DNA from: Mycoplasmatota bacterium
Lineage (GTDB): Bacteria; Bacillota_I; Bacilli_A; Haloplasmatales; Haloplasmataceae
Length of the DNA: 64,000 nt
NCBI GenBank assembly: GCA_018394295.1
Contig: CP074573.1
Location: forward strand, 2,777,684 to 2,841,683
Direction of reading: 5' to 3'
Shown here: one piece after another, positions 1 to 64,000 of the stretch
How positions within the stretch are numbered: the first letter of the stretch is position 1
Layout of the letters: the number at the start of each line of letters is the position of its first letter
The notes under the pieces: model-generated
Databases searched by the model: none
Seen by the model: only the letters and a program-made list of their open reading frames with translations
Told to the model about the DNA's origin: nothing
Program-made: the position numbers and the translations under genes

Positions 1-16
1 GATTTTAGGTGATATT

Positions 17-1351
17 ATGAAGATAGCAATTTATGCACGTGTATCCACCGAACAGCAGATAGAAAACTATAGCATTCCATTACAACGAGAAAGAATGATT
101 GCTTTATGTAAATCAAAAGGTTGGGATGACATTACTGAATATATCGATCCTGGTTATTCTGGAAGTAATTTAAATCGTCCTAGACTAAATAAGTTATTAA
201 GTGATATAAGTCACATTGATGTAGTTGTTGTATATAAGTTAGATCGCTTATCTAGGTCACAAAAGGATACATTGTATCTTATAGAGGATTGTTTCTTGAA
301 GAATAATGTTGAATTTATTTCATTATCAGAAACTCTGGATACTTCAACACCATTTGGAAAAGCGATGATAGGAATACTATCAGTATTCGCTCAGCTAGAA
401 AGAGAGACGATTACAGAACGCTTAAGAAGCGGTAGGCATAAAATGACTAAAGAGTTAGGCTATTGGTCAGGCGGAACTGATGCTAGCCCTACAGGATACA
501 TCAGAATGAAAAGAGGACAACTTAAAGTTAATCCTGAAGAAGCCGAACTTGTAAAACGGATTTTTCATGAATATTTAGCTCTTCAGTCCGTGACAAAGAT
601 TCAAAAAAAATTCAAAGAAGAAGGACTTCCTGTATGGCGTTTCAATCGATATGTTCGCATACTTAAGAACAGATTATATATTGGGGAGGTAACCTTTGGT
701 GGAGAACCATTTAAAGGTTCTCACAAGGTACTTATTGACGAAGGCACTTTTAATCAGGTGCAACTAATAATGTCGAAACACAAAGGAAATAACCACGGTA
801 AAATCAAGGATATGTATCTGAGTCAAAAGATAGTTTGCTGGCATTGTGGCGAAAATTATCAATCTTACTCGACTGGTAGCAAAGTTAAGTATAGGTATTA
901 TATCTGCAGAAAACGCAGGTTTCCTCGTGAATACGATTCTAAGTGTAATAATAAAACATGGAAAAAGGAAGTTCTTGAAGAACAGATTTTCACTTTGATT
1001 GAAAATTTTACTACTAAAAACTTGATTAAGAAAAAAAAGCATATCAATTACGATAAGCTTATAGAAGATGTTGACAAAAAATTAAGAAAGACTTTAGATC
1101 TTTACATTGAAGGAACAATCCAAAAAGTACAATTGGATCAGAAAGTAGCAGAGCTTAATCATGAGAAAGAAGAACTATTTAAACGTAAAAAAAATGATAA
1201 GGATAACACCAATCAAAAAGCCTTAAACTTGTTGAATCAGAAAATTAACATTAGAGAAGCAAGCAAGGACGAAAAGCTTGCAATTATAAACACATTAATT
1301 GACAAGATATACATAGATAATGACGAAATTAAAGTTGTATGGAATGTTTAG
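17..1351 (+). CDS. Large serine recombinase (phage/ICE-type integrase)
   Basis: This 444-residue protein is a site-specific recombinase of the large serine family, which integrates and excises phages and conjugative elements. The N-terminal resolvase fold has the catalytic ARVS motif with Ser10, and the YKLDRLSRS segment follows near residue 75. A recombinase domain covers roughly residues 155-260. A zinc-ribbon then begins with CWHC and ends with a CNN cysteine, and a charged, probably coiled-coil C-terminus follows. Length fits integrases of this family. A TAGGTGA ribosome site precedes the ATG. The gene ends about 10 bp from the point where comFA is cut, so it is the terminal gene of an element extending left of the window and probably uses comFA as its target. 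Whether it is still active cannot be told. Confidence 0.93.
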   Translation: MKIAIYARVSTEQQIENYSIPLQRERMIALCKSKGWDDITEYIDPGYSGSNLNRPRLNKLLSDISHIDVVVVYKLDRLSRSQKDTLYLIEDCFLKNNVEFISLSETLDTSTPFGKAMIGILSVFAQLERETITERLRSGRHKMTKELGYWSGGTDASPTGYIRMKRGQLKVNPEEAELVKRIFHEYLALQSVTKIQKKFKEEGLPVWRFNRYVRILKNRLYIGEVTFGGEPFKGSHKVLIDEGTFNQVQLIMSKHKGNNHGKIKDMYLSQKIVCWHCGENYQSYSTGSKVKYRYYICRKRRFPREYDSKCNNKTWKKEVLEEQIFTLIENFTTKNLIKKKKHINYDKLIEDVDKKLRKTLDLYIEGTIQKVQLDQKVAELNHEKEELFKRKKNDKDNTNQKALNLLNQKINIREASKDEKLAIINTLIDKIYIDNDEIKVVWNV

Positions 1352-1357
1352 GTTTTC

Positions 1358-1372
1358 ATTTCCTGCACCACA
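1358..1372. other. Inferred attachment-site junction of the element in comFA
   Basis: Minus-strand comFA coding sequence is recognisable up to the codons for AVCGAG. It then turns into unrelated sequence directly after the recombinase stop codon. The junction therefore lies in or next to TCCTGCACCA (plus strand, 1361-1370), which encodes the start of the ComFA Walker A loop. The exact core dinucleotide cannot be fixed from one end alone. Confidence 0.6.
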
Positions 1373-1693
1373 TACGGCATAAATCAACAAATCTTTCTTA
1401 TATTTATAAGCATCAAGACATCTTTTTGATGCTAATTTCTGTATTTCCGACAAATATATTACTTTATTTAGACAAATAATGTCATTAAATTCATTTATAA
1501 CTTGTTTTCGACATATTTTTCGATAAGAAGAACTCTTGCCAAAAATCAAACATTTTCGACAGTAAACTCCAAGTTGATCCTTAAAAAATCCCTCTTGGTC
1601 AATATTTCCACATCTTTGACAAATAAATTTATTATTCTCCTTAATAACAGAAAAAACATTACTTTCGACATCTTTCGTATACTCAACCAACAA
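1362..1693 (-). pseudogene. comFA: comFA, N-terminal remnant (competence helicase) cut by a mobile element
   Basis: ComFA is the DEAD-box ATPase that helps pull transforming DNA into competent cells. This fragment has the family's four-cysteine zinc finger (CQRCGN followed by YCRKCL) and then an LSEIQKLAS...AVCGAG stretch. That matches the approach to Walker A (AVCGAGKTE in intact family members). Reading continues into non-homologous sequence just after GAG, so the ATPase domains are missing and should lie beyond the left edge, past the inserted element. I chose a TTG start at 1691-1693 because GGGTGA lies 5 nt upstream; a start at 1729 is also open. In Bacillus, degV and yvyE lie near comFA, and both occur just to the right here, which supports the identification. 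Competence would be off while the element is present. Confidence 0.8.
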
Positions 1694-1832
1694 AAAAATC
1701 ACCCGATTATATATACGACAAAAAAGCAAAAAATTCTACTCCAAAACGTAAAGGACAAGTAAAAATTTATTATTTACTAAATTAATATTTTTAGATGAAA
1801 TATATGATATAATTTGTCAAAATTAGTTATGA

Positions 1833-2045
1833 TTAAATGACGGAGAAAAATGGAAAACAGATATTCTTTTATTTTGGGCATTTAGGCCTTTGGTATTTTC
1901 TTTTGTCAATTTTACTAATATCGATCCATCAGATTTGATTATAATAACAATTATTTATATGTTTATTCTAGCTATATTTATTAGTCTTAAGATTATTTTG
2001 GGAATTGTAGAAATAATTGAAACTAATATATTACATAAAAGCTAA
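1833..2045 (+). other. Possible decayed small membrane-protein reading frame
   Basis: An open frame of about 70 codons encodes hydrophobic segments (LVFSFVNF, IIITIIYMFILAIFI) but has no plausible start codon. An ATG with a short overlapping frame lies at 1838. A TATAAT hexamer is present at 1808-1813. It may be a frameshifted remnant of a small membrane protein. I see no other gene in 1694-2432, which is very AT-rich and may hold the comFA promoter. Confidence 0.2.
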
Positions 2046-2432
2046 TTTTTCAAGATATTATATATAATAATTCTTTAATAATCGATGACTTAAACTTTTT
2101 TGCTATTCTTATCATGGAACATGGAATATTATAATTTGATATGGAATTAAAAATTCAAATGTACATAACTTAAAAATTGAATTTTTCATCTTTTTTAATA
2201 CTATAAATCATAAATATTATCGATAATAGTAAGTAATTTAATTAACTTATTATTAACCCTATGCTACTTTTTCCTACAAATTCCTCCTCATTTTAACGTC
2301 TTCAAGATATGTAAATGAGAATATTACTTCATTTATAACAATATCTAACTGGGTTAATGAAAAAACATTATACTCAACAGATAAAACGTAAAAAAATCCT
2401 ACTACAAAAGTAGTAGGATAATATAAAAGCAA

Positions 2433-3800
2433 TTAAATTATTACACCAATAATTTTTACACCATTTTCTTCTAAGTACTTTATAGTATTATATGCATCAG
2501 ATCTTTCTGAGATATCAAGTGTTTCACTATCTAAAAATATTTCGTTATCATGTTCTTTTGATGTAAAGGCTCCGTTATCGAACATAGTACTTAAAATACT
2601 TATATCAGAAATTCTATTACTCTCAACATCTAAATATGTCAGACTAACCAAGTTTTTTAAAGCATTTATATCACTTATTTGATTAATATTCAAATGTAAT
2701 TCTGTTAAATTTGTTAAATCACTTAATGCTGTTATATCACTTATTTGATTTTTACCTAAATGTAATATTGTTAAATTTGTTAAATTACTTAATGGTGTTA
2801 TATCACTTATTTGATTACTACCTAAATATAATTTTGTTAAATTTGATAAATTACTTAATGGTGTTATATCACTTATTTGATTTATACTTAAATGTAATTC
2901 TGTTAGATTTGTTAAATTACTTAATGCTGTTATATCACTTATTTGATTAATTCTTAAATCTAATTCTGTTAAATTAGTTAAATTACTCAATGCTGTTATA
3001 TCACTGATATTACATTCTAAAATCAAATCTGTTAAATTAGTTAAATTACTTAATGCTGTTATATCTCTTACTGGATTATTACTAAAAGTTAATTCTGTTA
3101 GATTTGTTAAATTACTTAACGCTGTTACATCACTTACTTGATTAAAATCAAAACGCAATTTTTTTAGATTTGTTAAATTGCTTAATGCTGTTATGTCACT
3201 TATTTGGTTACTTTCTAAATGTTATACTTTCAATTTTGTTAAATTATTCAAAACTGTTATATCACTGATTTGATCACTTTCTATATATAATTCAGTTAAA
3301 TTTGTTAAATTACTCAATGCTGTTATATCACTAGTTTGATTACTATCTAAATGTAATACTTTTAATCTTGTTAAATTATTCAATGTTGTTATATCACTGA
3401 TTTGATCACTTTCTATATATAATTCAGTTAAATTTGTTAAATTACTCAATGCTGTTATATCACTGATTTGATTACCATCTAATCTTAATTCAGTTAGATT
3501 TGTTAAATTGCTCAATGCTGTTATATTAATTATTCCGTTAATCTGTAAATGTAATTTTGAGAGATTTGAGAATTGTTCAATCCCTGATAAATCTGTAATC
3601 TGACTATTTTTAATATCTAGTGAAGTTATACTTTCACAATCTTTTGGATATATTGGACCAGTTGGTTTTCCAATCGTATTTCTAATTATTTGTTCAAAAT
3701 TAGAATCAACAAAGGTTACTTCTAAATGACTACTACTACAACAAGTTAATGTCAAAAGAACTATTACATATAAAACCATAAATTTTACTAAATTTTTCAT
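2433..3800 (-). pseudogene. Internalin-like leucine-rich-repeat lipoprotein, interrupted by one TAA
   Basis: The gene encodes a surface lipoprotein. The N-terminus has a hydrophobic signal ending in LTLTCCSS, a lipobox-like site with Cys20. About a dozen and a half 22-residue leucine-rich repeats follow, of the type NLTNLTELxLxxNQISDITALS, and then a non-repeat tail of about 65 residues. The frame runs continuously from 3800 to 2433 except for a TAA at 3222-3224. Neighbouring repeats have Leu (TTA) at that place, and the codons after it (HLESNQISDI) stay in frame, so a single T-to-A change explains the break. The intact product would be about 455 residues. GGGAGG precedes the ATG. An IS element sits 23 bp upstream of the start and probably separates the gene from its promoter. 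Such proteins usually bind protein or carbohydrate partners; no ligand can be inferred. Confidence 0.8.
2640..3540 (-). repeat. Tandem 66-bp repeats encoding LRR units
   Basis: Near-identical 66-bp units, each coding 22 residues, run head to tail. On the plus strand they show the recurring core TTAAATTACTTAATGCTGTT. Two larger sub-blocks (3230-3330 and 3370-3470) are almost the same, which suggests recent unit duplication. Copy number could change by slippage or recombination. Confidence 0.85.
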
Positions 3801-3823
3801 ATTTTCCTCCCCTATTTTGTAAA

Positions 3824-5613
3824 GGTAGTGTAAAAGTTTTTCTTAAACCCTATACAAAACCTTATATATATATTATTTTTTATTATATAATGAGTTCCCC
3901 CCCTGTGTTTGGGAGGTTTCTCGTTATATTTTTTTAACCCTTTATATACAAAAAGATAGATACACCTGATATAATTTAATCACCACAAAAAAACTATAAG
4001 GAGTATCTATCATGGTTAAAATTATATCAGTTCTTTCAGTATTTTTAAAGTATTTAAACAAACTACTTTATAAATTTATTCTTTTTCTAGATTCACACAT
4101 TATTTCTACACCTAGTTCTAAGTCATCTGGCACTTATTATGAACCTTTTAGGAAGTTCACTGTTGATGGTGAACCTATTATTCAGAAGGTTGAAAAGCTA
4201 GATTATCAAGAATTGCTTAATGTGTATTTTTTAAAGTACAATAAGCATCTCAAACCAGTTACTAGACGAAGGCCATCAAAACTTGATTTCAAAGGAAATT
4301 GCCCTATTTGTGGTGCTCCTCATGATTACATCTATGAAAATAATATTAAATCAAAACAGTTACTTTGTAAGGTATGTAGTCATACATTTACCTTGAATAA
4401 TGATTTTCTTGAAAAGATTATTTTAAAATGTCCTCATTGTTCAAAGAACCTTGAAAGAATTAAAGACCGTAATAGTTATATTATTTATAAATGTAGACAT
4501 AAGAAATGTTCCTTTTATTTAGATAAATTAAAGAAATTAACACCAGATCAATTAAAACAATTCAAAAAGAAACCAGGTAAATTTAAACTTCATTATATCT
4601 ATCGTGCTTTCGATATTAACTTTGATTCCCTAGAACGTGACTCTATGTCTAATTTAAATATGAAGGTTGATTTAGCCAATATCAGACATTCTAAGCATAC
4701 TCTAGGCTTAATCTTAACGTATTACGTTAACTACGGTTTGTCGAGTAGGAAAACTGCAGCTATCATGTATGATATTCACCAAGTTAAGATTTCCCATCAA
4801 ACCGTGATGAATTATGCAAATAGTGTTTCTACAATGATTCGTCCCTTACTTGAAAATTACCCATATGATTTATCATCTGACCTTTGTGGGGATGAAACAT
4901 ATGTTAGGGTTAAGGGGAAGAAGCATTATATCTTCTTCTTCTCAGATAAAATTAAAAAGATTATTACTTCTTATCAAGTTTTTAGTAAACGTGATACTTT
5001 TTCAGCAGTCGTTTCACTATATCAAACATTCAAAAAATACACTGAACTACCTAAGAATTTGAAAGTAGTTGTGGATGGTAATCCTATTTACAACGTTGCA
5101 TGGTCATACTTTAAAAGCATGAACATAAATTTCGATTTATTTCAAGTTATAGGACTCACTAATAACACGAAAACAGACAAGGATTACCGTCCATTTAAAC
5201 AAGTAACTGAGCGTTTAAATAGAACTTTCAAAGACGATTATATCCAAATGAACGGATTTGGTAATATCAAGAGCGCTAATGCTTATATGGTCTTGTTTAC
5301 AACGTTTTTTAACTTTCTAAGACCACATAAATCGTTAGGTTATAACCCACCTGTTAAATTAGAAGAGTTTGAGGATTTACCTCATATGCCAAGCAAATGG
5401 CTTTCTCTAATAGATATGAGTTACTCTTATATAAACTAATTTTTAACTAAGGAGTATCTCTATATAAGCGTATTTAAATATGCCTTTTTTATTTGCATAT
5501 AATGATATAGTAAGATAAAACTGAGTATTGTAATCTAACATACTACAATTCCAGTTTTTTTTATTTTGGGTCATAGAGTTATCATGAGTTTTCATAATTT
5601 ATTTGACACTACC
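3824..5613 (+). mobile_element. IS6-like insertion sequence with 8-bp target duplication
   Basis: The ends are imperfect inverted repeats. The left end is GGTAGTGTAAAAG and the right end, reverse-complemented, is GGTAGTGTCAAAT. The element is flanked by an exact 8-bp direct repeat TTTGTAAA at 3816-3823 and 5614-5621. Ends beginning GG and 8-bp duplications are typical of the IS6 family. The element is about 1.79 kb, longer than classic IS6 elements (about 0.8 kb), because its transposase has extra N-terminal zinc-binding regions. The insertion lies 23 bp upstream of the LRR lipoprotein start codon. Confidence 0.82.
4012..5439 (+). CDS. DDE transposase of the IS6-like element
   Basis: This 475-residue transposase moves the element. 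It has two zinc-binding clusters near residues 100-165 (CPICG...CKVC and CPHC...CRHKKC). A helix-turn-helix-like segment follows (GLSSRKTAAIMYDI), and then an RNase-H-fold catalytic domain. Likely catalytic residues are Asp294 (GDETYV), Asp355 (VVDGNP) and Glu400 (TERLNR). The second-to-third spacing is 44 residues, longer than the usual 34 of IS6. An AAGGAG ribosome site lies 8 nt before the ATG, and a TATAAT is seen about 35 bp upstream. The frame is intact, so the element may be active. The family is inferred from the ends, the target duplication and the DDE context, and a database comparison would settle it. Confidence 0.85.
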   Translation: MVKIISVLSVFLKYLNKLLYKFILFLDSHIISTPSSKSSGTYYEPFRKFTVDGEPIIQKVEKLDYQELLNVYFLKYNKHLKPVTRRRPSKLDFKGNCPICGAPHDYIYENNIKSKQLLCKVCSHTFTLNNDFLEKIILKCPHCSKNLERIKDRNSYIIYKCRHKKCSFYLDKLKKLTPDQLKQFKKKPGKFKLHYIYRAFDINFDSLERDSMSNLNMKVDLANIRHSKHTLGLILTYYVNYGLSSRKTAAIMYDIHQVKISHQTVMNYANSVSTMIRPLLENYPYDLSSDLCGDETYVRVKGKKHYIFFFSDKIKKIITSYQVFSKRDTFSAVVSLYQTFKKYTELPKNLKVVVDGNPIYNVAWSYFKSMNINFDLFQVIGLTNNTKTDKDYRPFKQVTERLNRTFKDDYIQMNGFGNIKSANAYMVLFTTFFNFLRPHKSLGYNPPVKLEEFEDLPHMPSKWLSLIDMSYSYIN

Positions 5614-5845
5614 TTTGTAAAAAATGTCAATATTATATATAAACGTAATCACTTAATTATAGCATATTAATTAAATAAACAAATTGTTTTCACCATTAAT
5701 TTCCTTAATCACTTTCACAACACAAAATTTAATATATACTGTACACTGCATACTTTTTTATTTATTCAAAATCAAATAATTTTTTTAAGATATTTTAAAT
5801 AATAAAAATCTACTAAGAATCAATTTTAGTAGTGTAATTTAGAAA

Positions 5846-5873
5846 AAGGTTTAGACAAAACTGTCTAAACCTT
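5846..5873 (-). terminator. Intrinsic terminator of the degV pair
   Basis: A perfect stem, AAGGTTTAGACA with TGTCTAAACCTT, follows the degV stop by about 50 bp and runs into CTTTTTC on the minus strand. The rest of 5622-5922 shows no gene; it probably held the original promoter of the LRR lipoprotein. Confidence 0.8.
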
Positions 5874-5922
5874 AACATGTTGTTATACTATTTTTACATA
5901 TGCTATTTGACTAAAGATCCTT

Positions 5923-6783
5923 TTATTCTTCAATTATAAAATATCCAACTGATACAACACCATTCCCAACATGTGCACCAATTACTGATGGAAGTGGTAA
6001 AATTAAGAAGTTTTCAAGATCTGTAATTCTTTTTAGTTCTTCCTTAAACTTCGCTAGAAGCTCCATATCAAATCCATGACATACAGTATATTGTACTTTC
6101 TTACAATCTTTAGTTGCTTCTATTACGTGATTTACAATCGTTTCCATTGTTCTTTTAGTCGTACGAATTTTTTCAGTTCCAATGATTCGACCCTCATCAT
6201 CAAATTCTAAAACTGGTTTTATTTTAAGTAAACTTCCTAAAAATCCAGCTGCATTTGATAAACGACCATTTTTGATTAAGTATTTTAAATCATCTACCAT
6301 GAAATATATATGCAAATTATCTCGTAAATGTTCTACATAAGTTATAATTTCTTCGACCGATGTATTTTCTTTGGTTAATCGTGCAGCTTCAAGTGCCATA
6401 AATCCTAAATGGACTGCAGTTGCTTTCGTATCAACAACTTTAAAATTAATCCCCTCTATTAAATCAATAGAGCCAACAATAGAATTATAAGTACTACTAA
6501 TTCCTTTTGATATTGGTAAATAAATAATATCTGTATAACCTTGACGTTTAATTTCCTCACAAATTTCGATGGTTTGTCCAATCGATGGTTGTGAAGTTGA
6601 AGGAATAACATCCTCTTCGACAATTCTTCTGAAAAACTCATCATTTGTAATATCAACACCATCAACATACTCTTCCGAACCGAATATCACTGTATGTGGT
6701 AAAACAAAAATATTATCATAGGTATGATTAGAGTATTGTACTGAAGAGGTCGTGTCTGTCAAAATTGCAATTTTATTATCCAT
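5923..6783 (-). CDS. degV: DegV family fatty-acid-binding protein (paralogue 1)
   Basis: DegV proteins are soluble fatty-acid-binding proteins; related FakB proteins present fatty acids to the FakA kinase for phospholipid synthesis. This 286-residue protein has the TDTTSS start, the TSQPSIG motif that contacts the fatty acid, the SKGISSTYNS loop and the conserved KNGRLSNAAGF and IGAHVG segments. Length is standard. It follows a second degV gene after only 19 bp on the same strand, so the two are probably co-transcribed. The pair sits between yvyE and the broken comFA, as in Bacillus, where degV lies beside comFA. Which fatty acids each copy prefers cannot be read from the sequence. Confidence 0.93.
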   Translation of the reverse strand: MDNKIAILTDTTSSVQYSNHTYDNIFVLPHTVIFGSEEYVDGVDITNDEFFRRIVEEDVIPSTSQPSIGQTIEICEEIKRQGYTDIIYLPISKGISSTYNSIVGSIDLIEGINFKVVDTKATAVHLGFMALEAARLTKENTSVEEIITYVEHLRDNLHIYFMVDDLKYLIKNGRLSNAAGFLGSLLKIKPVLEFDDEGRIIGTEKIRTTKRTMETIVNHVIEATKDCKKVQYTVCHGFDMELLAKFKEELKRITDLENFLILPLPSVIGAHVGNGVVSVGYFIIEE

Positions 6784-6802
6784 AATTTTTCCACCTTTAT
6801 TT

Positions 6803-7666
6803 TTATTCTAAAACGAAATAACCTAAAGCAACAATTCCACTTCCTACATGCGCACCTATTACTGATGGAAGTATACTCTCAATAACATCTTCTAAATCAA
6901 TATATTGAGCCACCTGAGCTTTAAATTCTTCAATTAATGTTTGATTATGACCGTAAGAAATAAAATATTGTACTTTTTTATAACTTTTAGTCTCTTCTAA
7001 AATCTTTTGAATAATGTGATTCATTGCTTTTTTGGTCGTTCTAATCTTTTCAATTCCAATAATTTCACCAATATCATTAAATGTCAAAATTGGTTTTATT
7101 TTTAAAACACTACCAATAAATCCAGCTGCGTTTGATAATCTTCCATTTTTTATTAAATATTTTAAATCATCTACCATAAAATAAGGTTTATAGTGTGTAG
7201 AAAGATACTCACTGTAAGTTAATACTTCAGAAACACTCTTATTATCTTTTACTAATCTAGCTGCTTCTAAAACAATAAAACCTAAAATAATCGCAGTACT
7301 TCTTGTATCTACGATATGAACATTAATTCCATCAACAATGTCCCGAATAGAAAATAAAGATTGATAAACCCCGCTTAATCCTTTAGAAATTGGAAAGTGA
7401 ATAATATCTGTATAACCCTCATCTTTTAACTTCTCATATAAGTCAAGTGTTTCACCTAATGACGGTTGAGAGGTTGAAGGGATAATATCTTCTGTTTCTA
7501 TACGTTGGTAAAATTCCTCAACTGTAATTGTTTTCCCATCAATATATTCCTTGTTACCAAAATATATTGGCATTCTAACCATAAATATGTTATCATACTC
7601 ATCGTAATTTAAATAATCTAAAGACGATGAACTATCTGTAACAATCGCTATTTTCTCCTTTGCCAT
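6803..7666 (-). CDS. DegV family fatty-acid-binding protein (paralogue 2)
   Basis: This tandem paralogue of the downstream degV gene has 287 residues. It shows TDSSSS near the N-terminus, TSQPSLGET, SKGLSGVYQS, KNGRLSNAAGF and IGAHVGSG, so the binding pocket looks intact. The start is set at the ATG of MAKEK because GGTGGG lies about 7 nt upstream; the GTG four codons earlier overlaps that ribosome site. It is the first gene of a two-gene unit reading away from yvyE, and the 175-bp gap between them should hold both promoters. Two adjacent copies may bind saturated and unsaturated fatty acids respectively, as FakB1 and FakB2 do in Staphylococcus, but that is inference. Confidence 0.92.
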   Translation of the reverse strand: MAKEKIAIVTDSSSSLDYLNYDEYDNIFMVRMPIYFGNKEYIDGKTITVEEFYQRIETEDIIPSTSQPSLGETLDLYEKLKDEGYTDIIHFPISKGLSGVYQSLFSIRDIVDGINVHIVDTRSTAIILGFIVLEAARLVKDNKSVSEVLTYSEYLSTHYKPYFMVDDLKYLIKNGRLSNAAGFIGSVLKIKPILTFNDIGEIIGIEKIRTTKKAMNHIIQKILEETKSYKKVQYFISYGHNQTLIEEFKAQVAQYIDLEDVIESILPSVIGAHVGSGIVALGYFVLE

Positions 7667-7841
7667 TTTATAACCCACCTATCAATATGTTAGTTTATAT
7701 TAAACTTTCTATTTAATTTTATCAATAAATCTATTAATTGTATAGTCCTTTTTTAAATTTTAACTATTTTATTTGAACTTCAAATAATCTATTCCTTGAT
7801 TTAATTCCTTAATATTTTTATAATATAAAGTAGGTGATAAT

Positions 7842-8468
7842 ATGTATCTAACAATAAAAGAAAATGGAGAAAATGAGATAATTATTAATAAATCTCGTTT
7901 TATTTGTTCGATTTATCGAGCAAATACTGAAGCTGAAGCAATGTCCTTCATTAAAAGAATTAAAAAAATTAATTATAATGCGACTCATAATTGTTCAGCT
8001 TACATAGTAGGAGAAAATGGTATTCATCAAAAAGCAAATGATGATGGAGAACCTAGTGGCACTGCAGGGATTCCTATGCTTGAAGTATTGCGAAAGAACC
8101 ATTTAACAGATACCGTATGTGTTGTAACTCGTTATTTTGGTGGTACCAAATTAGGAGCAGGTGGTTTAATCAGAGCCTATGGCCAAGCTGTAAGTCAAGT
8201 AATTAATAAAATAGGGATTATCGAAAAAAGGAAAATGCGATTAATTGAAGTAGAAGCTGATTACGCACAAATTGGATTACTTGATTCTAAATTTACTCAA
8301 TATTTACTCATTAATAAAGTGTTTCTTGAAAAAGTATATTATACTTATCAAATTGATTTAAATCAGGTTCAACTATTTATTGATTATTTGGTAGATCTCA
8401 CTAAAAATAATATTTCATATCAACTAAAAGATATCACAATGTGTGAGGTTATCTACGAAAAACATTAA
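7842..8468 (+). CDS. yvyE: YigZ/YvyE family protein (IMPACT domain)
   Basis: This 208-residue member of the UPF0029/IMPACT family has the characteristic central block (DDGEPSGTAGIPMLEVL, then VTRYFGGTKLGAGGLIRAY) in its first half. A C-terminal ferredoxin-like domain follows (DUF1949 region). Length matches the bacterial family. The molecular role is not well established; eukaryotic IMPACT acts on translation control. AGGTGAT precedes the ATG. The gene lies next to degV and the comFA remnant, an arrangement also seen in Bacillus around yvyE. It has about 175 bp of its own upstream sequence and converges with spoIIID. Confidence 0.93.
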   Translation: MYLTIKENGENEIIINKSRFICSIYRANTEAEAMSFIKRIKKINYNATHNCSAYIVGENGIHQKANDDGEPSGTAGIPMLEVLRKNHLTDTVCVVTRYFGGTKLGAGGLIRAYGQAVSQVINKIGIIEKRKMRLIEVEADYAQIGLLDSKFTQYLLINKVFLEKVYYTYQIDLNQVQLFIDYLVDLTKNNISYQLKDITMCEVIYEKH

Positions 8469-8483
8469 ATATATTTATTTCTT

Positions 8484-8738
8484 TTAAGCTTTTTTTACTA
8501 AATATTTTAACTTCGTCGAATTCCCACCTCTTAAATGTCTAACAGATTTATTATATTCTAATAATGCTCGTACTTTCTCATATAATCCAAAATCAATTTC
8601 ATAGAGCCTTTCAGTTAAATCCTTATGAATTGTACTTTTTGAAACCCCATATATTGAAGCAATACTTCTAACGGTTCCTTGATTTTTCAGGATGCTTTTC
8701 GCTACAGTTAATACTCTAGCCCCTATTTTTTCATTCAT
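8484..8738 (-). CDS. spoIIID: SpoIIID-type sporulation transcription regulator
   Basis: SpoIIID is a small DNA-binding protein that adjusts mother-cell transcription after engulfment. The 84-residue product has the family's helix-turn-helix (GTVRSIASIYGVSKSTIHKDLTERL). It also has the conserved tail with a basic end (NKSVRHLRGGNSTKLKY) that aids DNA binding. Length equals that of known SpoIIID proteins. GGGAGG lies 7 nt before the ATG. It is followed on the same strand by a SpoIIQ-like gene's terminator region, and the pair sits downstream of the atp operon as in Bacillus. Presence of both genes suggests that the organism, or its recent ancestor, sporulates. Confidence 0.93.
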   Translation of the reverse strand: MNEKIGARVLTVAKSILKNQGTVRSIASIYGVSKSTIHKDLTERLYEIDFGLYEKVRALLEYNKSVRHLRGGNSTKLKYLVKKA

Positions 8739-8808
8739 ATTATTCCTCCCGTAATTAGTCTTTATTTAAATATATTTAAACAACACTTAAAATATACAAA
8801 AAATAAAA

Positions 8809-8838
8809 AAAGCCTTTAAATTTTTATTTAAAGGCTTT
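8809..8838 (-). terminator. Terminator after spoIIQ
   Basis: A perfect 12-bp stem, AAAGCCTTTAAA with TTTAAAGGCTTT, lies just past the spoIIQ stop and is followed by a T-rich run on the minus strand. Confidence 0.8.
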
Positions 8839-8848
8839 ATTTATTGTC

Positions 8849-9508
8849 TTATTCATTATCGAACTCACTAATTTTAGTACCAATCAATTCATTAGGATTT
8901 AAATTGATGTTTCCTAACAACACTTCAAAGTGCACATGTATCCCAGAATCTTGATCATAATTATTAGCTCCTGCTTTTCCTAATAAATCACCTTGTTCTA
9001 CTTGATCTCCGACAGCTACATTTACTGTTGCTAAACTATGATAAACTGATTTAATACCATATAAATGTTCTACTTCAACTAGATATCCAACTAATGCATC
9101 TTGTCTAACTTTTGTGACTGTTCCTGTTAATGTTACTAAAACATTAAAATCTGTTTCTTTATCTACTGTATAATTTACACCATTATTAATAAAGAAAATA
9201 TTGTCAACTTGAATAATTGATGATAATTGTTCATCTAATGTAGCTTCTGCATCGTAGAAATTACGTGCGATTTCTGGGTTTTCAGCATCTAGTGGTAATT
9301 TAAAAACTTCATCTTCAACTAGATTAGTATCTTGATTATTTTGTTCTGTAGTTACCGTAGTTTGTGTACCTACTGGTTCTACATCATCTTTCTTTGAATT
9401 ATTCAACTGAGATAGTACGAAGAAAGCTCCTAAAATTAATGCTAAGAAAATGATAAATGAAAATGATTGGAATTTTTTAAAAACAACATCTACGATTTTG
9501 TTTTTCAC
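8849..9508 (-). CDS. spoIIQ: SpoIIQ-like membrane-anchored LytM/M23 domain protein
   Basis: In sporulation SpoIIQ is made in the forespore and docks with SpoIIIAH across the septum. The 219-residue product has one N-terminal membrane segment (FIIFLALILGAFFVL), a Thr/Gln-rich linker, and a LytM fold from about residue 90. HxH is present (GIHVHFEV) and so is the earlier His (YHSLA). The HxGxD metal motif, however, reads NNGVN, so both metal ligands there are Asn and hydrolysis is doubtful, as in the Bacillus protein. The GTG start at 9506-9508 is chosen because GAGGTGAG stands 5 nt upstream; an ORF start 20 codons earlier has no such site. Its neighbour spoIIID supports a sporulation role. Confidence 0.82.
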   Translation of the reverse strand: MKNKIVDVVFKKFQSFSFIIFLALILGAFFVLSQLNNSKKDDVEPVGTQTTVTTEQNNQDTNLVEDEVFKLPLDAENPEIARNFYDAEATLDEQLSSIIQVDNIFFINNGVNYTVDKETDFNVLVTLTGTVTKVRQDALVGYLVEVEHLYGIKSVYHSLATVNVAVGDQVEQGDLLGKAGANNYDQDSGIHVHFEVLLGNINLNPNELIGTKISEFDNE

Positions 9509-9615
9509 TGTTCTCACCTCGTTTTTAGTATTAACAGTGAATTTCCAATTATTCATCAAATTTAGCAAATTCTGTTTATTTTTTCTTAGATTTTACCATT
9601 TTTAGAAAATTCTAG

Positions 9616-9840
9616 TTATAGAGTTATGCCTAGCAAACTTCTAAAACAATCCATCAACATAATTATAAAATCTCCAGTTACTTTCGTGATAATAATTATC
9701 ATAAAAAAATAGAACATTTTAATCTCTGTGGTATGATTCTTTTTAAATATTTTACTAATATCAATTACTATAATGACTTTATAAACAATTGGTAGCAAAG
9801 ATAAATAAATACATAATTCTAATAGTTGATATATACTCAT
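9616..9840 (-). CDS. ywzB: DUF1146 (YwzB-like) small membrane protein
   Basis: The 74-residue protein has two predicted membrane helices and the DUF1146 hallmark FFxKNH-type motif (IFKKNHTTEIKMFYFF), followed by a second helix and the DF...RSLLG tail. Its function is unknown. In Bacillus ywzB lies near the end of the atp operon, close to spoIIQ and spoIIID, and the position here agrees. A weak GGAGAATGGTAAT ribosome site precedes the ATG. Confidence 0.78.
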   Translation of the reverse strand: MSIYQLLELCIYLSLLPIVYKVIIVIDISKIFKKNHTTEIKMFYFFMIIIITKVTGDFIIMLMDCFRSLLGITL

Positions 9841-9936
9841 ATTACCATTCTCCTAATAATATAATTCACTTTTCTAAATTATATCATACAATAGAATAAA
9901 AAAAGAAAGAAAATCGGATAATACATTCAAATAAAT

Positions 9937-9963
9937 AAAAATAGGCCAAATTGGCCTATTTTG
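9937..9963 (-). terminator. Terminator after the 123-residue hypothetical gene
   Basis: The hairpin AAAATAGGCC AA TTGGCCTATTTT lies 20 bp past the stop at 9984. It ends in T residues on the minus strand and can act in both directions. Confidence 0.75.
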
Positions 9964-9983
9964 GGAGTTGAAAATATGATATA

Positions 9984-10355
9984 TTAACCTTCTAAATATG
10001 TATCCTTACATGCAATTTTTACAAAACAACCATCAACTAATTTTATATTTAGTTGAACCCAGGGGTAAAAAATACTTTTTGAATTTATAGTATTATAAGG
10101 CAATTCATAATTATTTCTAATTTTGAATACCGACTCGACAATTACATCTCCCTTTTTATCCACAGAGATGGAATCGATTAAAGATTCTTCCCATTTCCCT
10201 AAACATTTAATCCCAATAAACTCTTCACAACTAATAGTTTTTATATTATTATCCTTTTCTAACACTTTAATTATTATGTTATCCCCATCTAATTTAAGTT
10301 CACTTAACAATAAGTCCCCCCAAGAAAAGTTGTTAATCTTATGTTTATATATCAT
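9984..10355 (-). CDS. Hypothetical protein (123 aa)
   Basis: I do not recognise this protein. It is soluble, acidic and probably beta-rich, with a recurring hydrophobic/charged alternation (DNIIIKVLEKDNNIKTISCEEF) that recalls small immunity-like folds; no catalytic motif is visible. GAGAGG stands 8 nt before the ATG at 10355, which I prefer to the start nine codons earlier. It lies downstream of the peptide gene of the proposed quorum-sensing pair on the same strand, 64 bp apart, and could be co-transcribed with it. It may therefore be a target gene of that system, but this is only positional. Confidence 0.55.
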   Translation of the reverse strand: MIYKHKINNFSWGDLLLSELKLDGDNIIIKVLEKDNNIKTISCEEFIGIKCLGKWEESLIDSISVDKKGDVIVESVFKIRNNYELPYNTINSKSIFYPWVQLNIKLVDGCFVKIACKDTYLEG

Positions 10356-10419
10356 CTTATTACCTCTCATAATAACATTCATATATTATTTAAATAAAAC
10401 TCCCTCAATAATTATCCTA

Positions 10420-10629
10420 TTAGAGAGCATCTGGAATAGGATTATCTGGTGTTTCTATTTCAGGTTCAGTAGGTACGTTTGAGTCAGAACTACTTGATGT
10501 TGAATAAGGCATTGGTACGGGATCTATAACTACAACTCCATCATCAACTGCTTTACCTTTATTTCCTAAACACACTGCGACCATAACTACAACAAATGCC
10601 ACTAAAAATATACTCTTTATTTTTTTCAT
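10420..10629 (-). CDS. Small exported peptide precursor, candidate signalling pro-peptide
   Basis: The 69-residue product starts with MKKIK and a hydrophobic stretch (IFLVAFVVVMVAVCLG), a clear Sec-type signal. A short acidic, Pro/Ser-rich tail follows and ends in PIPDAL. It has no folded-domain features, and its size is as expected for precursors of imported peptide signals (Phr, PapR, NprX types). GGAGGAG precedes the ATG, and a TATAAT-type -10 lies at 10671-10676. It is encoded directly downstream of an HTH-TPR regulator on the same strand, the usual order for RRNPP receptor/peptide pairs. A lipoprotein is an alternative because of the Cys at the end of the hydrophobic stretch, but the residue before it is Val, which is unusual for a lipobox. 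Confidence 0.6.
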   Translation of the reverse strand: MKKIKSIFLVAFVVVMVAVCLGNKGKAVDDGVVVIDPVPMPYSTSSSSDSNVPTEPEIETPDNPIPDAL

Positions 10630-10670
10630 ATTATACTCCTCCTTGTTTCTATATGTATATTTTACTACAC

Positions 10671-10726
10671 ATTATACTAGAATAGGTGAAATTTATAAAA
10701 AGTATATATTTCTGTCTCATATGAGA
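10671..10726 (-). promoter_or_regulatory. Promoter and palindromic candidate operator of the peptide gene
   Basis: On the minus strand a TATAAT (10671-10676) lies about 40 bp before the peptide ATG. Some 40 bp farther upstream there is a perfect 12-bp palindrome, TCTCATATGAGA (10715-10726), in the short gap behind the regulator gene. That is a reasonable place for the TPR regulator to bind. The -35 box is not evident, as expected for an activated promoter. Confidence 0.45.
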
Positions 10727-10738
10727 GTGAATTCCAAA

Positions 10739-11992
10739 CTATTTATATAAATCTTCGTAAAAAAACAACAAAATTTCGTTTTTTGAACGGTCATCAGTTA
10801 ACTTTGGTATTATTTTTTCATATGCGAATTTCCGATAATACCTATTTTTTTCTATTTTGAAACGAAAATATTTAAAAATATTTTTATTAGCTTCATTACT
10901 ATATTCAATATATTTCTTTCCTTCATTATAAAACTCTTCTATTTGATCAGAATTATATTTTAGTTTAGTCATAATAATTAATATCATATTAATTGTTTGT
11001 AGCTTATTGCTATTGATTTTACAATGATGATACGCTGTAATAAAATCTTCTAATGCTTCTATATATAAGTTATCTTTAAAGCATCTAAAAGCCCAATTAT
11101 AAAAGAGGGGATATTTAAATCTTTCTAAAGTTTCATCATTATCAATTATTTTAATTGCTTTATCAAAATAGTCTTTAGCCACAGTATGAGCATTAATTAA
11201 AAAATAATATTCAGATAAATAATTATAAACATGCATTAATCGTTTATAATTATTTGTATTTTTATAGTATACTTCCATTTCAGTACATAAGGGAACTGAA
11301 TGATAATAATCATTTGTATGAACATAAACAGCAATAAGATAAGGACTGATTAATCCCTTATCAACATTAAATTCTTGATAAATTTCTTTTGCATCTATAA
11401 AATATTTTTTAGCTTTTTCAGTTTCTAGTTTATTTAAATAATATATACCTAGACACTGATTAACTAAGCCTTTAGTCACGCCATTATAAAAATCAATAAA
11501 CTTTTCTAGTTTCATAATTGATTCGAAATCCACATTTTCAATTAAGTGTAATTTTATGATAAGTTTAATTAAAAATATGTACATTTCAGCGATAATATCA
11601 TTATGAAAATAGACATGCATGATTTCTTTTTTTATGTTAAGTATTAAATCATCATCTATATACTCACTAGCATGTAGAACCTTTTCTATTATTTCATCAA
11701 TAAATTTCATATGCGCTTCATGTTCTTTTTGATTCACTTGATAATAAATATCTAATTTCTTTAATAATGTATGATATATCGCATCTTCTTTAATTACGTC
11801 ATTTTCTAACTTCGTTAAAGTGTGATAATGGCAAATACAATTATTTTCACAGAAATTTTCTTTAGTGTATGGATTATGTTCTATCAAAGTTGTATTTTTA
11901 CACTCATTAAAATTCATTTTTCTTGTTTCTCTTATAATATAACCTAATTGTTTTTTAATATCTTCATCAAGAAAAAATTCTTTCAATTCCAT
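10739..11992 (-). CDS. HTH-TPR transcription regulator, RRNPP (PlcR/NprR-like) family
   Basis: This 417-residue cytoplasmic regulator has an N-terminal part (about residues 15-75) that fits an XRE-type helix-turn-helix: QLGYIIRETRKMNF, then ...TLTKLEND..., ending in LLKKLDIYY, as in PlcR-like proteins. The remainder is helical with tetratricopeptide-like repeats (for example AKKYFIDAKEIYQEF and AKDYFDKAIKIID), the region that binds a re-imported peptide in this family. The start is placed at the ATG of MELKEFF because AAGGTAGG lies 8 nt upstream. The downstream secreted-peptide gene makes a receptor/signal pair likely. Two Cys/His clusters in the HTH region (NFCENNCICHYH) are unusual and might reflect metal or redox sensitivity. 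Confidence 0.72.
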   Translation of the reverse strand: MELKEFFLDEDIKKQLGYIIRETRKMNFNECKNTTLIEHNPYTKENFCENNCICHYHTLTKLENDVIKEDAIYHTLLKKLDIYYQVNQKEHEAHMKFIDEIIEKVLHASEYIDDDLILNIKKEIMHVYFHNDIIAEMYIFLIKLIIKLHLIENVDFESIMKLEKFIDFYNGVTKGLVNQCLGIYYLNKLETEKAKKYFIDAKEIYQEFNVDKGLISPYLIAVYVHTNDYYHSVPLCTEMEVYYKNTNNYKRLMHVYNYLSEYYFLINAHTVAKDYFDKAIKIIDNDETLERFKYPLFYNWAFRCFKDNLYIEALEDFITAYHHCKINSNKLQTINMILIIMTKLKYNSDQIEEFYNEGKKYIEYSNEANKNIFKYFRFKIEKNRYYRKFAYEKIIPKLTDDRSKNEILLFFYEDLYK

Positions 11993-12091
11993 TATCCTCA
12001 CCTACCTTCTTACTAATTATACCAAACTTTATTATTTCGTTAAATAATAATGTTATCATAAACTAAATAATATTTCTAAGATACTAATAAA

Positions 12092-12113
12092 AAAGGCAAC
12101 ATTTGTTACCTTT
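12092..12113 (-). terminator. Terminator of the atp operon
   Basis: The stem AAAGGCAACA/TGTTACCTTT, with one G-T pair, abuts the atpC stop and is followed by TTTTTTATT on the minus strand. Confidence 0.75.
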
Positions 12114-12114
12114 A

Positions 12115-12510
12115 TCATTGATATTTGCTTGCATTAATATTTTTAATTTGTTCCTTCAAGTCTCTCTCAGCCTTCGTAAAGTCAATATTTTTACGTTTAT
12201 TCTCATCTAACCGCTTTTTACGTAAGTCCGCTAGATGTTTTAAAGCATTTTCATGATCCTTACCGATTTCAGCTTCTTGAGCAACTACATTAACAAGATT
12301 GTTTGAAAATTCTAAAAATCCACCAATAATCGTTACATATAACGTTTCATTATCTTTAATTAAACGAACATATCCAGGATTTATCGCAATCACAATTGGT
12401 GTATGGTCTTGCATGATTGCCTGTTCTCCATCACTATTTCGAACAATGATAATGGATGCATCTTCTTCAAACAATTTACCTTCGGGAGTCACAACATTAA
12501 TTTTAATCAT
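12115..12510 (-). CDS. atpC: ATP synthase epsilon subunit
   Basis: This is the epsilon subunit of the F1 central stalk, which couples rotation to catalysis and can inhibit ATP hydrolysis. The 131-residue protein has an N-terminal beta-sandwich (MIKINVVTPEGKLFEE..., then DHTPIVIAINPGYV and IGGFLEFSNN) and a C-terminal helical hairpin (ENALKHLADLRKKRLDENKR). Length is normal. It is the last gene of the operon, 12 bp after atpD, and is followed at once by a terminator. Confidence 0.97.
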   Translation of the reverse strand: MIKINVVTPEGKLFEEDASIIIVRNSDGEQAIMQDHTPIVIAINPGYVRLIKDNETLYVTIIGGFLEFSNNLVNVVAQEAEIGKDHENALKHLADLRKKRLDENKRKNIDFTKAERDLKEQIKNINASKYQ

Positions 12511-12522
12511 TGTTTACCTCCA

Positions 12523-13944
<1,422 letters not shown>

Positions 13945-13970
13945 TTAAGGTTCCTCCTCTACTTGTAGAG

Positions 13971-14843
13971 TTACTTTAATGCAGCAGCACCACCGACAAT
14001 TTCTGTTAGTTCTTGTGTAATCGATGCTTGTCTAGCACGGTTATAATGTAGTGTTAAATTATCGACAATGTCTTTAGCATTATCTGTTGCATTTTTCATT
14101 GCTGTCATACGGGCTGCATGTTCACTTGCTTTAGCATTTAATATAAATCCATAAATAATATTTTGGATATAAATTGGCATTAATGTATTTAGTACTTGTT
14201 GAGCTGAAGGTTCAAATTCATATAAGATAGTACTTTCTTCATTATCACCGTCAATATTATCTACAGGCAAGATTTTTTCAGAGACGATATCTTGTCTAAT
14301 CGTATTGACATACTGATTATAATAAACTATGATTTCATCAATTTCTTCTAATACATACATGTCAATTAACTTTTGTATTAAATCAATAATATCAATAAAT
14401 TGAACATCATCACGCAGATTAACCGCATTATTATTAATGATATGGACATCTTTATTTTTAAAATAACTATATCCTCTATTTCCAAGAATACCTAATACAT
14501 AATCACTAGGTGAACCATGCTTCTCTTTCATATCTGATAGAAATTGGCGAAATAAATTGTTGTTATATCCCCCGGCCAATCCACGATCAGAGGTAATCAG
14601 TAAATATCCTGTTTTTTTAACTTCACGTTTTTGCAACATTTTATGACTAATATCTAAATTTGAATTTAATATTTGCGAAATAGTATTTTTGATACTTTTC
14701 ATAAATGGATGATATTCTCGCATTGTTCTTTCTGCACGTCTTAATTTTGCAGCTGATACCATATGCATCGCTTTTGTAATTTGTGAAGTCTTCTTCGTTG
14801 CTTGTATTTTATTTTTAATATCTCTAGCTGTACCACCAGCCAT
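13971..14843 (-). CDS. atpG: ATP synthase gamma subunit
   Basis: This is the gamma subunit, the rotor shaft of F1. The 290-residue protein starts with the helix typical of the family (ARDIKNKIQATKKTSQITKAM), has the central Rossmann-like part (LLITSDRGLAGGYN), and ends with the conserved helix carrying RMTAMKNATDNA and RQASITQELTEIVGGAAAL. GAGG lies 6 nt before the ATG. It sits 37 bp after atpA and 26 bp before atpD. Confidence 0.97.
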   Translation of the reverse strand: MAGGTARDIKNKIQATKKTSQITKAMHMVSAAKLRRAERTMREYHPFMKSIKNTISQILNSNLDISHKMLQKREVKKTGYLLITSDRGLAGGYNNNLFRQFLSDMKEKHGSPSDYVLGILGNRGYSYFKNKDVHIINNNAVNLRDDVQFIDIIDLIQKLIDMYVLEEIDEIIVYYNQYVNTIRQDIVSEKILPVDNIDGDNEESTILYEFEPSAQQVLNTLMPIYIQNIIYGFILNAKASEHAARMTAMKNATDNAKDIVDNLTLHYNRARQASITQELTEIVGGAAALK

Positions 14844-14879
14844 TTTACCTCACCACCTTTTACTATGGTGTATTATTTT

Positions 14880-16397
<1,518 letters not shown>

Positions 16398-16406
16398 CTA
16401 CCTTGC

Positions 16407-16943
16407 CTAAGTTTGTTTTAAAATATGTGATTTTAAATTTCGCAATTGATTTTTAATTGTATAATCCATAACTTCATGATTAATTGTTAAAAGCATACCT
16501 CCACCAATTGAAGGGTCAATTATATTATCAATTCTTATTTTATGACGATATTTAACTGATAATTTGTTTTTTAAAACTCCAATTTGATCTTCAGTTAATG
16601 GAATGGTTGTTTTAGCTTCAACGTCAATCACTTCATTATACGCATTATATAGTTTACTAAATTCTTTATTAATAAACTTAATATCATTAACTCTGTCATT
16701 TTCTATAATCACATATAAAAAATGAAGTAGTGTTGAATTTAGTTCTTTAAAGACATTGTTTACAATATCTTTTTTATTTTCTTTACTTAATTGTGGATGT
16801 GATAACAACTTTTCAAAATCTTTATTTTCTAAAAAAGCAGCTGAAATGATAATTAACTCTTCCTTTATCGATTCAACACTGTTTTTCTCTAATGACAAAT
16901 CAAATAGGGCAGTAGCATATTCTTTAGTAAATTCTTTTCCCAT
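16407..16943 (-). CDS. atpH: ATP synthase delta subunit
   Basis: This is the F1 delta subunit, which joins the peripheral stalk b dimer to the alpha subunits. The 178-residue protein has the N-terminal helical domain (EYATALFDLSLEKN, FLENKDFEKLLSHPQLS) and the C-terminal GGGMLLTINHEVMDYTIKNQLRNL block that marks the family. It lies 3 bp after atpF and just before atpA. Confidence 0.95.
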   Translation of the reverse strand: MGKEFTKEYATALFDLSLEKNSVESIKEELIIISAAFLENKDFEKLLSHPQLSKENKKDIVNNVFKELNSTLLHFLYVIIENDRVNDIKFINKEFSKLYNAYNEVIDVEAKTTIPLTEDQIGVLKNKLSVKYRHKIRIDNIIDPSIGGGMLLTINHEVMDYTIKNQLRNLKSHILKQT

Positions 16944-16946
16944 CTA

Positions 16947-17471
16947 CTATTCCCCTATCTCTGTAATAAATTTATCAATTAATTTTCGATTCTTTTTATC
17001 ATCAATATTTTCATCCACTAATTTTTCAGCAGCAGAGAATGCGATATCTATTAATTCAGTTTTTAATTCTGCTTCAGCCTTCAAGCGTTCTTGCTCGATG
17101 TCTTTTTTTGCTTTTTCTAATTTATAAGAAGCTTCTTTTTCAGCTTCAGATATCATCATTTCTTTCGTTTCTAGTGCTTGAATACGAGCATTTTCAATAA
17201 TTCTTCCCGCTTCATCTTTAGCATTATTTAAATCAGTAGTATATTCTTCTTTTAACTTTTCTGCTTCAATTCGTGCTTGTTTAGCACTCTCTAATTCTCC
17301 TACAATCACATCGCTACGTTTAGCTAAAAACTCACGCATTGGTTTCCATACCCATCGCTTTAATAAATAAAACAATATTAATGTAGCAATAACTTGCGTT
17401 AGAAATGTGATTGGATTTGGATACAATCCGCCTCGAACCAAGTCCGAAAGTTTTTCACTTAATTCTCCCAC
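16947..17471 (-). CDS. atpF: ATP synthase b subunit
   Basis: This is the peripheral-stalk b subunit. The 174-residue protein has one N-terminal membrane helix (FLTQVIATLILFYLLKRWVW) followed by a long charged coiled coil (residues about 45-160), rich in Glu, Lys and Ala, that dimerises and contacts delta. The KPMREFLAKR motif after the membrane segment is typical. It lies between atpE and atpH. Confidence 0.95.
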   Translation of the reverse strand: MGELSEKLSDLVRGGLYPNPITFLTQVIATLILFYLLKRWVWKPMREFLAKRSDVIVGELESAKQARIEAEKLKEEYTTDLNNAKDEAGRIIENARIQALETKEMMISEAEKEASYKLEKAKKDIEQERLKAEAELKTELIDIAFSAAEKLVDENIDDKKNRKLIDKFITEIGE

Positions 17472-17531
17472 AATATGCCTCCTTTATTAACTCTATTTGA
17501 GGCTAATCCTCGATATAATTTTAAACTATAA

Positions 17532-17819
<288 letters not shown>

Positions 17820-17846
17820 TTAAAATTCCTCCTAAAATATTTTTTT

Positions 17847-18743
17847 TTATTGTTCTGATGCGGTTGAAATAAACACCGAAGTTAACAAGATAAACACGAA
17901 GGTTTGAATGAACCCCGCAAATAAATCAAAATAAACATGTAATAATGGCACTCCTATGAATGGTGCAAATAATTCACCATATTCAAAATTCATATGGAGG
18001 TATTTAAGAGATAAGGCATTAACCACCAATCCAATTCCACCATATAATAATGCCATTACAATCGTTCCACTTAGGATATTTCCAAATAAACGAAGAGATA
18101 ACGAAATTGGAACAACTAATTCTCCTATGATATTCATAGGCGTTAATGGAATAGGTTTAAATAATGATTTAAAATGCCCCCATCCATTATACTTAATTCC
18201 ATAATATCTAATTAAGAAAAAGGTAGTTAACCCAAAGGTTAAGGTAACTGTTAGATTAGCAGTTGGAGGAGGTGTAAATCCTATCAGACCAAATACATTT
18301 GCGGCAAATAAATACATCGCTAAATAGCCAAGATATGGTGCAAATGATTTAAACTTTTCTCCTAGCATGTCTACAGTAAAATTATCAATTGTTGTTACAA
18401 ATATCTCCACAAGTAATAATAGCCCTTTCGGTTTTTTAAGTGGATCTGCTTTCTTTATTTTCCGGTTAATCACAAGCATGAGTATGATTAAAAATATGAC
18501 AATAATAATAATTGACACGACATGTGGTACGATTACAAACGTATCACTCTCTACCCATTTAAGATGATACATTCTCTTTGTTTCATCATTTATCGTAACA
18601 TTCTCATACTCAAAAAGTAAATTCACAACAAAACCTATTATAGCAACTACTAAAAAGAAACCAAAAACGATTGATAAGATTGGAAGAATAACTGAAAATA
18701 ATCGTTTGAATGGGATAACTTTTTTACCATGACTATTACTCAA
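17847..18743 (-). CDS. atpB: ATP synthase a subunit
   Basis: This is the membrane a subunit that forms the ion half-channels. The 298-residue protein has five to six membrane helices and the essential arginine in PISLSLRLFGNILSG. The last helices have LLHVYFDLFAGFIQTFVF. The N-terminus carries an extra domain of about 60 residues after the first helix, including a polar extracytoplasmic stretch (FEYENVTINDETKRMYHLKW). The start is a TTG with GGGAGGGG about 6 nt upstream. It follows atpI and precedes atpE. Confidence 0.95.
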   Translation of the reverse strand: MSNSHGKKVIPFKRLFSVILPILSIVFGFFLVVAIIGFVVNLLFEYENVTINDETKRMYHLKWVESDTFVIVPHVVSIIIIVIFLIILMLVINRKIKKADPLKKPKGLLLLVEIFVTTIDNFTVDMLGEKFKSFAPYLGYLAMYLFAANVFGLIGFTPPPTANLTVTLTFGLTTFFLIRYYGIKYNGWGHFKSLFKPIPLTPMNIIGELVVPISLSLRLFGNILSGTIVMALLYGGIGLVVNALSLKYLHMNFEYGELFAPFIGVPLLHVYFDLFAGFIQTFVFILLTSVFISTASEQ

Positions 18744-18758
18744 GATTTCCCCTCCCTT

Positions 18759-19154
18759 CTACTTATTTTTATTTAACAATGAGTATATATAAATCGCAAT
18801 TCGAACCGTTATAAAGCCTGATGCGACTACATAAGGGTTTAATTTATCATTGTTAAAACTTATAAATAATACAAAAGCATAAATCATCAATCTAACTGCA
18901 TAATTCGTAAAAGAACCTGCAATGGCATTTTTACTATCAGCTGTTATATTGGCAATATTATTTTTTAATAAGTTAAATGCAAAAATATTGGTCATCGCAC
19001 CTAATAAATAACTGATTGGTAGACTATACCAAGGTTGTTCAGATAAAAATATTATTGATACTAAACTTAATATGATAATTACAGAAATCATGATTACCCA
19101 TGATATTCCAATTATTTTTTGATAAGTGGTATTAAAATCTTGATTATCACTCAT
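18759..19154 (-). CDS. atpI: ATP synthase subunit I (AtpI-like membrane protein)
   Basis: This 131-residue membrane protein has four hydrophobic helices, in the place where atpI normally lies, directly upstream of atpB. AtpI proteins help assemble the c ring and may help with magnesium or ion supply. The sequence is poorly conserved in this family, but size, helix number and position agree. It begins MSDNQDFN; the stop is 15 bp before the atpB start. Confidence 0.82.
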   Translation of the reverse strand: MSDNQDFNTTYQKIIGISWVIMISVIIILSLVSIIFLSEQPWYSLPISYLLGAMTNIFAFNLLKNNIANITADSKNAIAGSFTNYAVRLMIYAFVLFISFNNDKLNPYVVASGFITVRIAIYIYSLLNKNK

Positions 19155-19169
19155 TTAATAGGACTTCCT

Positions 19170-19466
19170 TTACTTTTTTCTATTTGCATCTTTAATCAAA
19201 TTACGATAACTCGCTCCAATCCCTAAGAAAGTAAATAGGAGTATAAATAATGGTGAGGTCTTTAACTTTTGATCTAGCTTGTTTCCTAAAAATATTCCAA
19301 GAAAAATTAAAATAACAAGTGTCACTATAAATGAAACAATCATTTGATAATCAGATGCCAAACTTTTCATCTTATTCGTTTTTTTATCTAACACTTTTTT
19401 TTCGAGGTATTTTTCACTTAATTCCTCATAAGTATATTTTGCTTTTTCTTTATTCTCTTTATTCAT
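19170..19466 (-). CDS. atpZ: AtpZ/AtpI-type ATP synthase accessory protein
   Basis: This 98-residue protein has a charged N-terminal half and two membrane helices (MIVSFIVTLVILIFLGIFLGNKLD and SPLFILLFTFLGIGASYRNL). The GxxLGxxLD/..FxxLGxxAxYRN pattern is that of AtpZ proteins encoded before atpI; partners of AtpI in a magnesium or calcium channel have been proposed. It is the first gene of the atp group and begins 12 bp after upp, so upp may be in the same transcript. Confidence 0.8.
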   Translation of the reverse strand: MNKENKEKAKYTYEELSEKYLEKKVLDKKTNKMKSLASDYQMIVSFIVTLVILIFLGIFLGNKLDQKLKTSPLFILLFTFLGIGASYRNLIKDANRKK

Positions 19467-19478
19467 ATATATACCAAA

Positions 19479-20126
19479 CTATTTTGTCCCAAAAATTCTA
19501 TCTCCACAATCACCTAATCCTGGGACGATATATCCTTTTTCATTTAGCTTTTCATCTAAAGCGGCAATATATACGGGTACATCAGGATGCTTGTCCCTTA
19601 ATACAGCTACTCCTTCAGGTGCTGCTACCAAGCATACAAATTTAATGTTTTTTGCGCCACGTTTTTTTACAATATCAACAGCACTTATGGCTGAACCACC
19701 TGTAGCTAGCATTGGGTCAACAATGATAACCAATCTTTCATCTAATTTATTAGGAAATTTTGCAAAATATTCAACAGGTTGTAGGGTTTCCTCATCACGA
19801 TATAAACCAATATGACCTACACGTGCTGATGGTAACATTTGTAAAATACCATCTACCATCCCAAGTCCTGCTCGAAGAATTGGACAAATAACTAGTTTTT
19901 CTCCTGATAATTGCTTAGCTGTCATAGATTCTACAGGAGTCTCAATATTAACATCTTCTAAACCTAAGTCCCTTGTTATTTCATAAACCATCAATCCACC
20001 AATTTCATTGACAATTTTTCGAAACTCATTCGTACCAGTTTCTTTTTTACGGATTTGTGTCAATTTATGGGTAATTAGGGGATGGTCTATAACTAATACT
20101 AAATTGTCATCTTTAATACTATGCAT
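19479..20126 (-). CDS. upp: Uracil phosphoribosyltransferase
   Basis: This enzyme converts uracil and PRPP to UMP in pyrimidine salvage. The 215-residue protein has the PRPP loop ([11 protein letters not shown]), the family's [13 protein letters not shown] segment and the uracil-binding C-terminus ([16 protein letters not shown]). AAAGGAGAG lies upstream of the ATG. It lies between glyA and the atp genes on the same strand, as in many Bacillota (glyA-upp-atp). The 168-bp gap before it contains nested inverted repeats that could form an RNA leader. Confidence 0.97.
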
Positions 20127-20147
20127 TTACAACTCTCCTTTTTATTT

Positions 20148-20256
20148 AAACAACAGTATAATTCTATCAAAATTTGGCTCAAAATACCATAATTTTGATT
20201 GCTTTTTTTCGATAAATTACAAGGGATTTATATATTAACTAATTATACTGTTGTTT
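20148..20256 (-). promoter_or_regulatory. Nested inverted repeats in the glyA-upp gap
   Basis: AAACAACAGTATAATT (20148-20163) and its exact reverse complement (20241-20256) enclose a second perfect pair, ATCAAAATT (20166-20174) and AATTTTGAT (20191-20199). If transcribed toward upp they form a long helix that ends about 20 nt before the upp start. One arm also contains TATAAT on the minus strand, so it may instead be promoter DNA. I do not recognise a known riboswitch. Confidence 0.5.
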
Positions 20257-20294
20257 TATATAACACACTTGAGATTAAGATATAAAACTACTAT

Positions 20295-21539
20295 TTAAAA
20301 TTTGGGATATAGTGGATAACGTTCAGTTATTTTTTTAACGCGATATCTTTGAACATCTATATTGTTATTATCCTCTTTATTTTTCAAAGTTTCATACATT
20401 ATGTCTGCGATTTCTTCCATATCAACTAATGTTAACCCTCTAGTAGTTAAAGCAGGTGTTCCTAAACGAATACCACTAGTCACAAATGGTTTTTCATTAT
20501 CAAATGGGATCATATTTTTATTCGTTGTTATTCCAACTTCGTCAAATAAATGTTCTGCTTCTTTTCCTGTTACATTAAAACTAGATTTCACATCAACTAA
20601 TACCATATGATTATCAGTTCCACCTGAAACAATTCTAAATCCTTTTTCTTTTAAACTATCAGATAATTTTTTCGCATTATCTTTTACCTGTTGCATATAT
20701 TCCTTATATTCAGGTTGTAATGCTTCATAAAAACTAACTGCTTTAGCAGCAATAACATGCATTAAAGGACCACCCTGCATTCCTGGAAATACTGCTTTAT
20801 CTAATTCTTTAGCATATTTTTCTTTTGTTAAAACAATTCCACCACGAGGACCACGTAATGTTTTATGCGTAGTTGATGTTACAAAATCAGCATATGGTAC
20901 AGGGCTCATGTGAAGATTAGCTGCTACTAGACCAGCTATGTGTGCCATATCAACCATAAAATAAGCACCCACTTCTTGAGCAATCTCGCTAAATTTTTTG
21001 AAATCAATTTCTCTTGGATAAGCACTAGCGCCAGCTACAATCAATTTTGGTTTTTTCTCTAATGCAATTTGTCTCACATTTTCATAATCAATTGTTTCTG
21101 TTTCTTTTGATACACCGTAACTTATAAATTGATAACTTTTCCCTGAAAAGTTTAATGGATGACCATGCGTTAGATGACCACCATGGGCTAAATCCATCCC
21201 TAAGACAGTATCGCCATGATTTAAAATCGTCATATATGCAGACATGTTAGCTTGAGAACCCGAATGTGGTTGAACATTAACGTGTTCGGCATTAAATAAT
21301 TTTTTTAGTCGATCTCTTGCGATATCCTCTACCTTGTCAACATTGACACATCCACCATAATAGCGTTTGTTCGGATAACCTTCCGCATACTTATTTGTTA
21401 ATACAGACCCTTGTGCTTCTAAAACTGCTTCTGATACAAAATTTTCTGAGGCAATCATTTCTAAATTTCTTCTTTGTCTTTCTAACTCCAATTTTACGTT
21501 TTCAAAAATTATCGGATCTTTTTCCTTTAATACACTCAT
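20295..21539 (-). CDS. glyA: Serine hydroxymethyltransferase
   Basis: This PLP enzyme interconverts serine and glycine and charges tetrahydrofolate with one-carbon units. The 414-residue protein has the N-terminal [11 protein letters not shown] and [16 protein letters not shown] motifs and the PLP-lysine region [15 protein letters not shown]. The start is at the ATG of MSVLKEKD, which has GGAGGG about 8 nt upstream; the ORF can be read five codons farther. It follows rpiB with a 15-bp gap, so the two are probably co-transcribed. Confidence 0.97.
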
Positions 21540-21554
21540 ATACTTTCCCTCCAA

Positions 21555-22001
21555 TTATTTATTTAAATTTTCATAGGTTGTTATTTTACCTACCCGTCTT
21601 TCATGCTTTCCACCTATAAAATCAGTACCTAACCAAGTCTTAACGATTTCTTTTGCGACTTCAAGACCGGTTACTCTACCACCTAAACATAATACATTAC
21701 TATTATTATGCTCTCTTGTTACCTTAGCTGAATAAATATTTTCGATGAGTGCTGCTCTTATCCCCTTAACCTTATTACTAGCAATACTCATACCAATCCC
21801 CGTACCACACACTAATATTCCTCTATCATATTCACCTTTTGCGACTTTTTCACTAACAATAATCGCATAATCTGAATAATCGCAACTGATTGCTTCATCA
21901 GTTCCAAAATCAGTATATTCTATTTTCATTTCATCTAATATTTGTTTAATTGATTGTTTTAGATCATAACCAGCATGATCACTTCCAAGTGCAACTTTCA
22001 A
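21555..22001 (-). CDS. rpiB: Ribose-5-phosphate isomerase B
   Basis: This enzyme interconverts ribose-5-phosphate and ribulose-5-phosphate in the pentose phosphate pathway. The 148-residue protein starts MKVALGSDHAGYDLK, has the catalytic Cys in GILVCGTGIGMSIASNK and the His/Asn segment TREHNNSNVLCLGGR. Length is typical of RpiB. It heads the rpiB-glyA(-upp) group, and the GAGGTG ribosome site lies before the ATG. Upstream is the terminator of the DUF3137 genes. Confidence 0.96.
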   Translation of the reverse strand: MKVALGSDHAGYDLKQSIKQILDEMKIEYTDFGTDEAISCDYSDYAIIVSEKVAKGEYDRGILVCGTGIGMSIASNKVKGIRAALIENIYSAKVTREHNNSNVLCLGGRVTGLEVAKEIVKTWLGTDFIGGKHERRVGKITTYENLNK

Positions 22002-22117
22002 TTATATTCACCTCTATCTATTATTATCGTTGTAATTATACCATATTAAACACTTTTAATTAACTATTTAGACTATTTTTCCTTTGAAATGAAAAATATA
22101 ACTAAAGCGTCCAAATA

Positions 22118-22146
22118 AAAAGATTATGTTAGAATACATAATCTTT
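22118..22146 (-). terminator. Terminator after the first DUF3137 gene
   Basis: A 10-bp perfect stem, AAAGATTATG/CATAATCTTT, overlaps the stop codon at 22145 and continues into TTTTTAT on the minus strand. Confidence 0.75.
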
Positions 22147-23026
22147 AATTATTAATATAATCATTAATATACTTTGTTATTTCATTTATTATATGATTTA
22201 ATTTATGATATTCTTTCAATTGTTTATCAATACATTCCTGATTTAACTTTTTAAAAAATCCAAATTGAAATAAATTCTTTCTATTATGAATTCCAATTAC
22301 TAATTCTTTATCCATAATGGTTAAATAAAACCCTTTTTTATACTCTTTTTTTATTTCTGAATACAATTTAACTAATTCCTCAGTAAAATACTTCTCTGCT
22401 AAATAGTCTTGGCTAGTAAAAAAACGAATATCACTAAATCGATTCGCAATACCGCTTTTATATTGATGAGTATCTATTTCTAATTTTTTATTTTTTTCAG
22501 CCCTACCTTTATCTCTTAATTGAACAAAACCATCAACCTTTTGATTTGTTTGAAAACTAATATACGTTCCCGAAAATACATCATATGAACTTTGACCTGT
22601 TGATACAATATCATATATAAAACTAAAACGTACCGGAATATGATTTACATTACCCTTCACAATTTTAAAAGATTTAAAAGAACCATAACGACTAATGATG
22701 AGACTTCTAATTACTTCTTCTTTCATAAAAACATCATCCGTCATTTGATAATCAATACTGACTTGTCTAAGCATGTATGGTAGTAGTTCTTCTTGTACCA
22801 ATTTATTTATTTTTTTTGAATTTTTAACTATCACTATAATAGCGATTATTAAACTAGCAGTAACTACACTACCAAATGCTAGCAATAAAAATGTTACCTT
22901 TTGAGCATTAAACAAACGATACACAAGTAATAAAAATAACATACAACTAATAATAAGCAACACTATAATAGTATTCCATCCATTTTTTTTATATTGATCA
23001 ATCTTTTGATAAATTTCTTCCAACAT
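22145..23026 (-). CDS. DUF3137 family membrane protein (copy A)
   Basis: This 293-residue protein has two closely spaced membrane helices near the N-terminus (residues 20-75) and a large cytoplasmic domain. The domain resembles DUF3137, with a YDVFSGTYISFQT-like strand pair, a central FTSQDYLAEKY segment and a final segment (LVIGIHNRKNLFQFGFFKK). Its function is unknown. It lies 56 bp after a second, more diverged copy on the same strand, so the two probably form an operon of paralogues. GGGAGGCGAG precedes the ATG. Confidence 0.7.
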   Translation of the reverse strand: MLEEIYQKIDQYKKNGWNTIIVLLIISCMLFLLLVYRLFNAQKVTFLLLAFGSVVTASLIIAIIVIVKNSKKINKLVQEELLPYMLRQVSIDYQMTDDVFMKEEVIRSLIISRYGSFKSFKIVKGNVNHIPVRFSFIYDIVSTGQSSYDVFSGTYISFQTNQKVDGFVQLRDKGRAEKNKKLEIDTHQYKSGIANRFSDIRFFTSQDYLAEKYFTEELVKLYSEIKKEYKKGFYLTIMDKELVIGIHNRKNLFQFGFFKKLNQECIDKQLKEYHKLNHIINEITKYINDYINN

Positions 23027-23082
23027 CTATCTCGCCTCCCTATTTAATATTATACCATTAATTTTCCAATTATTGAAATTCC

Positions 23083-23892
23083 TTATTTATAACATTTAAT
23101 AAAATTTACTACCATATCATTTATTTTTTCAAATTCGTCTTTTTTAAATTCAAAGAAAGATTGATTAATTTTTTTAAATATTGGTTTTCTAAAGAAACTG
23201 ATACGATTTGATTTAAAAATCATCATTTTATGATTTAAAGAAGCGTATGATTCTAACTTTGGATATTTTAATATCACTTGTTTCAATCGATTAAATAAAT
23301 CAAGATTAAGTACTTGATGGCTTTTATTATATACTTTATAATCTCTAAAATTTAATTCATTCAATTCTTTACAACAACCTAAATAAAATTTCTTTTGACA
23401 AATAATTAAATCTTCTTCATTTTTTATAGGTAAAACAATAATATAACCTTTAAATTGAACTATTTTATTTAACAAAGAACTTTTATAATATACTTGTGCA
23501 TCATAAAACCAATATTCATTTAAAGAATCCTTCATATGCACAAGATGGTTAATGTTTATCTTACTATCATAATCAAAAACATTTATTAAACTCCCCTTAA
23601 ATTCTCTTGGTGTTATCTCATAATGAAAATTAGGACTAATTGATTTAAGCAGTAAAGGTATAAATTCTTGAGAATATAATATACTATAATCCTTTCCTAC
23701 TTTCACTTCAATAAAATATATTAATATTACCAATACTATTACATTATCAAATATAAGTAAAGCATATAACCATTCCTCTTTTGTCATTATATGATTTATT
23801 AACATAACTAACATGAAAAAAATGAATGCACTTAAAAATAGAATATTTCGTAAAATCCGGATCCTATTTAACCGATAAAAAATATCTCTCAA
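23083..23892 (-). CDS. DUF3137-like membrane protein (copy B)
   Basis: This 269-residue protein has the same layout as its downstream neighbour: two N-terminal membrane helices, then a soluble domain ending in a segment (MIFKSNRISFFRKPIFKKINQ) parallel to that of copy A. Sequence similarity between the two is low but the pattern of strands and the ending agree, so I infer an old tandem duplication. The function is unknown. Upstream is a 125-bp gap with a terminator of the preceding gene pair. Confidence 0.6.
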   Translation of the reverse strand: MRDIFYRLNRIRILRNILFLSAFIFFMLVMLINHIMTKEEWLYALLIFDNVIVLVILIYFIEVKVGKDYSILYSQEFIPLLLKSISPNFHYEITPREFKGSLINVFDYDSKININHLVHMKDSLNEYWFYDAQVYYKSSLLNKIVQFKGYIIVLPIKNEEDLIICQKKFYLGCCKELNELNFRDYKVYNKSHQVLNLDLFNRLKQVILKYPKLESYASLNHKMMIFKSNRISFFRKPIFKKINQSFFEFKKDEFEKINDMVVNFIKCYK

Positions 23893-23978
23893 ATAACCAC
23901 CTGTTTCTTAATTTCTATTTTTATTATATTTTCAATAGAAACAAGAGGTGATTATTCAATAACTTCATAAAATAAAAA

Positions 23979-24013
23979 AAACATCAAATATTTTTTCATA
24001 ATATTTGATGTTT
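23979..24013 (-). terminator. Terminator after the XRE/164-aa gene pair
   Basis: A perfect 13-bp stem, AAACATCAAATAT/ATATTTGATGTTT, begins about 5 bp past the stop at 24019, with a T run on the minus strand. Confidence 0.8.
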
Positions 24014-24018
24014 CATTA

Positions 24019-24504
24019 TTATTGTAAACAAAAGATATATCGCATAAGAATATCGTTTAATGAAAAACTCTCTTTTTTACGAATCTTATGGATACGCACT
24101 ATCACATCTTTAATCGCGTATTCTTTATCAATCATATCTAAAGTATTCTGAATAATTGCTTTTTTACTTTGATTTTTATAATTTATTAAATATGTAAACA
24201 TCTTTGCTTCAAGTTTTTTTCTGTTTTGATTAATATTTTGTGTTAATAGGTGATCCTCTATATCACTATAATGATAACTTAAAAATAGACAGAAAAGGTC
24301 TTTATAATGAGGGGCAATTATATGATAAAACTCATTAATTGTCATCTCTTCTAGTAAAGCATTACTTAGTTCATTATCATCACTTGTTTCAACACGCGCA
24401 ATTTTGTCATGATATCGATCTAAGATATATATATCATAATGTTTTGACGTCTTTTCAATTTTTAATTTTGGATTGAAATCTAAAACAATCGCTGTTTTTT
24501 TCAT
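24019..24504 (-). CDS. Hypothetical protein encoded with an XRE regulator
   Basis: I do not recognise this 161-residue soluble, helical, charged protein. It has no signal or membrane segment, and a His/Tyr-rich middle (YHIIAPHYKDLFCLFLSYHYSD). The start at 24504 is preferred since AAAGGA lies about 9 nt upstream; an ATG three codons earlier overlaps the TGA of the regulator gene (ATGA). The tight coupling with the upstream XRE-type gene suggests that the two act together, perhaps as regulator and co-factor. A toxin-antitoxin role is possible but nothing in the sequence proves it. Confidence 0.6.
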   Translation of the reverse strand: MKKTAIVLDFNPKLKIEKTSKHYDIYILDRYHDKIARVETSDDNELSNALLEEMTINEFYHIIAPHYKDLFCLFLSYHYSDIEDHLLTQNINQNRKKLEAKMFTYLINYKNQSKKAIIQNTLDMIDKEYAIKDVIVRIHKIRKKESFSLNDILMRYIFCLQ

Positions 24505-24509
24505 GCTTA

Positions 24510-25235
24510 TCATTCCTTTTCTTTATCTGTATTTTTAATTTCATTATACTTTTTAAGCAAATCAACAACTTCTTTTTGTGAGATATTCGTATATCCTAAT
24601 TCCGACAGAGACTTTTTAAGTGCCCCTAAATCAATTTCATTTTGTTTTTTAGTACTATTAACAAATTTCTCATATTTATCTTTATATTCCTCAAAATTCA
24701 AATTTGGTTCATCAAACACTTCATTCAACAAAGCTTCTCTACATTTATCTATATCTGAATTAAAACGTGGATCATCAAACTGAATTAAAACATATTTTTT
24801 ACCAATATAACTTAGTAAAGAACGATAAGACTCTTCTTTAGTAATATTCTCCATAAAGATAGCGAATGATTCTAATAAATCTTGATCTAATTTTATTAAA
24901 TTTTGAAAATACTCCACTATTTTAAACAGTTCCATTTTCTTTTCGTGTTCTATATTAAATAAGTTGTCAATACTTTCTTTTGTAGACTTAACAATCCCCA
25001 TCCGTTTTTTAATAGTTTTGGCATTTCTTATAAATGCATCATCATATATTTCATCTCTTGTCTTACATTCAAATAAAAATAATATATTGTCAAAATATTT
25101 TTGGGGAATTTTCGGTTCTTCTAATGTCTCATCTAAATAATTATTTAAGTATTGTCTTGAAATGCCAAGATAATCCGCTAATTCTTGTTGTGTTATGCCA
25201 ATTTTTTTTAACACTTCACGGAAATTGGTACTCAT
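24510..25235 (-). CDS. XRE-family transcription regulator
   Basis: The 241-residue protein starts with a clear helix-turn-helix (residues 5-45: LKKIGITQQELADYLGISRQYLNNYLD). A long helical, charged C-terminal part follows with no recognised domain. It probably controls its own two-gene unit. The ATG has AGGTGG upstream. The promoter should be in the 308-bp intergenic region shared with the divergent clpP gene. Confidence 0.8.
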   Translation of the reverse strand: MSTNFREVLKKIGITQQELADYLGISRQYLNNYLDETLEEPKIPQKYFDNILFLFECKTRDEIYDDAFIRNAKTIKKRMGIVKSTKESIDNLFNIEHEKKMELFKIVEYFQNLIKLDQDLLESFAIFMENITKEESYRSLLSYIGKKYVLIQFDDPRFNSDIDKCREALLNEVFDEPNLNFEEYKDKYEKFVNSTKKQNEIDLGALKKSLSELGYTNISQKEVVDLLKKYNEIKNTDKEKE

Positions 25236-25543
25236 TTAACCACCTACTCACGTGTAATACTATTTACATTAATTATATCAATATATCGTATGATGTCAAC
25301 TACTTTACATTAATTTCTTTGGTCTACTTGTTTTAATTTTCAAATGTTACAATCATTATCATATTTATTATATACTATTAAAATATCATAATTTATATAT
25401 ATTATGCTTACCTTAATCATAAAAATGAGAATATTATTGTTAAATACAACTTTTTCCCTAATTTTTACATTTTTTTCAATTGTTGTTTTGTATGATTCAT
25501 GTTAGAATCTAATATATAAATTTAAAAGGAGGCTACTTAATCT
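25236..25543. promoter_or_regulatory. Divergent promoter region between the XRE gene and clpP
   Basis: The 308 bp contain no gene. For clpP, a TTGTTT/TAGAAT-like pair is seen at about 25482-25510 and AAAGGAGG before the ATG. I see no CtsR-type heptanucleotide repeats (GGTCAAA), so heat-shock control of that kind is not supported. Confidence 0.4.
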
Positions 25544-26122
25544 ATGAATTTAGTACCAACAGTAATTGAACAAACCGGAAAAGGTGAACGTGCGTATGAT
25601 ATTTACTCTCGTTTATTAAAGGATAGAATTATATTATTAAGTGGTGAGATTACAGACCAACTCGCTAACAGCATTATAGCTCAACTTCTATTTCTCGCTA
25701 GTGAGGATAGTGAAAAAGATATTCAACTCTATATCAATAGCCCTGGAGGCGTTATTACAGCTGGTATGGCTATATACGATACCATGGAATATATTAAACC
25801 AAATGTTTGTACTATTTGTTGTGGTATGGCTGCTTCAATGGCATCGTTTCTTCTTGCTTGTGGAGAAAAAGGTAAACGTTACTCATTACCAAATAGTGAA
25901 ATCATGATACATCAACCATCAGGTGGAACACAAGGACAAGCAACTGAAATAAGAATTGCAGCTGAACGAATTATTAAAATAAAAAATAGAATGAACAAAA
26001 TTCTGGCTGAAAAAACAAATCAACCCGTTGAAGTCATTGAACGTGATACTGAGCGTGATTATTTCATGTTTGCTGATGAAGCCTTAGAATATGGTATCAT
26101 TGATAAAATCATTACGAAATAA
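25544..26122 (+). CDS. clpP: ATP-dependent Clp protease proteolytic subunit
   Basis: ClpP forms the tetradecameric proteolytic chamber that works with ClpX or ClpC. The 192-residue protein has the catalytic Ser in GMAASMASF, the His in MIHQPSGG and the Asp in [10 protein letters not shown]. Substrate-groove glycines ([17 protein letters not shown]) are in place. Length is standard, and AAAGGAGG precedes the ATG. A methyltransferase gene follows after 5 bp, probably in the same transcript. Confidence 0.98.
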
Positions 26123-26127
26123 AAAAT

Positions 26128-26886
26128 ATGATTATAAAAAATGAAACATTATTCAATAACTTATTAAGAGATAGTGAACAAACATTTAAAGGGTGGGACT
26201 TTTCTTATTTAAATCAAAGTAGTCGAATGGTAGAATTTCCTTTATCATGGAATTATACTATTGAAGTTTTAAGAGAACTTACAGAAAGTAAATCTTTATT
26301 AGATATGGGTACAGGTGGTGGAGAGTTTCTATCGACCTTACCACTTCCTAAATACACTTGTGCTACAGAGGGATACCCACCAAATGTTCAAATCGCAAAA
26401 GATCGCTTAGAACCACTCGGTGTTCATGTTTATCAGATAGAAGATGATAATAGATTACCATTTGATGATCATTCTTTTGATTTCATAATAAATCGTCACG
26501 AAGCCTTTAGTTCAAAGGAACTAAAAAGAATACTTTTACCCAATGGATATTTTATTACCCAACAAGTGGGGGGAAAAAACGATCAAGAATTAAATAGCTT
26601 ATTAGAATCAGAAGAGAGTATCTATGCCTCATGGAACTTAGATGAAGCGATTAATAAACTACAAGATGAACATTTCACGATACTTAAACAAAAAGAAGAT
26701 ATAACAAAAACCCGATTTTATGACATTGGTGCCATTATTTATTACCTTAAAGCAATTCCTTGGCAAATTCCAGATTTCTCTATTGCAAAATATAGAAATC
26801 ATTTAATTAAAATTCATAATATGATAAAAGAAACAGGCTACTTAGATATTACTTGTCATCGTTTCTTTATCATCGCAAAAAAATAA
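26128..26886 (+). CDS. SAM-dependent methyltransferase
   Basis: This 252-residue class I methyltransferase has motif I LLDMGTGGGEF, a following acidic strand (CATEGYPPN) and a motif IV-like segment (DHSFDFIINRHEAF). The pattern resembles small-molecule methyltransferases, and the substrate is unknown. No clear ribosome site precedes the ATG, which lies 5 bp past clpP, so translation may be coupled. Its last 50 or so codons and its terminator are repeated in degenerate form 3.6 kb to the right (30330-30511). Confidence 0.88.
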   Translation: MIIKNETLFNNLLRDSEQTFKGWDFSYLNQSSRMVEFPLSWNYTIEVLRELTESKSLLDMGTGGGEFLSTLPLPKYTCATEGYPPNVQIAKDRLEPLGVHVYQIEDDNRLPFDDHSFDFIINRHEAFSSKELKRILLPNGYFITQQVGGKNDQELNSLLESEESIYASWNLDEAINKLQDEHFTILKQKEDITKTRFYDIGAIIYYLKAIPWQIPDFSIAKYRNHLIKIHNMIKETGYLDITCHRFFIIAKK

Positions 26887-26910
26887 ACGTTCATAATTGA
26901 ACGTTTATTT
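26881..26910 (+). terminator. Terminator of clpP-methyltransferase
   Basis: The perfect stem AAATAAACGTTCA/TGAACGTTTATTT overlaps the stop codon and is followed by TACTTTT. The same hairpin recurs at 30482-30511. Confidence 0.85.
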
Positions 26911-27196
26911 TACTTTTATTAATTATATTTAATAATACTTTAAAATAAGAAAACAACCCCCCTGTTTCATTCAATTTTTTTCAAAAGATTTACCACATAG
27001 ATTATTGTCTTATATTAGCAATCTAAACTTATTATATCATTTAACTACTATTTTCTTTAGATGATTATTATTTAAACAACACTAAGCAATGCAAGTACTG
27101 TTTTTATCTCTCTAGATAGTAGTAATAAAGGTACAGATAAAACCAACTACAACAAAGGTTATTGGTTAATTTAGGTTTATTTAATTGTAGGTCTTA

Positions 27197-27321
27197 TAGC
27201 CTAACCTTTTATCAATGACAGGTGTAGCAAGTTGACATATACAAAAACAATAAAAAAACATTGCCTCTGTATTTGCAACTAAGTCAGTAGTATATGACTT
27301 GATTGCAGTGGCAATGGTTTT
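27197..27321. repeat. Left arm of a perfect 125-bp inverted repeat (IR-A)
   Basis: By direct comparison this arm is the exact reverse complement of 28340-28464. Its inner half can fold as a hairpin (ATTGCC with GGCAAT outside, and a longer imperfect stem within). On the minus strand that hairpin runs into TTTTTTT, so it can end transcription of the gene inside. The outer half holds the TAGCAAGTTGAC motif shared with other copies in the window. Between the methyltransferase terminator and this arm (26911-27196) I see nothing else. Confidence 0.9.
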
Positions 27322-27361
27322 GACTTTTATGAGTATTGAAGAAAGTTTTTACATTCATACA

Positions 27362-28252
27362 TTAATTAGCTTGTGGATCAAATATTACATTATTAACATC
27401 AAAAATCTTTATGAAATTCTTTTTCTTTATATACTTACTTAACTCAAACTTATTCTTCTGAATAAATTTTATTTTCCGTTTATATTGAATTACATATTCT
27501 TCATCAAGTGCTATTTCATCTAAGACTCCAACTATGTCCTGACCGTCTATATTATAATAATAAACATCATTTATATATACATTAAAATACCCTGCCAATA
27601 CTACTTTGATAATAAAGTGCTTATTTATATTTATGTATAAGCAATTACCATTAATAGTACATTTGTTGTCATAATAAGGGTCTAAATCATAAACTAGTTC
27701 TTCCAATGAAAGTGGACCTGCTGGATGTCTTGATACAAACATTTCAATAAAGTACTCATCTAGTATTGATTTGTTATTGAAATATTTAGCTATTAAATTA
27801 AATGTAAGCACCTTACTTTTTTTAAGTGTAAAAAACTTGCCTTTTTGTCTTCTGTTTAAGAGCAAATGTGCTAAATCATAATAAATATCACCTTTATTTG
27901 GTTTGATATTCTCAAGCATTTGATACCCTAAATCTTCATATTGATCTTTAATCATAAATCCATGGAGTATTAAAGTATAGGCAGTGAAAAAATAACTTTT
28001 TAAAGTATAATTATTTTCTTTTACTACAGAATCAATATACTTAGACCATGTATCTTCATAAAAATCAATATCATAATTCACATTACCGTATATACAGCCA
28101 CCTTCAATATATATGTACCAAGCATATACAATAATAGTAGCCAGTATATCATCGTCATTATTAATTGAATACTTACTAATCAAATAATTAATTATTGACA
28201 TGAAATCTTTTTTATTTTCATAGTCCTCAATTACTTCATCAAAATAAAGCAC
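27362..28252 (-). CDS. Hypothetical protein carried in an inverted-repeat cassette
   Basis: I do not recognise this protein of about 296 residues. It is soluble, rich in Tyr, Asp, Asn and Ile, with no signal peptide. It seems to have an N-terminal helical part (residues 1-150) and a C-terminal mixed part, and SRHPAGPLSLEELVYDLDPYYD is its most distinctive segment. The GTG start at 28252 has GGGGTGG about 7 nt upstream; the ORF could be read 22 codons farther. It is the only gene between two perfect 125-bp inverted repeats. The size, composition and neighbourhood recall immunity or defence genes of polymorphic-toxin islands, but no homology proves it. Confidence 0.65.
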   Translation of the reverse strand: MLYFDEVIEDYENKKDFMSIINYLISKYSINNDDDILATIIVYAWYIYIEGGCIYGNVNYDIDFYEDTWSKYIDSVVKENNYTLKSYFFTAYTLILHGFMIKDQYEDLGYQMLENIKPNKGDIYYDLAHLLLNRRQKGKFFTLKKSKVLTFNLIAKYFNNKSILDEYFIEMFVSRHPAGPLSLEELVYDLDPYYDNKCTINGNCLYININKHFIIKVVLAGYFNVYINDVYYYNIDGQDIVGVLDEIALDEEYVIQYKRKIKFIQKNKFELSKYIKKKNFIKIFDVNNVIFDPQAN

Positions 28253-28339
28253 CTTATCACCACCCCTTATATTAAAGTATACCATATTATGGGATTTATA
28301 AATATATCTACAATTCAATAATATATGCTAGAAATAATG

Positions 28340-28464
28340 AAAACCATTGCCACTGCAATCAAGTCATATACTACTGACTTAGTTGCAAATACAGAGGCAA
28401 TGTTTTTTTATTGTTTTTGTATATGTCAACTTGCTACACCTGTCATTGATAAAAGGTTAGGCTA
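28340..28464. repeat. Right arm of the perfect 125-bp inverted repeat (IR-A)
   Basis: This is the exact reverse complement of 27197-27321. The hairpin and T run point outward on the plus strand, so each arm carries an outward-facing terminator-like hairpin and the cassette is insulated at both ends. Confidence 0.9.
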
Positions 28465-28530
28465 CTTGACCATTGAAGATTAATAGATGTTAAAAGCACC
28501 TTATCCAAACCAGTGTTGGTTTATTTTTTT

Positions 28531-28755
28531 CTAAAATTTTTTTGTTAAAGGATAACCACTGCTTTTACTAATTATTGAGTCTATATTACAATAAGGATAC
28601 AGTGCTGTATCACCATCTCTATCTTCAATCCAACCTGTAATTCCTTTTGGATTAAAGATTTCAAGACAATAAAAACATCCACACAAATTATCCTTTTCTA
28701 ACATTTTCCTATTTGATGTACAAAATTGATGTGCTGCAATTGGATTTTCTTTCAA
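28531..28755 (-). CDS. Small zinc-ribbon-like cytoplasmic protein
   Basis: The 74-residue product has CGCFYC in the middle and a YPYCNIDSII segment after it, ending in SSGYPLTKKF. This resembles a family of short cytoplasmic proteins with the pattern CxxC...EI..W.D...TALCPxCGIDSVIG..SGYPI, usually about 100 residues. Here the second Cys pair is reduced to one Cys (YPYC), so metal binding may be lost. The TTG start has a strong GGGGGGGAG ribosome site 6 nt upstream. The gene lies between the two repeat-flanked units. A hairpin AAACCAGTGTTGGTTT at about 28508 with a T run on the plus strand lies just past it. Confidence 0.6.
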   Translation of the reverse strand: MKENPIAAHQFCTSNRKMLEKDNLCGCFYCLEIFNPKGITGWIEDRDGDTALYPYCNIDSIISKSSGYPLTKKF

Positions 28756-28859
28756 TTTTATCTCCCCCCCCAATATGAGGTTTGTATATATAAATTTTAA
28801 CATAATCTTCCAATTAATACCTACATCTCTTCTAATTTTTCAATGTTGCTACTTATAAC

Positions 28860-28965
28860 ATGACACCAATAGGATGTATAGCAAGTTGACCTATGTATTC
28901 ACAATAAAAAACCATTGCCTGTGTTTGAGCAACTGAGATGATGTAGATGGTTGCAAGTGTCAATA
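28860..28965. repeat. Left copy of diverged inverted repeat IR-B
   Basis: This is related to IR-A: it has AGCAAGTTGAC, then CAATAAAAAACCATTGCC and a hairpin-like region. The segment 28930-28959 matches the reverse complement of 30188-30217 at 27 of 30 positions. The 30 bases at 28867-28896 match the reverse complement of 63805-63834 at 29 of 30 positions. Confidence 0.75.
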
Positions 28966-29000
28966 GTATTTTATATATACTAAATAAATTTAATATTATT

Positions 29001-30062
29001 TCACTGATCATGTAATTTTCCTTTGATATCAAAAGGGTAAATAAACCCATGACTCCATGTACCAACTAATATTAAAGTATCATCAGGACTAAATGAAACA
29101 TAGCATGTATATTGATTTTCAATTTGATCTAATAATTTTAAAGTTGCTAAATCATATATCTTGATTCTATTGGTTGTTGCTACAGCCAAATATTTACCAC
29201 CATTAGAAATATTAAAATGTTTAATGTTCCCATCTAATGAAATTTCAATCGCGTTCTTTTCATAAATTTCCTTTAAAGTTTTAACTTTTTCTTCATTTTG
29301 ATTTAACTTTTCTCTAAGTTTTTTAGATGAGTTCAAAACATCGAAAAAACTTATTTTAGTTGTATTTAATGATAAAGGGCTTAACTTATTCAGTATTTTT
29401 CTGTAGTTGTTAGATATAAAAAGAATATTTTTACTTGCTAAACTATTAACAATAAATTTTTTAGTTAATCCATGATATATGAAAGTGTTGAAATCATGCT
29501 TTAAATCTATTCTTTTGAACTTGCTTTGATTTTCATCATATTCAACTACAAACTCTACATTTCTAAACTTACCTCTTTCAAATCCAGTAAATACATATTT
29601 ATCTTTTTCACTAATATACCGCGCACCATTAAATACGCAATTCTCAGGACTGTAGATTATTTCAGTTTCTCCACTTTCAATATTTATCTTCGAAATATAT
29701 CCCAATAATTCATTTGTATAAACTGTATTGTAAATAAACTTATTATCTTTTGAAAAACAGAATTCCCCATCTTGTGGTTGTCTTGTTTTTCTAATATATA
29801 TTTTATTTATTAAATTCATGTTTTCTAAGTCATATACAACAAACTTGCGTTCTGCACTCTTTGACACTAATCTTTTACTATCAGATGAAAATTTAATTTG
29901 ATTAGCATGTTTTACATCTTTAAATACTGCTATTTGATCAAAAGTTATTGTGTCATGTATATATATTGATGCTCCACTAGTTCTTGCTATATATTTACTG
30001 TCATTTGACATTATGATTTTATACGATTTATTGAATTTTTTAATATATTCATCACTGTTCAT
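29001..30062 (-). CDS. WD40-like beta-propeller protein
   Basis: This 353-residue soluble protein has several repeats of the type YIARTSGASIYIHD...F, IKFSSDSKRLVSKSAERKFVVYDLE and YLAVATTNRIKIYDLATLKLLDQIE. These are the strand patterns of WD40 or YVTN propellers, about six to seven blades. A charged helical insertion lies near residues 250-275. No signal or catalytic residue is visible, so a binding or scaffold role is likely. The gene begins at an ATG with GGGGATAGGG upstream and lies between two diverged inverted repeats. Its function in this block is unknown. Confidence 0.7.
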   Translation of the reverse strand: MNSDEYIKKFNKSYKIIMSNDSKYIARTSGASIYIHDTITFDQIAVFKDVKHANQIKFSSDSKRLVSKSAERKFVVYDLENMNLINKIYIRKTRQPQDGEFCFSKDNKFIYNTVYTNELLGYISKINIESGETEIIYSPENCVFNGARYISEKDKYVFTGFERGKFRNVEFVVEYDENQSKFKRIDLKHDFNTFIYHGLTKKFIVNSLASKNILFISNNYRKILNKLSPLSLNTTKISFFDVLNSSKKLREKLNQNEEKVKTLKEIYEKNAIEISLDGNIKHFNISNGGKYLAVATTNRIKIYDLATLKLLDQIENQYTCYVSFSPDDTLILVGTWSHGFIYPFDIKGKLHDQ

Positions 30063-30169
30063 TGTATCCCTATCCCCTTATTTAAACTGTACATATACTT
30101 ATTTTTTTACCATGTTTTACTCATTTATTATAACATAAAAAATTAACATAGTAGCCACAAAAATAAACT

Positions 30170-30300
30170 AATAAGTAACATATTGCCCACTTACAACCAT
30201 CTACATTATCTCAGTCGCTCATATATAGGCAATGTTTTTTTATAATTCCAATTAGTCAGCTTACAATACATGGTATTGATAGATAGTTAGCCAATAGATA
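30170..30300. repeat. Right copy of diverged inverted repeat IR-B
   Basis: This is inverted relative to 28860-28965 and similar throughout, best in the hairpin region (GGGCAAT/ATTGCC with TTTTTTT on the plus strand). Here the hairpin is better kept than in the left copy. Together the two frame the beta-propeller gene, as IR-A frames its gene. Confidence 0.7.
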
Positions 30301-30329
30301 AAAATATTGGTTTATTCTTGAGTTTCATT

Positions 30330-30511
30330 GTTCCATTATCTATTACCTGAAAGCTATTCCTTGGCAAATTCCTGATTTTTCGGTTTAAAAATATAGAAAT
30401 CAATTAATTAAAATTCATAAAATGATACAAGAAATAAGATACTTAGATATTACTTGTCATCGTTTCTTTATCATTGCAAAAAAATAAACGTTCTTGATTG
30501 AACGTTTATTT
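30330..30511 (+). pseudogene. Degenerate second copy of the methyltransferase 3' end and terminator
   Basis: The sequence parallels 26732-26910, including CCTTGGCAAATTCC, CTTAGATATTACTTGTCATC and the terminal hairpin. Aligned without gaps it is clearly homologous, with point differences. One change gives TAA in CGGTTTAA, so it is not coding. It marks the right edge of the accessory block. Confidence 0.85.
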
Positions 30512-30532
30512 TACTTTTATAAATTATATTTT

Positions 30533-30928
30533 TTACACATGTATCTTAAAAGTTACCTTATTTAAAATTTCAACATCATCCTCTGTTGCCTTGTATTGCT
30601 TCATTGCTTTTATCACTGTATACACCTGTATATAATATTTAATTAAACGATAAAGATTAAAAGCTATTATACCAATAATTAATCCTGATAGTATTTTTGA
30701 CTCCTGAATAAAGTATTTACCAAAATAAATACTTTCATCGTATCTGTTAATTTTATCATCTAAAATCACAAAAATAAAAGAAAATATTATAAAATAAGAT
30801 ACATATTTCATTGTATGATAATAAATTTCACTAAAATCTAACCATTTATTTAATGGTTTTCGATTAATAATCCCTTTTTTATACGCTACGACTAACGCTG
30901 TTAAAATCCTCCTATTATACTTACGCAT
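30533..30928 (-). CDS. Hypothetical membrane protein (131 aa)
   Basis: I do not recognise this protein. It has a basic N-terminus, two clear membrane helices (YVSYFIIFSFIFVIL and LSGLIIGIIAFNLYRLI) and a charged C-terminal tail. An AGGAGG-like ribosome site precedes MRKYNRR. It is a single gene between the accessory block and ddl, with its own upstream gap of about 100 bp. No function can be inferred. Confidence 0.6.
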   Translation of the reverse strand: MRKYNRRILTALVVAYKKGIINRKPLNKWLDFSEIYYHTMKYVSYFIIFSFIFVILDDKINRYDESIYFGKYFIQESKILSGLIIGIIAFNLYRLIKYYIQVYTVIKAMKQYKATEDDVEILNKVTFKIHV

Positions 30929-31026
30929 CTTTATTCCTCCACTTCAATTACTATTCTAGCATACTATACATCTAATGTTAATGTTAAGAAATAATTACCA
31001 CTATATTTAGAAAAAATTGAAATGGG

Positions 31027-32199
31027 TTATTTCATAAATTTACCTTTATTTAAATTTGTTGGAAGTGATAGTAAGTTTGTATCATAAGAAATAAGTTTTG
31101 AATTTTTGATACGATAAGTCTTTAACGCAAGTTTTATTAATCTTTCTATTAACTCCTTATACTTCAAACCTTTTGCTTTCCATAAATAAAACGCTAAAGA
31201 GCCTGGAATTGTATTTATTTCATTGAGGAATAAGATTTTATTCTTATCATCATATAAAAAATCAATTCTTAATACCCCTCTCGCCCCTATAACCTTAACA
31301 GCTTTTATCGCTACTTTCTGTATTTCTTCTTTTAGTGCATCACTGATATTTGCAGGCAGTTCTCGATTTGTAGATTCCATCCCTTTACTATTTTTATTAC
31401 TTCCTCGTAAATACTTATCTTGATAACTTAAAATATCATCTTGTTGAATGACCCTTTCAACAACAGAAGCTTCTAAATTCGTACATTCCCCTAATACTGA
31501 ACAATTTAATTCTACTAAGTCTTCAATAACTTTTTCCACAAGTACTTCAGTATCATACTGTACAGCATCTAATATCGCTTGATGAAGTTCTTCTCGATTA
31601 AAACATTTTTTTATCCCTACACTAGACCCAAGTGAAGCTGGTTTAACAATAAGTGGATATCCTATCTTTTCACAATTTTCAAATATATTAACTTCATTTT
31701 CATAAAAATCACTTTCATAAAATCCATAATAAGGTACACCACGAATCTCATTATACGCTAATAGTTCTTTCATTTTCCATTTATTTTGATTAATTGCTGA
31801 AGATAAGACTGAACTTCCTACATAAGGAATATCTAACATTTCAAAATAAGCTGATAAAGTTCCATCTTCACAATTTGATCCATGAACTACTAGAAAAATT
31901 AGATCAATGTCAAATAATTTCTTTATCTTTTTATTCGATATAGATAATAATTGATGTCTATTGTTTTTCTTATCAAATATAACTTTTTTCGCCACCATAT
32001 TTAATTGATTTAAATCTTTAAAGAATGCGATATCCTTCATATTTTCATGATAATAAAAATCATTTTCTTTGGATAAATAGATAGTGATTGGATTATACTT
32101 TAATTGATTCATTTGTTCAATCATTTGTAAAGCAGTAATAATCGACACTTCATGTTCAACCGATTTTCCTCCAAACACTACACCAACATTTAAACGCAA
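31027..32199 (-). CDS. ddl: D-alanine--D-alanine ligase
   Basis: This enzyme makes D-Ala-D-Ala for peptidoglycan precursors. The 390-residue ATP-grasp protein has the N-terminal GVVFGGKSVEHEVS, the ATP-binding KPASLGSSVGI, the YQDKYLRG loop that closes on the substrate, and the metal ligands in FLNEINTIPGS. It is somewhat longer than typical (about 350), mainly at the C-terminus. It is followed upstream by murF and a hydrolase gene on the same strand, so the three form a likely operon for the D-Ala-D-Ala step. Lactate or serine specificity cannot be excluded from the sequence alone. Confidence 0.93.
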   Translation of the reverse strand: MRLNVGVVFGGKSVEHEVSIITALQMIEQMNQLKYNPITIYLSKENDFYYHENMKDIAFFKDLNQLNMVAKKVIFDKKNNRHQLLSISNKKIKKLFDIDLIFLVVHGSNCEDGTLSAYFEMLDIPYVGSSVLSSAINQNKWKMKELLAYNEIRGVPYYGFYESDFYENEVNIFENCEKIGYPLIVKPASLGSSVGIKKCFNREELHQAILDAVQYDTEVLVEKVIEDLVELNCSVLGECTNLEASVVERVIQQDDILSYQDKYLRGSNKNSKGMESTNRELPANISDALKEEIQKVAIKAVKVIGARGVLRIDFLYDDKNKILFLNEINTIPGSLAFYLWKAKGLKYKELIERLIKLALKTYRIKNSKLISYDTNLLSLPTNLNKGKFMK

Positions 32200-32220
32200 G
32201 TTAAATCGCCACCCTTATCC

Positions 32221-33819
32221 TTAATTCTCACTATAATTATCAGGTAAGTCATTTTCAATTAAAACTGTAAAATTAGTTTTAAAATGGTCGATGATGTGTT
32301 TAAAACCTTCCTCATATTGATTTGTGACAAAAATGTTTTCTTCAGGAAATTGAATATCTATTAAAGCATCCCGAATTGGTTTTGTTTGTTTTCTACCTAC
32401 TAAGACAACATAATCGCATATTTGAGCAATTTTTTCACCAAATCGATAATTATGATCATATTGTTCTCTACCTAGTTCAATCATCCCTGGTGTTATAATA
32501 ATTTTCTTTTGATCAAAATGACTTAAAATATCTAATGCATTCGCACATCCTTCAATATTTGCGTTAAATGAATCATCTATCACATGATAGTTAGAGAAAC
32601 TTTTTAATTCTAATCGATGAGCTACAGGTTCTAGTTGTTCAACTGCTACAATTATTTTTTTGATATTTATTTCTAAATAATCTGCTAAGGCAATTCCAGC
32701 TAGAATATTACATATATTGTGTTTACCTAGTAATTTGGTTTTAAACAAATATCTTTCTTTATTTGGAAATTGAACTTCAAAAGTAGAACCATACGTTCCA
32801 TAATGAATATTTAAAGCATAATAATCGACATTAGATTGCTCAATACCATAAGTTAAAATTTTAATTTTATTTCTAACAATATAATTTCTAATATAGTAAT
32901 TATCATAATTTAATATCGCTAATCCATCACTTGGTAATGATTCTACTAATTCAAACTTCGTATTTATAATATTCTTAATCGTGCGAAATGTCTCTAAATG
33001 TTGTGGACCAATTGAAGAAATAACCCCTATTTTAGGAAATACAATGTCGCAAAGTTCTTTTATCTCACCTACCCGGCAAGCCCCCATCTCACAAACAAAA
33101 TAGTCATCAATATTTCTTAAGTATTCATTGACTGTTAAAGTTACTCCCATTGGGGTATTATAGGAGTTTGGTGTAATACACACATTATATGCTTTTTTTA
33201 ATAGATCACCAATGATAAATTTTGTTGATGTTTTACCATAACTACCAGTAATCCCAATTACTTTTAATTCATTATTTTCTAAAATCTTACTTCTTGCTTT
33301 CATTATAAACTTATATTGAAAATATTTTTCAAGCGGTAGTGCTAATAATGATCCAATTAAAACTAAATCATAAACCAAAAAATTATTAATTAATAGATAT
33401 ATAAATATTATTTCACCTATATTAAATCTATTTCTAAGAACTAAATAATTAATCACAAATATAACAACAGCTAGAAATAATGTAAAGGAAAACATTCGTT
33501 TCATACGATTTGTGATTTTAAGTTTCTTTTTTTCTTGTTTATAATTGATAAACCACATCGTAATAATTCCTAAAACGAGTTCAAAATATAAAAGATATTT
33601 AAAAGAAATAAACAATATTAAAATAAGAGCAAGTAAGGATACAACCAATGGAATTAGTAATTTTTTATTCGTTTTATTTTTATAAAACCAATCTAAGTAT
33701 TTCCCCAATTGATAATGTTCTAGTTGAAGTATAAAACAACTATACAAATATCTTTTAACCAATATGTAAAGATAAAGAATCGATGTACCTATCAATAGTA
33801 AATTAAACCATATATTCAT
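32221..33819 (-). CDS. murF: MurF-type ligase with an N-terminal membrane domain
   Basis: The C-terminal two thirds form a Mur ligase: ATP loop GITGSYGKTSTK near residue 190, EMGACRVGEI, the GKHNICNILAGIALADYL region, and ..DDSFNANIEGCANAL. This matches MurF, which adds D-Ala-D-Ala to the UDP-MurNAc-tripeptide. Unusually, the first 170 or so residues carry about five membrane helices, so the enzyme should be anchored to the membrane; ordinary MurF is soluble and about 450 residues. It lies between ddl and a hydrolase gene with short gaps. It may be specialised, because a soluble MurF could be encoded elsewhere. Confidence 0.85.
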   Translation of the reverse strand: MNIWFNLLLIGTSILYLYILVKRYLYSCFILQLEHYQLGKYLDWFYKNKTNKKLLIPLVVSLLALILILFISFKYLLYFELVLGIITMWFINYKQEKKKLKITNRMKRMFSFTLFLAVVIFVINYLVLRNRFNIGEIIFIYLLINNFLVYDLVLIGSLLALPLEKYFQYKFIMKARSKILENNELKVIGITGSYGKTSTKFIIGDLLKKAYNVCITPNSYNTPMGVTLTVNEYLRNIDDYFVCEMGACRVGEIKELCDIVFPKIGVISSIGPQHLETFRTIKNIINTKFELVESLPSDGLAILNYDNYYIRNYIVRNKIKILTYGIEQSNVDYYALNIHYGTYGSTFEVQFPNKERYLFKTKLLGKHNICNILAGIALADYLEINIKKIIVAVEQLEPVAHRLELKSFSNYHVIDDSFNANIEGCANALDILSHFDQKKIIITPGMIELGREQYDHNYRFGEKIAQICDYVVLVGRKQTKPIRDALIDIQFPEENIFVTNQYEEGFKHIIDHFKTNFTVLIENDLPDNYSEN

Positions 33820-33823
33820 TCCA

Positions 33824-34588
33824 TCACCCCTTTTCTTTTAGAAAAACATCTAAAACAGATAAGAATAGATACCTATTTTCTAGATAAGAAAAATGACCTG
33901 CGTTTTCTATTTTAACAATTCCAGCATCACCTAACATCTTTTTCATAATATAAGCATCCTCTATAGGTGTTTCATTATCTTCTGTTCCCCAAATTAGTAA
34001 CGTAGGACATATAATTTTATTCATTTCATGTCTTAAGTCCTCATTTACTACTTTAACTAAAATTTGTTTCATAAAATTATCTGCGTTTTTATAATCACTA
34101 GAACCAAATCTTCCGAGTAATTTTTGTTTGTATTTTTTTAAGAAAGGTATTGAAAAACATTTCTTCAATAATTTATAAGTATAAACCTTTAAATAATAGT
34201 TTAATTTTTTCTTGTGAACAATTCCAGCACTATCAATTAACACTAATTTTTCAACATGATTGTACATCGTAGTATACTTAATAGCGATTCGACCACCAAA
34301 TGAATGCCCAATAATGATTAAATTATCCAGTTGATAATAATCAACTATTCCTTTTATGATATCTGCATAATCTTTTGTATTATATGGATAAGGTGGTTTC
34401 TCACTTAAACCAAAGCCAGGTAAATCAATATTATAAACTGTAAATGAGGTTGCTAAATGTTGACTAATTTCAGTAAATGCTTTTGTACTTTGTCCCCAAC
34501 CATGTAATAATAAAATATTCATATCACCTTGACCACTTATTTCGACATTTATCTTTATTTGATTGATACAAATCATCTTATCACCCAC
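33824..34588 (-). CDS. Alpha/beta-fold hydrolase
   Basis: This 254-residue protein has the oxyanion strand LLLHGWGQS, nucleophile elbow GHSFGGR, a late Asp in IWGTEDNETPIE and the final His in NAGHFSYLE: a complete triad. A cap domain with basic helices lies in the middle. The substrate is unknown. It ends 4 bp before murF, which suggests coupled translation and a role near cell-wall precursor metabolism. GTG or ATG codons precede the MICINQIK start; the ATG with GGGTGATAAG upstream seems best. Confidence 0.88.
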   Translation of the reverse strand: MGDKMICINQIKINVEISGQGDMNILLLHGWGQSTKAFTEISQHLATSFTVYNIDLPGFGLSEKPPYPYNTKDYADIIKGIVDYYQLDNLIIIGHSFGGRIAIKYTTMYNHVEKLVLIDSAGIVHKKKLNYYLKVYTYKLLKKCFSIPFLKKYKQKLLGRFGSSDYKNADNFMKQILVKVVNEDLRHEMNKIICPTLLIWGTEDNETPIEDAYIMKKMLGDAGIVKIENAGHFSYLENRYLFLSVLDVFLKEKG

Positions 34589-34648
34589 TCTTTACTCACA
34601 CTAAGTATATTCAATTTTTCTTTTTTTTTGACATATTCAACAAAAAAA

Positions 34649-34670
34649 AGCAAGTAATATTTACTTGCTT
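34649..34670. terminator. Terminator between glmM and the hydrolase gene
   Basis: The stem AAGCAAGTAA/TTACTTGCTT is flanked by AAAAAAAA on the left, so it works on the minus strand to end glmM transcription. A second short stem overlaps the glmM stop. Confidence 0.75.
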
Positions 34671-34715
34671 AAAATAATTTGTCGAAAAGTAATTAGATAG
34701 ACTCTTAAAATAATA

Positions 34716-36050
34716 TTATAAGAGTGTTTTAATTAGCTCAACGATTTCATCGACATATTTTTCGCATATTTCGTCATTTTCAGCTTCAACCATTACCCGG
34801 ATTAATGGTTCAGTTCCTGATGCTCTTACTAATACACGACCATTATTTCCAAGTTCTGAATTGATCACTTCTATTTTACTTTTTAATTCCTCATTATCTA
34901 ATACACTAGCTTTATCAAGAACCTGTACATTTTTTAATACTTGAGGGTATGATTTCATCTCTTTCGTTAATTCTGAAAGTGGAACATCTTTTTCAGCCAT
35001 TATATTTATTAATTGTAATGCGGTTAATAATCCATCACCTGTTGAACTATAATCTAAATAAATGATATGACCTGATTGTTCTCCGCCGAGATTATATTTA
35101 TTTTTAAGCATCTCTTCTAAAACATAGCGGTCTCCAACTTTTGTTTGAACACTACTAAGACCTTTTTCTTCAATTGCTTTATAATATCCAACATTACTCA
35201 TAACAGTTGAGACAAGGGTATTATCATTTAATTTACCTTGTTCACTTAAATAATTACCAAGTACATATAAAATATAATCACCATTAATAATTTGACCTTT
35301 TTCATCTACTACAATTAAGCGATCTCCATCACCATCAAAGGCTAAACCAATATCTACTGAATTTTCTAAAACAAATTGTTGTATTGACTCAATATTAGTA
35401 GACCCACAGTTAACATTAATATTTGTTCCATTAGGTGTATTATTAATCAATGATACATCAGCACCTAAATTAGCGAATAAATGTGGTGCTAAAAATGAAG
35501 TTGCACCATTTGCACAATCAATAGCGATTTTCATATTTTCAAATGTATGATCAATTGATTTTTGTAGGTACGATAGATACTTATGTTGACCTTCAAAATA
35601 GTTTTCTACAACACCAATTTTATCATTAATTGGTCTGTCCAAATGATCTGGTTCGTCGATTAATCGCTCAATTTCTAACTCTACATCATCCATTAACTTA
35701 TACCCATCACTACCAAATATTTTTATACCATTATCTGGATAAGGATTATGTGATGCTGAAATCATAATACCAGCTTGTGCATTTAATGATTTAGTTAAAT
35801 AAGCAACTGCAGGCGTTGAAACAACTCCTAAACGCATTACGTTTGCTTCTATTGATAATAGCCCAGAAATTAAAGAGTATTCTAATAACTCACCAGATAT
35901 CCTTGTATCTCTCCCAATTAAAACATTTATTTTTTCACTACTTTTTTTAAGTACGTGACCTAGTACTCTTCCTAATTTAAAGGCCAGTTCAGGAGTTAAT
36001 GTTTGATTAGCTATTCCCCTGATACCATCAGTTCCAAAATATTTTTTCAT
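34716..36050 (-). CDS. glmM: Phosphoglucosamine mutase
   Basis: This enzyme converts glucosamine-6-phosphate to glucosamine-1-phosphate for UDP-GlcNAc synthesis. The 444-residue protein has the FGTDGIRG start, the phosphoserine loop [13 protein letters not shown], the metal loop DGDGDRL and the sugar-phosphate-binding GEQSGHI and [12 protein letters not shown] motifs. Length is typical. It is the last gene of a cdaA-x-glmM unit, the usual partner of diadenylate cyclase. Confidence 0.97.
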
Positions 36051-36071
36051 AAGAAATTTCCTCCTATTGAT

Positions 36072-36302
36072 CTAGTCGATATATACAAATATTAAAATCG
36101 TTATAATCAGCGCAATAAACTTAAGAAATAACGGATTGTTAAAATATATGTCCATATATTCTTCAATCGCTTCTATATTAATGATTTTACTAACGTATTT
36201 AGAAGGAATGAAGAGGGATAAGCACATATACAACAGATAGAAAATAAAAACAAATGGCAATTTTATTATATTCAATACAATCAAAAATTGATTCTCTTCC
36301 AT
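36072..36302 (-). CDS. Small membrane protein in the usual cdaR position
   Basis: This 76-residue protein has two hydrophobic stretches (VLNIIKLPFVFIFYLLYMCLSLFI and FLKFIALIITILIFVYI) with a polar loop between. In most Bacillota the gene between cdaA and glmM is cdaR, a large protein with YbbR repeats. None is here, and this short gene has no visible YbbR repeat. It could be a distinct regulator of CdaA or the membrane stub of a lost CdaR. Gaps to cdaA (9 bp) and glmM (21 bp) point to co-transcription. Confidence 0.65.
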   Translation of the reverse strand: MEENQFLIVLNIIKLPFVFIFYLLYMCLSLFIPSKYVSKIINIEAIEEYMDIYFNNPLFLKFIALIITILIFVYID

Positions 36303-36311
36303 GTTATCCTC

Positions 36312-37130
36312 CTACTCCTTAACAACTTTCGTAATAATATATTTATCTAAATACAAGCGTAAACTTTCTTTTGTAATTCCATAATCTAACTTTCCATTCA
36401 AACTGACCGATAAGTTACCTGTTTCCTCAGAAACAACAAGTGTTAAGGCATCAGTTTGTTCACTTAACCCTAATGCTGCTCGATGTCTTGTACCAACCTT
36501 TGGTGGTAAGTCTTCTTCATTCTTACAATTTGGAAGTACAGCCCGAGTACATAGAATATTTTCTCCACGTATGATAACAGCACCATCATGAACTGGTGTA
36601 CTTGGAATAAAAATAGTCGTTAAAACTTCACTAGATATCCGAATTTTATAAGGGGTTGCCTCTTTGACAAAATCTTCTAGTGATTCATTCCGCTCAATGG
36701 AAATTAAAGCACCTATTCTTCTCTTTGATAAATACTCTGTTGTTTTTAATAATTCATCAATAATATAATCTTTACCAATTTTTTCAACATTTACTTTTTT
36801 ATTTGAAGCATAGCTTCTTCCAGCACGTTCTAAAATCATTCTTAACTCAGGGGTAAATACAACAGCTAATAAAATAACCCAATTTTGGAATAGATAATCG
36901 TAAAACTTCATCATATAATTTAACTCTAATAAATCTGAAATCAAATAAATTAAAATGAAATACATTAGTCCCTTAAAAATATTAACGATTCTAGATGAAA
37001 ATGTTAATATTTTTAAAGAAAAATATATTATCAAAAATAAAAAAAAGAAATCAACTGCCTGAATAAATACCTCATAATAATTTGAGTTATTGATTGAATT
37101 TAGAGCCTCAAAAATCATTTTAAACACCAC
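36312..37130 (-). CDS. cdaA: Diadenylate cyclase CdaA
   Basis: This enzyme makes cyclic di-AMP, a messenger for potassium and cell-wall balance. The 272-residue protein has N-terminal membrane helices (three) and the DAC domain with the DGA motif (PVHDGAVII) and RHR motif (GTRHRAALGLSE), both required for catalysis. Length is normal. It heads the unit with the small membrane gene and glmM. The 331 bp upstream (37131-37461) show no gene beyond a weak hairpin near 37418-37440. Confidence 0.96.
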   Translation of the reverse strand: MVFKMIFEALNSINNSNYYEVFIQAVDFFFLFLIIYFSLKILTFSSRIVNIFKGLMYFILIYLISDLLELNYMMKFYDYLFQNWVILLAVVFTPELRMILERAGRSYASNKKVNVEKIGKDYIIDELLKTTEYLSKRRIGALISIERNESLEDFVKEATPYKIRISSEVLTTIFIPSTPVHDGAVIIRGENILCTRAVLPNCKNEEDLPPKVGTRHRAALGLSEQTDALTLVVSEETGNLSVSLNGKLDYGITKESLRLYLDKYIITKVVKE

Positions 37131-37461
37131 CTATAATCAGTTTGTTTTTATTATATCACAATTTGATTCTTATTTATATTAATAATATAGGAAACTAAAA
37201 AAAGTTATTTATTTATCTTTTTCGTTTATTTATTGTATATATTTTACTAATTTATTATTCAAATATAATCCAATCTATCCCTATATAACAGTAGAAAATT
37301 CACAAGAAGTGTTGAATCATTCTGTCTTAATTATTAGATTTAATTGGTATACTATAATACTTGATAAATTATTTCGAATTTGTATTCATCTACTTATTAT
37401 TATTTACCATTAAAAAAAGACAACTACAAAAGCTGTCAAAAATTGTTATGATCTTAATTAA

Positions 37462-38034
37462 TTAAATACTTAGTGGAACATTATCCCAATCCTCTTCACT
37501 CAATATCCATTCTAAAGCATGTTGTCTCCATAATGCTATTTGTTCTAATTGAACTACTTCATTATTAGATAATAAATAATATGGTTCATTGAAAGCAATA
37601 AAATCCTTGGGACTTTCTTTTGTTAATTTTATTTTTGTGGTTTTTATTAAATCTTCATTAAATGTGTTTATTATTACTTTATTTATATCCTCGGTCATTT
37701 GTAGTCCATAAGTCTGTGCTCGCCAATTCCATAACATTGCAATATCTCTTTGTCTTTTAATCTCTTCAATATCTACTAATTTTGCTTTCTGCATTAATTT
37801 ACTTAAATCATAAAATCTTCCAATCATTAGAGTCGGATGAAAGTCTTTTAATACAGGTTTATCATTTCTTCTGTTAAATAAGTGTCATACCCTATCCGTT
37901 TTAACCAATTATATACTATTTTTCTTTGATTTTCTCTAATATCTTCCTTCAAGATCTTCTTCCTCATGAGCACATCTATCACAAAAAGATATTAATGCAA
38001 CTGCTCTTTTTATTATATCTTCAACTGATTTCAT
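37462..38034 (-). pseudogene. DUF4272-like immunity gene, two compensating frameshifts
   Basis: The downstream open part (37462-37827) encodes a DUF4272-like C-terminus ending ALWRQHALEWILSEEDWDNVPL. Upstream, in a second frame, comes DIRENQRKIVYNWLKRIGYDTYL. Before that, in the first frame again, MKSVEDIIKRAVALI begins at an ATG (38034) with AAAAGGAGTGA before it. Joining the three pieces gives one protein of about 190 residues, so single-base changes near 37940 and 37865 broke it. DUF4272 proteins often occur as immunity genes beside toxins. It starts 13 bp after the toxin tip gene, as expected of such pairs. Confidence 0.72.
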
Positions 38035-38047
38035 TCTATCACTCCTT

Positions 38048-38140
38048 TTAGTAGAATATTGAATATCCTCCACGACCTCCTGGATGTAGAAGTGGTTGAT
38101 ATAATGAACTTGTATGTTGTGACCTTGGAATTAATTGCAT
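38048..38140 (-). pseudogene. C-terminal tip of a polymorphic toxin (remnant)
   Basis: A 30-codon frame reads MQLIPRSQHTSSLYQPLLHP then GGRGGYSIFY and stop. The MQLIPRxxH pattern with a Gly-rich end is like the C-termini of Rhs-associated toxin domains. A stop codon lies eight codons upstream of the ATG in the same frame, so this is only the end of a displaced toxin module. Its stop lies 13 bp before the DUF4272 start. Confidence 0.5.
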
Positions 38141-38273
38141 TACATCCCTCTTGATTCGTGTTTAGATAGTAGTGTTGATAACATAATTAAATATATATTC
38201 CAAAGCCATTAAGTATTCCAATAGATATTTCCACATCAGAAATAAGTTCCGTTATTCATATAATACTTTCAAA

Positions 38274-38738
38274 CTATTTAATATTTTTTATTATATTATC
38301 AATTTTTATCATCCACTGTTTTCTTTTAAAAACTATAAAATGGAATACATTTTTCTCAGTAAATATTAACATCCCATTAGGAAAAATACCTACACTTGAA
38401 ATTCTTTCAATACGAATAAGCTCATTTTTAGGTATTAACAATATTTCATTGGTATTATTTTTATATGGTCTAAATATTAATTCTTCTTCTGTTAATATTA
38501 AATAGCCCCCAATAGATTCACTTCCTATGAAATATGTCGCATTACTTTTAAATATAATATCTTTATTAATAGATGATAATATCTTTTTTCTATTTCTATA
38601 TAACAAAATAGTATATAGGAATAATAAAATTATTGGGATTATAATTATATAAAATGTTAATCTCATTATTTTTTGTATAAACTTATTTAATATGTAAAAG
38701 AAGTCTATACTCCTCCTTTCATTGTTAAATAATAACAA
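38274..38738 (-). CDS. Membrane-anchored PH/GRAM-like protein
   Basis: The product has one N-terminal membrane helix (LTFYIIIIPIILLFLYTILLY) and a C-terminal beta-rich domain resembling a GRAM or bacterial PH fold (GGYLILTEEELIFRP ... IPKNELIRIERI ... WMIKIDNII). Such proteins occur as immunity proteins in Rhs loci, and the position between the Rhs core and the toxin tip agrees. The start is uncertain: a TTG at 38736, or a later codon after the AAAGGAGG that lies inside the frame. The function is inferred only from context. Confidence 0.5.
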   Translation of the reverse strand: MLLFNNERRSIDFFYILNKFIQKIMRLTFYIIIIPIILLFLYTILLYRNRKKILSSINKDIIFKSNATYFIGSESIGGYLILTEEELIFRPYKNNTNEILLIPKNELIRIERISSVGIFPNGMLIFTEKNVFHFIVFKRKQWMIKIDNIIKNIK

Positions 38739-38799
38739 ATATTTTATAAGAAAAAATTTTTTCGTATTAGTAAATAATCTACAGACTGTAATTTTTTCC

Positions 38800-39655
38800 C
38801 TAACTTTCTTTCAGCTTCTTCTGGTAAAGCATTTTAAATAATCCTACACTTTTATAAAGATCATATGCAGAAGTATAAGTATAATTACTCTCTATTGAAT
38901 TATTATTTGCAACTGACGAATTCGTTGATAATTCTCCACTACTAACAATTGAACTAGTTACACTCGTTCCATAAACTTGAGCAACTCTTTCTGTATTAAC
39001 ATTTACCATAACTGGATTATTAACTGAATACATATATAAGTTAACACCATTAATACTTGATGGTGAGTTAGCACTAACATCATTAGCGTTAATATATCTT
39101 CCTATCTCAGGATTATAATATCTAGATTGCAGATAATACCAGCCTGTCTCTTCATCATATCGATATCCACGATAACAATATGGATTTAATTTAGCTAGAT
39201 CAATTCCTGAATTGTCAAAAGTATCAATTTTATTTCCCCATGCATCATATGTATATTTTACTACTTGAGTACCATTATTGTCCAGTAATGCTATGATATC
39301 TCCTTGTAAATTTCGCATATACCATTATTCTGTTGTTACATTATTTTTGTTGACAATCATACTGAATAATTTTCCATCTACATCGTATGTATACGTAATT
39401 TTATCAGTTGAACTTGACCGTTTTATTTCTTCGTAAATAACCTTATCACCATTTATTTGATACGTGTATTCACCATAATGGGTTTTCTTGTAGGTCCTAA
39501 CCCCTTGATTATTATACTTATATTGTGCAAAATTTATAGTTTACAACAACTAACTCAACAACATCATCGAGCCTAAAACTGTCATCTGATATTTCTTTAC
39601 ATTCATCTATTTAACTCCAAAATTCCCATCAAAATCTTTTTTTGTTCGTTGTGTT
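38800..39655 (-). pseudogene. Rhs/YD-repeat toxin carrier, C-terminal remnant
   Basis: The longest open part (38800-39318) has the Rhs core ending: MRNLQGDIIALLDNNG, YTYDAWGN, the YRGYRYDEETGWYYLQSRYY segment and NPEIGRYIN. After the core come about 65 variable residues. Upstream, the frame continues with YD repeats (GEYTYQINGDKVIYEEIK, ITYTYDVDGKL) but is cut by a TAA at about 39326 where relatives have Tyr (E-Y-x-Y-x-RNLQG). Farther up, near 39540, the frame is lost again. An intact Rhs protein would have more than 1000 residues, so only the end is left. Sequence from 39541 to 39752 is otherwise non-coding. Confidence 0.82.
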
Positions 39656-39687
39656 GTTATAGTCCTTATATTAGTATAGAAATAAAA

Positions 39688-39726
39688 AAAACTCGAATAA
39701 TCACAATAATATGATTCACGAGTTAT
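39688..39726 (-). terminator. Terminator after the hydrolase gene at 39753
   Basis: An imperfect stem pairs AACTCG...GAATCA with TGATTATTCGAGTT and is followed by TTTTTTT on the minus strand. Confidence 0.65.
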
Positions 39727-39752
39727 TATTACTTTATTGAATTATTAGATTT

Positions 39753-40529
39753 TTATATCATTTGTTTAATAAAATTAATCGTTATCTTATTAAAACGTTT
39801 GGGTTGGTCGATATTACAGACATGTCCACTTTCTTCAATACATGCTAACTTTAGAAACGTTTGTCTTTTAACGAGTTCTTTTATCGGTGTTAAAAATAAA
39901 TAATCATCCGCGCCCATTACAAAAAGGGTTGGTATGCCTCTAGTCACTAATTGTAGACGATGCAAATATGGATTTAATGATTTAGTTAATTTAAACCAAC
40001 GACAAAATTCTTTTTGACACATTTTTTTCGCTTGTTCTACAAATGCATGTCGTGATTCACTATGACATTCTTTCGGCATGATAATCCAGGCGAAAACTTT
40101 ATATAGCCATAAATAGGGAATAATTCGCTTAAATATATTTCCTATCATAATTAAAAATTTAGTACGTATATTTAATTGTATAATTGCGCCACCTAAAATC
40201 ATTGATTTAACACGATTAGGATGACTACGTGTAAGTGTTTGTATAATGATAGTTCCAAGTGACATCCCTACAAAGTGAGTTGATTCAATATTTAAAAAAT
40301 CTAAAACCTCAATCACTTCCTCTGATATGTGATGAAAGCTATCTCCCTTTTTCCATAGGACATGATTACTCTTCCCATGACCACGTAAATCAATACATAA
40401 CACATTGAAGTTTTGTTTATAATCTCTTATTTGTTTATACCATATATTAGAACTGCCACCAGCTCCATGAATAAACGTAACCCATTCATTTGATTCATTG
40501 TTTTCGTATATACGATAATATAACATCAC
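39753..40529 (-). CDS. Alpha/beta-fold hydrolase
   Basis: This 258-residue protein has the strand FIHGAGGSS, a DLRGHGKS motif, nucleophile elbow VGMSLGTI, late Asp in GADDYLF and final His in ESGHVCNI, so the triad is complete. The region before the Asp is basic with a hydrophobic helix. The substrate is unknown; related enzymes include esterases and peroxidases. It is a single gene between the Rhs remnant and the tRNA cluster. Confidence 0.88.
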   Translation of the reverse strand: MMLYYRIYENNESNEWVTFIHGAGGSSNIWYKQIRDYKQNFNVLCIDLRGHGKSNHVLWKKGDSFHHISEEVIEVLDFLNIESTHFVGMSLGTIIIQTLTRSHPNRVKSMILGGAIIQLNIRTKFLIMIGNIFKRIIPYLWLYKVFAWIIMPKECHSESRHAFVEQAKKMCQKEFCRWFKLTKSLNPYLHRLQLVTRGIPTLFVMGADDYLFLTPIKELVKRQTFLKLACIEESGHVCNIDQPKRFNKITINFIKQMI

Positions 40530-40556
40530 TAATCCTCACTTCTATATATATAAAAA

Positions 40557-40578
40557 AAGTATTAATATAATAATACTT
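40557..40578 (-). terminator. Terminator of the rRNA-tRNA operon
   Basis: AAGTATTA and TAATACTT pair just past tRNA-Gly, followed by TTTTTTATA on the minus strand. Confidence 0.7.
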
Positions 40579-40589
40579 GTAAAAATCAT

Positions 40590-40663
40590 TGGAGCGAGCG
40601 AAGGGAATCGAACCCTCACAGTCAGCTTGGAAGGCTGAGGTTCTACCATTAAACTACGCTCGC
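40590..40663 (-). tRNA. tRNA-Gly (UCC)
   Basis: This 74-nt cloverleaf has acceptor GCGAGCG/CGCTCGC, anticodon loop CTTCCAA with anticodon TCC, T arm GGTTCGATTC, and an encoded CCA. It is the last gene of the rRNA operon. Confidence 0.96.
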
Positions 40664-40672
40664 ATATTAAAG

Positions 40673-40757
40673 TGGTGCGGGTGAAGGGACTCGAACCCTT
40701 ACGTACAAAGACGCTAGATCCTAAGTCTAGTGCGTCTGCCAATTCCGCCACACCCGC
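40673..40757 (-). tRNA. tRNA-Leu (UAG)
   Basis: This 85-nt gene has a long variable arm, acceptor GCGGGTG/CACCCGC, anticodon loop CTTAGGA with anticodon TAG, and an encoded CCA. Confidence 0.96.
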
Positions 40758-40768
40758 ATTTATAAAAA

Positions 40769-40844
40769 TGGTGTCCTGCAGAGGATTCGAACCTCTGACC
40801 CTTTGATTAAAAGTCAAATGCTCTACCGACTGAGCTAGCAGGAC
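40769..40844 (-). tRNA. tRNA-Lys (UUU)
   Basis: This 76-nt gene has acceptor GTCCTGC/GCAGGAC, anticodon loop CTTTTAA with anticodon TTT, and an encoded CCA. Confidence 0.96.
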
Positions 40845-40852
40845 ACAGTTCC

Positions 40853-40928
40853 TGGTGCCGACTACAGGAATTGAACCCGTAACCTACTGATTACGATTCA
40901 GTTGCTCTACCTATTGAGCTAAGTCGGC
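40853..40928 (-). tRNA. tRNA-Thr (CGU)
   Basis: This 76-nt gene has acceptor GCCGACT/AGTCGGC, anticodon loop ATCGTAA with anticodon CGT, and an encoded CCA. Confidence 0.95.
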
Positions 40929-40931
40929 AAA

Positions 40932-41007
40932 TGGTGGAGATTGACGGGCTCGAACCGCCGACCCTCTGCTTGTAAGGCAGATGCTCTCCCAACTGAGCTA
41001 AACCTCC
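40932..41007 (-). tRNA. tRNA-Val (UAC)
   Basis: This 76-nt gene has acceptor GGAGGTT with a G-U pair, anticodon loop CTTACAA with anticodon TAC, and an encoded CCA. It is the first tRNA after 5S. Confidence 0.96.
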
Positions 41008-41024
41008 AATATGAAAAAAAAGAA

Positions 41025-41134
41025 TAGCCTAGCAGCGACCTACTTTCGCGTGAACTATCATCGGCGCTATAGAGCTTAACTTCTGTGTTCGGGATGGGAA
41101 CAGGTGTTTCCTCTATGCTATTACCACTAGACTA
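41025..41134 (-). rRNA. rrf: 5S ribosomal RNA
   Basis: About 110 nt. The minus strand has the conserved CCCATCCCGAACACAGAAG and GCGAAAGTAGG segments. It lies 85 bp after 23S and 17 bp before tRNA-Val. Ends are approximate. Confidence 0.95.
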
Positions 41135-41219
41135 TGTTTTTTTCTTTGAGATTGATCTCTCAAAACTAGATAATGTAAGTAATTATATCATACTTGTATG
41201 ATAATATTCGTATTTATTT

Positions 41220-44109
<2,890 letters not shown>

Positions 44110-44364
44110 TAATAATTCTAAATAAATTTCTTTATTTAGTTACGCGCTTGTTCTTTGCTTAAGCTTTGTTTCTTGGTTGGTTTTACCCAACCTTTGTAAA
44201 CACTGCTGTTGTGTTTACTTTCTTACATTATCCAGTTTTCAAAGATCAATTTCTTTTTATTTCTAAAAAAAAATAAAAACTTGAGAGTATTATCTCTCAA
44301 AACTAAACAGAACTTTTGATTCAAGTTAAACCTTTGTGTGCTTTTTCTTTTATTCTTTCTCCTT
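44110..44364 (-). other. 16S-23S spacer without tRNA genes
   Basis: The 255-bp spacer has a hairpin (GGTTGG/CCAACC near 44177-44192) and AT-rich processing sequence. I see no tRNA-Ile or tRNA-Ala here; the operon's tRNAs all lie after 5S. Confidence 0.8.
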
Positions 44365-45896
<1,532 letters not shown>

Positions 45897-46019
45897 AATT
45901 TATTAATTAATATAATTAATTTCATTGGTTTTTTGATTCTGTACTCAAAGGTTTTAACTTGTTCGTTTATTCAACGTTCTGTTTAGTTTTCAAAGATCTA
46001 CTCACAATTACGCCATATT

Positions 46020-46515
46020 ATCATATCACTTATGCGCAATTTTGTCAACTTTTTTGTTTAATTTTATTTTGTCGTTTTACCGACGACAATATAAGATTTT
46101 ATCACTTGTTTCCCTCATTGTCAACAACTTTATGTATTTATTTTTTATGTTGTTTTAACATCGGGATTCAAGATTCTATCACTGTTTTATTATTTAGTCA
46201 ACCACTTGTTTTTTCCAATTTCATTGATCTTAATTTTTGAAACAGCGAGATAGATTGTATCACTTATATCCTATCCTGTCAACAACTTTACTCATTTATT
46301 TTCTTTGTTGTTTCAGTATCAGGATTTAAGATTCTATCACTGCTTTATAACTTAGTCAACCACTTATTTTTTCCAATTTCATTGATCTAAATTTTTAAAA
46401 CAGCGAGATAGATTGTATCACTTATATCCTATTCTGTCAACAACTATATTCATTTATTTTTTGTTGTTTTAGTATCAGGATTTAACATTTTACCACTGTA
46501 TTATAATTAAATCAA
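46020..46515 (-). promoter_or_regulatory. Array of seven tandem rRNA promoters
   Basis: Seven promoters, all with exactly 17-bp spacers, read toward 16S on the minus strand. From the farthest: TTGATT (46510-46515)/TAAAAT (46487-46492); TTGACA (46435-46440)/TACAAT (46412-46417); TTGACT (46354-46359)/TAGAAT (46331-46336); TTGACA (46277-46282)/TACAAT (46254-46259); TTGACT (46196-46201)/TAGAAT (46173-46178); TTGACA (46119-46124)/TAAAAT (46096-46101); TTGACA (46043-46048)/TATGAT (46020-46025). Neighbouring promoters are 75-81 bp apart. Two alternating types form repeats of about 158 bp. This is strong, growth-linked rRNA expression DNA. The gap to 16S is leader sequence, and 46516-46611 holds nothing recognised. 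Confidence 0.9.
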
Positions 46516-46611
46516 CCACTTGTTTTTTCCAATTTTTTAAAATGATAATAAATAACTATACTATCATATATTATGATAAAAATATTGAATATTATTTTGA
46601 AATTCAGAAAA

Positions 46612-46638
46612 AACACCAAGAAATTAATCTTGGTGCTT
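46612..46638 (-). terminator. Terminator of the cobalamin locus
   Basis: The stem CACCAAG/CTTGGTG, just past the PduO gene stop, is followed by TTTTTTC on the minus strand. Confidence 0.75.
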
Positions 46639-46642
46639 AAAA

Positions 46643-47182
46643 TCAGAAGTTTAAAGTATCTTCTTCATTACCACTTTGAATATTAATATACCTTGCTAAT
46701 GTATAAAAATAATCAGACAACCGGTTTAAATATAATAAAATTAGATTATCAATCTCTTCTTTTTCATATAACGCAACAACAATTCTTTCAACACTTCTTA
46801 CTTTAGCACGTACTTGATGACATAACATTGCTGTTTGATTACCTGTATAATAAATAAAATGTTTTAATTTAGGTAAATCTTGTGTTATACAATCTATTTC
46901 TTTTTCTAATTTATCTATGCTTTTTTCTTTAATACCAAAGTTATATTGATTATTTACATCAGCTATCATTGAGGTTATCATAAATAGATTTTTATATACT
47001 TCTTTTAAATCCTGATATAATTTTACTTCCTCTTTATCCTTTATATCTTCAATCAGAAAAGCTAACATCACCATTAATTCATCAATTTGTCCATTCACTT
47101 CTATACGAAGATTCGTTTTAGTAACTCTTTCATTTAATAAAGACGTCTTACCACTATCTCCATTTTTTGTATAAATTTTCAT
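46643..47182 (-). CDS. pduO: PduO-type cob(I)alamin adenosyltransferase
   Basis: This enzyme transfers adenosyl from ATP to cob(I)alamin to make coenzyme B12. The 179-residue protein has the N-terminal YTKNGDSGKTSL phosphate loop, the catalytic helix VRAKVRSVERIVV and LNRLSDYFYTLARYIN near the end. The start is at the ATG of MKIYTK, which has GGAGG 6 nt upstream. An earlier ATG overlaps that site. It is the last gene of the B12-riboswitch locus, so imported cobalamin is probably adenosylated at once. Confidence 0.93.
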   Translation of the reverse strand: MKIYTKNGDSGKTSLLNERVTKTNLRIEVNGQIDELMVMLAFLIEDIKDKEEVKLYQDLKEVYKNLFMITSMIADVNNQYNFGIKEKSIDKLEKEIDCITQDLPKLKHFIYYTGNQTAMLCHQVRAKVRSVERIVVALYEKEEIDNLILLYLNRLSDYFYTLARYINIQSGNEEDTLNF

Positions 47183-47193
47183 TATAACCTCCA

Positions 47194-47685
47194 TTATTTA
47201 TAGTATTGGTTTAATAATGTTTTCAATTTATTATAACCTATTTCTCCAAATAACAACATGAAAATATAATTACCTATTAAATGAGGGACATCATATCTTA
47301 ATCCATTAATATAATAAGTTAACGCGAAGGTATAATCTGTTAATAAAAAAATCGGAATGGTACATAAAAGTCCAAACAATAAACCTAATAGTCCAGAATA
47401 AATAGCCCATAGGATAAAATTTTCTTTAAATAATTTTTTCAACAATGCGGTTAACAAAACAATTATTACCCATATATAAAATTGTTCGGATATTCCCCAT
47501 ACAATAATTTCTAATATCGTATAAACAAAAGCAATAATTATCGCATCTTTTAATCCATAAACTAATGTAAAGATAATTAACAAATATGTGACTAATTCAA
47601 TATTAGGTATAAAGAATAGGGCAATTTTAAATACAAAAACAAGTGTTGAACTCATTGCTAAAATAACAAGTTTTTTTGTTGTCAT
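47194..47685 (-). CDS. ECF-transporter S component, probably for cobalamin
   Basis: This 163-residue membrane protein has about five to six helices and the small-domain layout of ECF substrate-binding S components (TKKLVILAMSSTLVFVFKI at the N-terminus, where the AxxxA-like pattern contacts the T component). It is placed between a DUF4430 protein and a cobalamin adenosyltransferase, below a cobalamin riboswitch. Cobalamin or a cobalamin precursor is therefore the likely substrate. No ATPase genes are here, so it would use the shared EcfAAT module. Ribosome site is weak (GTGATG). Confidence 0.78.
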   Translation of the reverse strand: MTTKKLVILAMSSTLVFVFKIALFFIPNIELVTYLLIIFTLVYGLKDAIIIAFVYTILEIIVWGISEQFYIWVIIVLLTALLKKLFKENFILWAIYSGLLGLLFGLLCTIPIFLLTDYTFALTYYINGLRYDVPHLIGNYIFMLLFGEIGYNKLKTLLNQYYK

Positions 47686-47697
47686 AGGTACATCACA

Positions 47698-48114
47698 TTA
47701 CCAACCAGTTTTTAATTCAAAAACAATAACATCTTTATCGTATATATTTAGATCATCTATACCAACAGCAGCTCCCTCGCCATTCACTTCAATAAACCAC
47801 CATTGTTGTTTCTCAGAATCTACTGTAATTCCTGCGGCAGTAGTTACAAAATGTCCATATTGACTTTCATCTGCTTCAATAATACCTTCATCTTTAATTG
47901 CGTCCCATAAAAGTTCTTCTTCTGTTTTAATTTCTTTTTCTAATTTAACCTCATCATCAACAATAACTTTAACTGTTATCATCATTCCATTATCAGTAGT
48001 CGTTACATCTTTACGACTATTTTGAGAATTATACACCCATATTAATGCTACAGCGATTAACACCATAACTACACTAGATAAAATACCATAAAATAATTTT
48101 TTGTTTTTAAACAT
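47698..48114 (-). CDS. DUF4430 exported protein, candidate cobalamin-capturing protein
   Basis: The 138-residue protein has an N-terminal membrane anchor (LFYGILSSVVMVLIAVALIWVY) and a C-terminal DUF4430 domain (about residues 40-138). The domain holds ...LLWDAIKDEG, GHFVTTAAGI and the terminal QQWWFIEVNGEGA..GIDDL segment. DUF4430 resembles the beta domain of intrinsic factor and transcobalamin. The start is at the ATG of MFKNKK (GGAGGAAAAG upstream) and not 10 codons earlier. First gene after the B12 riboswitch: it probably captures cobalamin outside the membrane and delivers it to the S component. Confidence 0.82.
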   Translation of the reverse strand: MFKNKKLFYGILSSVVMVLIAVALIWVYNSQNSRKDVTTTDNGMMITVKVIVDDEVKLEKEIKTEEELLWDAIKDEGIIEADESQYGHFVTTAAGITVDSEKQQWWFIEVNGEGAAVGIDDLNIYDKDVIVFELKTGW

Positions 48115-48163
48115 ATCTTTTCCTCCTATAAATTTAATAGACAAATAGCCCAGGATATAAATA

Positions 48164-48191
48164 AAACCTCATTCAAAACAGAATGAGGTTG
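48164..48191 (-). terminator. Terminator of the cobalamin riboswitch
   Basis: The stem AACCTCATT/AATGAGGTT with a TTTTAT tail on the minus strand lies between the aptamer and the DUF4430 gene. It is the likely expression platform by which bound cobalamin stops transcription. Confidence 0.75.
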
Positions 48192-48259
48192 TCGTTTATG
48201 ATATGCAAAACAAAAAATATTGCTTATCATTCACTTTTCCCATTCCCAGGAGAAATTGT

Positions 48260-48420
48260 AGAATTTGACAATTAGGTAGGTCTACTGGCTTATAAATCAT
48301 CCTACTTGAGATTCCTTCCCGCTTTCACAGTGGATTACTATCTCTTTCGTCCTCACATACAGTTGCTGGGACAGCTCAGGTTTATCCTGATTCCCTATTA
48401 AGCTTATAATAGCGCCTAAA
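48260..48420 (-). promoter_or_regulatory. Cobalamin riboswitch
   Basis: On the minus strand the aptamer shows GGGAATCAGG, AAACCTGAGCTGTCCCAGC, then AACTGTA, GGGAAGG and the B12 box GCCAGTAGACCTACCT (48274-48289). These are the conserved elements of the cobalamin (B12) aptamer in the right order. It precedes the DUF4430, S-component and PduO genes. Confidence 0.92.
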
Positions 48421-48501
48421 TATCATATTTACTTTTTGTCTACAAAATCATTATAATTGTTTATATATTAATTATCAACACTTTTCTTTACTTTTCTATA
48501 C

Positions 48502-50511
48502 TTAGTGAAGTTGTGATTCATACATCTCAAAATACTTCCCTTTTAAAGACATTAACGCTTCATGATTACCTCTTTCAACAATACTTCCTTTTTCTAACAC
48601 AATAATCTGATCAGCATCTTTAATTGTAGAAAGACGGTGTGCAATAATGAAAGTTGTACGATTTTTCTTAACCACTTCTAATGCCTTTTGAATTAACTGT
48701 TCTGTTTCTGTATCAATATTTGCGGTTGCTTCATCAAGAACTAATACAGCCGGATTATATATCATTGCTCTCGCAAAAGAGATTAATTGTCTTTCACCTG
48801 TTGAGAAGTTTGAACCCATATCTAACACAGGATCATGAATTCCTTTAGAAAATTTCTTAATAAAACGCTCAGCTCCTATTTTTATTAAGGCGTCCTCAAT
48901 TATTTCATCTGTAACCAATTCATTATTTAAACTGATATTTGAAGCGATTGTTCCAGTGAATAGCACAGGATCTTGTAATACAATCCCTACATGTTTTCGA
49001 TAAGCTTGTTTAGAATATTTTCTAATATCAACATCATCGATAAGGATTTCTCCTTCAACATAATCATAGAAACGAAGCATTACATTCATCATTGAACTTT
49101 TCCCACTACCAGTATGTCCAACTAAAGCAATCGTCTGCCCTGAGTTAACTTTTAAATTAATATCTTTTAAAATATAATTATCTTTTTCATAAGCAAAATA
49201 TAAATGTTTAAATTCAATATTTCCTTTAAATCGTTCTACTTCATCATCATATAAGGCAATTTCATCTTGATCTAGTAAATAAAATACACGATCACATGAG
49301 ACTAAAGATTGTTCAAACACATCAATGTTTCCAAAAATTTGATTGATAGGGTTAATTAACTTATTCATATAATCGATAAATGCATAAATAACACCAACTT
49401 CAACAACCGTCTGGATCCCAAGAGCTCCCCATCCAAAATATAAGAGAATTGCCCCATATATTAATCTTTGCAAAGATCTTACTAAGTTACCAGATAAAGT
49501 CGCATTTAACGTCAACATTCTATTTCTATATTCTAAATAACGTTTATTATGTGATTGGAATTCCTCATAACTTAAATCTTCACGATTAAACGCTTGAATA
49601 ACTTCCATACCTTTTATAGACTGATTTAAATAAGCGTTTATTTCTGAATTTTCACTTCTAATCACTTGATTATTTTTTTTAGCCCCTTTTCTATATAACT
49701 TACCCCAGATTAAAAGAATCGGTAATAAAATTAAACTATATCCTGCTAACTGCATATTTAAAATAAACAAACTAATATAAATTCCTACAAAATATACAAT
49801 AGCACTTATAAATACAATTAGAGTTCTTGAAAATAAGTTGATAATCGTTTGTGTATCATTTGTGACTCTTGCGACTACTTTACCAGCTGGAATTTTATCA
49901 AAATAGGAAATATGTAATTTTTGAATCTTTTCAAAAGCATCTTTTCTAATATCATAAGTTACTTTATTTCCTAACCTAAAGAAGCTTAAACGATATAAAT
50001 AGGTTATAATCATCACAATGAAATTTAAAATAACATTGATTATAACAAGTACAATAATAGGATAAACGGCAGGTTGATAAAAATTTAATACTTCATTTGA
50101 ACCTAATAAATCAACATCATATCGATGCTCTATATTATTAACATCAGTAACAACCAACTGGTTATTACTTATTTTTTTAGAACCCTTTACCACATATTCA
50201 TCAATAAAATAAAATTTATTATTAATCAAATATACTCTAACCTCATTATCTGTAGAAATCCATTTATCTTTATTATCCTTTATGTTTCTACTTTGTGCAT
50301 AATACTTTCCCTCATATTCAACAGGGTTTTCCACAGTTTTATCCACAACATACCAAGGTTTCTCCACACCTATTAAATAGTCATCAATAATCGTTTTATA
50401 AATAAAAGGAAAAATCAATTCAATACTGATTGCTATTATGAGCGATATGAGTGATAGGAAAACTAATTTTCTATATTTATTTGTATATTTCCATATTCTT
50501 AAAAATCTCAT
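48502..50511 (-). CDS. ABC exporter half, YheH/BmrD-like
   Basis: This 669-residue half-transporter has six membrane helices and a C-terminal ATPase. The first loop holds an insert of about 100 polar residues between helices 1 and 2, as in BmrD. The ATPase has Walker A GHTGSGKSS, signature FSTGERQ (altered from LSGGQ) and Walker B LVLDEAT with the catalytic Glu. The ATG overlaps the stop of the partner gene by 4 bp (50508-50511). The partner has a normal signature but altered Walker B, so the two should form one degenerate and one working ATP site, a heterodimeric multidrug or lipid exporter. Confidence 0.93.
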   Translation of the reverse strand: MRFLRIWKYTNKYRKLVFLSLISLIIAISIELIFPFIYKTIIDDYLIGVEKPWYVVDKTVENPVEYEGKYYAQSRNIKDNKDKWISTDNEVRVYLINNKFYFIDEYVVKGSKKISNNQLVVTDVNNIEHRYDVDLLGSNEVLNFYQPAVYPIIVLVIINVILNFIVMIITYLYRLSFFRLGNKVTYDIRKDAFEKIQKLHISYFDKIPAGKVVARVTNDTQTIINLFSRTLIVFISAIVYFVGIYISLFILNMQLAGYSLILLPILLIWGKLYRKGAKKNNQVIRSENSEINAYLNQSIKGMEVIQAFNREDLSYEEFQSHNKRYLEYRNRMLTLNATLSGNLVRSLQRLIYGAILLYFGWGALGIQTVVEVGVIYAFIDYMNKLINPINQIFGNIDVFEQSLVSCDRVFYLLDQDEIALYDDEVERFKGNIEFKHLYFAYEKDNYILKDINLKVNSGQTIALVGHTGSGKSSMMNVMLRFYDYVEGEILIDDVDIRKYSKQAYRKHVGIVLQDPVLFTGTIASNISLNNELVTDEIIEDALIKIGAERFIKKFSKGIHDPVLDMGSNFSTGERQLISFARAMIYNPAVLVLDEATANIDTETEQLIQKALEVVKKNRTTFIIAHRLSTIKDADQIIVLEKGSIVERGNHEALMSLKGKYFEMYESQLH

Positions 50512-52265
50512 TTTCTATCACCCCTGTTATTACTCAACAATTGTTGATGAACATATTGTTTACAATACCATCCATCGATCTCCATCAATTCTTGATGAGA
50601 CCCACGTTCAACAATGACACCATCATTTAATACAATAATTTCATCTGCATGTTCAACAGCTGACAATCGATGAGCAACAATTATTGTTGTTTTACTCTTT
50701 CTTACCTGTCTAATATTTGATAATATATCTTTTTCTGTCGTTCCATCAACTGCAGATAATGAATCATCTAAAATCAAGACTTCAGGATTTGTGATAAAAG
50801 CCCGTGCAATTGATAATCTTTGTTTTTGTCCACCTGAAAGCATAACTCCTTGTTCACCAACAATCGTCTCTAAACCATCATCTAAAAAAGCGATATCTTT
50901 TCTAAATGAAGCTAAATCAATTGCTTGATTCACTTCCTCTTCTGTTGATTCTTTTTTACCAAATGCGATATTTTTTTTAACTGTACCTGTAAATAAAATA
51001 TGTTCTTGTGGAACATACCCTAAATATTGACGAATATCTTGAGATTTCATATCTTTTATATTAACACCATTTATTAATACATTTCCTTCTTTTAAATTAT
51101 ATTGTTTTAGTATTTGTCTTAATATCGTTGTTTTCCCAGAACCTGTTTTCCCTACAATACCAAGTGTTTTTCCTTTTTCTAATTTAAAACTAATATTTTC
51201 TATCACATTATACTCACTAGTTGGATATCTGAATGTAACATTATCAAATTCAATTACGTTTAAATGCTTCCCTGCAGATATTGGATGAACCGGTTCTACT
51301 ATATCTGATTTTTGTTTCAAAATACTATTAATACGATCATATGAGGCATTCCCACGACTCATAATATTCACCATATCACCTAAGGCAAACATCGGCCACC
51401 CTAACATTCCTAAATAAATAGAAAAAGAAACTAATTTACCAGGTGTAATTTCTTGATGAAATACCATATAACATCCGACACTTATCGCAATCGTATATGC
51501 TATGGTAAATGCTGTTCTAAATAAAGGATCAAATAATGCATTTACTTTAATTAATCCTAAATTTTTCTGATAAGCATTTTTAGCACTATCTTCTAAACGA
51601 TTAATATCTTCTTGTTCTTGAACAAATGCCCGTACCACTCGTACACCAGTTACAGATTCTAATACCTTATTGTTCATTTCACTGAATGCATTTTGTGACT
51701 TTGTATAAGCTTTATGTATTTTATCACCTAAGATTTTGACCCCAATCACAACAAATGGTAATGGAATTAAAGATAGCAGTGTTAATTTTAAACTAATTGT
51801 ATATATCATCATAAATAATATAAAAATTAAATATATAACTGAATCCACTAAAGTTAGAACACCATACCCAGCTGTCATCGACACAGCGTTTAAATCAGTG
51901 GTTGCACGAGCCATTAAATCACCAACTACATTTCTTTCAAAAAACTTGCTATCCATTTTTAGAAGATGTCGAAAGAAGTTTTTTCTAATCGTAAACTCTA
52001 ATTTAATTCCTGCGCCAAACAATAAATAAGCCCAAAAAAACGTCACTATATATCCGCCAACAGTGATAAGCAACAAATATAGAATTAATTGTATTAAAGA
52101 TTCTTGTGTGATTGTTTTGTTGATTATTTCATCGATTCCTATTTCTAATATTTTTGGAGGAAGGACACTAACAATACTCGCTATATTTAAACAAGTTATT
52201 GCTAGTAAATAGCGAACCCAATGGTCCTTTATGTACCAACCAATTTTTTTGAAAATACTAAACAT
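50508..52265 (-). CDS. ABC exporter half, YheI/BmrC-like
   Basis: This 585-residue half-transporter has six helices and an ATPase domain. Walker A is GKTGSGKTT, the signature LSGGQKQ, and Walker B is LILDDSLS, in which Asp replaces the catalytic Glu, the mark of the non-catalytic half in BmrCD-type heterodimers. It lies first in a two-gene operon with the YheH-like half. The substrate is unknown. The ATG has GAGGTGAG upstream, and no regulator gene is next to it. Confidence 0.93.
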   Translation of the reverse strand: MFSIFKKIGWYIKDHWVRYLLAITCLNIASIVSVLPPKILEIGIDEIINKTITQESLIQLILYLLLITVGGYIVTFFWAYLLFGAGIKLEFTIRKNFFRHLLKMDSKFFERNVVGDLMARATTDLNAVSMTAGYGVLTLVDSVIYLIFILFMMIYTISLKLTLLSLIPLPFVVIGVKILGDKIHKAYTKSQNAFSEMNNKVLESVTGVRVVRAFVQEQEDINRLEDSAKNAYQKNLGLIKVNALFDPLFRTAFTIAYTIAISVGCYMVFHQEITPGKLVSFSIYLGMLGWPMFALGDMVNIMSRGNASYDRINSILKQKSDIVEPVHPISAGKHLNVIEFDNVTFRYPTSEYNVIENISFKLEKGKTLGIVGKTGSGKTTILRQILKQYNLKEGNVLINGVNIKDMKSQDIRQYLGYVPQEHILFTGTVKKNIAFGKKESTEEEVNQAIDLASFRKDIAFLDDGLETIVGEQGVMLSGGQKQRLSIARAFITNPEVLILDDSLSAVDGTTEKDILSNIRQVRKSKTTIIVAHRLSAVEHADEIIVLNDGVIVERGSHQELMEIDGWYCKQYVHQQLLSNNRGDRK

Positions 52266-52370
52266 ATTCTCACCTCACTTAATCACATTTAGCACTATTA
52301 TATAATAACAGAGTAATATATCAATAGTTCTTGTATTATTTTTAATAAAAACTTATTTATTTTCGCTAAA

Positions 52371-53528
52371 TTCAATTTAAGTGTTGATATTTTTTTATTG
52401 TTACATCTATGATGTAATAAGTCACTTTATAATGAAATTATAAAGTGAGGTAATTAGAATGATAAATAAAATAGATTTAATTAATGAATTAAATAAACTA
52501 TCTATAAAGAATTATGAAGATGTTTTTAGTTTCATTATGTCTTTCAATAACCCTATAGAATCTAAAAGCGATATTTGTTTGAATTGTCCACATTGTGGTT
52601 CAGTTGAGTTTGTTAAAAATGGAAAAACAAACAAAGGAATTCAAAGATACATTTGTCGCGAGTGTAATAAATCATTTTGTGATACATCTAACACTCTTCT
52701 TTATAGAAGTAGATGTACTGAAGATATATGGTTAAAATTTATTGATTGTGAAATATCAGGATTATCTTTAAAAGAAACTGCTTATTATAATAATTTAAGT
52801 ATCACAACTTGTTTTTATATGCGACATAAGCTTTATAAAGCAATCAGAAACTTAAAGATGAAAGAAACTTTATCTAGTAAAGTTGAATTAGATTGTATTT
52901 ATACAAAGATAAATCTTAAAGGAACCAAACCATCAAATATGCCTAGACATAGTAAAAAGAGAGGTAATACATCTGCATATTCAGGTATATCTCATCACAA
53001 AGTATGTATTGTCGCTGCAATCGATGAAAATGATAATATGTTGCTTGAGATAGCTGGAGTTGGATCGGAATCAATGGAAAAATACACTAAATATACCGAT
53101 AAATTTATGGATACAACTTTAATTATTTCTGACAGTAAACCATGTATTCAACAATTTGCGAATAATTTAGGTGTTAAGAATGATAAAGTTCCTGTGATAG
53201 CTAATAAAAAACGTTATACTACTAATCTAGGTAATAGTTTAGGTGATATTAATCAATTGGCTACCGGGATTACTAAGATTATAAAAAATAGTCATGGTGT
53301 ATCTATAAGACATTTACAAGATTACTTATCATTTTACCTATATAAAAAACAATTACATTATAGAACTAATCGAAAAGATCATGCAAATATAATGTATAAC
53401 TTATTAAAATACAATCATCATTTATCTAATAAGGATACGTTAAATTTTGATTATCCAATATCTTTAAAAGATGCTTATTATGAATATCGATATGGGATTT
53501 TTGCATAATCATCAACACTTAAATTGAA
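52371..53528 (+). mobile_element. IS1595-like insertion sequence
   Basis: An 18-bp perfect inverted repeat, TTCAATTTAAGTGTTGAT at 52371-52388 and its complement at 53511-53528, encloses one transposase gene. The 8-bp flanks differ (TCGCTAAA, AAGAACGT), so no target duplication is visible. The element may be old, or the outer sequence may have changed. Confidence 0.75.
52459..53508 (+). CDS. IS1595-like transposase
   Basis: This 349-residue protein has an N-terminal zinc ribbon (CPHCGSVEFVKNG...YICREC), then a helix-turn-helix (LSLKETAYYNNLSI) and a catalytic core with acidic residues at VELDCIY and IISDSKPC. This layout is that of IS1595-type transposases. The third catalytic residue is not certain from the sequence. 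The frame is intact; AAGTGAGGTAATTAGA precedes the ATG. Confidence 0.85.
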   Translation: MINKIDLINELNKLSIKNYEDVFSFIMSFNNPIESKSDICLNCPHCGSVEFVKNGKTNKGIQRYICRECNKSFCDTSNTLLYRSRCTEDIWLKFIDCEISGLSLKETAYYNNLSITTCFYMRHKLYKAIRNLKMKETLSSKVELDCIYTKINLKGTKPSNMPRHSKKRGNTSAYSGISHHKVCIVAAIDENDNMLLEIAGVGSESMEKYTKYTDKFMDTTLIISDSKPCIQQFANNLGVKNDKVPVIANKKRYTTNLGNSLGDINQLATGITKIIKNSHGVSIRHLQDYLSFYLYKKQLHYRTNRKDHANIMYNLLKYNHHLSNKDTLNFDYPISLKDAYYEYRYGIFA

Positions 53529-53607
53529 AAGAACGTTTATTTTTAATTTTTAGGAAAGTTTACCTTAGTCAACTTCTATTCAAAGCATACTTCAACTATC
53601 AATATAT

Positions 53608-53636
53608 AAAAAAAGTTGTCATTACGACAACTTTTT
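53608..53636 (-). terminator. Terminator after ribU
   Basis: The stem AAAAAGTTGTC/GACAACTTTTT lies just past the stop. Its A/T flanks allow action in both directions. Confidence 0.75.
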
Positions 53637-53647
53637 GTATCTTTTGA

Positions 53648-54250
53648 TTAATCTTCACTTAATAAATTCTTAAAATGATTATCACTAACATCTAGTTTTA
53701 AAACAATTTGTTCTAGTCTAAAACTCAGAATTATAAATGCTGTTGACAAAAACACACCTTTAATAATATTAGGTATTATTGTCGCAACCGCACCAGTATA
53801 TATTAGATTATGAGTATATGGTATATTTGTATAAATAAAGTATAGTTTAAAGAAAATCAAATAATTTAATGTTGGTAATATAACAATCATAGCTATAGTT
53901 GCTACAATTGTTGGAATCAAACGAATTAAAATTTTGTTATTATTGAATATCTTCTTAGAATATTTCATAGAAAAGTAAAACGGAAGAACATAAACCATTG
54001 AAGCTGTAAATGCAATGATTTCTTCTAATCCTACTCCTGTTTCACCACGTTTCACCAAAAAATGTAATAATGATTTTAGAAAAGCTACAATTATTCCACC
54101 TATAGGACCATAAATCACTGTTGATATAATAACCGTTAAATCACTAGCATCAACTTTAAAGACATTTGTTAATGGTATTTCAAAATACATCAAAACTGTT
54201 CCTAATGATGCTAATATTGCTAATGTAACTAGTTTCTTTGTTTTATACAT
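53648..54250 (-). CDS. ribU: Riboflavin-specific ECF S component
   Basis: This 200-residue membrane protein binds riboflavin for import with the shared ECF module. It has about six helices. The N-terminus (KKLVTLAILASLGTVLMYFEIP) and the FKVDASDLTVIISTVIYGPIGG segment are those of RibU. It is controlled by the FMN riboswitch and terminator upstream on the same strand. GGAGGG precedes the ATG. Confidence 0.93.
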   Translation of the reverse strand: MYKTKKLVTLAILASLGTVLMYFEIPLTNVFKVDASDLTVIISTVIYGPIGGIIVAFLKSLLHFLVKRGETGVGLEEIIAFTASMVYVLPFYFSMKYSKKIFNNNKILIRLIPTIVATIAMIVILPTLNYLIFFKLYFIYTNIPYTHNLIYTGAVATIIPNIIKGVFLSTAFIILSFRLEQIVLKLDVSDNHFKNLLSED

Positions 54251-54284
54251 AATTTTCCCTCCAAAATATATTTTTAGATAAGAA

Positions 54285-54314
54285 AAACCCCTTATATAAT
54301 CTTCTAAGGGGTTT
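54285..54314 (-). terminator. Terminator of the FMN riboswitch
   Basis: The stem AAACCCCTTA/TAAGGGGTTT is followed by TTCTT on the minus strand. It lies between aptamer and ribU and is the likely expression platform. Confidence 0.8.
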
Positions 54315-54351
54315 AGTTTCAGAGGTACATTAATTGCATACTAAAACCATT

Positions 54352-54474
54352 AAAACTTCTCCCAGCCAGACTTTACTGTCGATTACGGAATTTCACCGTA
54401 CTGACTAATGATGAATCATCATTAGTGTTGTGGACTATAACCACCGGTAAGGAATTTCACCTTGTCTCGAAGAT
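54352..54474 (-). promoter_or_regulatory. FMN riboswitch (RFN element)
   Basis: On the minus strand: AAGGTGAAATTCCTTACCGG, GGTTATAGTCCACAA, then GTACGGTGAAATTCCGTAA, CGACAGTAAAGTCTGG and GGGAGAAG. All core RFN motifs occur in order, just upstream of ribU. Confidence 0.95.
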
Positions 54475-54628
54475 TGTATATTCGGTTATTTCTTACACTG
54501 ACATTATATGATAGTTTGACGAAAAATGCAAGTTGAAAGTTTTGTTATTTATAGTATTTACTTAAAAATTAGTCATAATTCATTATATATAATGAATAGT
54601 ATATATTAACAACGAAAAGGAGGAAACT

Positions 54629-55141
54629 ATGAAACTTACTAAGTGGGAATTTATTGGTGTTATTCTTATCTCAGGATTAGGAATATTTTTACATTATGCT
54701 TACGAACTATCTGAAAGTAATCAATATGTAGCTTTGTTCGCTCCTGTTAATGAGACGATTTGGGAACATTTGAAAATGGCGTTTTATGGTATGATTGGCT
54801 TTGCTTTATTTGAGTATATTTTTATAGGTAGTGAACATAAAAATTTTATATTCGCTAAAGCATTTAGTTCATTACTAGCTTGTTTTTTAGTTGTTGTTTT
54901 ATACTATGGATATACTAATTTCCTTGACCCTAGTTTATATCTAGACATCATTATTTTTGTTGTCGCAATATTACTTGCTCAAATGTTTAGTTTTGCAATA
55001 TTAAAATCTAAACTATTTATTAATGGACTAAACTACATAGGATTAATCGCAATATTCTTAGCTGCATTAACTTTTGCAAGTTATACATACGAACCACCTC
55101 ATGATAATAATGTTTTCACTGAAACTCTATCACACGAATAA
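54629..55141 (+). CDS. DUF6512 family membrane protein
   Basis: This 170-residue protein has about five membrane helices and the segment FAPVNETIWEHLKMAFYG after the first helix. The motif P-x-N-E-x-x-W-E-H-x-K is the mark of DUF6512. Its function is unknown. AAAGGAGG lies 7 nt before the ATG. It is an independent gene oriented away from ribU. Confidence 0.75.
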   Translation: MKLTKWEFIGVILISGLGIFLHYAYELSESNQYVALFAPVNETIWEHLKMAFYGMIGFALFEYIFIGSEHKNFIFAKAFSSLLACFLVVVLYYGYTNFLDPSLYLDIIIFVVAILLAQMFSFAILKSKLFINGLNYIGLIAIFLAALTFASYTYEPPHDNNVFTETLSHE

Positions 55142-55231
55142 TATTACTTGAATAGTTTAAAAATTCCTCCTTTAAATTGTAATTTTTGACATAAAATGTT
55201 AAAATTTATAATACATAAAGGAGGAATTTTT

Positions 55232-56011
55232 ATGGGGTTAAGAACAATTATCAAACTATATTTTCGCTTAATTATACTAATTATTTTTTCAACTTTTTTA
55301 GCCTATGATTATTACTACAGTACAAACATGACTAATTACCTCATAAATTATAAGCTATTTAATGTTGTTTCTATAATTCATATTTTATGGCTATTTTTAG
55401 TGTTAGAAATGATCGTTTTAATCATTCCTAAATTCAATCGATATTCTTATAGCGGTAAACATTTATTAAAACATTGCCTTCCTGAAACAAATTACAACCA
55501 GGAAAAATTAGATCAATTTACAAATCAAAATAAAAAAAGAGCATTAAACAGTGCTATCTTTTGGATTTTATTAAATGCACCATTTGCACTTTTGTTCTTT
55601 TTAGGCTATCTTCATCCACGATTTTTTTATTGGTTATTTTTCTTATACTATTTTTTCGATACTGTTTGTATCAACATTTTTTGTATTTTCCATGTATATA
55701 TCGTAAGAAATAAATGCTGTAACGAATGCCGTATTTATAATTGGAGTAATTTTATGTATTGTACACCATTGTTATTTATGCCTAATTTTTGGAACTACTC
55801 ACTCATTTTCCTATCAATTATAATTTTAATTCAATGGGAAGTTTCAGTGCATTTTCATCCAGAACGATTCTCATCCATCTCAAATCGTACTTTACAATGC
55901 AAACACTGTCCGCATAAATGTCGATATAATACAAATAAACATACGCTTATACAATGGATAAATAAAATTGGACAATCCTTATATAATAAATTTAAACATG
56001 CAAAATCCTAA
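55232..56011 (+). CDS. Membrane protein with a Cys-rich end
   Basis: This 259-residue membrane protein has four to five helices. Cysteines cluster at the NKCCNECR segment and at the C-terminal CKHCPHKC, and a WEVSVHFHPERF motif lies between; together they could bind metal in the cytoplasm. I do not recognise a named family. The ATG at 55232 is preferred over one 12 codons upstream because AAAGGAGG stands 8 nt before it. A TTGACA (55186-55191) and TATAAT (55207-55212) lie upstream. Confidence 0.7.
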   Translation: MGLRTIIKLYFRLIILIIFSTFLAYDYYYSTNMTNYLINYKLFNVVSIIHILWLFLVLEMIVLIIPKFNRYSYSGKHLLKHCLPETNYNQEKLDQFTNQNKKRALNSAIFWILLNAPFALLFFLGYLHPRFFYWLFFLYYFFDTVCINIFCIFHVYIVRNKCCNECRIYNWSNFMYCTPLLFMPNFWNYSLIFLSIIILIQWEVSVHFHPERFSSISNRTLQCKHCPHKCRYNTNKHTLIQWINKIGQSLYNKFKHAKS

Positions 56012-56041
56012 AAAGATACTTCAATATAAAGTATCTTTTTT
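56012..56041 (+). terminator. Terminator after the Cys-rich membrane gene
   Basis: The stem AAAGATACT/AGTATCTTT is followed by TTTTTTC and begins just after the stop. Confidence 0.8.
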
Positions 56042-56117
56042 TTCTATATTTTTTAAATAAATTAGTCGTAACATAAAAAATATAAATCTGCAAAATATAA
56101 TAAAGAGGAGGAAAGAA

Positions 56118-56303
56118 ATGAAAGATAAGATTAAAAAAATTAACGAAAATGTTATAAAAGAAAATACAACTAATAATCAACCAAAAATAGAAACCAATCA
56201 AACAAACAAAAAAACATTCAAACCATCTTTAAACGAAATATATGAAATGAAATCAAATAATTACTCAGACTATTCAACAGAAACTTTAGAAAAATTAGAA
56301 TAA
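56118..56303 (+). CDS. Small polar hypothetical protein (61 aa)
   Basis: The product is rich in Lys, Asn, Glu and Thr and is probably disordered, with a short Tyr/Ser end (YSDYSTETLEKLE). There is no signal or membrane segment. GAGGAGG precedes the ATG and a clear terminator follows, which supports a real gene. The function is unknown. Confidence 0.6.
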   Translation: MKDKIKKINENVIKENTTNNQPKIETNQTNKKTFKPSLNEIYEMKSNNYSDYSTETLEKLE

Positions 56304-56313
56304 TAATAGTATG

Positions 56314-56344
56314 AAAGTATTAAAGTTTAAATCTTTAATACTTT
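56314..56344 (+). terminator. Terminator after the 61-aa gene
   Basis: The stem AAAGTATTAAAG/CTTTAATACTTT lies just after the stop and runs into TTTTA. Confidence 0.75.
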
Positions 56345-56514
56345 TTTAACTAATTACATCACTAAAAATTAATTAATAATTTTTATTATTTATCAATCTT
56401 AAGCTCTAAATATCAAATAGTATATTTTAGCTTTTATATTTTGTTAAATAAGGAAAATCTCCCATTTCACTTCCAAGTGAGGTTGTTTATAAATTTATAT
56501 AAACTATTTCTATC

Positions 56515-56949
56515 TTATTTCTTTAATTTCTTAACTCTAATAACTTCTAATATATATCCTATGCCCATACCTATAAAAGAACCTGCTGTTCCCCACATAA
56601 AATTTCCTGTAATGACTCCAACAGCTGTCCCAATTATAAAACCTCCAAGCATTAAACTAACTGAAGCTTCTTCCACACCATCTTCATCATAACTACCATC
56701 GTTATCAGTAGATATATAATCTGCTTGATTTATACTTTTTTCTTTATCCATTTTTTCATTAACCACCAACTCATCTAAACTAACCTTAAATATATCCTTT
56801 AATGATATAAGGTTATCAATATCTGGATAAGCTTTACCAGATTCCCACTTTGAAATTGCTTGACGTGATATATTTAACTTTTCTGCAAGCTGTTCTTGTG
56901 ATAGTTTTTTCTCTTTTCTTAATTTCTTTAAATTATCTTGTAAATTCAA
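56515..56949 (-). CDS. XRE-type regulator with a C-terminal membrane hairpin
   Basis: This 144-residue protein starts with a helix-turn-helix (LSQEQLAEKLNISRQAISKWE, residues about 15-40), then an acidic linker, then a glycine-rich pair of hydrophobic segments (VSLMLGGFIIGTAVGVI and WGTAGSFIGMGIGYIL) that may enter the membrane. Such HTH-membrane proteins probably sense the envelope. The TTG start at 56949 has GAGGTGG 5 nt upstream; the open frame can be read 49 codons farther but without a start signal. Confidence 0.75.
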   Translation of the reverse strand: MNLQDNLKKLRKEKKLSQEQLAEKLNISRQAISKWESGKAYPDIDNLISLKDIFKVSLDELVVNEKMDKEKSINQADYISTDNDGSYDEDGVEEASVSLMLGGFIIGTAVGVITGNFMWGTAGSFIGMGIGYILEVIRVKKLKK

Positions 56950-57298
56950 ATTTACCACCTCATATGTAATTATCCCTATTTCTTGATCATTATGCAAGCA
57001 TATAGTAGTTGCTTTTATTGTAAACCAATAGTTGCACCAATGTAAAATACTAATATAGTTTTTATTTCTATCAATGATTGAGTCAAGATTCTTCAATCCA
57101 TTATACTACTCATATCCCCACTAATTACTATTTCTAGTTAATAATTTTTTGATACCACATTGTTTAGCTGTATTTTTTATTTTTATTTTGATATTCCTAT
57201 CTGTTTTCGCTATAAATATTTTTTACTATGGGATAATTAATTAATAATTTTTATCATTTCAACAATAATATTATTAACGATAAAATGGAGGAAATAAT

Positions 57299-57517
57299 AT
57301 GAAAAACAGAAATGTATCAAGCAAAAATTGGCTAGTAGCCTTATTGCTATGTATTTTTTTAGGATATTTAGGTGGCCACAGATTTTATGTTGGAAAAATA
57401 GGAACAGGAATATTATGGCTTTTAACCGTTGGACTTTTTGGCATTGGTTATATAGTTGATCTATTATTAATCGCTTCATTTAAATTTAAGGATTCATATG
57501 GTGAAATACTAAAATAA
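57299..57517 (+). CDS. TM2-domain membrane protein
   Basis: This 72-residue protein consists almost wholly of a TM2 domain: two helices around GYLGGHRFYVGKIGTGIL and GLFGIGYIVDLLLI. The role of bacterial TM2 proteins is unclear. GGAGG lies 8 nt before the ATG. Confidence 0.88.
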   Translation: MKNRNVSSKNWLVALLLCIFLGYLGGHRFYVGKIGTGILWLLTVGLFGIGYIVDLLLIASFKFKDSYGEILK

Positions 57518-57569
57518 GTTTAAATTATTAATAAAAGGCATGTTATATCATTTTTATATTTTATATAAA

Positions 57570-57660
57570 AAGATTGTGTCTATCCAAGAGGAGATTCAAC
57601 CCATTTTCTAATACCTAATGATGGTAATAAAATATCTCCTTCTAGTGATAAACACAATCT
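57570..57660. repeat. Structured 91-bp inverted repeat
   Basis: Nested pairs are AGATTGTGT (57571-57579) with ACACAATCT, TATC with GATA, and AGAGGAGAT with ATCTCCTTCT; the centre has TACC with GGTA. T runs lie on both sides (ATTTTTTTG on the plus strand). It could terminate transcription from both neighbours or be a small structured RNA. The minus strand also reads as a 20-codon frame, which I think is chance. Confidence 0.55.
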
Positions 57661-57688
57661 ATTTTTTTGTCTTTATATAAATGTATAT

Positions 57689-57820
57689 TTAGTGATTATG
57701 ATTACATTTATTCCTAAATGGACAACCTGTACATTTCCCTCTTTTTGCATCTTTAATAAGTTTTCGAACAGCTAAGATTAAAGAAGATAAAATTATAGCT
57801 CCTAAAAAGTAATTAATCAT
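57689..57820 (-). CDS. FeoB-associated Cys-rich membrane protein
   Basis: The 43-residue product has one N-terminal helix (YFLGAIILSSLILAVRKLI) followed by KCTGCPFRNKCNHNH. A helix followed by CxGC...C, encoded right after feoB, is the hallmark of the FeoB-associated Cys-rich proteins (FeoC-like). The role is unknown, but it probably assists FeoB with iron. AAAGGA precedes the ATG; the start is 13 bp past the feoB stop. Confidence 0.88.
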   Translation of the reverse strand: MINYFLGAIILSSLILAVRKLIKDAKRGKCTGCPFRNKCNHNH

Positions 57821-57833
57821 AATACCAATTCCT

Positions 57834-60074
57834 TTATTTTTCTTTTTTATTATAAGAATTTCTTAATTTATTAACAATCCCAATAACAACAGCAAGTATT
57901 ATAAACGCAGCAAATATTATTGAAACTATATCACCTATAATAACATTACCTTCAGATGCTGACTCAATTGTATCAGGATCCATGATGACAGGTTTAACAG
58001 CATCTGTTCCTTTGAAAATTAATCCACCAACATTATAAACTAACATAGCAAGTATATAAGCTATACCTGTTTGATAACCTATTGCGATAAAAGTCCATTT
58101 CCAATTACCAAACTCTCTTTTCATTGCACCAATTGCGGCGAAACAAGGAGCTGCAAATAAGGTAAATATCATGAAAGCATATGCTGATACTTGAGTAAAT
58201 TCAACAGTAGTAGAAGTTCCAACAATAGCGAATGTAGCAACTACAACTTCTTTTGCGATTAAACCGGTTATCAATGCAACTGGTCCAGTCCAATCATTTC
58301 CAAAGCCTAGAGGTGCAAACAACCATTTAATAGAATTACCTATTTTTGCTAGTATACTTTCTTCAATTCTTTCTCCACCAAGAAACTCAAGTGAAAAACT
58401 AAAAGACTGAAGGAACCATAGAACTACCACAGCTATTAAGATAATAGTTCCGGCTTTAATGATAAATGATTTCGCCTTTTCCCACATATGAATTACTACT
58501 CCATTTGCTTTCGGAAATCTATATTGTGGTAATTCCATCACAAAAGGTGCAGGATCACCCTTAAACAATTTAGTTCTTTTAAGGATTATTCCAGATATAA
58601 CAACCATCGCAAATCCAATTATATACATTGAAGGTCCAACCCAAGACTGTTGGCTAAACATTATTGCGATAAACATTGCGAAAACTGGAAGCTTTGCCCC
58701 ACATGGAATAAATGGGGTTAGCATAATTGTCATTTTTCTATCTTTTTCATTTTCAATAGTTCTAGATGCCATAATCCCAGGAATCGAACATCCTGTACCA
58801 ATTAACATAGGGATAAATGACTTTCCTGAAAGTCCAAACTTATGGAAAATTTTATCCATTATAAATGCCACTCTTGCCATATATCCAGAATCTTCTAAAA
58901 GAGATATAAATAGAAATAGTATCATTAATTGAGGTACAAATACCATAATTCCACTAATACCACCAATAATACCATCAATTATAAGGCTTTGCATCCAATC
59001 TACTGCTCCAGCGCTAACTAAAAATGACTCAACGCCACCACTAATCCATTCAAAAAACATTTCAACCCATCCGATTAAATAATCTCCGAGTGTTGATATA
59101 GATACCCAATAAATAAACCACATAATTCCAAAAAACATTGGTAATCCTAACCATTTGTTAGTCACAATTTTGTCAATTTTATCAGAGGTTGATAATTTTT
59201 GTGTCGAATTTTTTTTATATGTACCATTAAGAATTCTAGAAATACTTTCGTATCTCTCCTTGATAATAATACTTTCAGCATCATCATCAAGTTTTTTTTC
59301 ACAACTATCTCTTAAGATAGTAATTTTTTCTAGTATTTCTTTTGAAATATCTATGCTAATCAATGCCTTTTCATCTGATTCAAATAACTTTATCGCTAAC
59401 CATCTATTATTCATATTTTTAAAAGAAGGCAAACTAGATAAAATATCTTCAATTTGTGAGATAACACTTTCAACCTCTTTTGAAAAAACTGTATTTATTG
59501 TTGTATGATTTATTGTTTTAGCCATACTAACGGATACACCAGCTAATACGTTAATACCCTTATTATTACAGATTTTTTCACATTGGTCTTTATATCCTTG
59601 AAGATAATATTCTTGAAATCCTTTGTTTCCTTGGTTAGTTATTGCTGAAATAGGAATGACAGGACAACCTATTTGGTCAGATAATTTTTTTATATTTATC
59701 TTTTCTCCATTTTTCACAATAATATCCATCATATTTAAAACAACTACTACTGGAATATCTAGTTCTAAAAGTTGTGTAGTAAGATATAAATTCCTTTCAA
59801 TATTAGATGCATCAACTATATTAACAATGACATCTGGTTTTTCGTTAATTAAATAATTACGAGCTACCACTTCTTCAAGCGTATATGGTGATAATGAATA
59901 AATTCCTGGTAAGTCAATGATAGACACACCTTTATAGCCTTTTAATTTACCCTCTTTCTTTTCTACAGTAACACCAGGCCAGTTTCCTACATGTTGGGTA
60001 GACCCTGTTAATAAATTAAAAACCGTTGTTTTACCACTGTTAGGATTGCCAGCAAGGGCAATTGTAATAGACAT
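57834..60074 (-). CDS. feoB: Ferrous iron transporter FeoB
   Basis: FeoB takes up ferrous iron. The 746-residue protein has an N-terminal GTPase (GNPNSGKTT at residues 8-16, DLPGIYS switch II, NMMD), a helical spacer, and a membrane domain with two gate motifs (FIPMLIGTGCSIPGI and FAAPCFAAIGAMKREFG) and FIPCGAKLPVF. All are intact. A palindrome resembling the operon operator lies just upstream (60095-60112). The gene is preceded by two feoA genes and followed by the small Cys-rich gene. Confidence 0.97.
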   Translation of the reverse strand: MSITIALAGNPNSGKTTVFNLLTGSTQHVGNWPGVTVEKKEGKLKGYKGVSIIDLPGIYSLSPYTLEEVVARNYLINEKPDVIVNIVDASNIERNLYLTTQLLELDIPVVVVLNMMDIIVKNGEKINIKKLSDQIGCPVIPISAITNQGNKGFQEYYLQGYKDQCEKICNNKGINVLAGVSVSMAKTINHTTINTVFSKEVESVISQIEDILSSLPSFKNMNNRWLAIKLFESDEKALISIDISKEILEKITILRDSCEKKLDDDAESIIIKERYESISRILNGTYKKNSTQKLSTSDKIDKIVTNKWLGLPMFFGIMWFIYWVSISTLGDYLIGWVEMFFEWISGGVESFLVSAGAVDWMQSLIIDGIIGGISGIMVFVPQLMILFLFISLLEDSGYMARVAFIMDKIFHKFGLSGKSFIPMLIGTGCSIPGIMASRTIENEKDRKMTIMLTPFIPCGAKLPVFAMFIAIMFSQQSWVGPSMYIIGFAMVVISGIILKRTKLFKGDPAPFVMELPQYRFPKANGVVIHMWEKAKSFIIKAGTIILIAVVVLWFLQSFSFSLEFLGGERIEESILAKIGNSIKWLFAPLGFGNDWTGPVALITGLIAKEVVVATFAIVGTSTTVEFTQVSAYAFMIFTLFAAPCFAAIGAMKREFGNWKWTFIAIGYQTGIAYILAMLVYNVGGLIFKGTDAVKPVIMDPDTIESASEGNVIIGDIVSIIFAAFIILAVVIGIVNKLRNSYNKKEK

Positions 60075-60094
60075 AATATAATCCTCCTCTATAA

Positions 60095-60112
60095 AATTAG
60101 TGTATGCTAACT
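60095..60112. promoter_or_regulatory. Iron-regulator palindrome before feoB
   Basis: The plus strand reads AATTAG-N6-CTAACT, the same form as the two sites before the first feoA gene. It lies about 20 bp upstream of the feoB start and may control feoB separately. Confidence 0.6.
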
Positions 60113-60147
60113 TTATGTTTAAAATTTTTTTTATGAACAGGTGAAAA

Positions 60148-60372
60148 TTATTCCACTATGATTGTTTGAGCATCTGCTTTCCTAATTGAAAGCTGATATC
60201 CTCTTACAGTAATTTCAATAGGATCACCCATTGGTGCAGCTTTCCTAACAATAATTGCACAACCTTTAGTAATACCCATGTCCATTATTCTACGTTTTAC
60301 AGGTCCAGAACCGACTAATTTTTTAACAATTACAGTTTTTCCAAATTCCACTTCTTTTAATGTTTTCATCAC
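60148..60372 (-). CDS. feoA: FeoA-domain protein (second copy)
   Basis: This 74-residue SH3-like FeoA domain protein has the KTVIVKKLVGSGPVKRRIMDMGITKGC core and the GDPIEITVRGYQLSIRKADAQTI end. FeoA supports FeoB activity. It lies 25 bp after another feoA-type gene and 73 bp before feoB. GGAGAG precedes the ATG. Confidence 0.93.
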   Translation of the reverse strand: MMKTLKEVEFGKTVIVKKLVGSGPVKRRIMDMGITKGCAIIVRKAAPMGDPIEITVRGYQLSIRKADAQTIIVE

Positions 60373-60397
60373 AACTCTCCTTTATAATTATATTAAT

Positions 60398-60610
60398 TTA
60401 AACCATGACTCGATTTGCCATCGTTTTATCTAAAGCAATACGTACTTCTTTAACTTTTATCAATAGGTTCCCATTAAGTTCAGTAATGATGGTCACTATA
60501 CCACCTTCTACGAACCCAAGATTCATTAAATGATTTCGGATTTTATCCTTACCAACTACTTTTTTAATTATTACAGGTATTCCTGGTTTAACCATTGATA
60601 GTGGCATCAT
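60398..60610 (-). CDS. feoA: FeoA-domain protein (first copy)
   Basis: This 70-residue protein has the same fold (IPVIIKKVVGKDKIRNHLMNLGFVEGG ... VRIALDKTMANRVMV). It is the first gene of the feo operon, diverged from the second copy. AAAGGAGG lies 6 nt before the ATG. The promoter (TTGACA 60677-60682, TAAACT 60654-60659, spacer 17) is overlapped by two palindromic sites. Confidence 0.9.
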   Translation of the reverse strand: MMPLSMVKPGIPVIIKKVVGKDKIRNHLMNLGFVEGGIVTIITELNGNLLIKVKEVRIALDKTMANRVMV

Positions 60611-60629
60611 TTGTACCTCCTTTATAATA

Positions 60630-60682
60630 AGTTAGCGTTGTCTAACTATAGAAAGTTTACTACCGCTAACTTTATTTGTCAA
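60630..60682 (-). promoter_or_regulatory. feo operon promoter with two metal-regulator palindromes
   Basis: Sites AGTTAG-N6-CTAACT (60630-60647) and AGTTTA-N6-CTAACT (60654-60671) stand 24 bp apart. The second covers the -10 box TAAACT and the first covers the start-of-transcription region, so bound repressor would block the promoter. The form resembles DtxR-type boxes (TTAG...CTAA). The divergent regulator gene at 60786 is the likely binder. Confidence 0.75.
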
Positions 60683-60785
60683 GTCTTTTTTAAAACTATC
60701 TGAAAAAGTAAGTTCTTTAAATACGCATTATCATTGCTTCTTCAATTATTAAATGATAATATGAAATGTATGAGAGGTGATATAT

Positions 60786-61154
60786 ATGCAAAGTAAAGAA
60801 TCAAGAGAAATGTATTTAGAAGTTATATTAAAACTTTCTGAAAAAAATGATGTCGTTCGTTCAATAGATATTGCGAATGAACTCAATTACTCAAAACCAA
60901 GTATTAGCCGGGCAATGAAAGTTTTAAAACAAGAGGGATATATAACACAACTACCCTATGGTGATATTAAGTTAACTCAAAAAGGATTAGAAAAAGCTAA
61001 GAAAATATACAATATCCACAACTTAATAACTGATTTTTTAGTGAAAACATTAAAAATAGATAAAATTACTGCTGAAAAAGATGCTTGCAGAATAGAACAT
61101 GTCATCAGTCAAGAAACAGTTGATGCGATAGAACAATATTTAATAGATAATTGA
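60786..61154 (+). CDS. DtxR/MntR-type metal-dependent regulator
   Basis: This 122-residue protein has an N-terminal winged helix (MYLEVILKLSEKNDVVRSIDIANELNYSKPSISRAMKVLKQEGYI) and a C-terminal dimerisation helix region with metal ligands of the family (Glu in DACRIEHVISQETV). It lacks the SH3 domain, so it is of MntR size. AGAGGTGAT lies before the ATG; a GTG three codons earlier is less likely. It reads away from feo and should repress it when iron is plentiful. Confidence 0.9.
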   Translation: MQSKESREMYLEVILKLSEKNDVVRSIDIANELNYSKPSISRAMKVLKQEGYITQLPYGDIKLTQKGLEKAKKIYNIHNLITDFLVKTLKIDKITAEKDACRIEHVISQETVDAIEQYLIDN

Positions 61155-61207
61155 TATATTATATAATATATATTTTAAGAATATTCTCATTATAAACCTA
61201 AACATAA

Positions 61208-61253
61208 AACAAAAGAGTTACTATTATAAAAAATAATATGTAACTCTTTTTAG
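61208..61253. terminator. Terminator between the metal regulator and usp genes
   Basis: AAAAGAGTTAC pairs with GTAACTCTTTT and is followed by TAGTTA on the plus strand. It can also end the usp transcript. Confidence 0.7.
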
Positions 61254-61333
61254 TTATTTATATATATATAACTTATTATAAAAATAATCTTTTTTGGCTT
61301 TCTTTGTCTTTAAGTTAAGAAGTTGTCATTTTC

Positions 61334-61795
61334 TTACTCTTCTTCACTTTGGTTTTTTACGACTAAAACATCCTTTGGTGCATGTTTAACAATTTCTGTA
61401 GCCATATTACCAAACAATTTAAAAATACCTTTACTACTACTAGAACCACATACAATTAAATCACAATCAAAACCTGGTGCTATAACACCTGTAATTGCCC
61501 GTGCAGGTGTTGAACTAGCTGTAACAACAACATCAACTTGTGTTACTCCCTTGTTTAATGCTTCTTCCTTATATTTATTTAAAGTCTCTTCAATCCCATC
61601 ATTTGTTTCAAAATATACGATATCTTGAGGCATGTAGACACTACCATTTGTATAATTTGGCATGATGTATTGCATGTTTTTTATATGACACAATGTAAGT
61701 TTTGCTTGATTTTTTAAAGCAATGTTTAATCCAACTTCAAATAAATGATAAGCATTAGAACCGTGAGATATTGCAACCAATACATTTTTATACAT
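61334..61795 (-). CDS. Universal stress protein (UspA family)
   Basis: This 153-residue protein has the first strand MYKNVLVAISHG, the late nucleotide-binding loop CGSSSSKGIFKLFGNMATEIV and the final DVLVVKN strand. The glycine loop suggests ATP binding. Its precise role is unknown. GGAGGTG precedes the ATG. Confidence 0.9.
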   Translation of the reverse strand: MYKNVLVAISHGSNAYHLFEVGLNIALKNQAKLTLCHIKNMQYIMPNYTNGSVYMPQDIVYFETNDGIEETLNKYKEEALNKGVTQVDVVVTASSTPARAITGVIAPGFDCDLIVCGSSSSKGIFKLFGNMATEIVKHAPKDVLVVKNQSEEE

Positions 61796-61924
61796 ACAAT
61801 CACCTCCAAAAATTACCTTATTTTTATTATTATATCAAATTTTTGTGTTTTATTCCATTATATTGACCTAGATAAACAAAAAAAGCATCCAATTTACTTG
61901 TAAAGTAAATGAAGATACTATAAA

Positions 61925-61972
61925 TGGTGGTTCGGGGCAGAATAGAACTTCTGACACAATGATTTTCAGTCC
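61925..61972 (-). pseudogene. Degenerate 3' fragment of tRNA-Phe (probable att scar)
   Basis: The 48 bases match the 3' part of tRNA-Phe at 63911-63958 at 44 positions: TGGTGGTTCGGGGCAGAAT, then changes around GAACT and AATGATTTTCAGTCC. The rest of the tRNA is missing. A terminator-like hairpin (ATTTACTT/AAGTAAAT) lies just to the left (61889-61909), as would follow a real tRNA gene. Confidence 0.85.
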
Positions 61973-61989
61973 AACATTGCTTATTAATA

Positions 61990-62367
61990 TTATTCAACAT
62001 GTTCAAACTCAATAATATTTCTTAAACGCTCAGGCAATCGCTTTATCTTATCTACAGAAATGTCACCATATGGGGTTTTTATTAAAGATCCCTCACTAAC
62101 AAAAAACATAAAGAATACTAATCTAGAAGGCTTTACTGCTTGTTCCATATTTCCATAAATATCTGATATTCTATTTAAACCATTTTTATCTAAAAACTGC
62201 TCTAAATATGGTGATTGAGATTCTATTTGTTTTATATTTTTTTCATAAAGGTAAAATTCGTTAAACCTTATTTCAGTTGATAATTCATCAATAGTTAATT
62301 CAACTAGTACTTTATCTTTATCAAATTCATAAACTCCTAATATATTCATATCTTTATTTTCAAACAC
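61990..62367 (-). CDS. Hypothetical protein in the tRNA-Phe islet
   Basis: I do not recognise this 125-residue acidic soluble protein. It has early beta strands (LGVYEFDKDKVLVELTIDE) and a helical later part. Its size and composition recall immunity proteins. The GTG start has GAGGAG 8 nt upstream. It diverges from the LRR gene and lies within the islet. Confidence 0.55.
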   Translation of the reverse strand: MFENKDMNILGVYEFDKDKVLVELTIDELSTEIRFNEFYLYEKNIKQIESQSPYLEQFLDKNGLNRISDIYGNMEQAVKPSRLVFFMFFVSEGSLIKTPYGDISVDKIKRLPERLRNIIEFEHVE

Positions 62368-62544
62368 ACAACCATCTCCTCAAGTATATCTTGTCATATA
62401 TTTATAATAAAAACCTTCCTTACTATTAACTATTACATTTATGTACAATATCCATAAATTATGTTATATGTAAAGTATTTGTTAATAATGTGGTATAATA
62501 TGGTATATGGTAATTCATGTTTACTTATCAAGGGGGATAACTAT

Positions 62545-63672
62545 ATGTTTCAAGATAATCGATTAAAAAAGTATGTTTATAATGTTCTAAAAAAAGACTC
62601 CAATTCTACTATTACATTAGAAGAATGTCAAAGTATAACAGAACTCGATTTAAGTAATAAAGGGATAAGGTCTTTAGAGGGGTTACAATATTTTATTAAC
62701 ATGAAATCATTAAATCTAAGAGATAATAAAATTTCTGACTTATCTCCAATAAAAAATGCTTTGAAGCTAGAGGCTTTGTCATTTATAAATACAAAAATAG
62801 ATAAACTAGATGATATTAGTGGATTAGTTAATTTAAAGATACTATATATAAGCTCAAATATTAAAGATTTAAAACCAATATCCAATTTATTTAATCTTGA
62901 GGAATTATATGGATTTGAGACTTCAATTAAGAATTTAAACCCTATTAGAGATTTGAAGACATTAAAACACTTAATACTCCCTCTTTCTAATGTAAGTGAT
63001 ATATCACCAATCATTAATCTAGATAGTTTAAAATCATTAATATTAGAAGGTAAGAGAATCAAAGAACAACAGTTATTGCTTGAATTTAAATCTCTTAAAT
63101 TGGTATGTGCCAATGACCTAACAAAAAAGATTATTTCAGACTTAGAAGCAATAAATTGTGAATATTCTCCTAGTTACCTTTTTGTAGATAAATTAGAATC
63201 TATAGATGAACAGGATGAAAAACTTAGTGGTTGTGCTTTCTTTTTGAAATCTAAAGATTTAGAAACACCAATTGCTATTACCGCATTTGGGTTTGTCTTT
63301 ACTTTAGGACTTCTAATATACGGTATAGTTGATAACACTTTGCACAATACCATTCTTATAAGAACAGCTCCATTAATCCTTTTTAGTTTATTAGGATTAG
63401 CACTTCTACTTATGATGAATTATAGCATTTGTATGTATGATGATTACTTAATTTATAAAAATCCTTTATTAAAAAGGACAATAAAATATATAGATATAAA
63501 GTCATTAAAATATAAACATAGACAAAGTTTAAAGAATGTGGGTATAAGCATTAACATAAAAATGAAATTGCCAATATACATTGATTTATGGCATGTTAAA
63601 CCTTACAAAGAAAAAGCCTTTGTAAAGATTGTAAAGGAACTCACAAAACTAAAAGTTAAGAACCATAAATAA
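62545..63672 (+). CDS. Leucine-rich-repeat membrane protein
   Basis: This 375-residue protein has a leucine-rich repeat region (residues about 25-190: ITELDLSNKGIRSLEGL, MKSLNLRDNKISDLSPI and others, internalin-like spacing), then a linker. Two membrane helices follow (AITAFGFVFTLGLLIYGIV and LILFSLLGLALLLMMNY), then a cytoplasmic PH-like end (YLIYKNPLLKRTIKYIDIKSLKY). There is no signal peptide, so the LRR part may be cytoplasmic or flipped. The start at 62545 has AAGGGGGAT 6 nt upstream; the open frame begins 28 codons earlier. It may be an intracellular sensor; the role is unknown. Confidence 0.75.
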   Translation: MFQDNRLKKYVYNVLKKDSNSTITLEECQSITELDLSNKGIRSLEGLQYFINMKSLNLRDNKISDLSPIKNALKLEALSFINTKIDKLDDISGLVNLKILYISSNIKDLKPISNLFNLEELYGFETSIKNLNPIRDLKTLKHLILPLSNVSDISPIINLDSLKSLILEGKRIKEQQLLLEFKSLKLVCANDLTKKIISDLEAINCEYSPSYLFVDKLESIDEQDEKLSGCAFFLKSKDLETPIAITAFGFVFTLGLLIYGIVDNTLHNTILIRTAPLILFSLLGLALLLMMNYSICMYDDYLIYKNPLLKRTIKYIDIKSLKYKHRQSLKNVGISINIKMKLPIYIDLWHVKPYKEKAFVKIVKELTKLKVKNHK

Positions 63673-63803
63673 AATTGTATCCACTTAGTAAATTTAAAGT
63701 TTATTAAGAGGATTTTTTTATCTTATAATATTATAAGGAGATGAGATTCCCACAATTTATCTATACATTTTCATTAATCCAACTTTATTTTTGTGTGCTT
63801 TTT

Positions 63804-63844
63804 AACATAGGTCAACTTGCTACACATCCTATTGATGCTATGTT
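63804..63844. repeat. Repeat copy shared with the 28-kb cassettes
   Basis: AACATAG (63804-63810) and CTATGTT (63838-63844) frame a core. 63805-63834 equals the reverse complement of 28867-28896 at 29 of 30 positions. It is thus a dispersed repeat that links the islet to the cassette block. Confidence 0.8.
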
Positions 63845-63879
63845 AGACACGGACAACCATTAAAAATATATAACAAAAA

Positions 63880-63896
63880 AAGCCCAATTAGGGCTT
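63880..63896 (-). terminator. Terminator of tRNA-Phe
   Basis: AAGCCC and GGGCTT pair just past the tRNA, with TTTTTTGTT following on the minus strand. Confidence 0.75.
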
Positions 63897-63910
63897 TATT
63901 AATTACAAAA

Positions 63911-63986
63911 TGGTGGTTCGGGGCAGAATCGAACTGCCGACACAAGGATTTTCAGTCCTTTGCTCTACCGACTGAGCTACCGAACC
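63911..63986 (-). tRNA. tRNA-Phe (GAA)
   Basis: This 76-nt gene has acceptor GGTTCGG/CCGAACC, anticodon loop CTGAAAA with anticodon GAA, and an encoded CCA. Its 3' half recurs in degraded form at 61925-61972. Confidence 0.96.
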
Positions 63987-64000
63987 CTATTAAATTTTCA

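Follow-up and report, generated by a model that had tools for sequence, protein, structure and literature searches.

The analysed window, a stretch of 64,000 nucleotides from a Mycoplasmatota bacterium, contains a single-gene cassette that forms one of the modules in a 3.4-kb island (26930–30330) at the 3′ end of a methyltransferase gene. In three islands of this genome, modules lie between inverted copies of a single strain-specific repeat, termed the arm in the following. In a reading that we hold to be about as probable as its opposite, the modules of these integrase-less islands are insulated, resemble orphan immunity genes and are reshuffled, through a putative mechanism of movement, by recombination between the repeats.

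The island at the methyltransferase gene

Both ends of the island carry direct repeats of 202 bp, 90% identical and with an identical core of 35 bp (Table 1). In the two relatives G001 and G007, clpP, the methyltransferase gene and a 131-aa ORF are adjacent, which represents the empty site, and in the present genome 3.4 kb lie between two methyltransferase 3′ ends. An earlier note on this DNA had recognised the cassette but overlooked the larger island together with its direct repeats of 202 bp and its empty site. The arms recur beyond the cassette, and the actual unit is larger.

Table 1 Features of the two islands in the window (positions refer to the window)
Feature	Position	Strand	Remarks
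Target gene, SAM methyltransferase	26128–26886	+	Intact
Left direct repeat	26729–26930	+	Intact methyltransferase 3′ end and its terminator; left island boundary
Arm A1	27190–27328	+	Conserved box (outer) and two-way terminator-like hairpin (inner); exact 125 bp, 27197–27321
Module A gene	27362–28318	−	318 aa; function unknown; true start likely slightly inside
Arm A2	28333–28471	−	Copy of A1, inverted; exact 125 bp, 28340–28464
90-aa gene between modules A and B	28531–28803	−	phrog_30788
Arm B1	28850–28972	+	Diverged copy
Module B gene	29001–30062	−	Beta-propeller/WD40-like protein, 353 aa
Arm B2	30174–30293	−	Most diverged copy
Right direct repeat	30330–30531	+	Remnant of the same gene end, stop-interrupted; right island boundary
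tRNA-Phe 3′ fragment	61926–61976	−	Far end of the 2-kb island at tRNA-Phe 63911–63986
LRR-protein gene	62461–63672	+	In the tRNA-Phe island of the window
Half arm E	63803–63862	−	Box without hairpin; adjoins tRNA-Phe

The 318-aa protein of module A consists of a helical N-terminal part and a small C-terminal domain, which is common to a 258-aa protein in another family. Searches against Pfam, NCBIfam, PHROGs, PADLOC and PDB gave no match, immunity families included, and no homologues were retrieved from phages, plasmids or viral contigs; a second match of the protein was rejected as spurious. AlphaFold, run without relatives, yielded no good structure (pLDDT 40). An immunity role of this gene is only an extrapolation. 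For the 90-aa gene, a relative annotated as ‘cytoplasmic protein’ was found on Priestia plasmids.

Structure of the arms

Inverted-repeat comparison within the 64-kb window gave 96% complementarity of A1 and A2 over 139 nt, with an exact part of 125 bp for which the chance probability is negligible. The two exact copies enclose one ORF (27362–28318) and no transposase, as the earlier note had stated, and its description of an outward hairpin followed by T7 in each arm was likewise borne out. Each arm is composed of a conserved box of ~50 bp on the outside and the hairpin on the gene side, which is preceded by an A-run and followed by a T-run. Read outwards, both arms of pair A give the stem CATTGCC...GGCAATG, then T7, with a folding score of z = −3.3 to −4.8 against shuffles; those of B1 and B2 fold weakly when read outwards (z about −0.9 against shuffles). 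Since the inward strand has the same stem, then T4, the hairpin is two-way. It was missing from a simple terminator scan because its loop is too long. No family match for the arm was obtained in Rfam. RNAalifold on the covariance-model alignment returned little covariation, so an RNA function beyond that of a terminator is unsupported.

Hairpins of this kind, flanked on either side by an A-run and a T-run, could be ordinary duplicated two-way terminators, i.e. strain-specific intergenic repeats spread by duplication in islands and without any role in mobility; the lack of a recombinase in the islands and the independent decay of the copies are in line with this. Such an origin leaves the strict inverted pairing around genes unexplained, and the box, the core of which is semi-palindromic (GGTCAA...TTGACC), is well conserved over ~50 bp although it lies outside the terminator. 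We regard this origin as quite improbable. In the modular reading introduced at the outset, the arm hairpins would stop transcription in both directions and make each module an insulated unit, which could sit anywhere and leave its neighbours undisturbed.

That the inverted arms make module A an invertible gene, one of the readings in the earlier note, is very improbable. Perfect inverted repeats of 125 bp can recombine, which would also keep the arms identical; however, the same terminator is present at both ends, a promoter-like stretch, TGGTATACT (about 28275–28283, by eye only), lies inside module A, and no invertase is encoded nearby. An inversion of module A should leave expression unchanged, because the arms are symmetrical and the promoter-like stretch is internal.

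Distribution and divergence of the arm family

The genome (2 contigs, 3.29 Mb) was searched with the arms as well as with a covariance model derived from their copies. The model gave nine matches at E ≤ 2.2e-5, spread over three places of this one genome, namely eight copies and the box-only copy at 63803–63862. Altogether the family numbers eight copies and two half copies, distributed over three integrated islands; the arms are found around different genes and not only at the cassette. Their order is A1+, A2−, B1+, B2− in the window island and C1+, C2−, D1+, D2− in an island that extends across the contig start, the third location being that of half copy E beside the tRNA-Phe of the window. 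The arms form four inverted pairs, each enclosing one or more genes, and both multi-arm islands show the orientation + − + − (p about 0.008 if all eight orientations were random). One arm is split over the contig ends (end of L026, start of L009) and reads as a single arm, which suggests that contig C1 is circular. A hairpin-only copy was located at L009:1990–2089 and a truncated box, by eye, at L009:11480; the copies that retain the box or the hairpin alone indicate breakpoints that would lie inside the arms.

No arms were found in seven other genomes of the family (search and covariance model), nor in 50,697 phages, 72,556 plasmids and viral contigs. An exact 19-mer of the arm had three scattered matches in the genomes of 85,000 species, about the chance expectation; the arm model picked up one of them only, and weakly (L033, E 0.09). 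Weak matches of the model in G001 and G003 were rejected as ordinary terminators.

The hairpins are 100% identical in pair A and 58–84% identical among the other copies. In the island across the contig start (tRNA-Phe#1), arms of the same orientation (C2/D2 82%, C1/D1 73%) are more alike than inverted partners (C1/C2 69%, D1/D2 64%), which fits duplication or exchange of module pairs through direct repeats. In pairs A (100%) and B (84%), the partners are closer to each other than to other copies; this would fit gene conversion between inverted copies and, equally, a transposon with matched ends. The earlier note's statement that the neighbouring copies have diverged holds for 28850–28972 and 30174–30293 and for further copies elsewhere on the chromosome, with hairpin parts 58–82% alike, and the recent duplication or gene conversion that it proposed fits the 125-bp identity as against 58–84%.

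Matched ends would be expected of a non-autonomous transposon of the MIC/MITE-with-passenger kind, with the arms as terminal inverted repeats and the transposase elsewhere. Perfect inverted arms around one passenger gene, no transposase, several members in the genome, the likeness of partners in A and B, and outer ends ATTGTA/ATTGAA, seen at pair A only and possibly an imperfect target duplication, agree with it. Yet no target duplication was seen for C1/C2 and no exact one at all, and the outer limit of similarity varies among the copies, which have no clean common outer end. Copies are moreover confined to islands at integrase-type sites, box and hairpin are found separately (63803–63862 and L009:1990–2089, respectively), and no transposase-bearing element with these ends was detected in the genome, seven relatives, 50,697 phages and 72,556 plasmids. 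Consequently, a transposon, which the earlier note had considered, gains little from the comparison and is unlikely; a known transposon was tested as the source of the arms as well, and no insertion sequence bearing such ends turned up.

Islands at tRNA-Phe genes and their gene content

At both tRNA-Phe sites, a displaced 3′ fragment of 47–51 bp lies at some distance from the intact tRNA, 2 kb in the window (61926–63911) and about 14 kb at the other site. The orthologous tRNA-Phe of G001 harbours an inovirus-like prophage of 12 kb that brings a tyrosine integrase, and a displaced tRNA fragment of 52 bp accompanies it; with an integrase and a fragment of the same kind at this site, tRNA-Phe is therefore a real attB. 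The G001 prophage (L105; G001 C39:3000–18500) encodes Rep_trans, an ATPase-like protein and the tyrosine integrase. The larger tRNA-Phe island was entered by ordinary insertion sequences. An ISL3-like element (L026:9120–10620), situated between tRNA-Phe and arm C1, is associated with an 8-bp ATAAATTT duplication.

Among the island genes are those for Imm26 (1e-10), DMP19-like (3e-7), LRR and WD40-like proteins, the first three in the tRNA-Phe islands, which suggests that they are putative orphan immunity genes. In the tRNA-Phe#1 island, L009:4079–5044 encodes a 321-aa protein with the Imm26 domain at its N-terminus. Each of three short genes of module C is followed by a copy of the tRNA-Trp anticodon arm (copies at L009:631–647, 1139–1155 and 1690–1706), with 14–32 nt matching the genome's own tRNA-Trp. 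These copies resemble attachment cores, in the form of direct repeats, that separate single-gene units. A tRNA-Trp motif in a viral contig was rejected, being part of a phage tRNA gene cluster.

Recombinases and possible modes of movement

None of the seven PF00589 matches of the genome falls in the islands, and the methyltransferase and tRNA-Phe islands are hence integrase-less or decayed at best. Elsewhere in the genome, XerC, XerD and a 291-aa integrase (53% identical to the G001 tRNA-Phe integrase) are encoded. The genome's own inovirus-like prophage is integrated at tRNA-Leu(caa) (L117:6676–19000, corresponding to contig C1:2336675–2349000); its integrase, 53% identical to that of the G001 tRNA-Phe prophage, could act in trans.

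For the reading of reshuffled modules, the following course is proposed. The islands would have been placed by tyrosine integrases no longer present or operating from another location, and each module would carry a single accessory gene, immunity-like in several cases. Modules would be gained, lost and exchanged via recombination between the repeats: arms in direct orientation may exchange a module pair, and inverted arms may invert or gene-convert. For an exchange of modules, arms or boxes in direct orientation are required. The perfect identity of pair A would stem from recent gene conversion or duplication.

Alternatively, the box could be the recognition site of a trans-acting recombinase and exchange could occur at the box, as in the dif modules of Acinetobacter; we consider this possible, with clearly subordinate weight. 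The boxes alternate in orientation with genes between them, as in dif modules (PMC13141974), the conserved box with its semi-palindromic core lies outside the hairpin and exists without it (63803–63862), and XerC, XerD and the 291-aa integrase are at hand. On the other hand, the hairpin is present on one side of the box only, the identity of pair A spans the entire arm, beyond a core, and the arms are no more similar to the genome's own dif than shuffled sequence. A candidate for this dif was located at contig C1:1277345; a Xer/dif site in the arms (28-bp XerC-spacer-XerD) was rejected, its best own-dif match being no better than shuffles (p 0.19–0.94). Arm C2 compared with the dif of another genus gave p 0.002, with the match outside the conserved box.

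A new cassette system in the full sense, with self-insulated single-gene modules, a trans-acting recombinase and an orphan immunity repertoire in integrase-less islands, is doubtful. Among the three readings offered by the earlier note, ‘new cassette type’ came closest, given the four inverted pairs around different genes. If the modules move, a Gram-positive-type bacterium would collect immunity genes one at a time in an integron-like manner, and the recombination ends would themselves insulate transcription. Should homologous recombination alone be at work, the arrangement still shows how modules delimited by repeats make up small integrase-less islands at tRNA-Phe and a methyltransferase gene.

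Relation to known systems

Mobile insertion cassettes consist of inverted repeats around a passenger gene and lack a transposase. The same traits link the present modules to MIC231 of Bacillus cereus (cited in PMC6542083). They differ from it in that neither an insertion sequence sharing their ends nor a clean target duplication was found; ends shared with an autonomous element, a feature of MICs and MITEs, were found neither in the genome nor in relatives, phages or plasmids.

Integron gene cassettes are likewise single-gene units, and the outer box starts with GCCTAAC/GTCTAAC, fitting RYYYAAC. In contrast to integron cassettes, the modules have arms inverted on both sides, no paired GTTRRRY in the same arm and no integron integrase. 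An attC site (paired RYYYAAC...GTTRRRY) was rejected by inspection, with one such box per arm, and no tested protein reached the TIGR02249 cut-off for an integron integrase (265 bits; best 143).

Acinetobacter dif (pdif) modules (PMC13141974, PMC11705084) also hold one to few genes between inverse, alternating sites, but the arms described here are not dif-like, are much longer (~140 bp), carry a two-way terminator and belong to chromosomal islands. The rAID arrays of Bacteroidales (PMC12247911) resemble the islands in their short, probably orphan-immunity genes and conserved intergenic motifs. They differ from the present case, where the host is outside Bacteroidales and probably belongs to Bacilli, its class including Mycoplasma-sized genomes, the genes are not all co-oriented, the motifs are inverted pairs and no recombinase stands at the array; the tyrosine recombinase at the head of a rAID array is absent from the islands. 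Matches to immunity families are here limited to Imm26 and DMP19-like.

Islander-type islands at tRNA genes and gene 3′ ends (PMC4383910) likewise combine an intact target with a displaced 3′ fragment and have empty sites in relatives. Target 3′-end direct repeats at both ends are present here (202 bp at the methyltransferase gene, 47–51-bp fragments at tRNA-Phe), as is the empty site at the methyltransferase gene in G001 and G007. Unlike Islander-type islands, those described here contain no integrase, and their interior is split into modules by inverted repeats. This strain-specific module architecture in integrase-less islands is real, and it represents a variant of known island biology.
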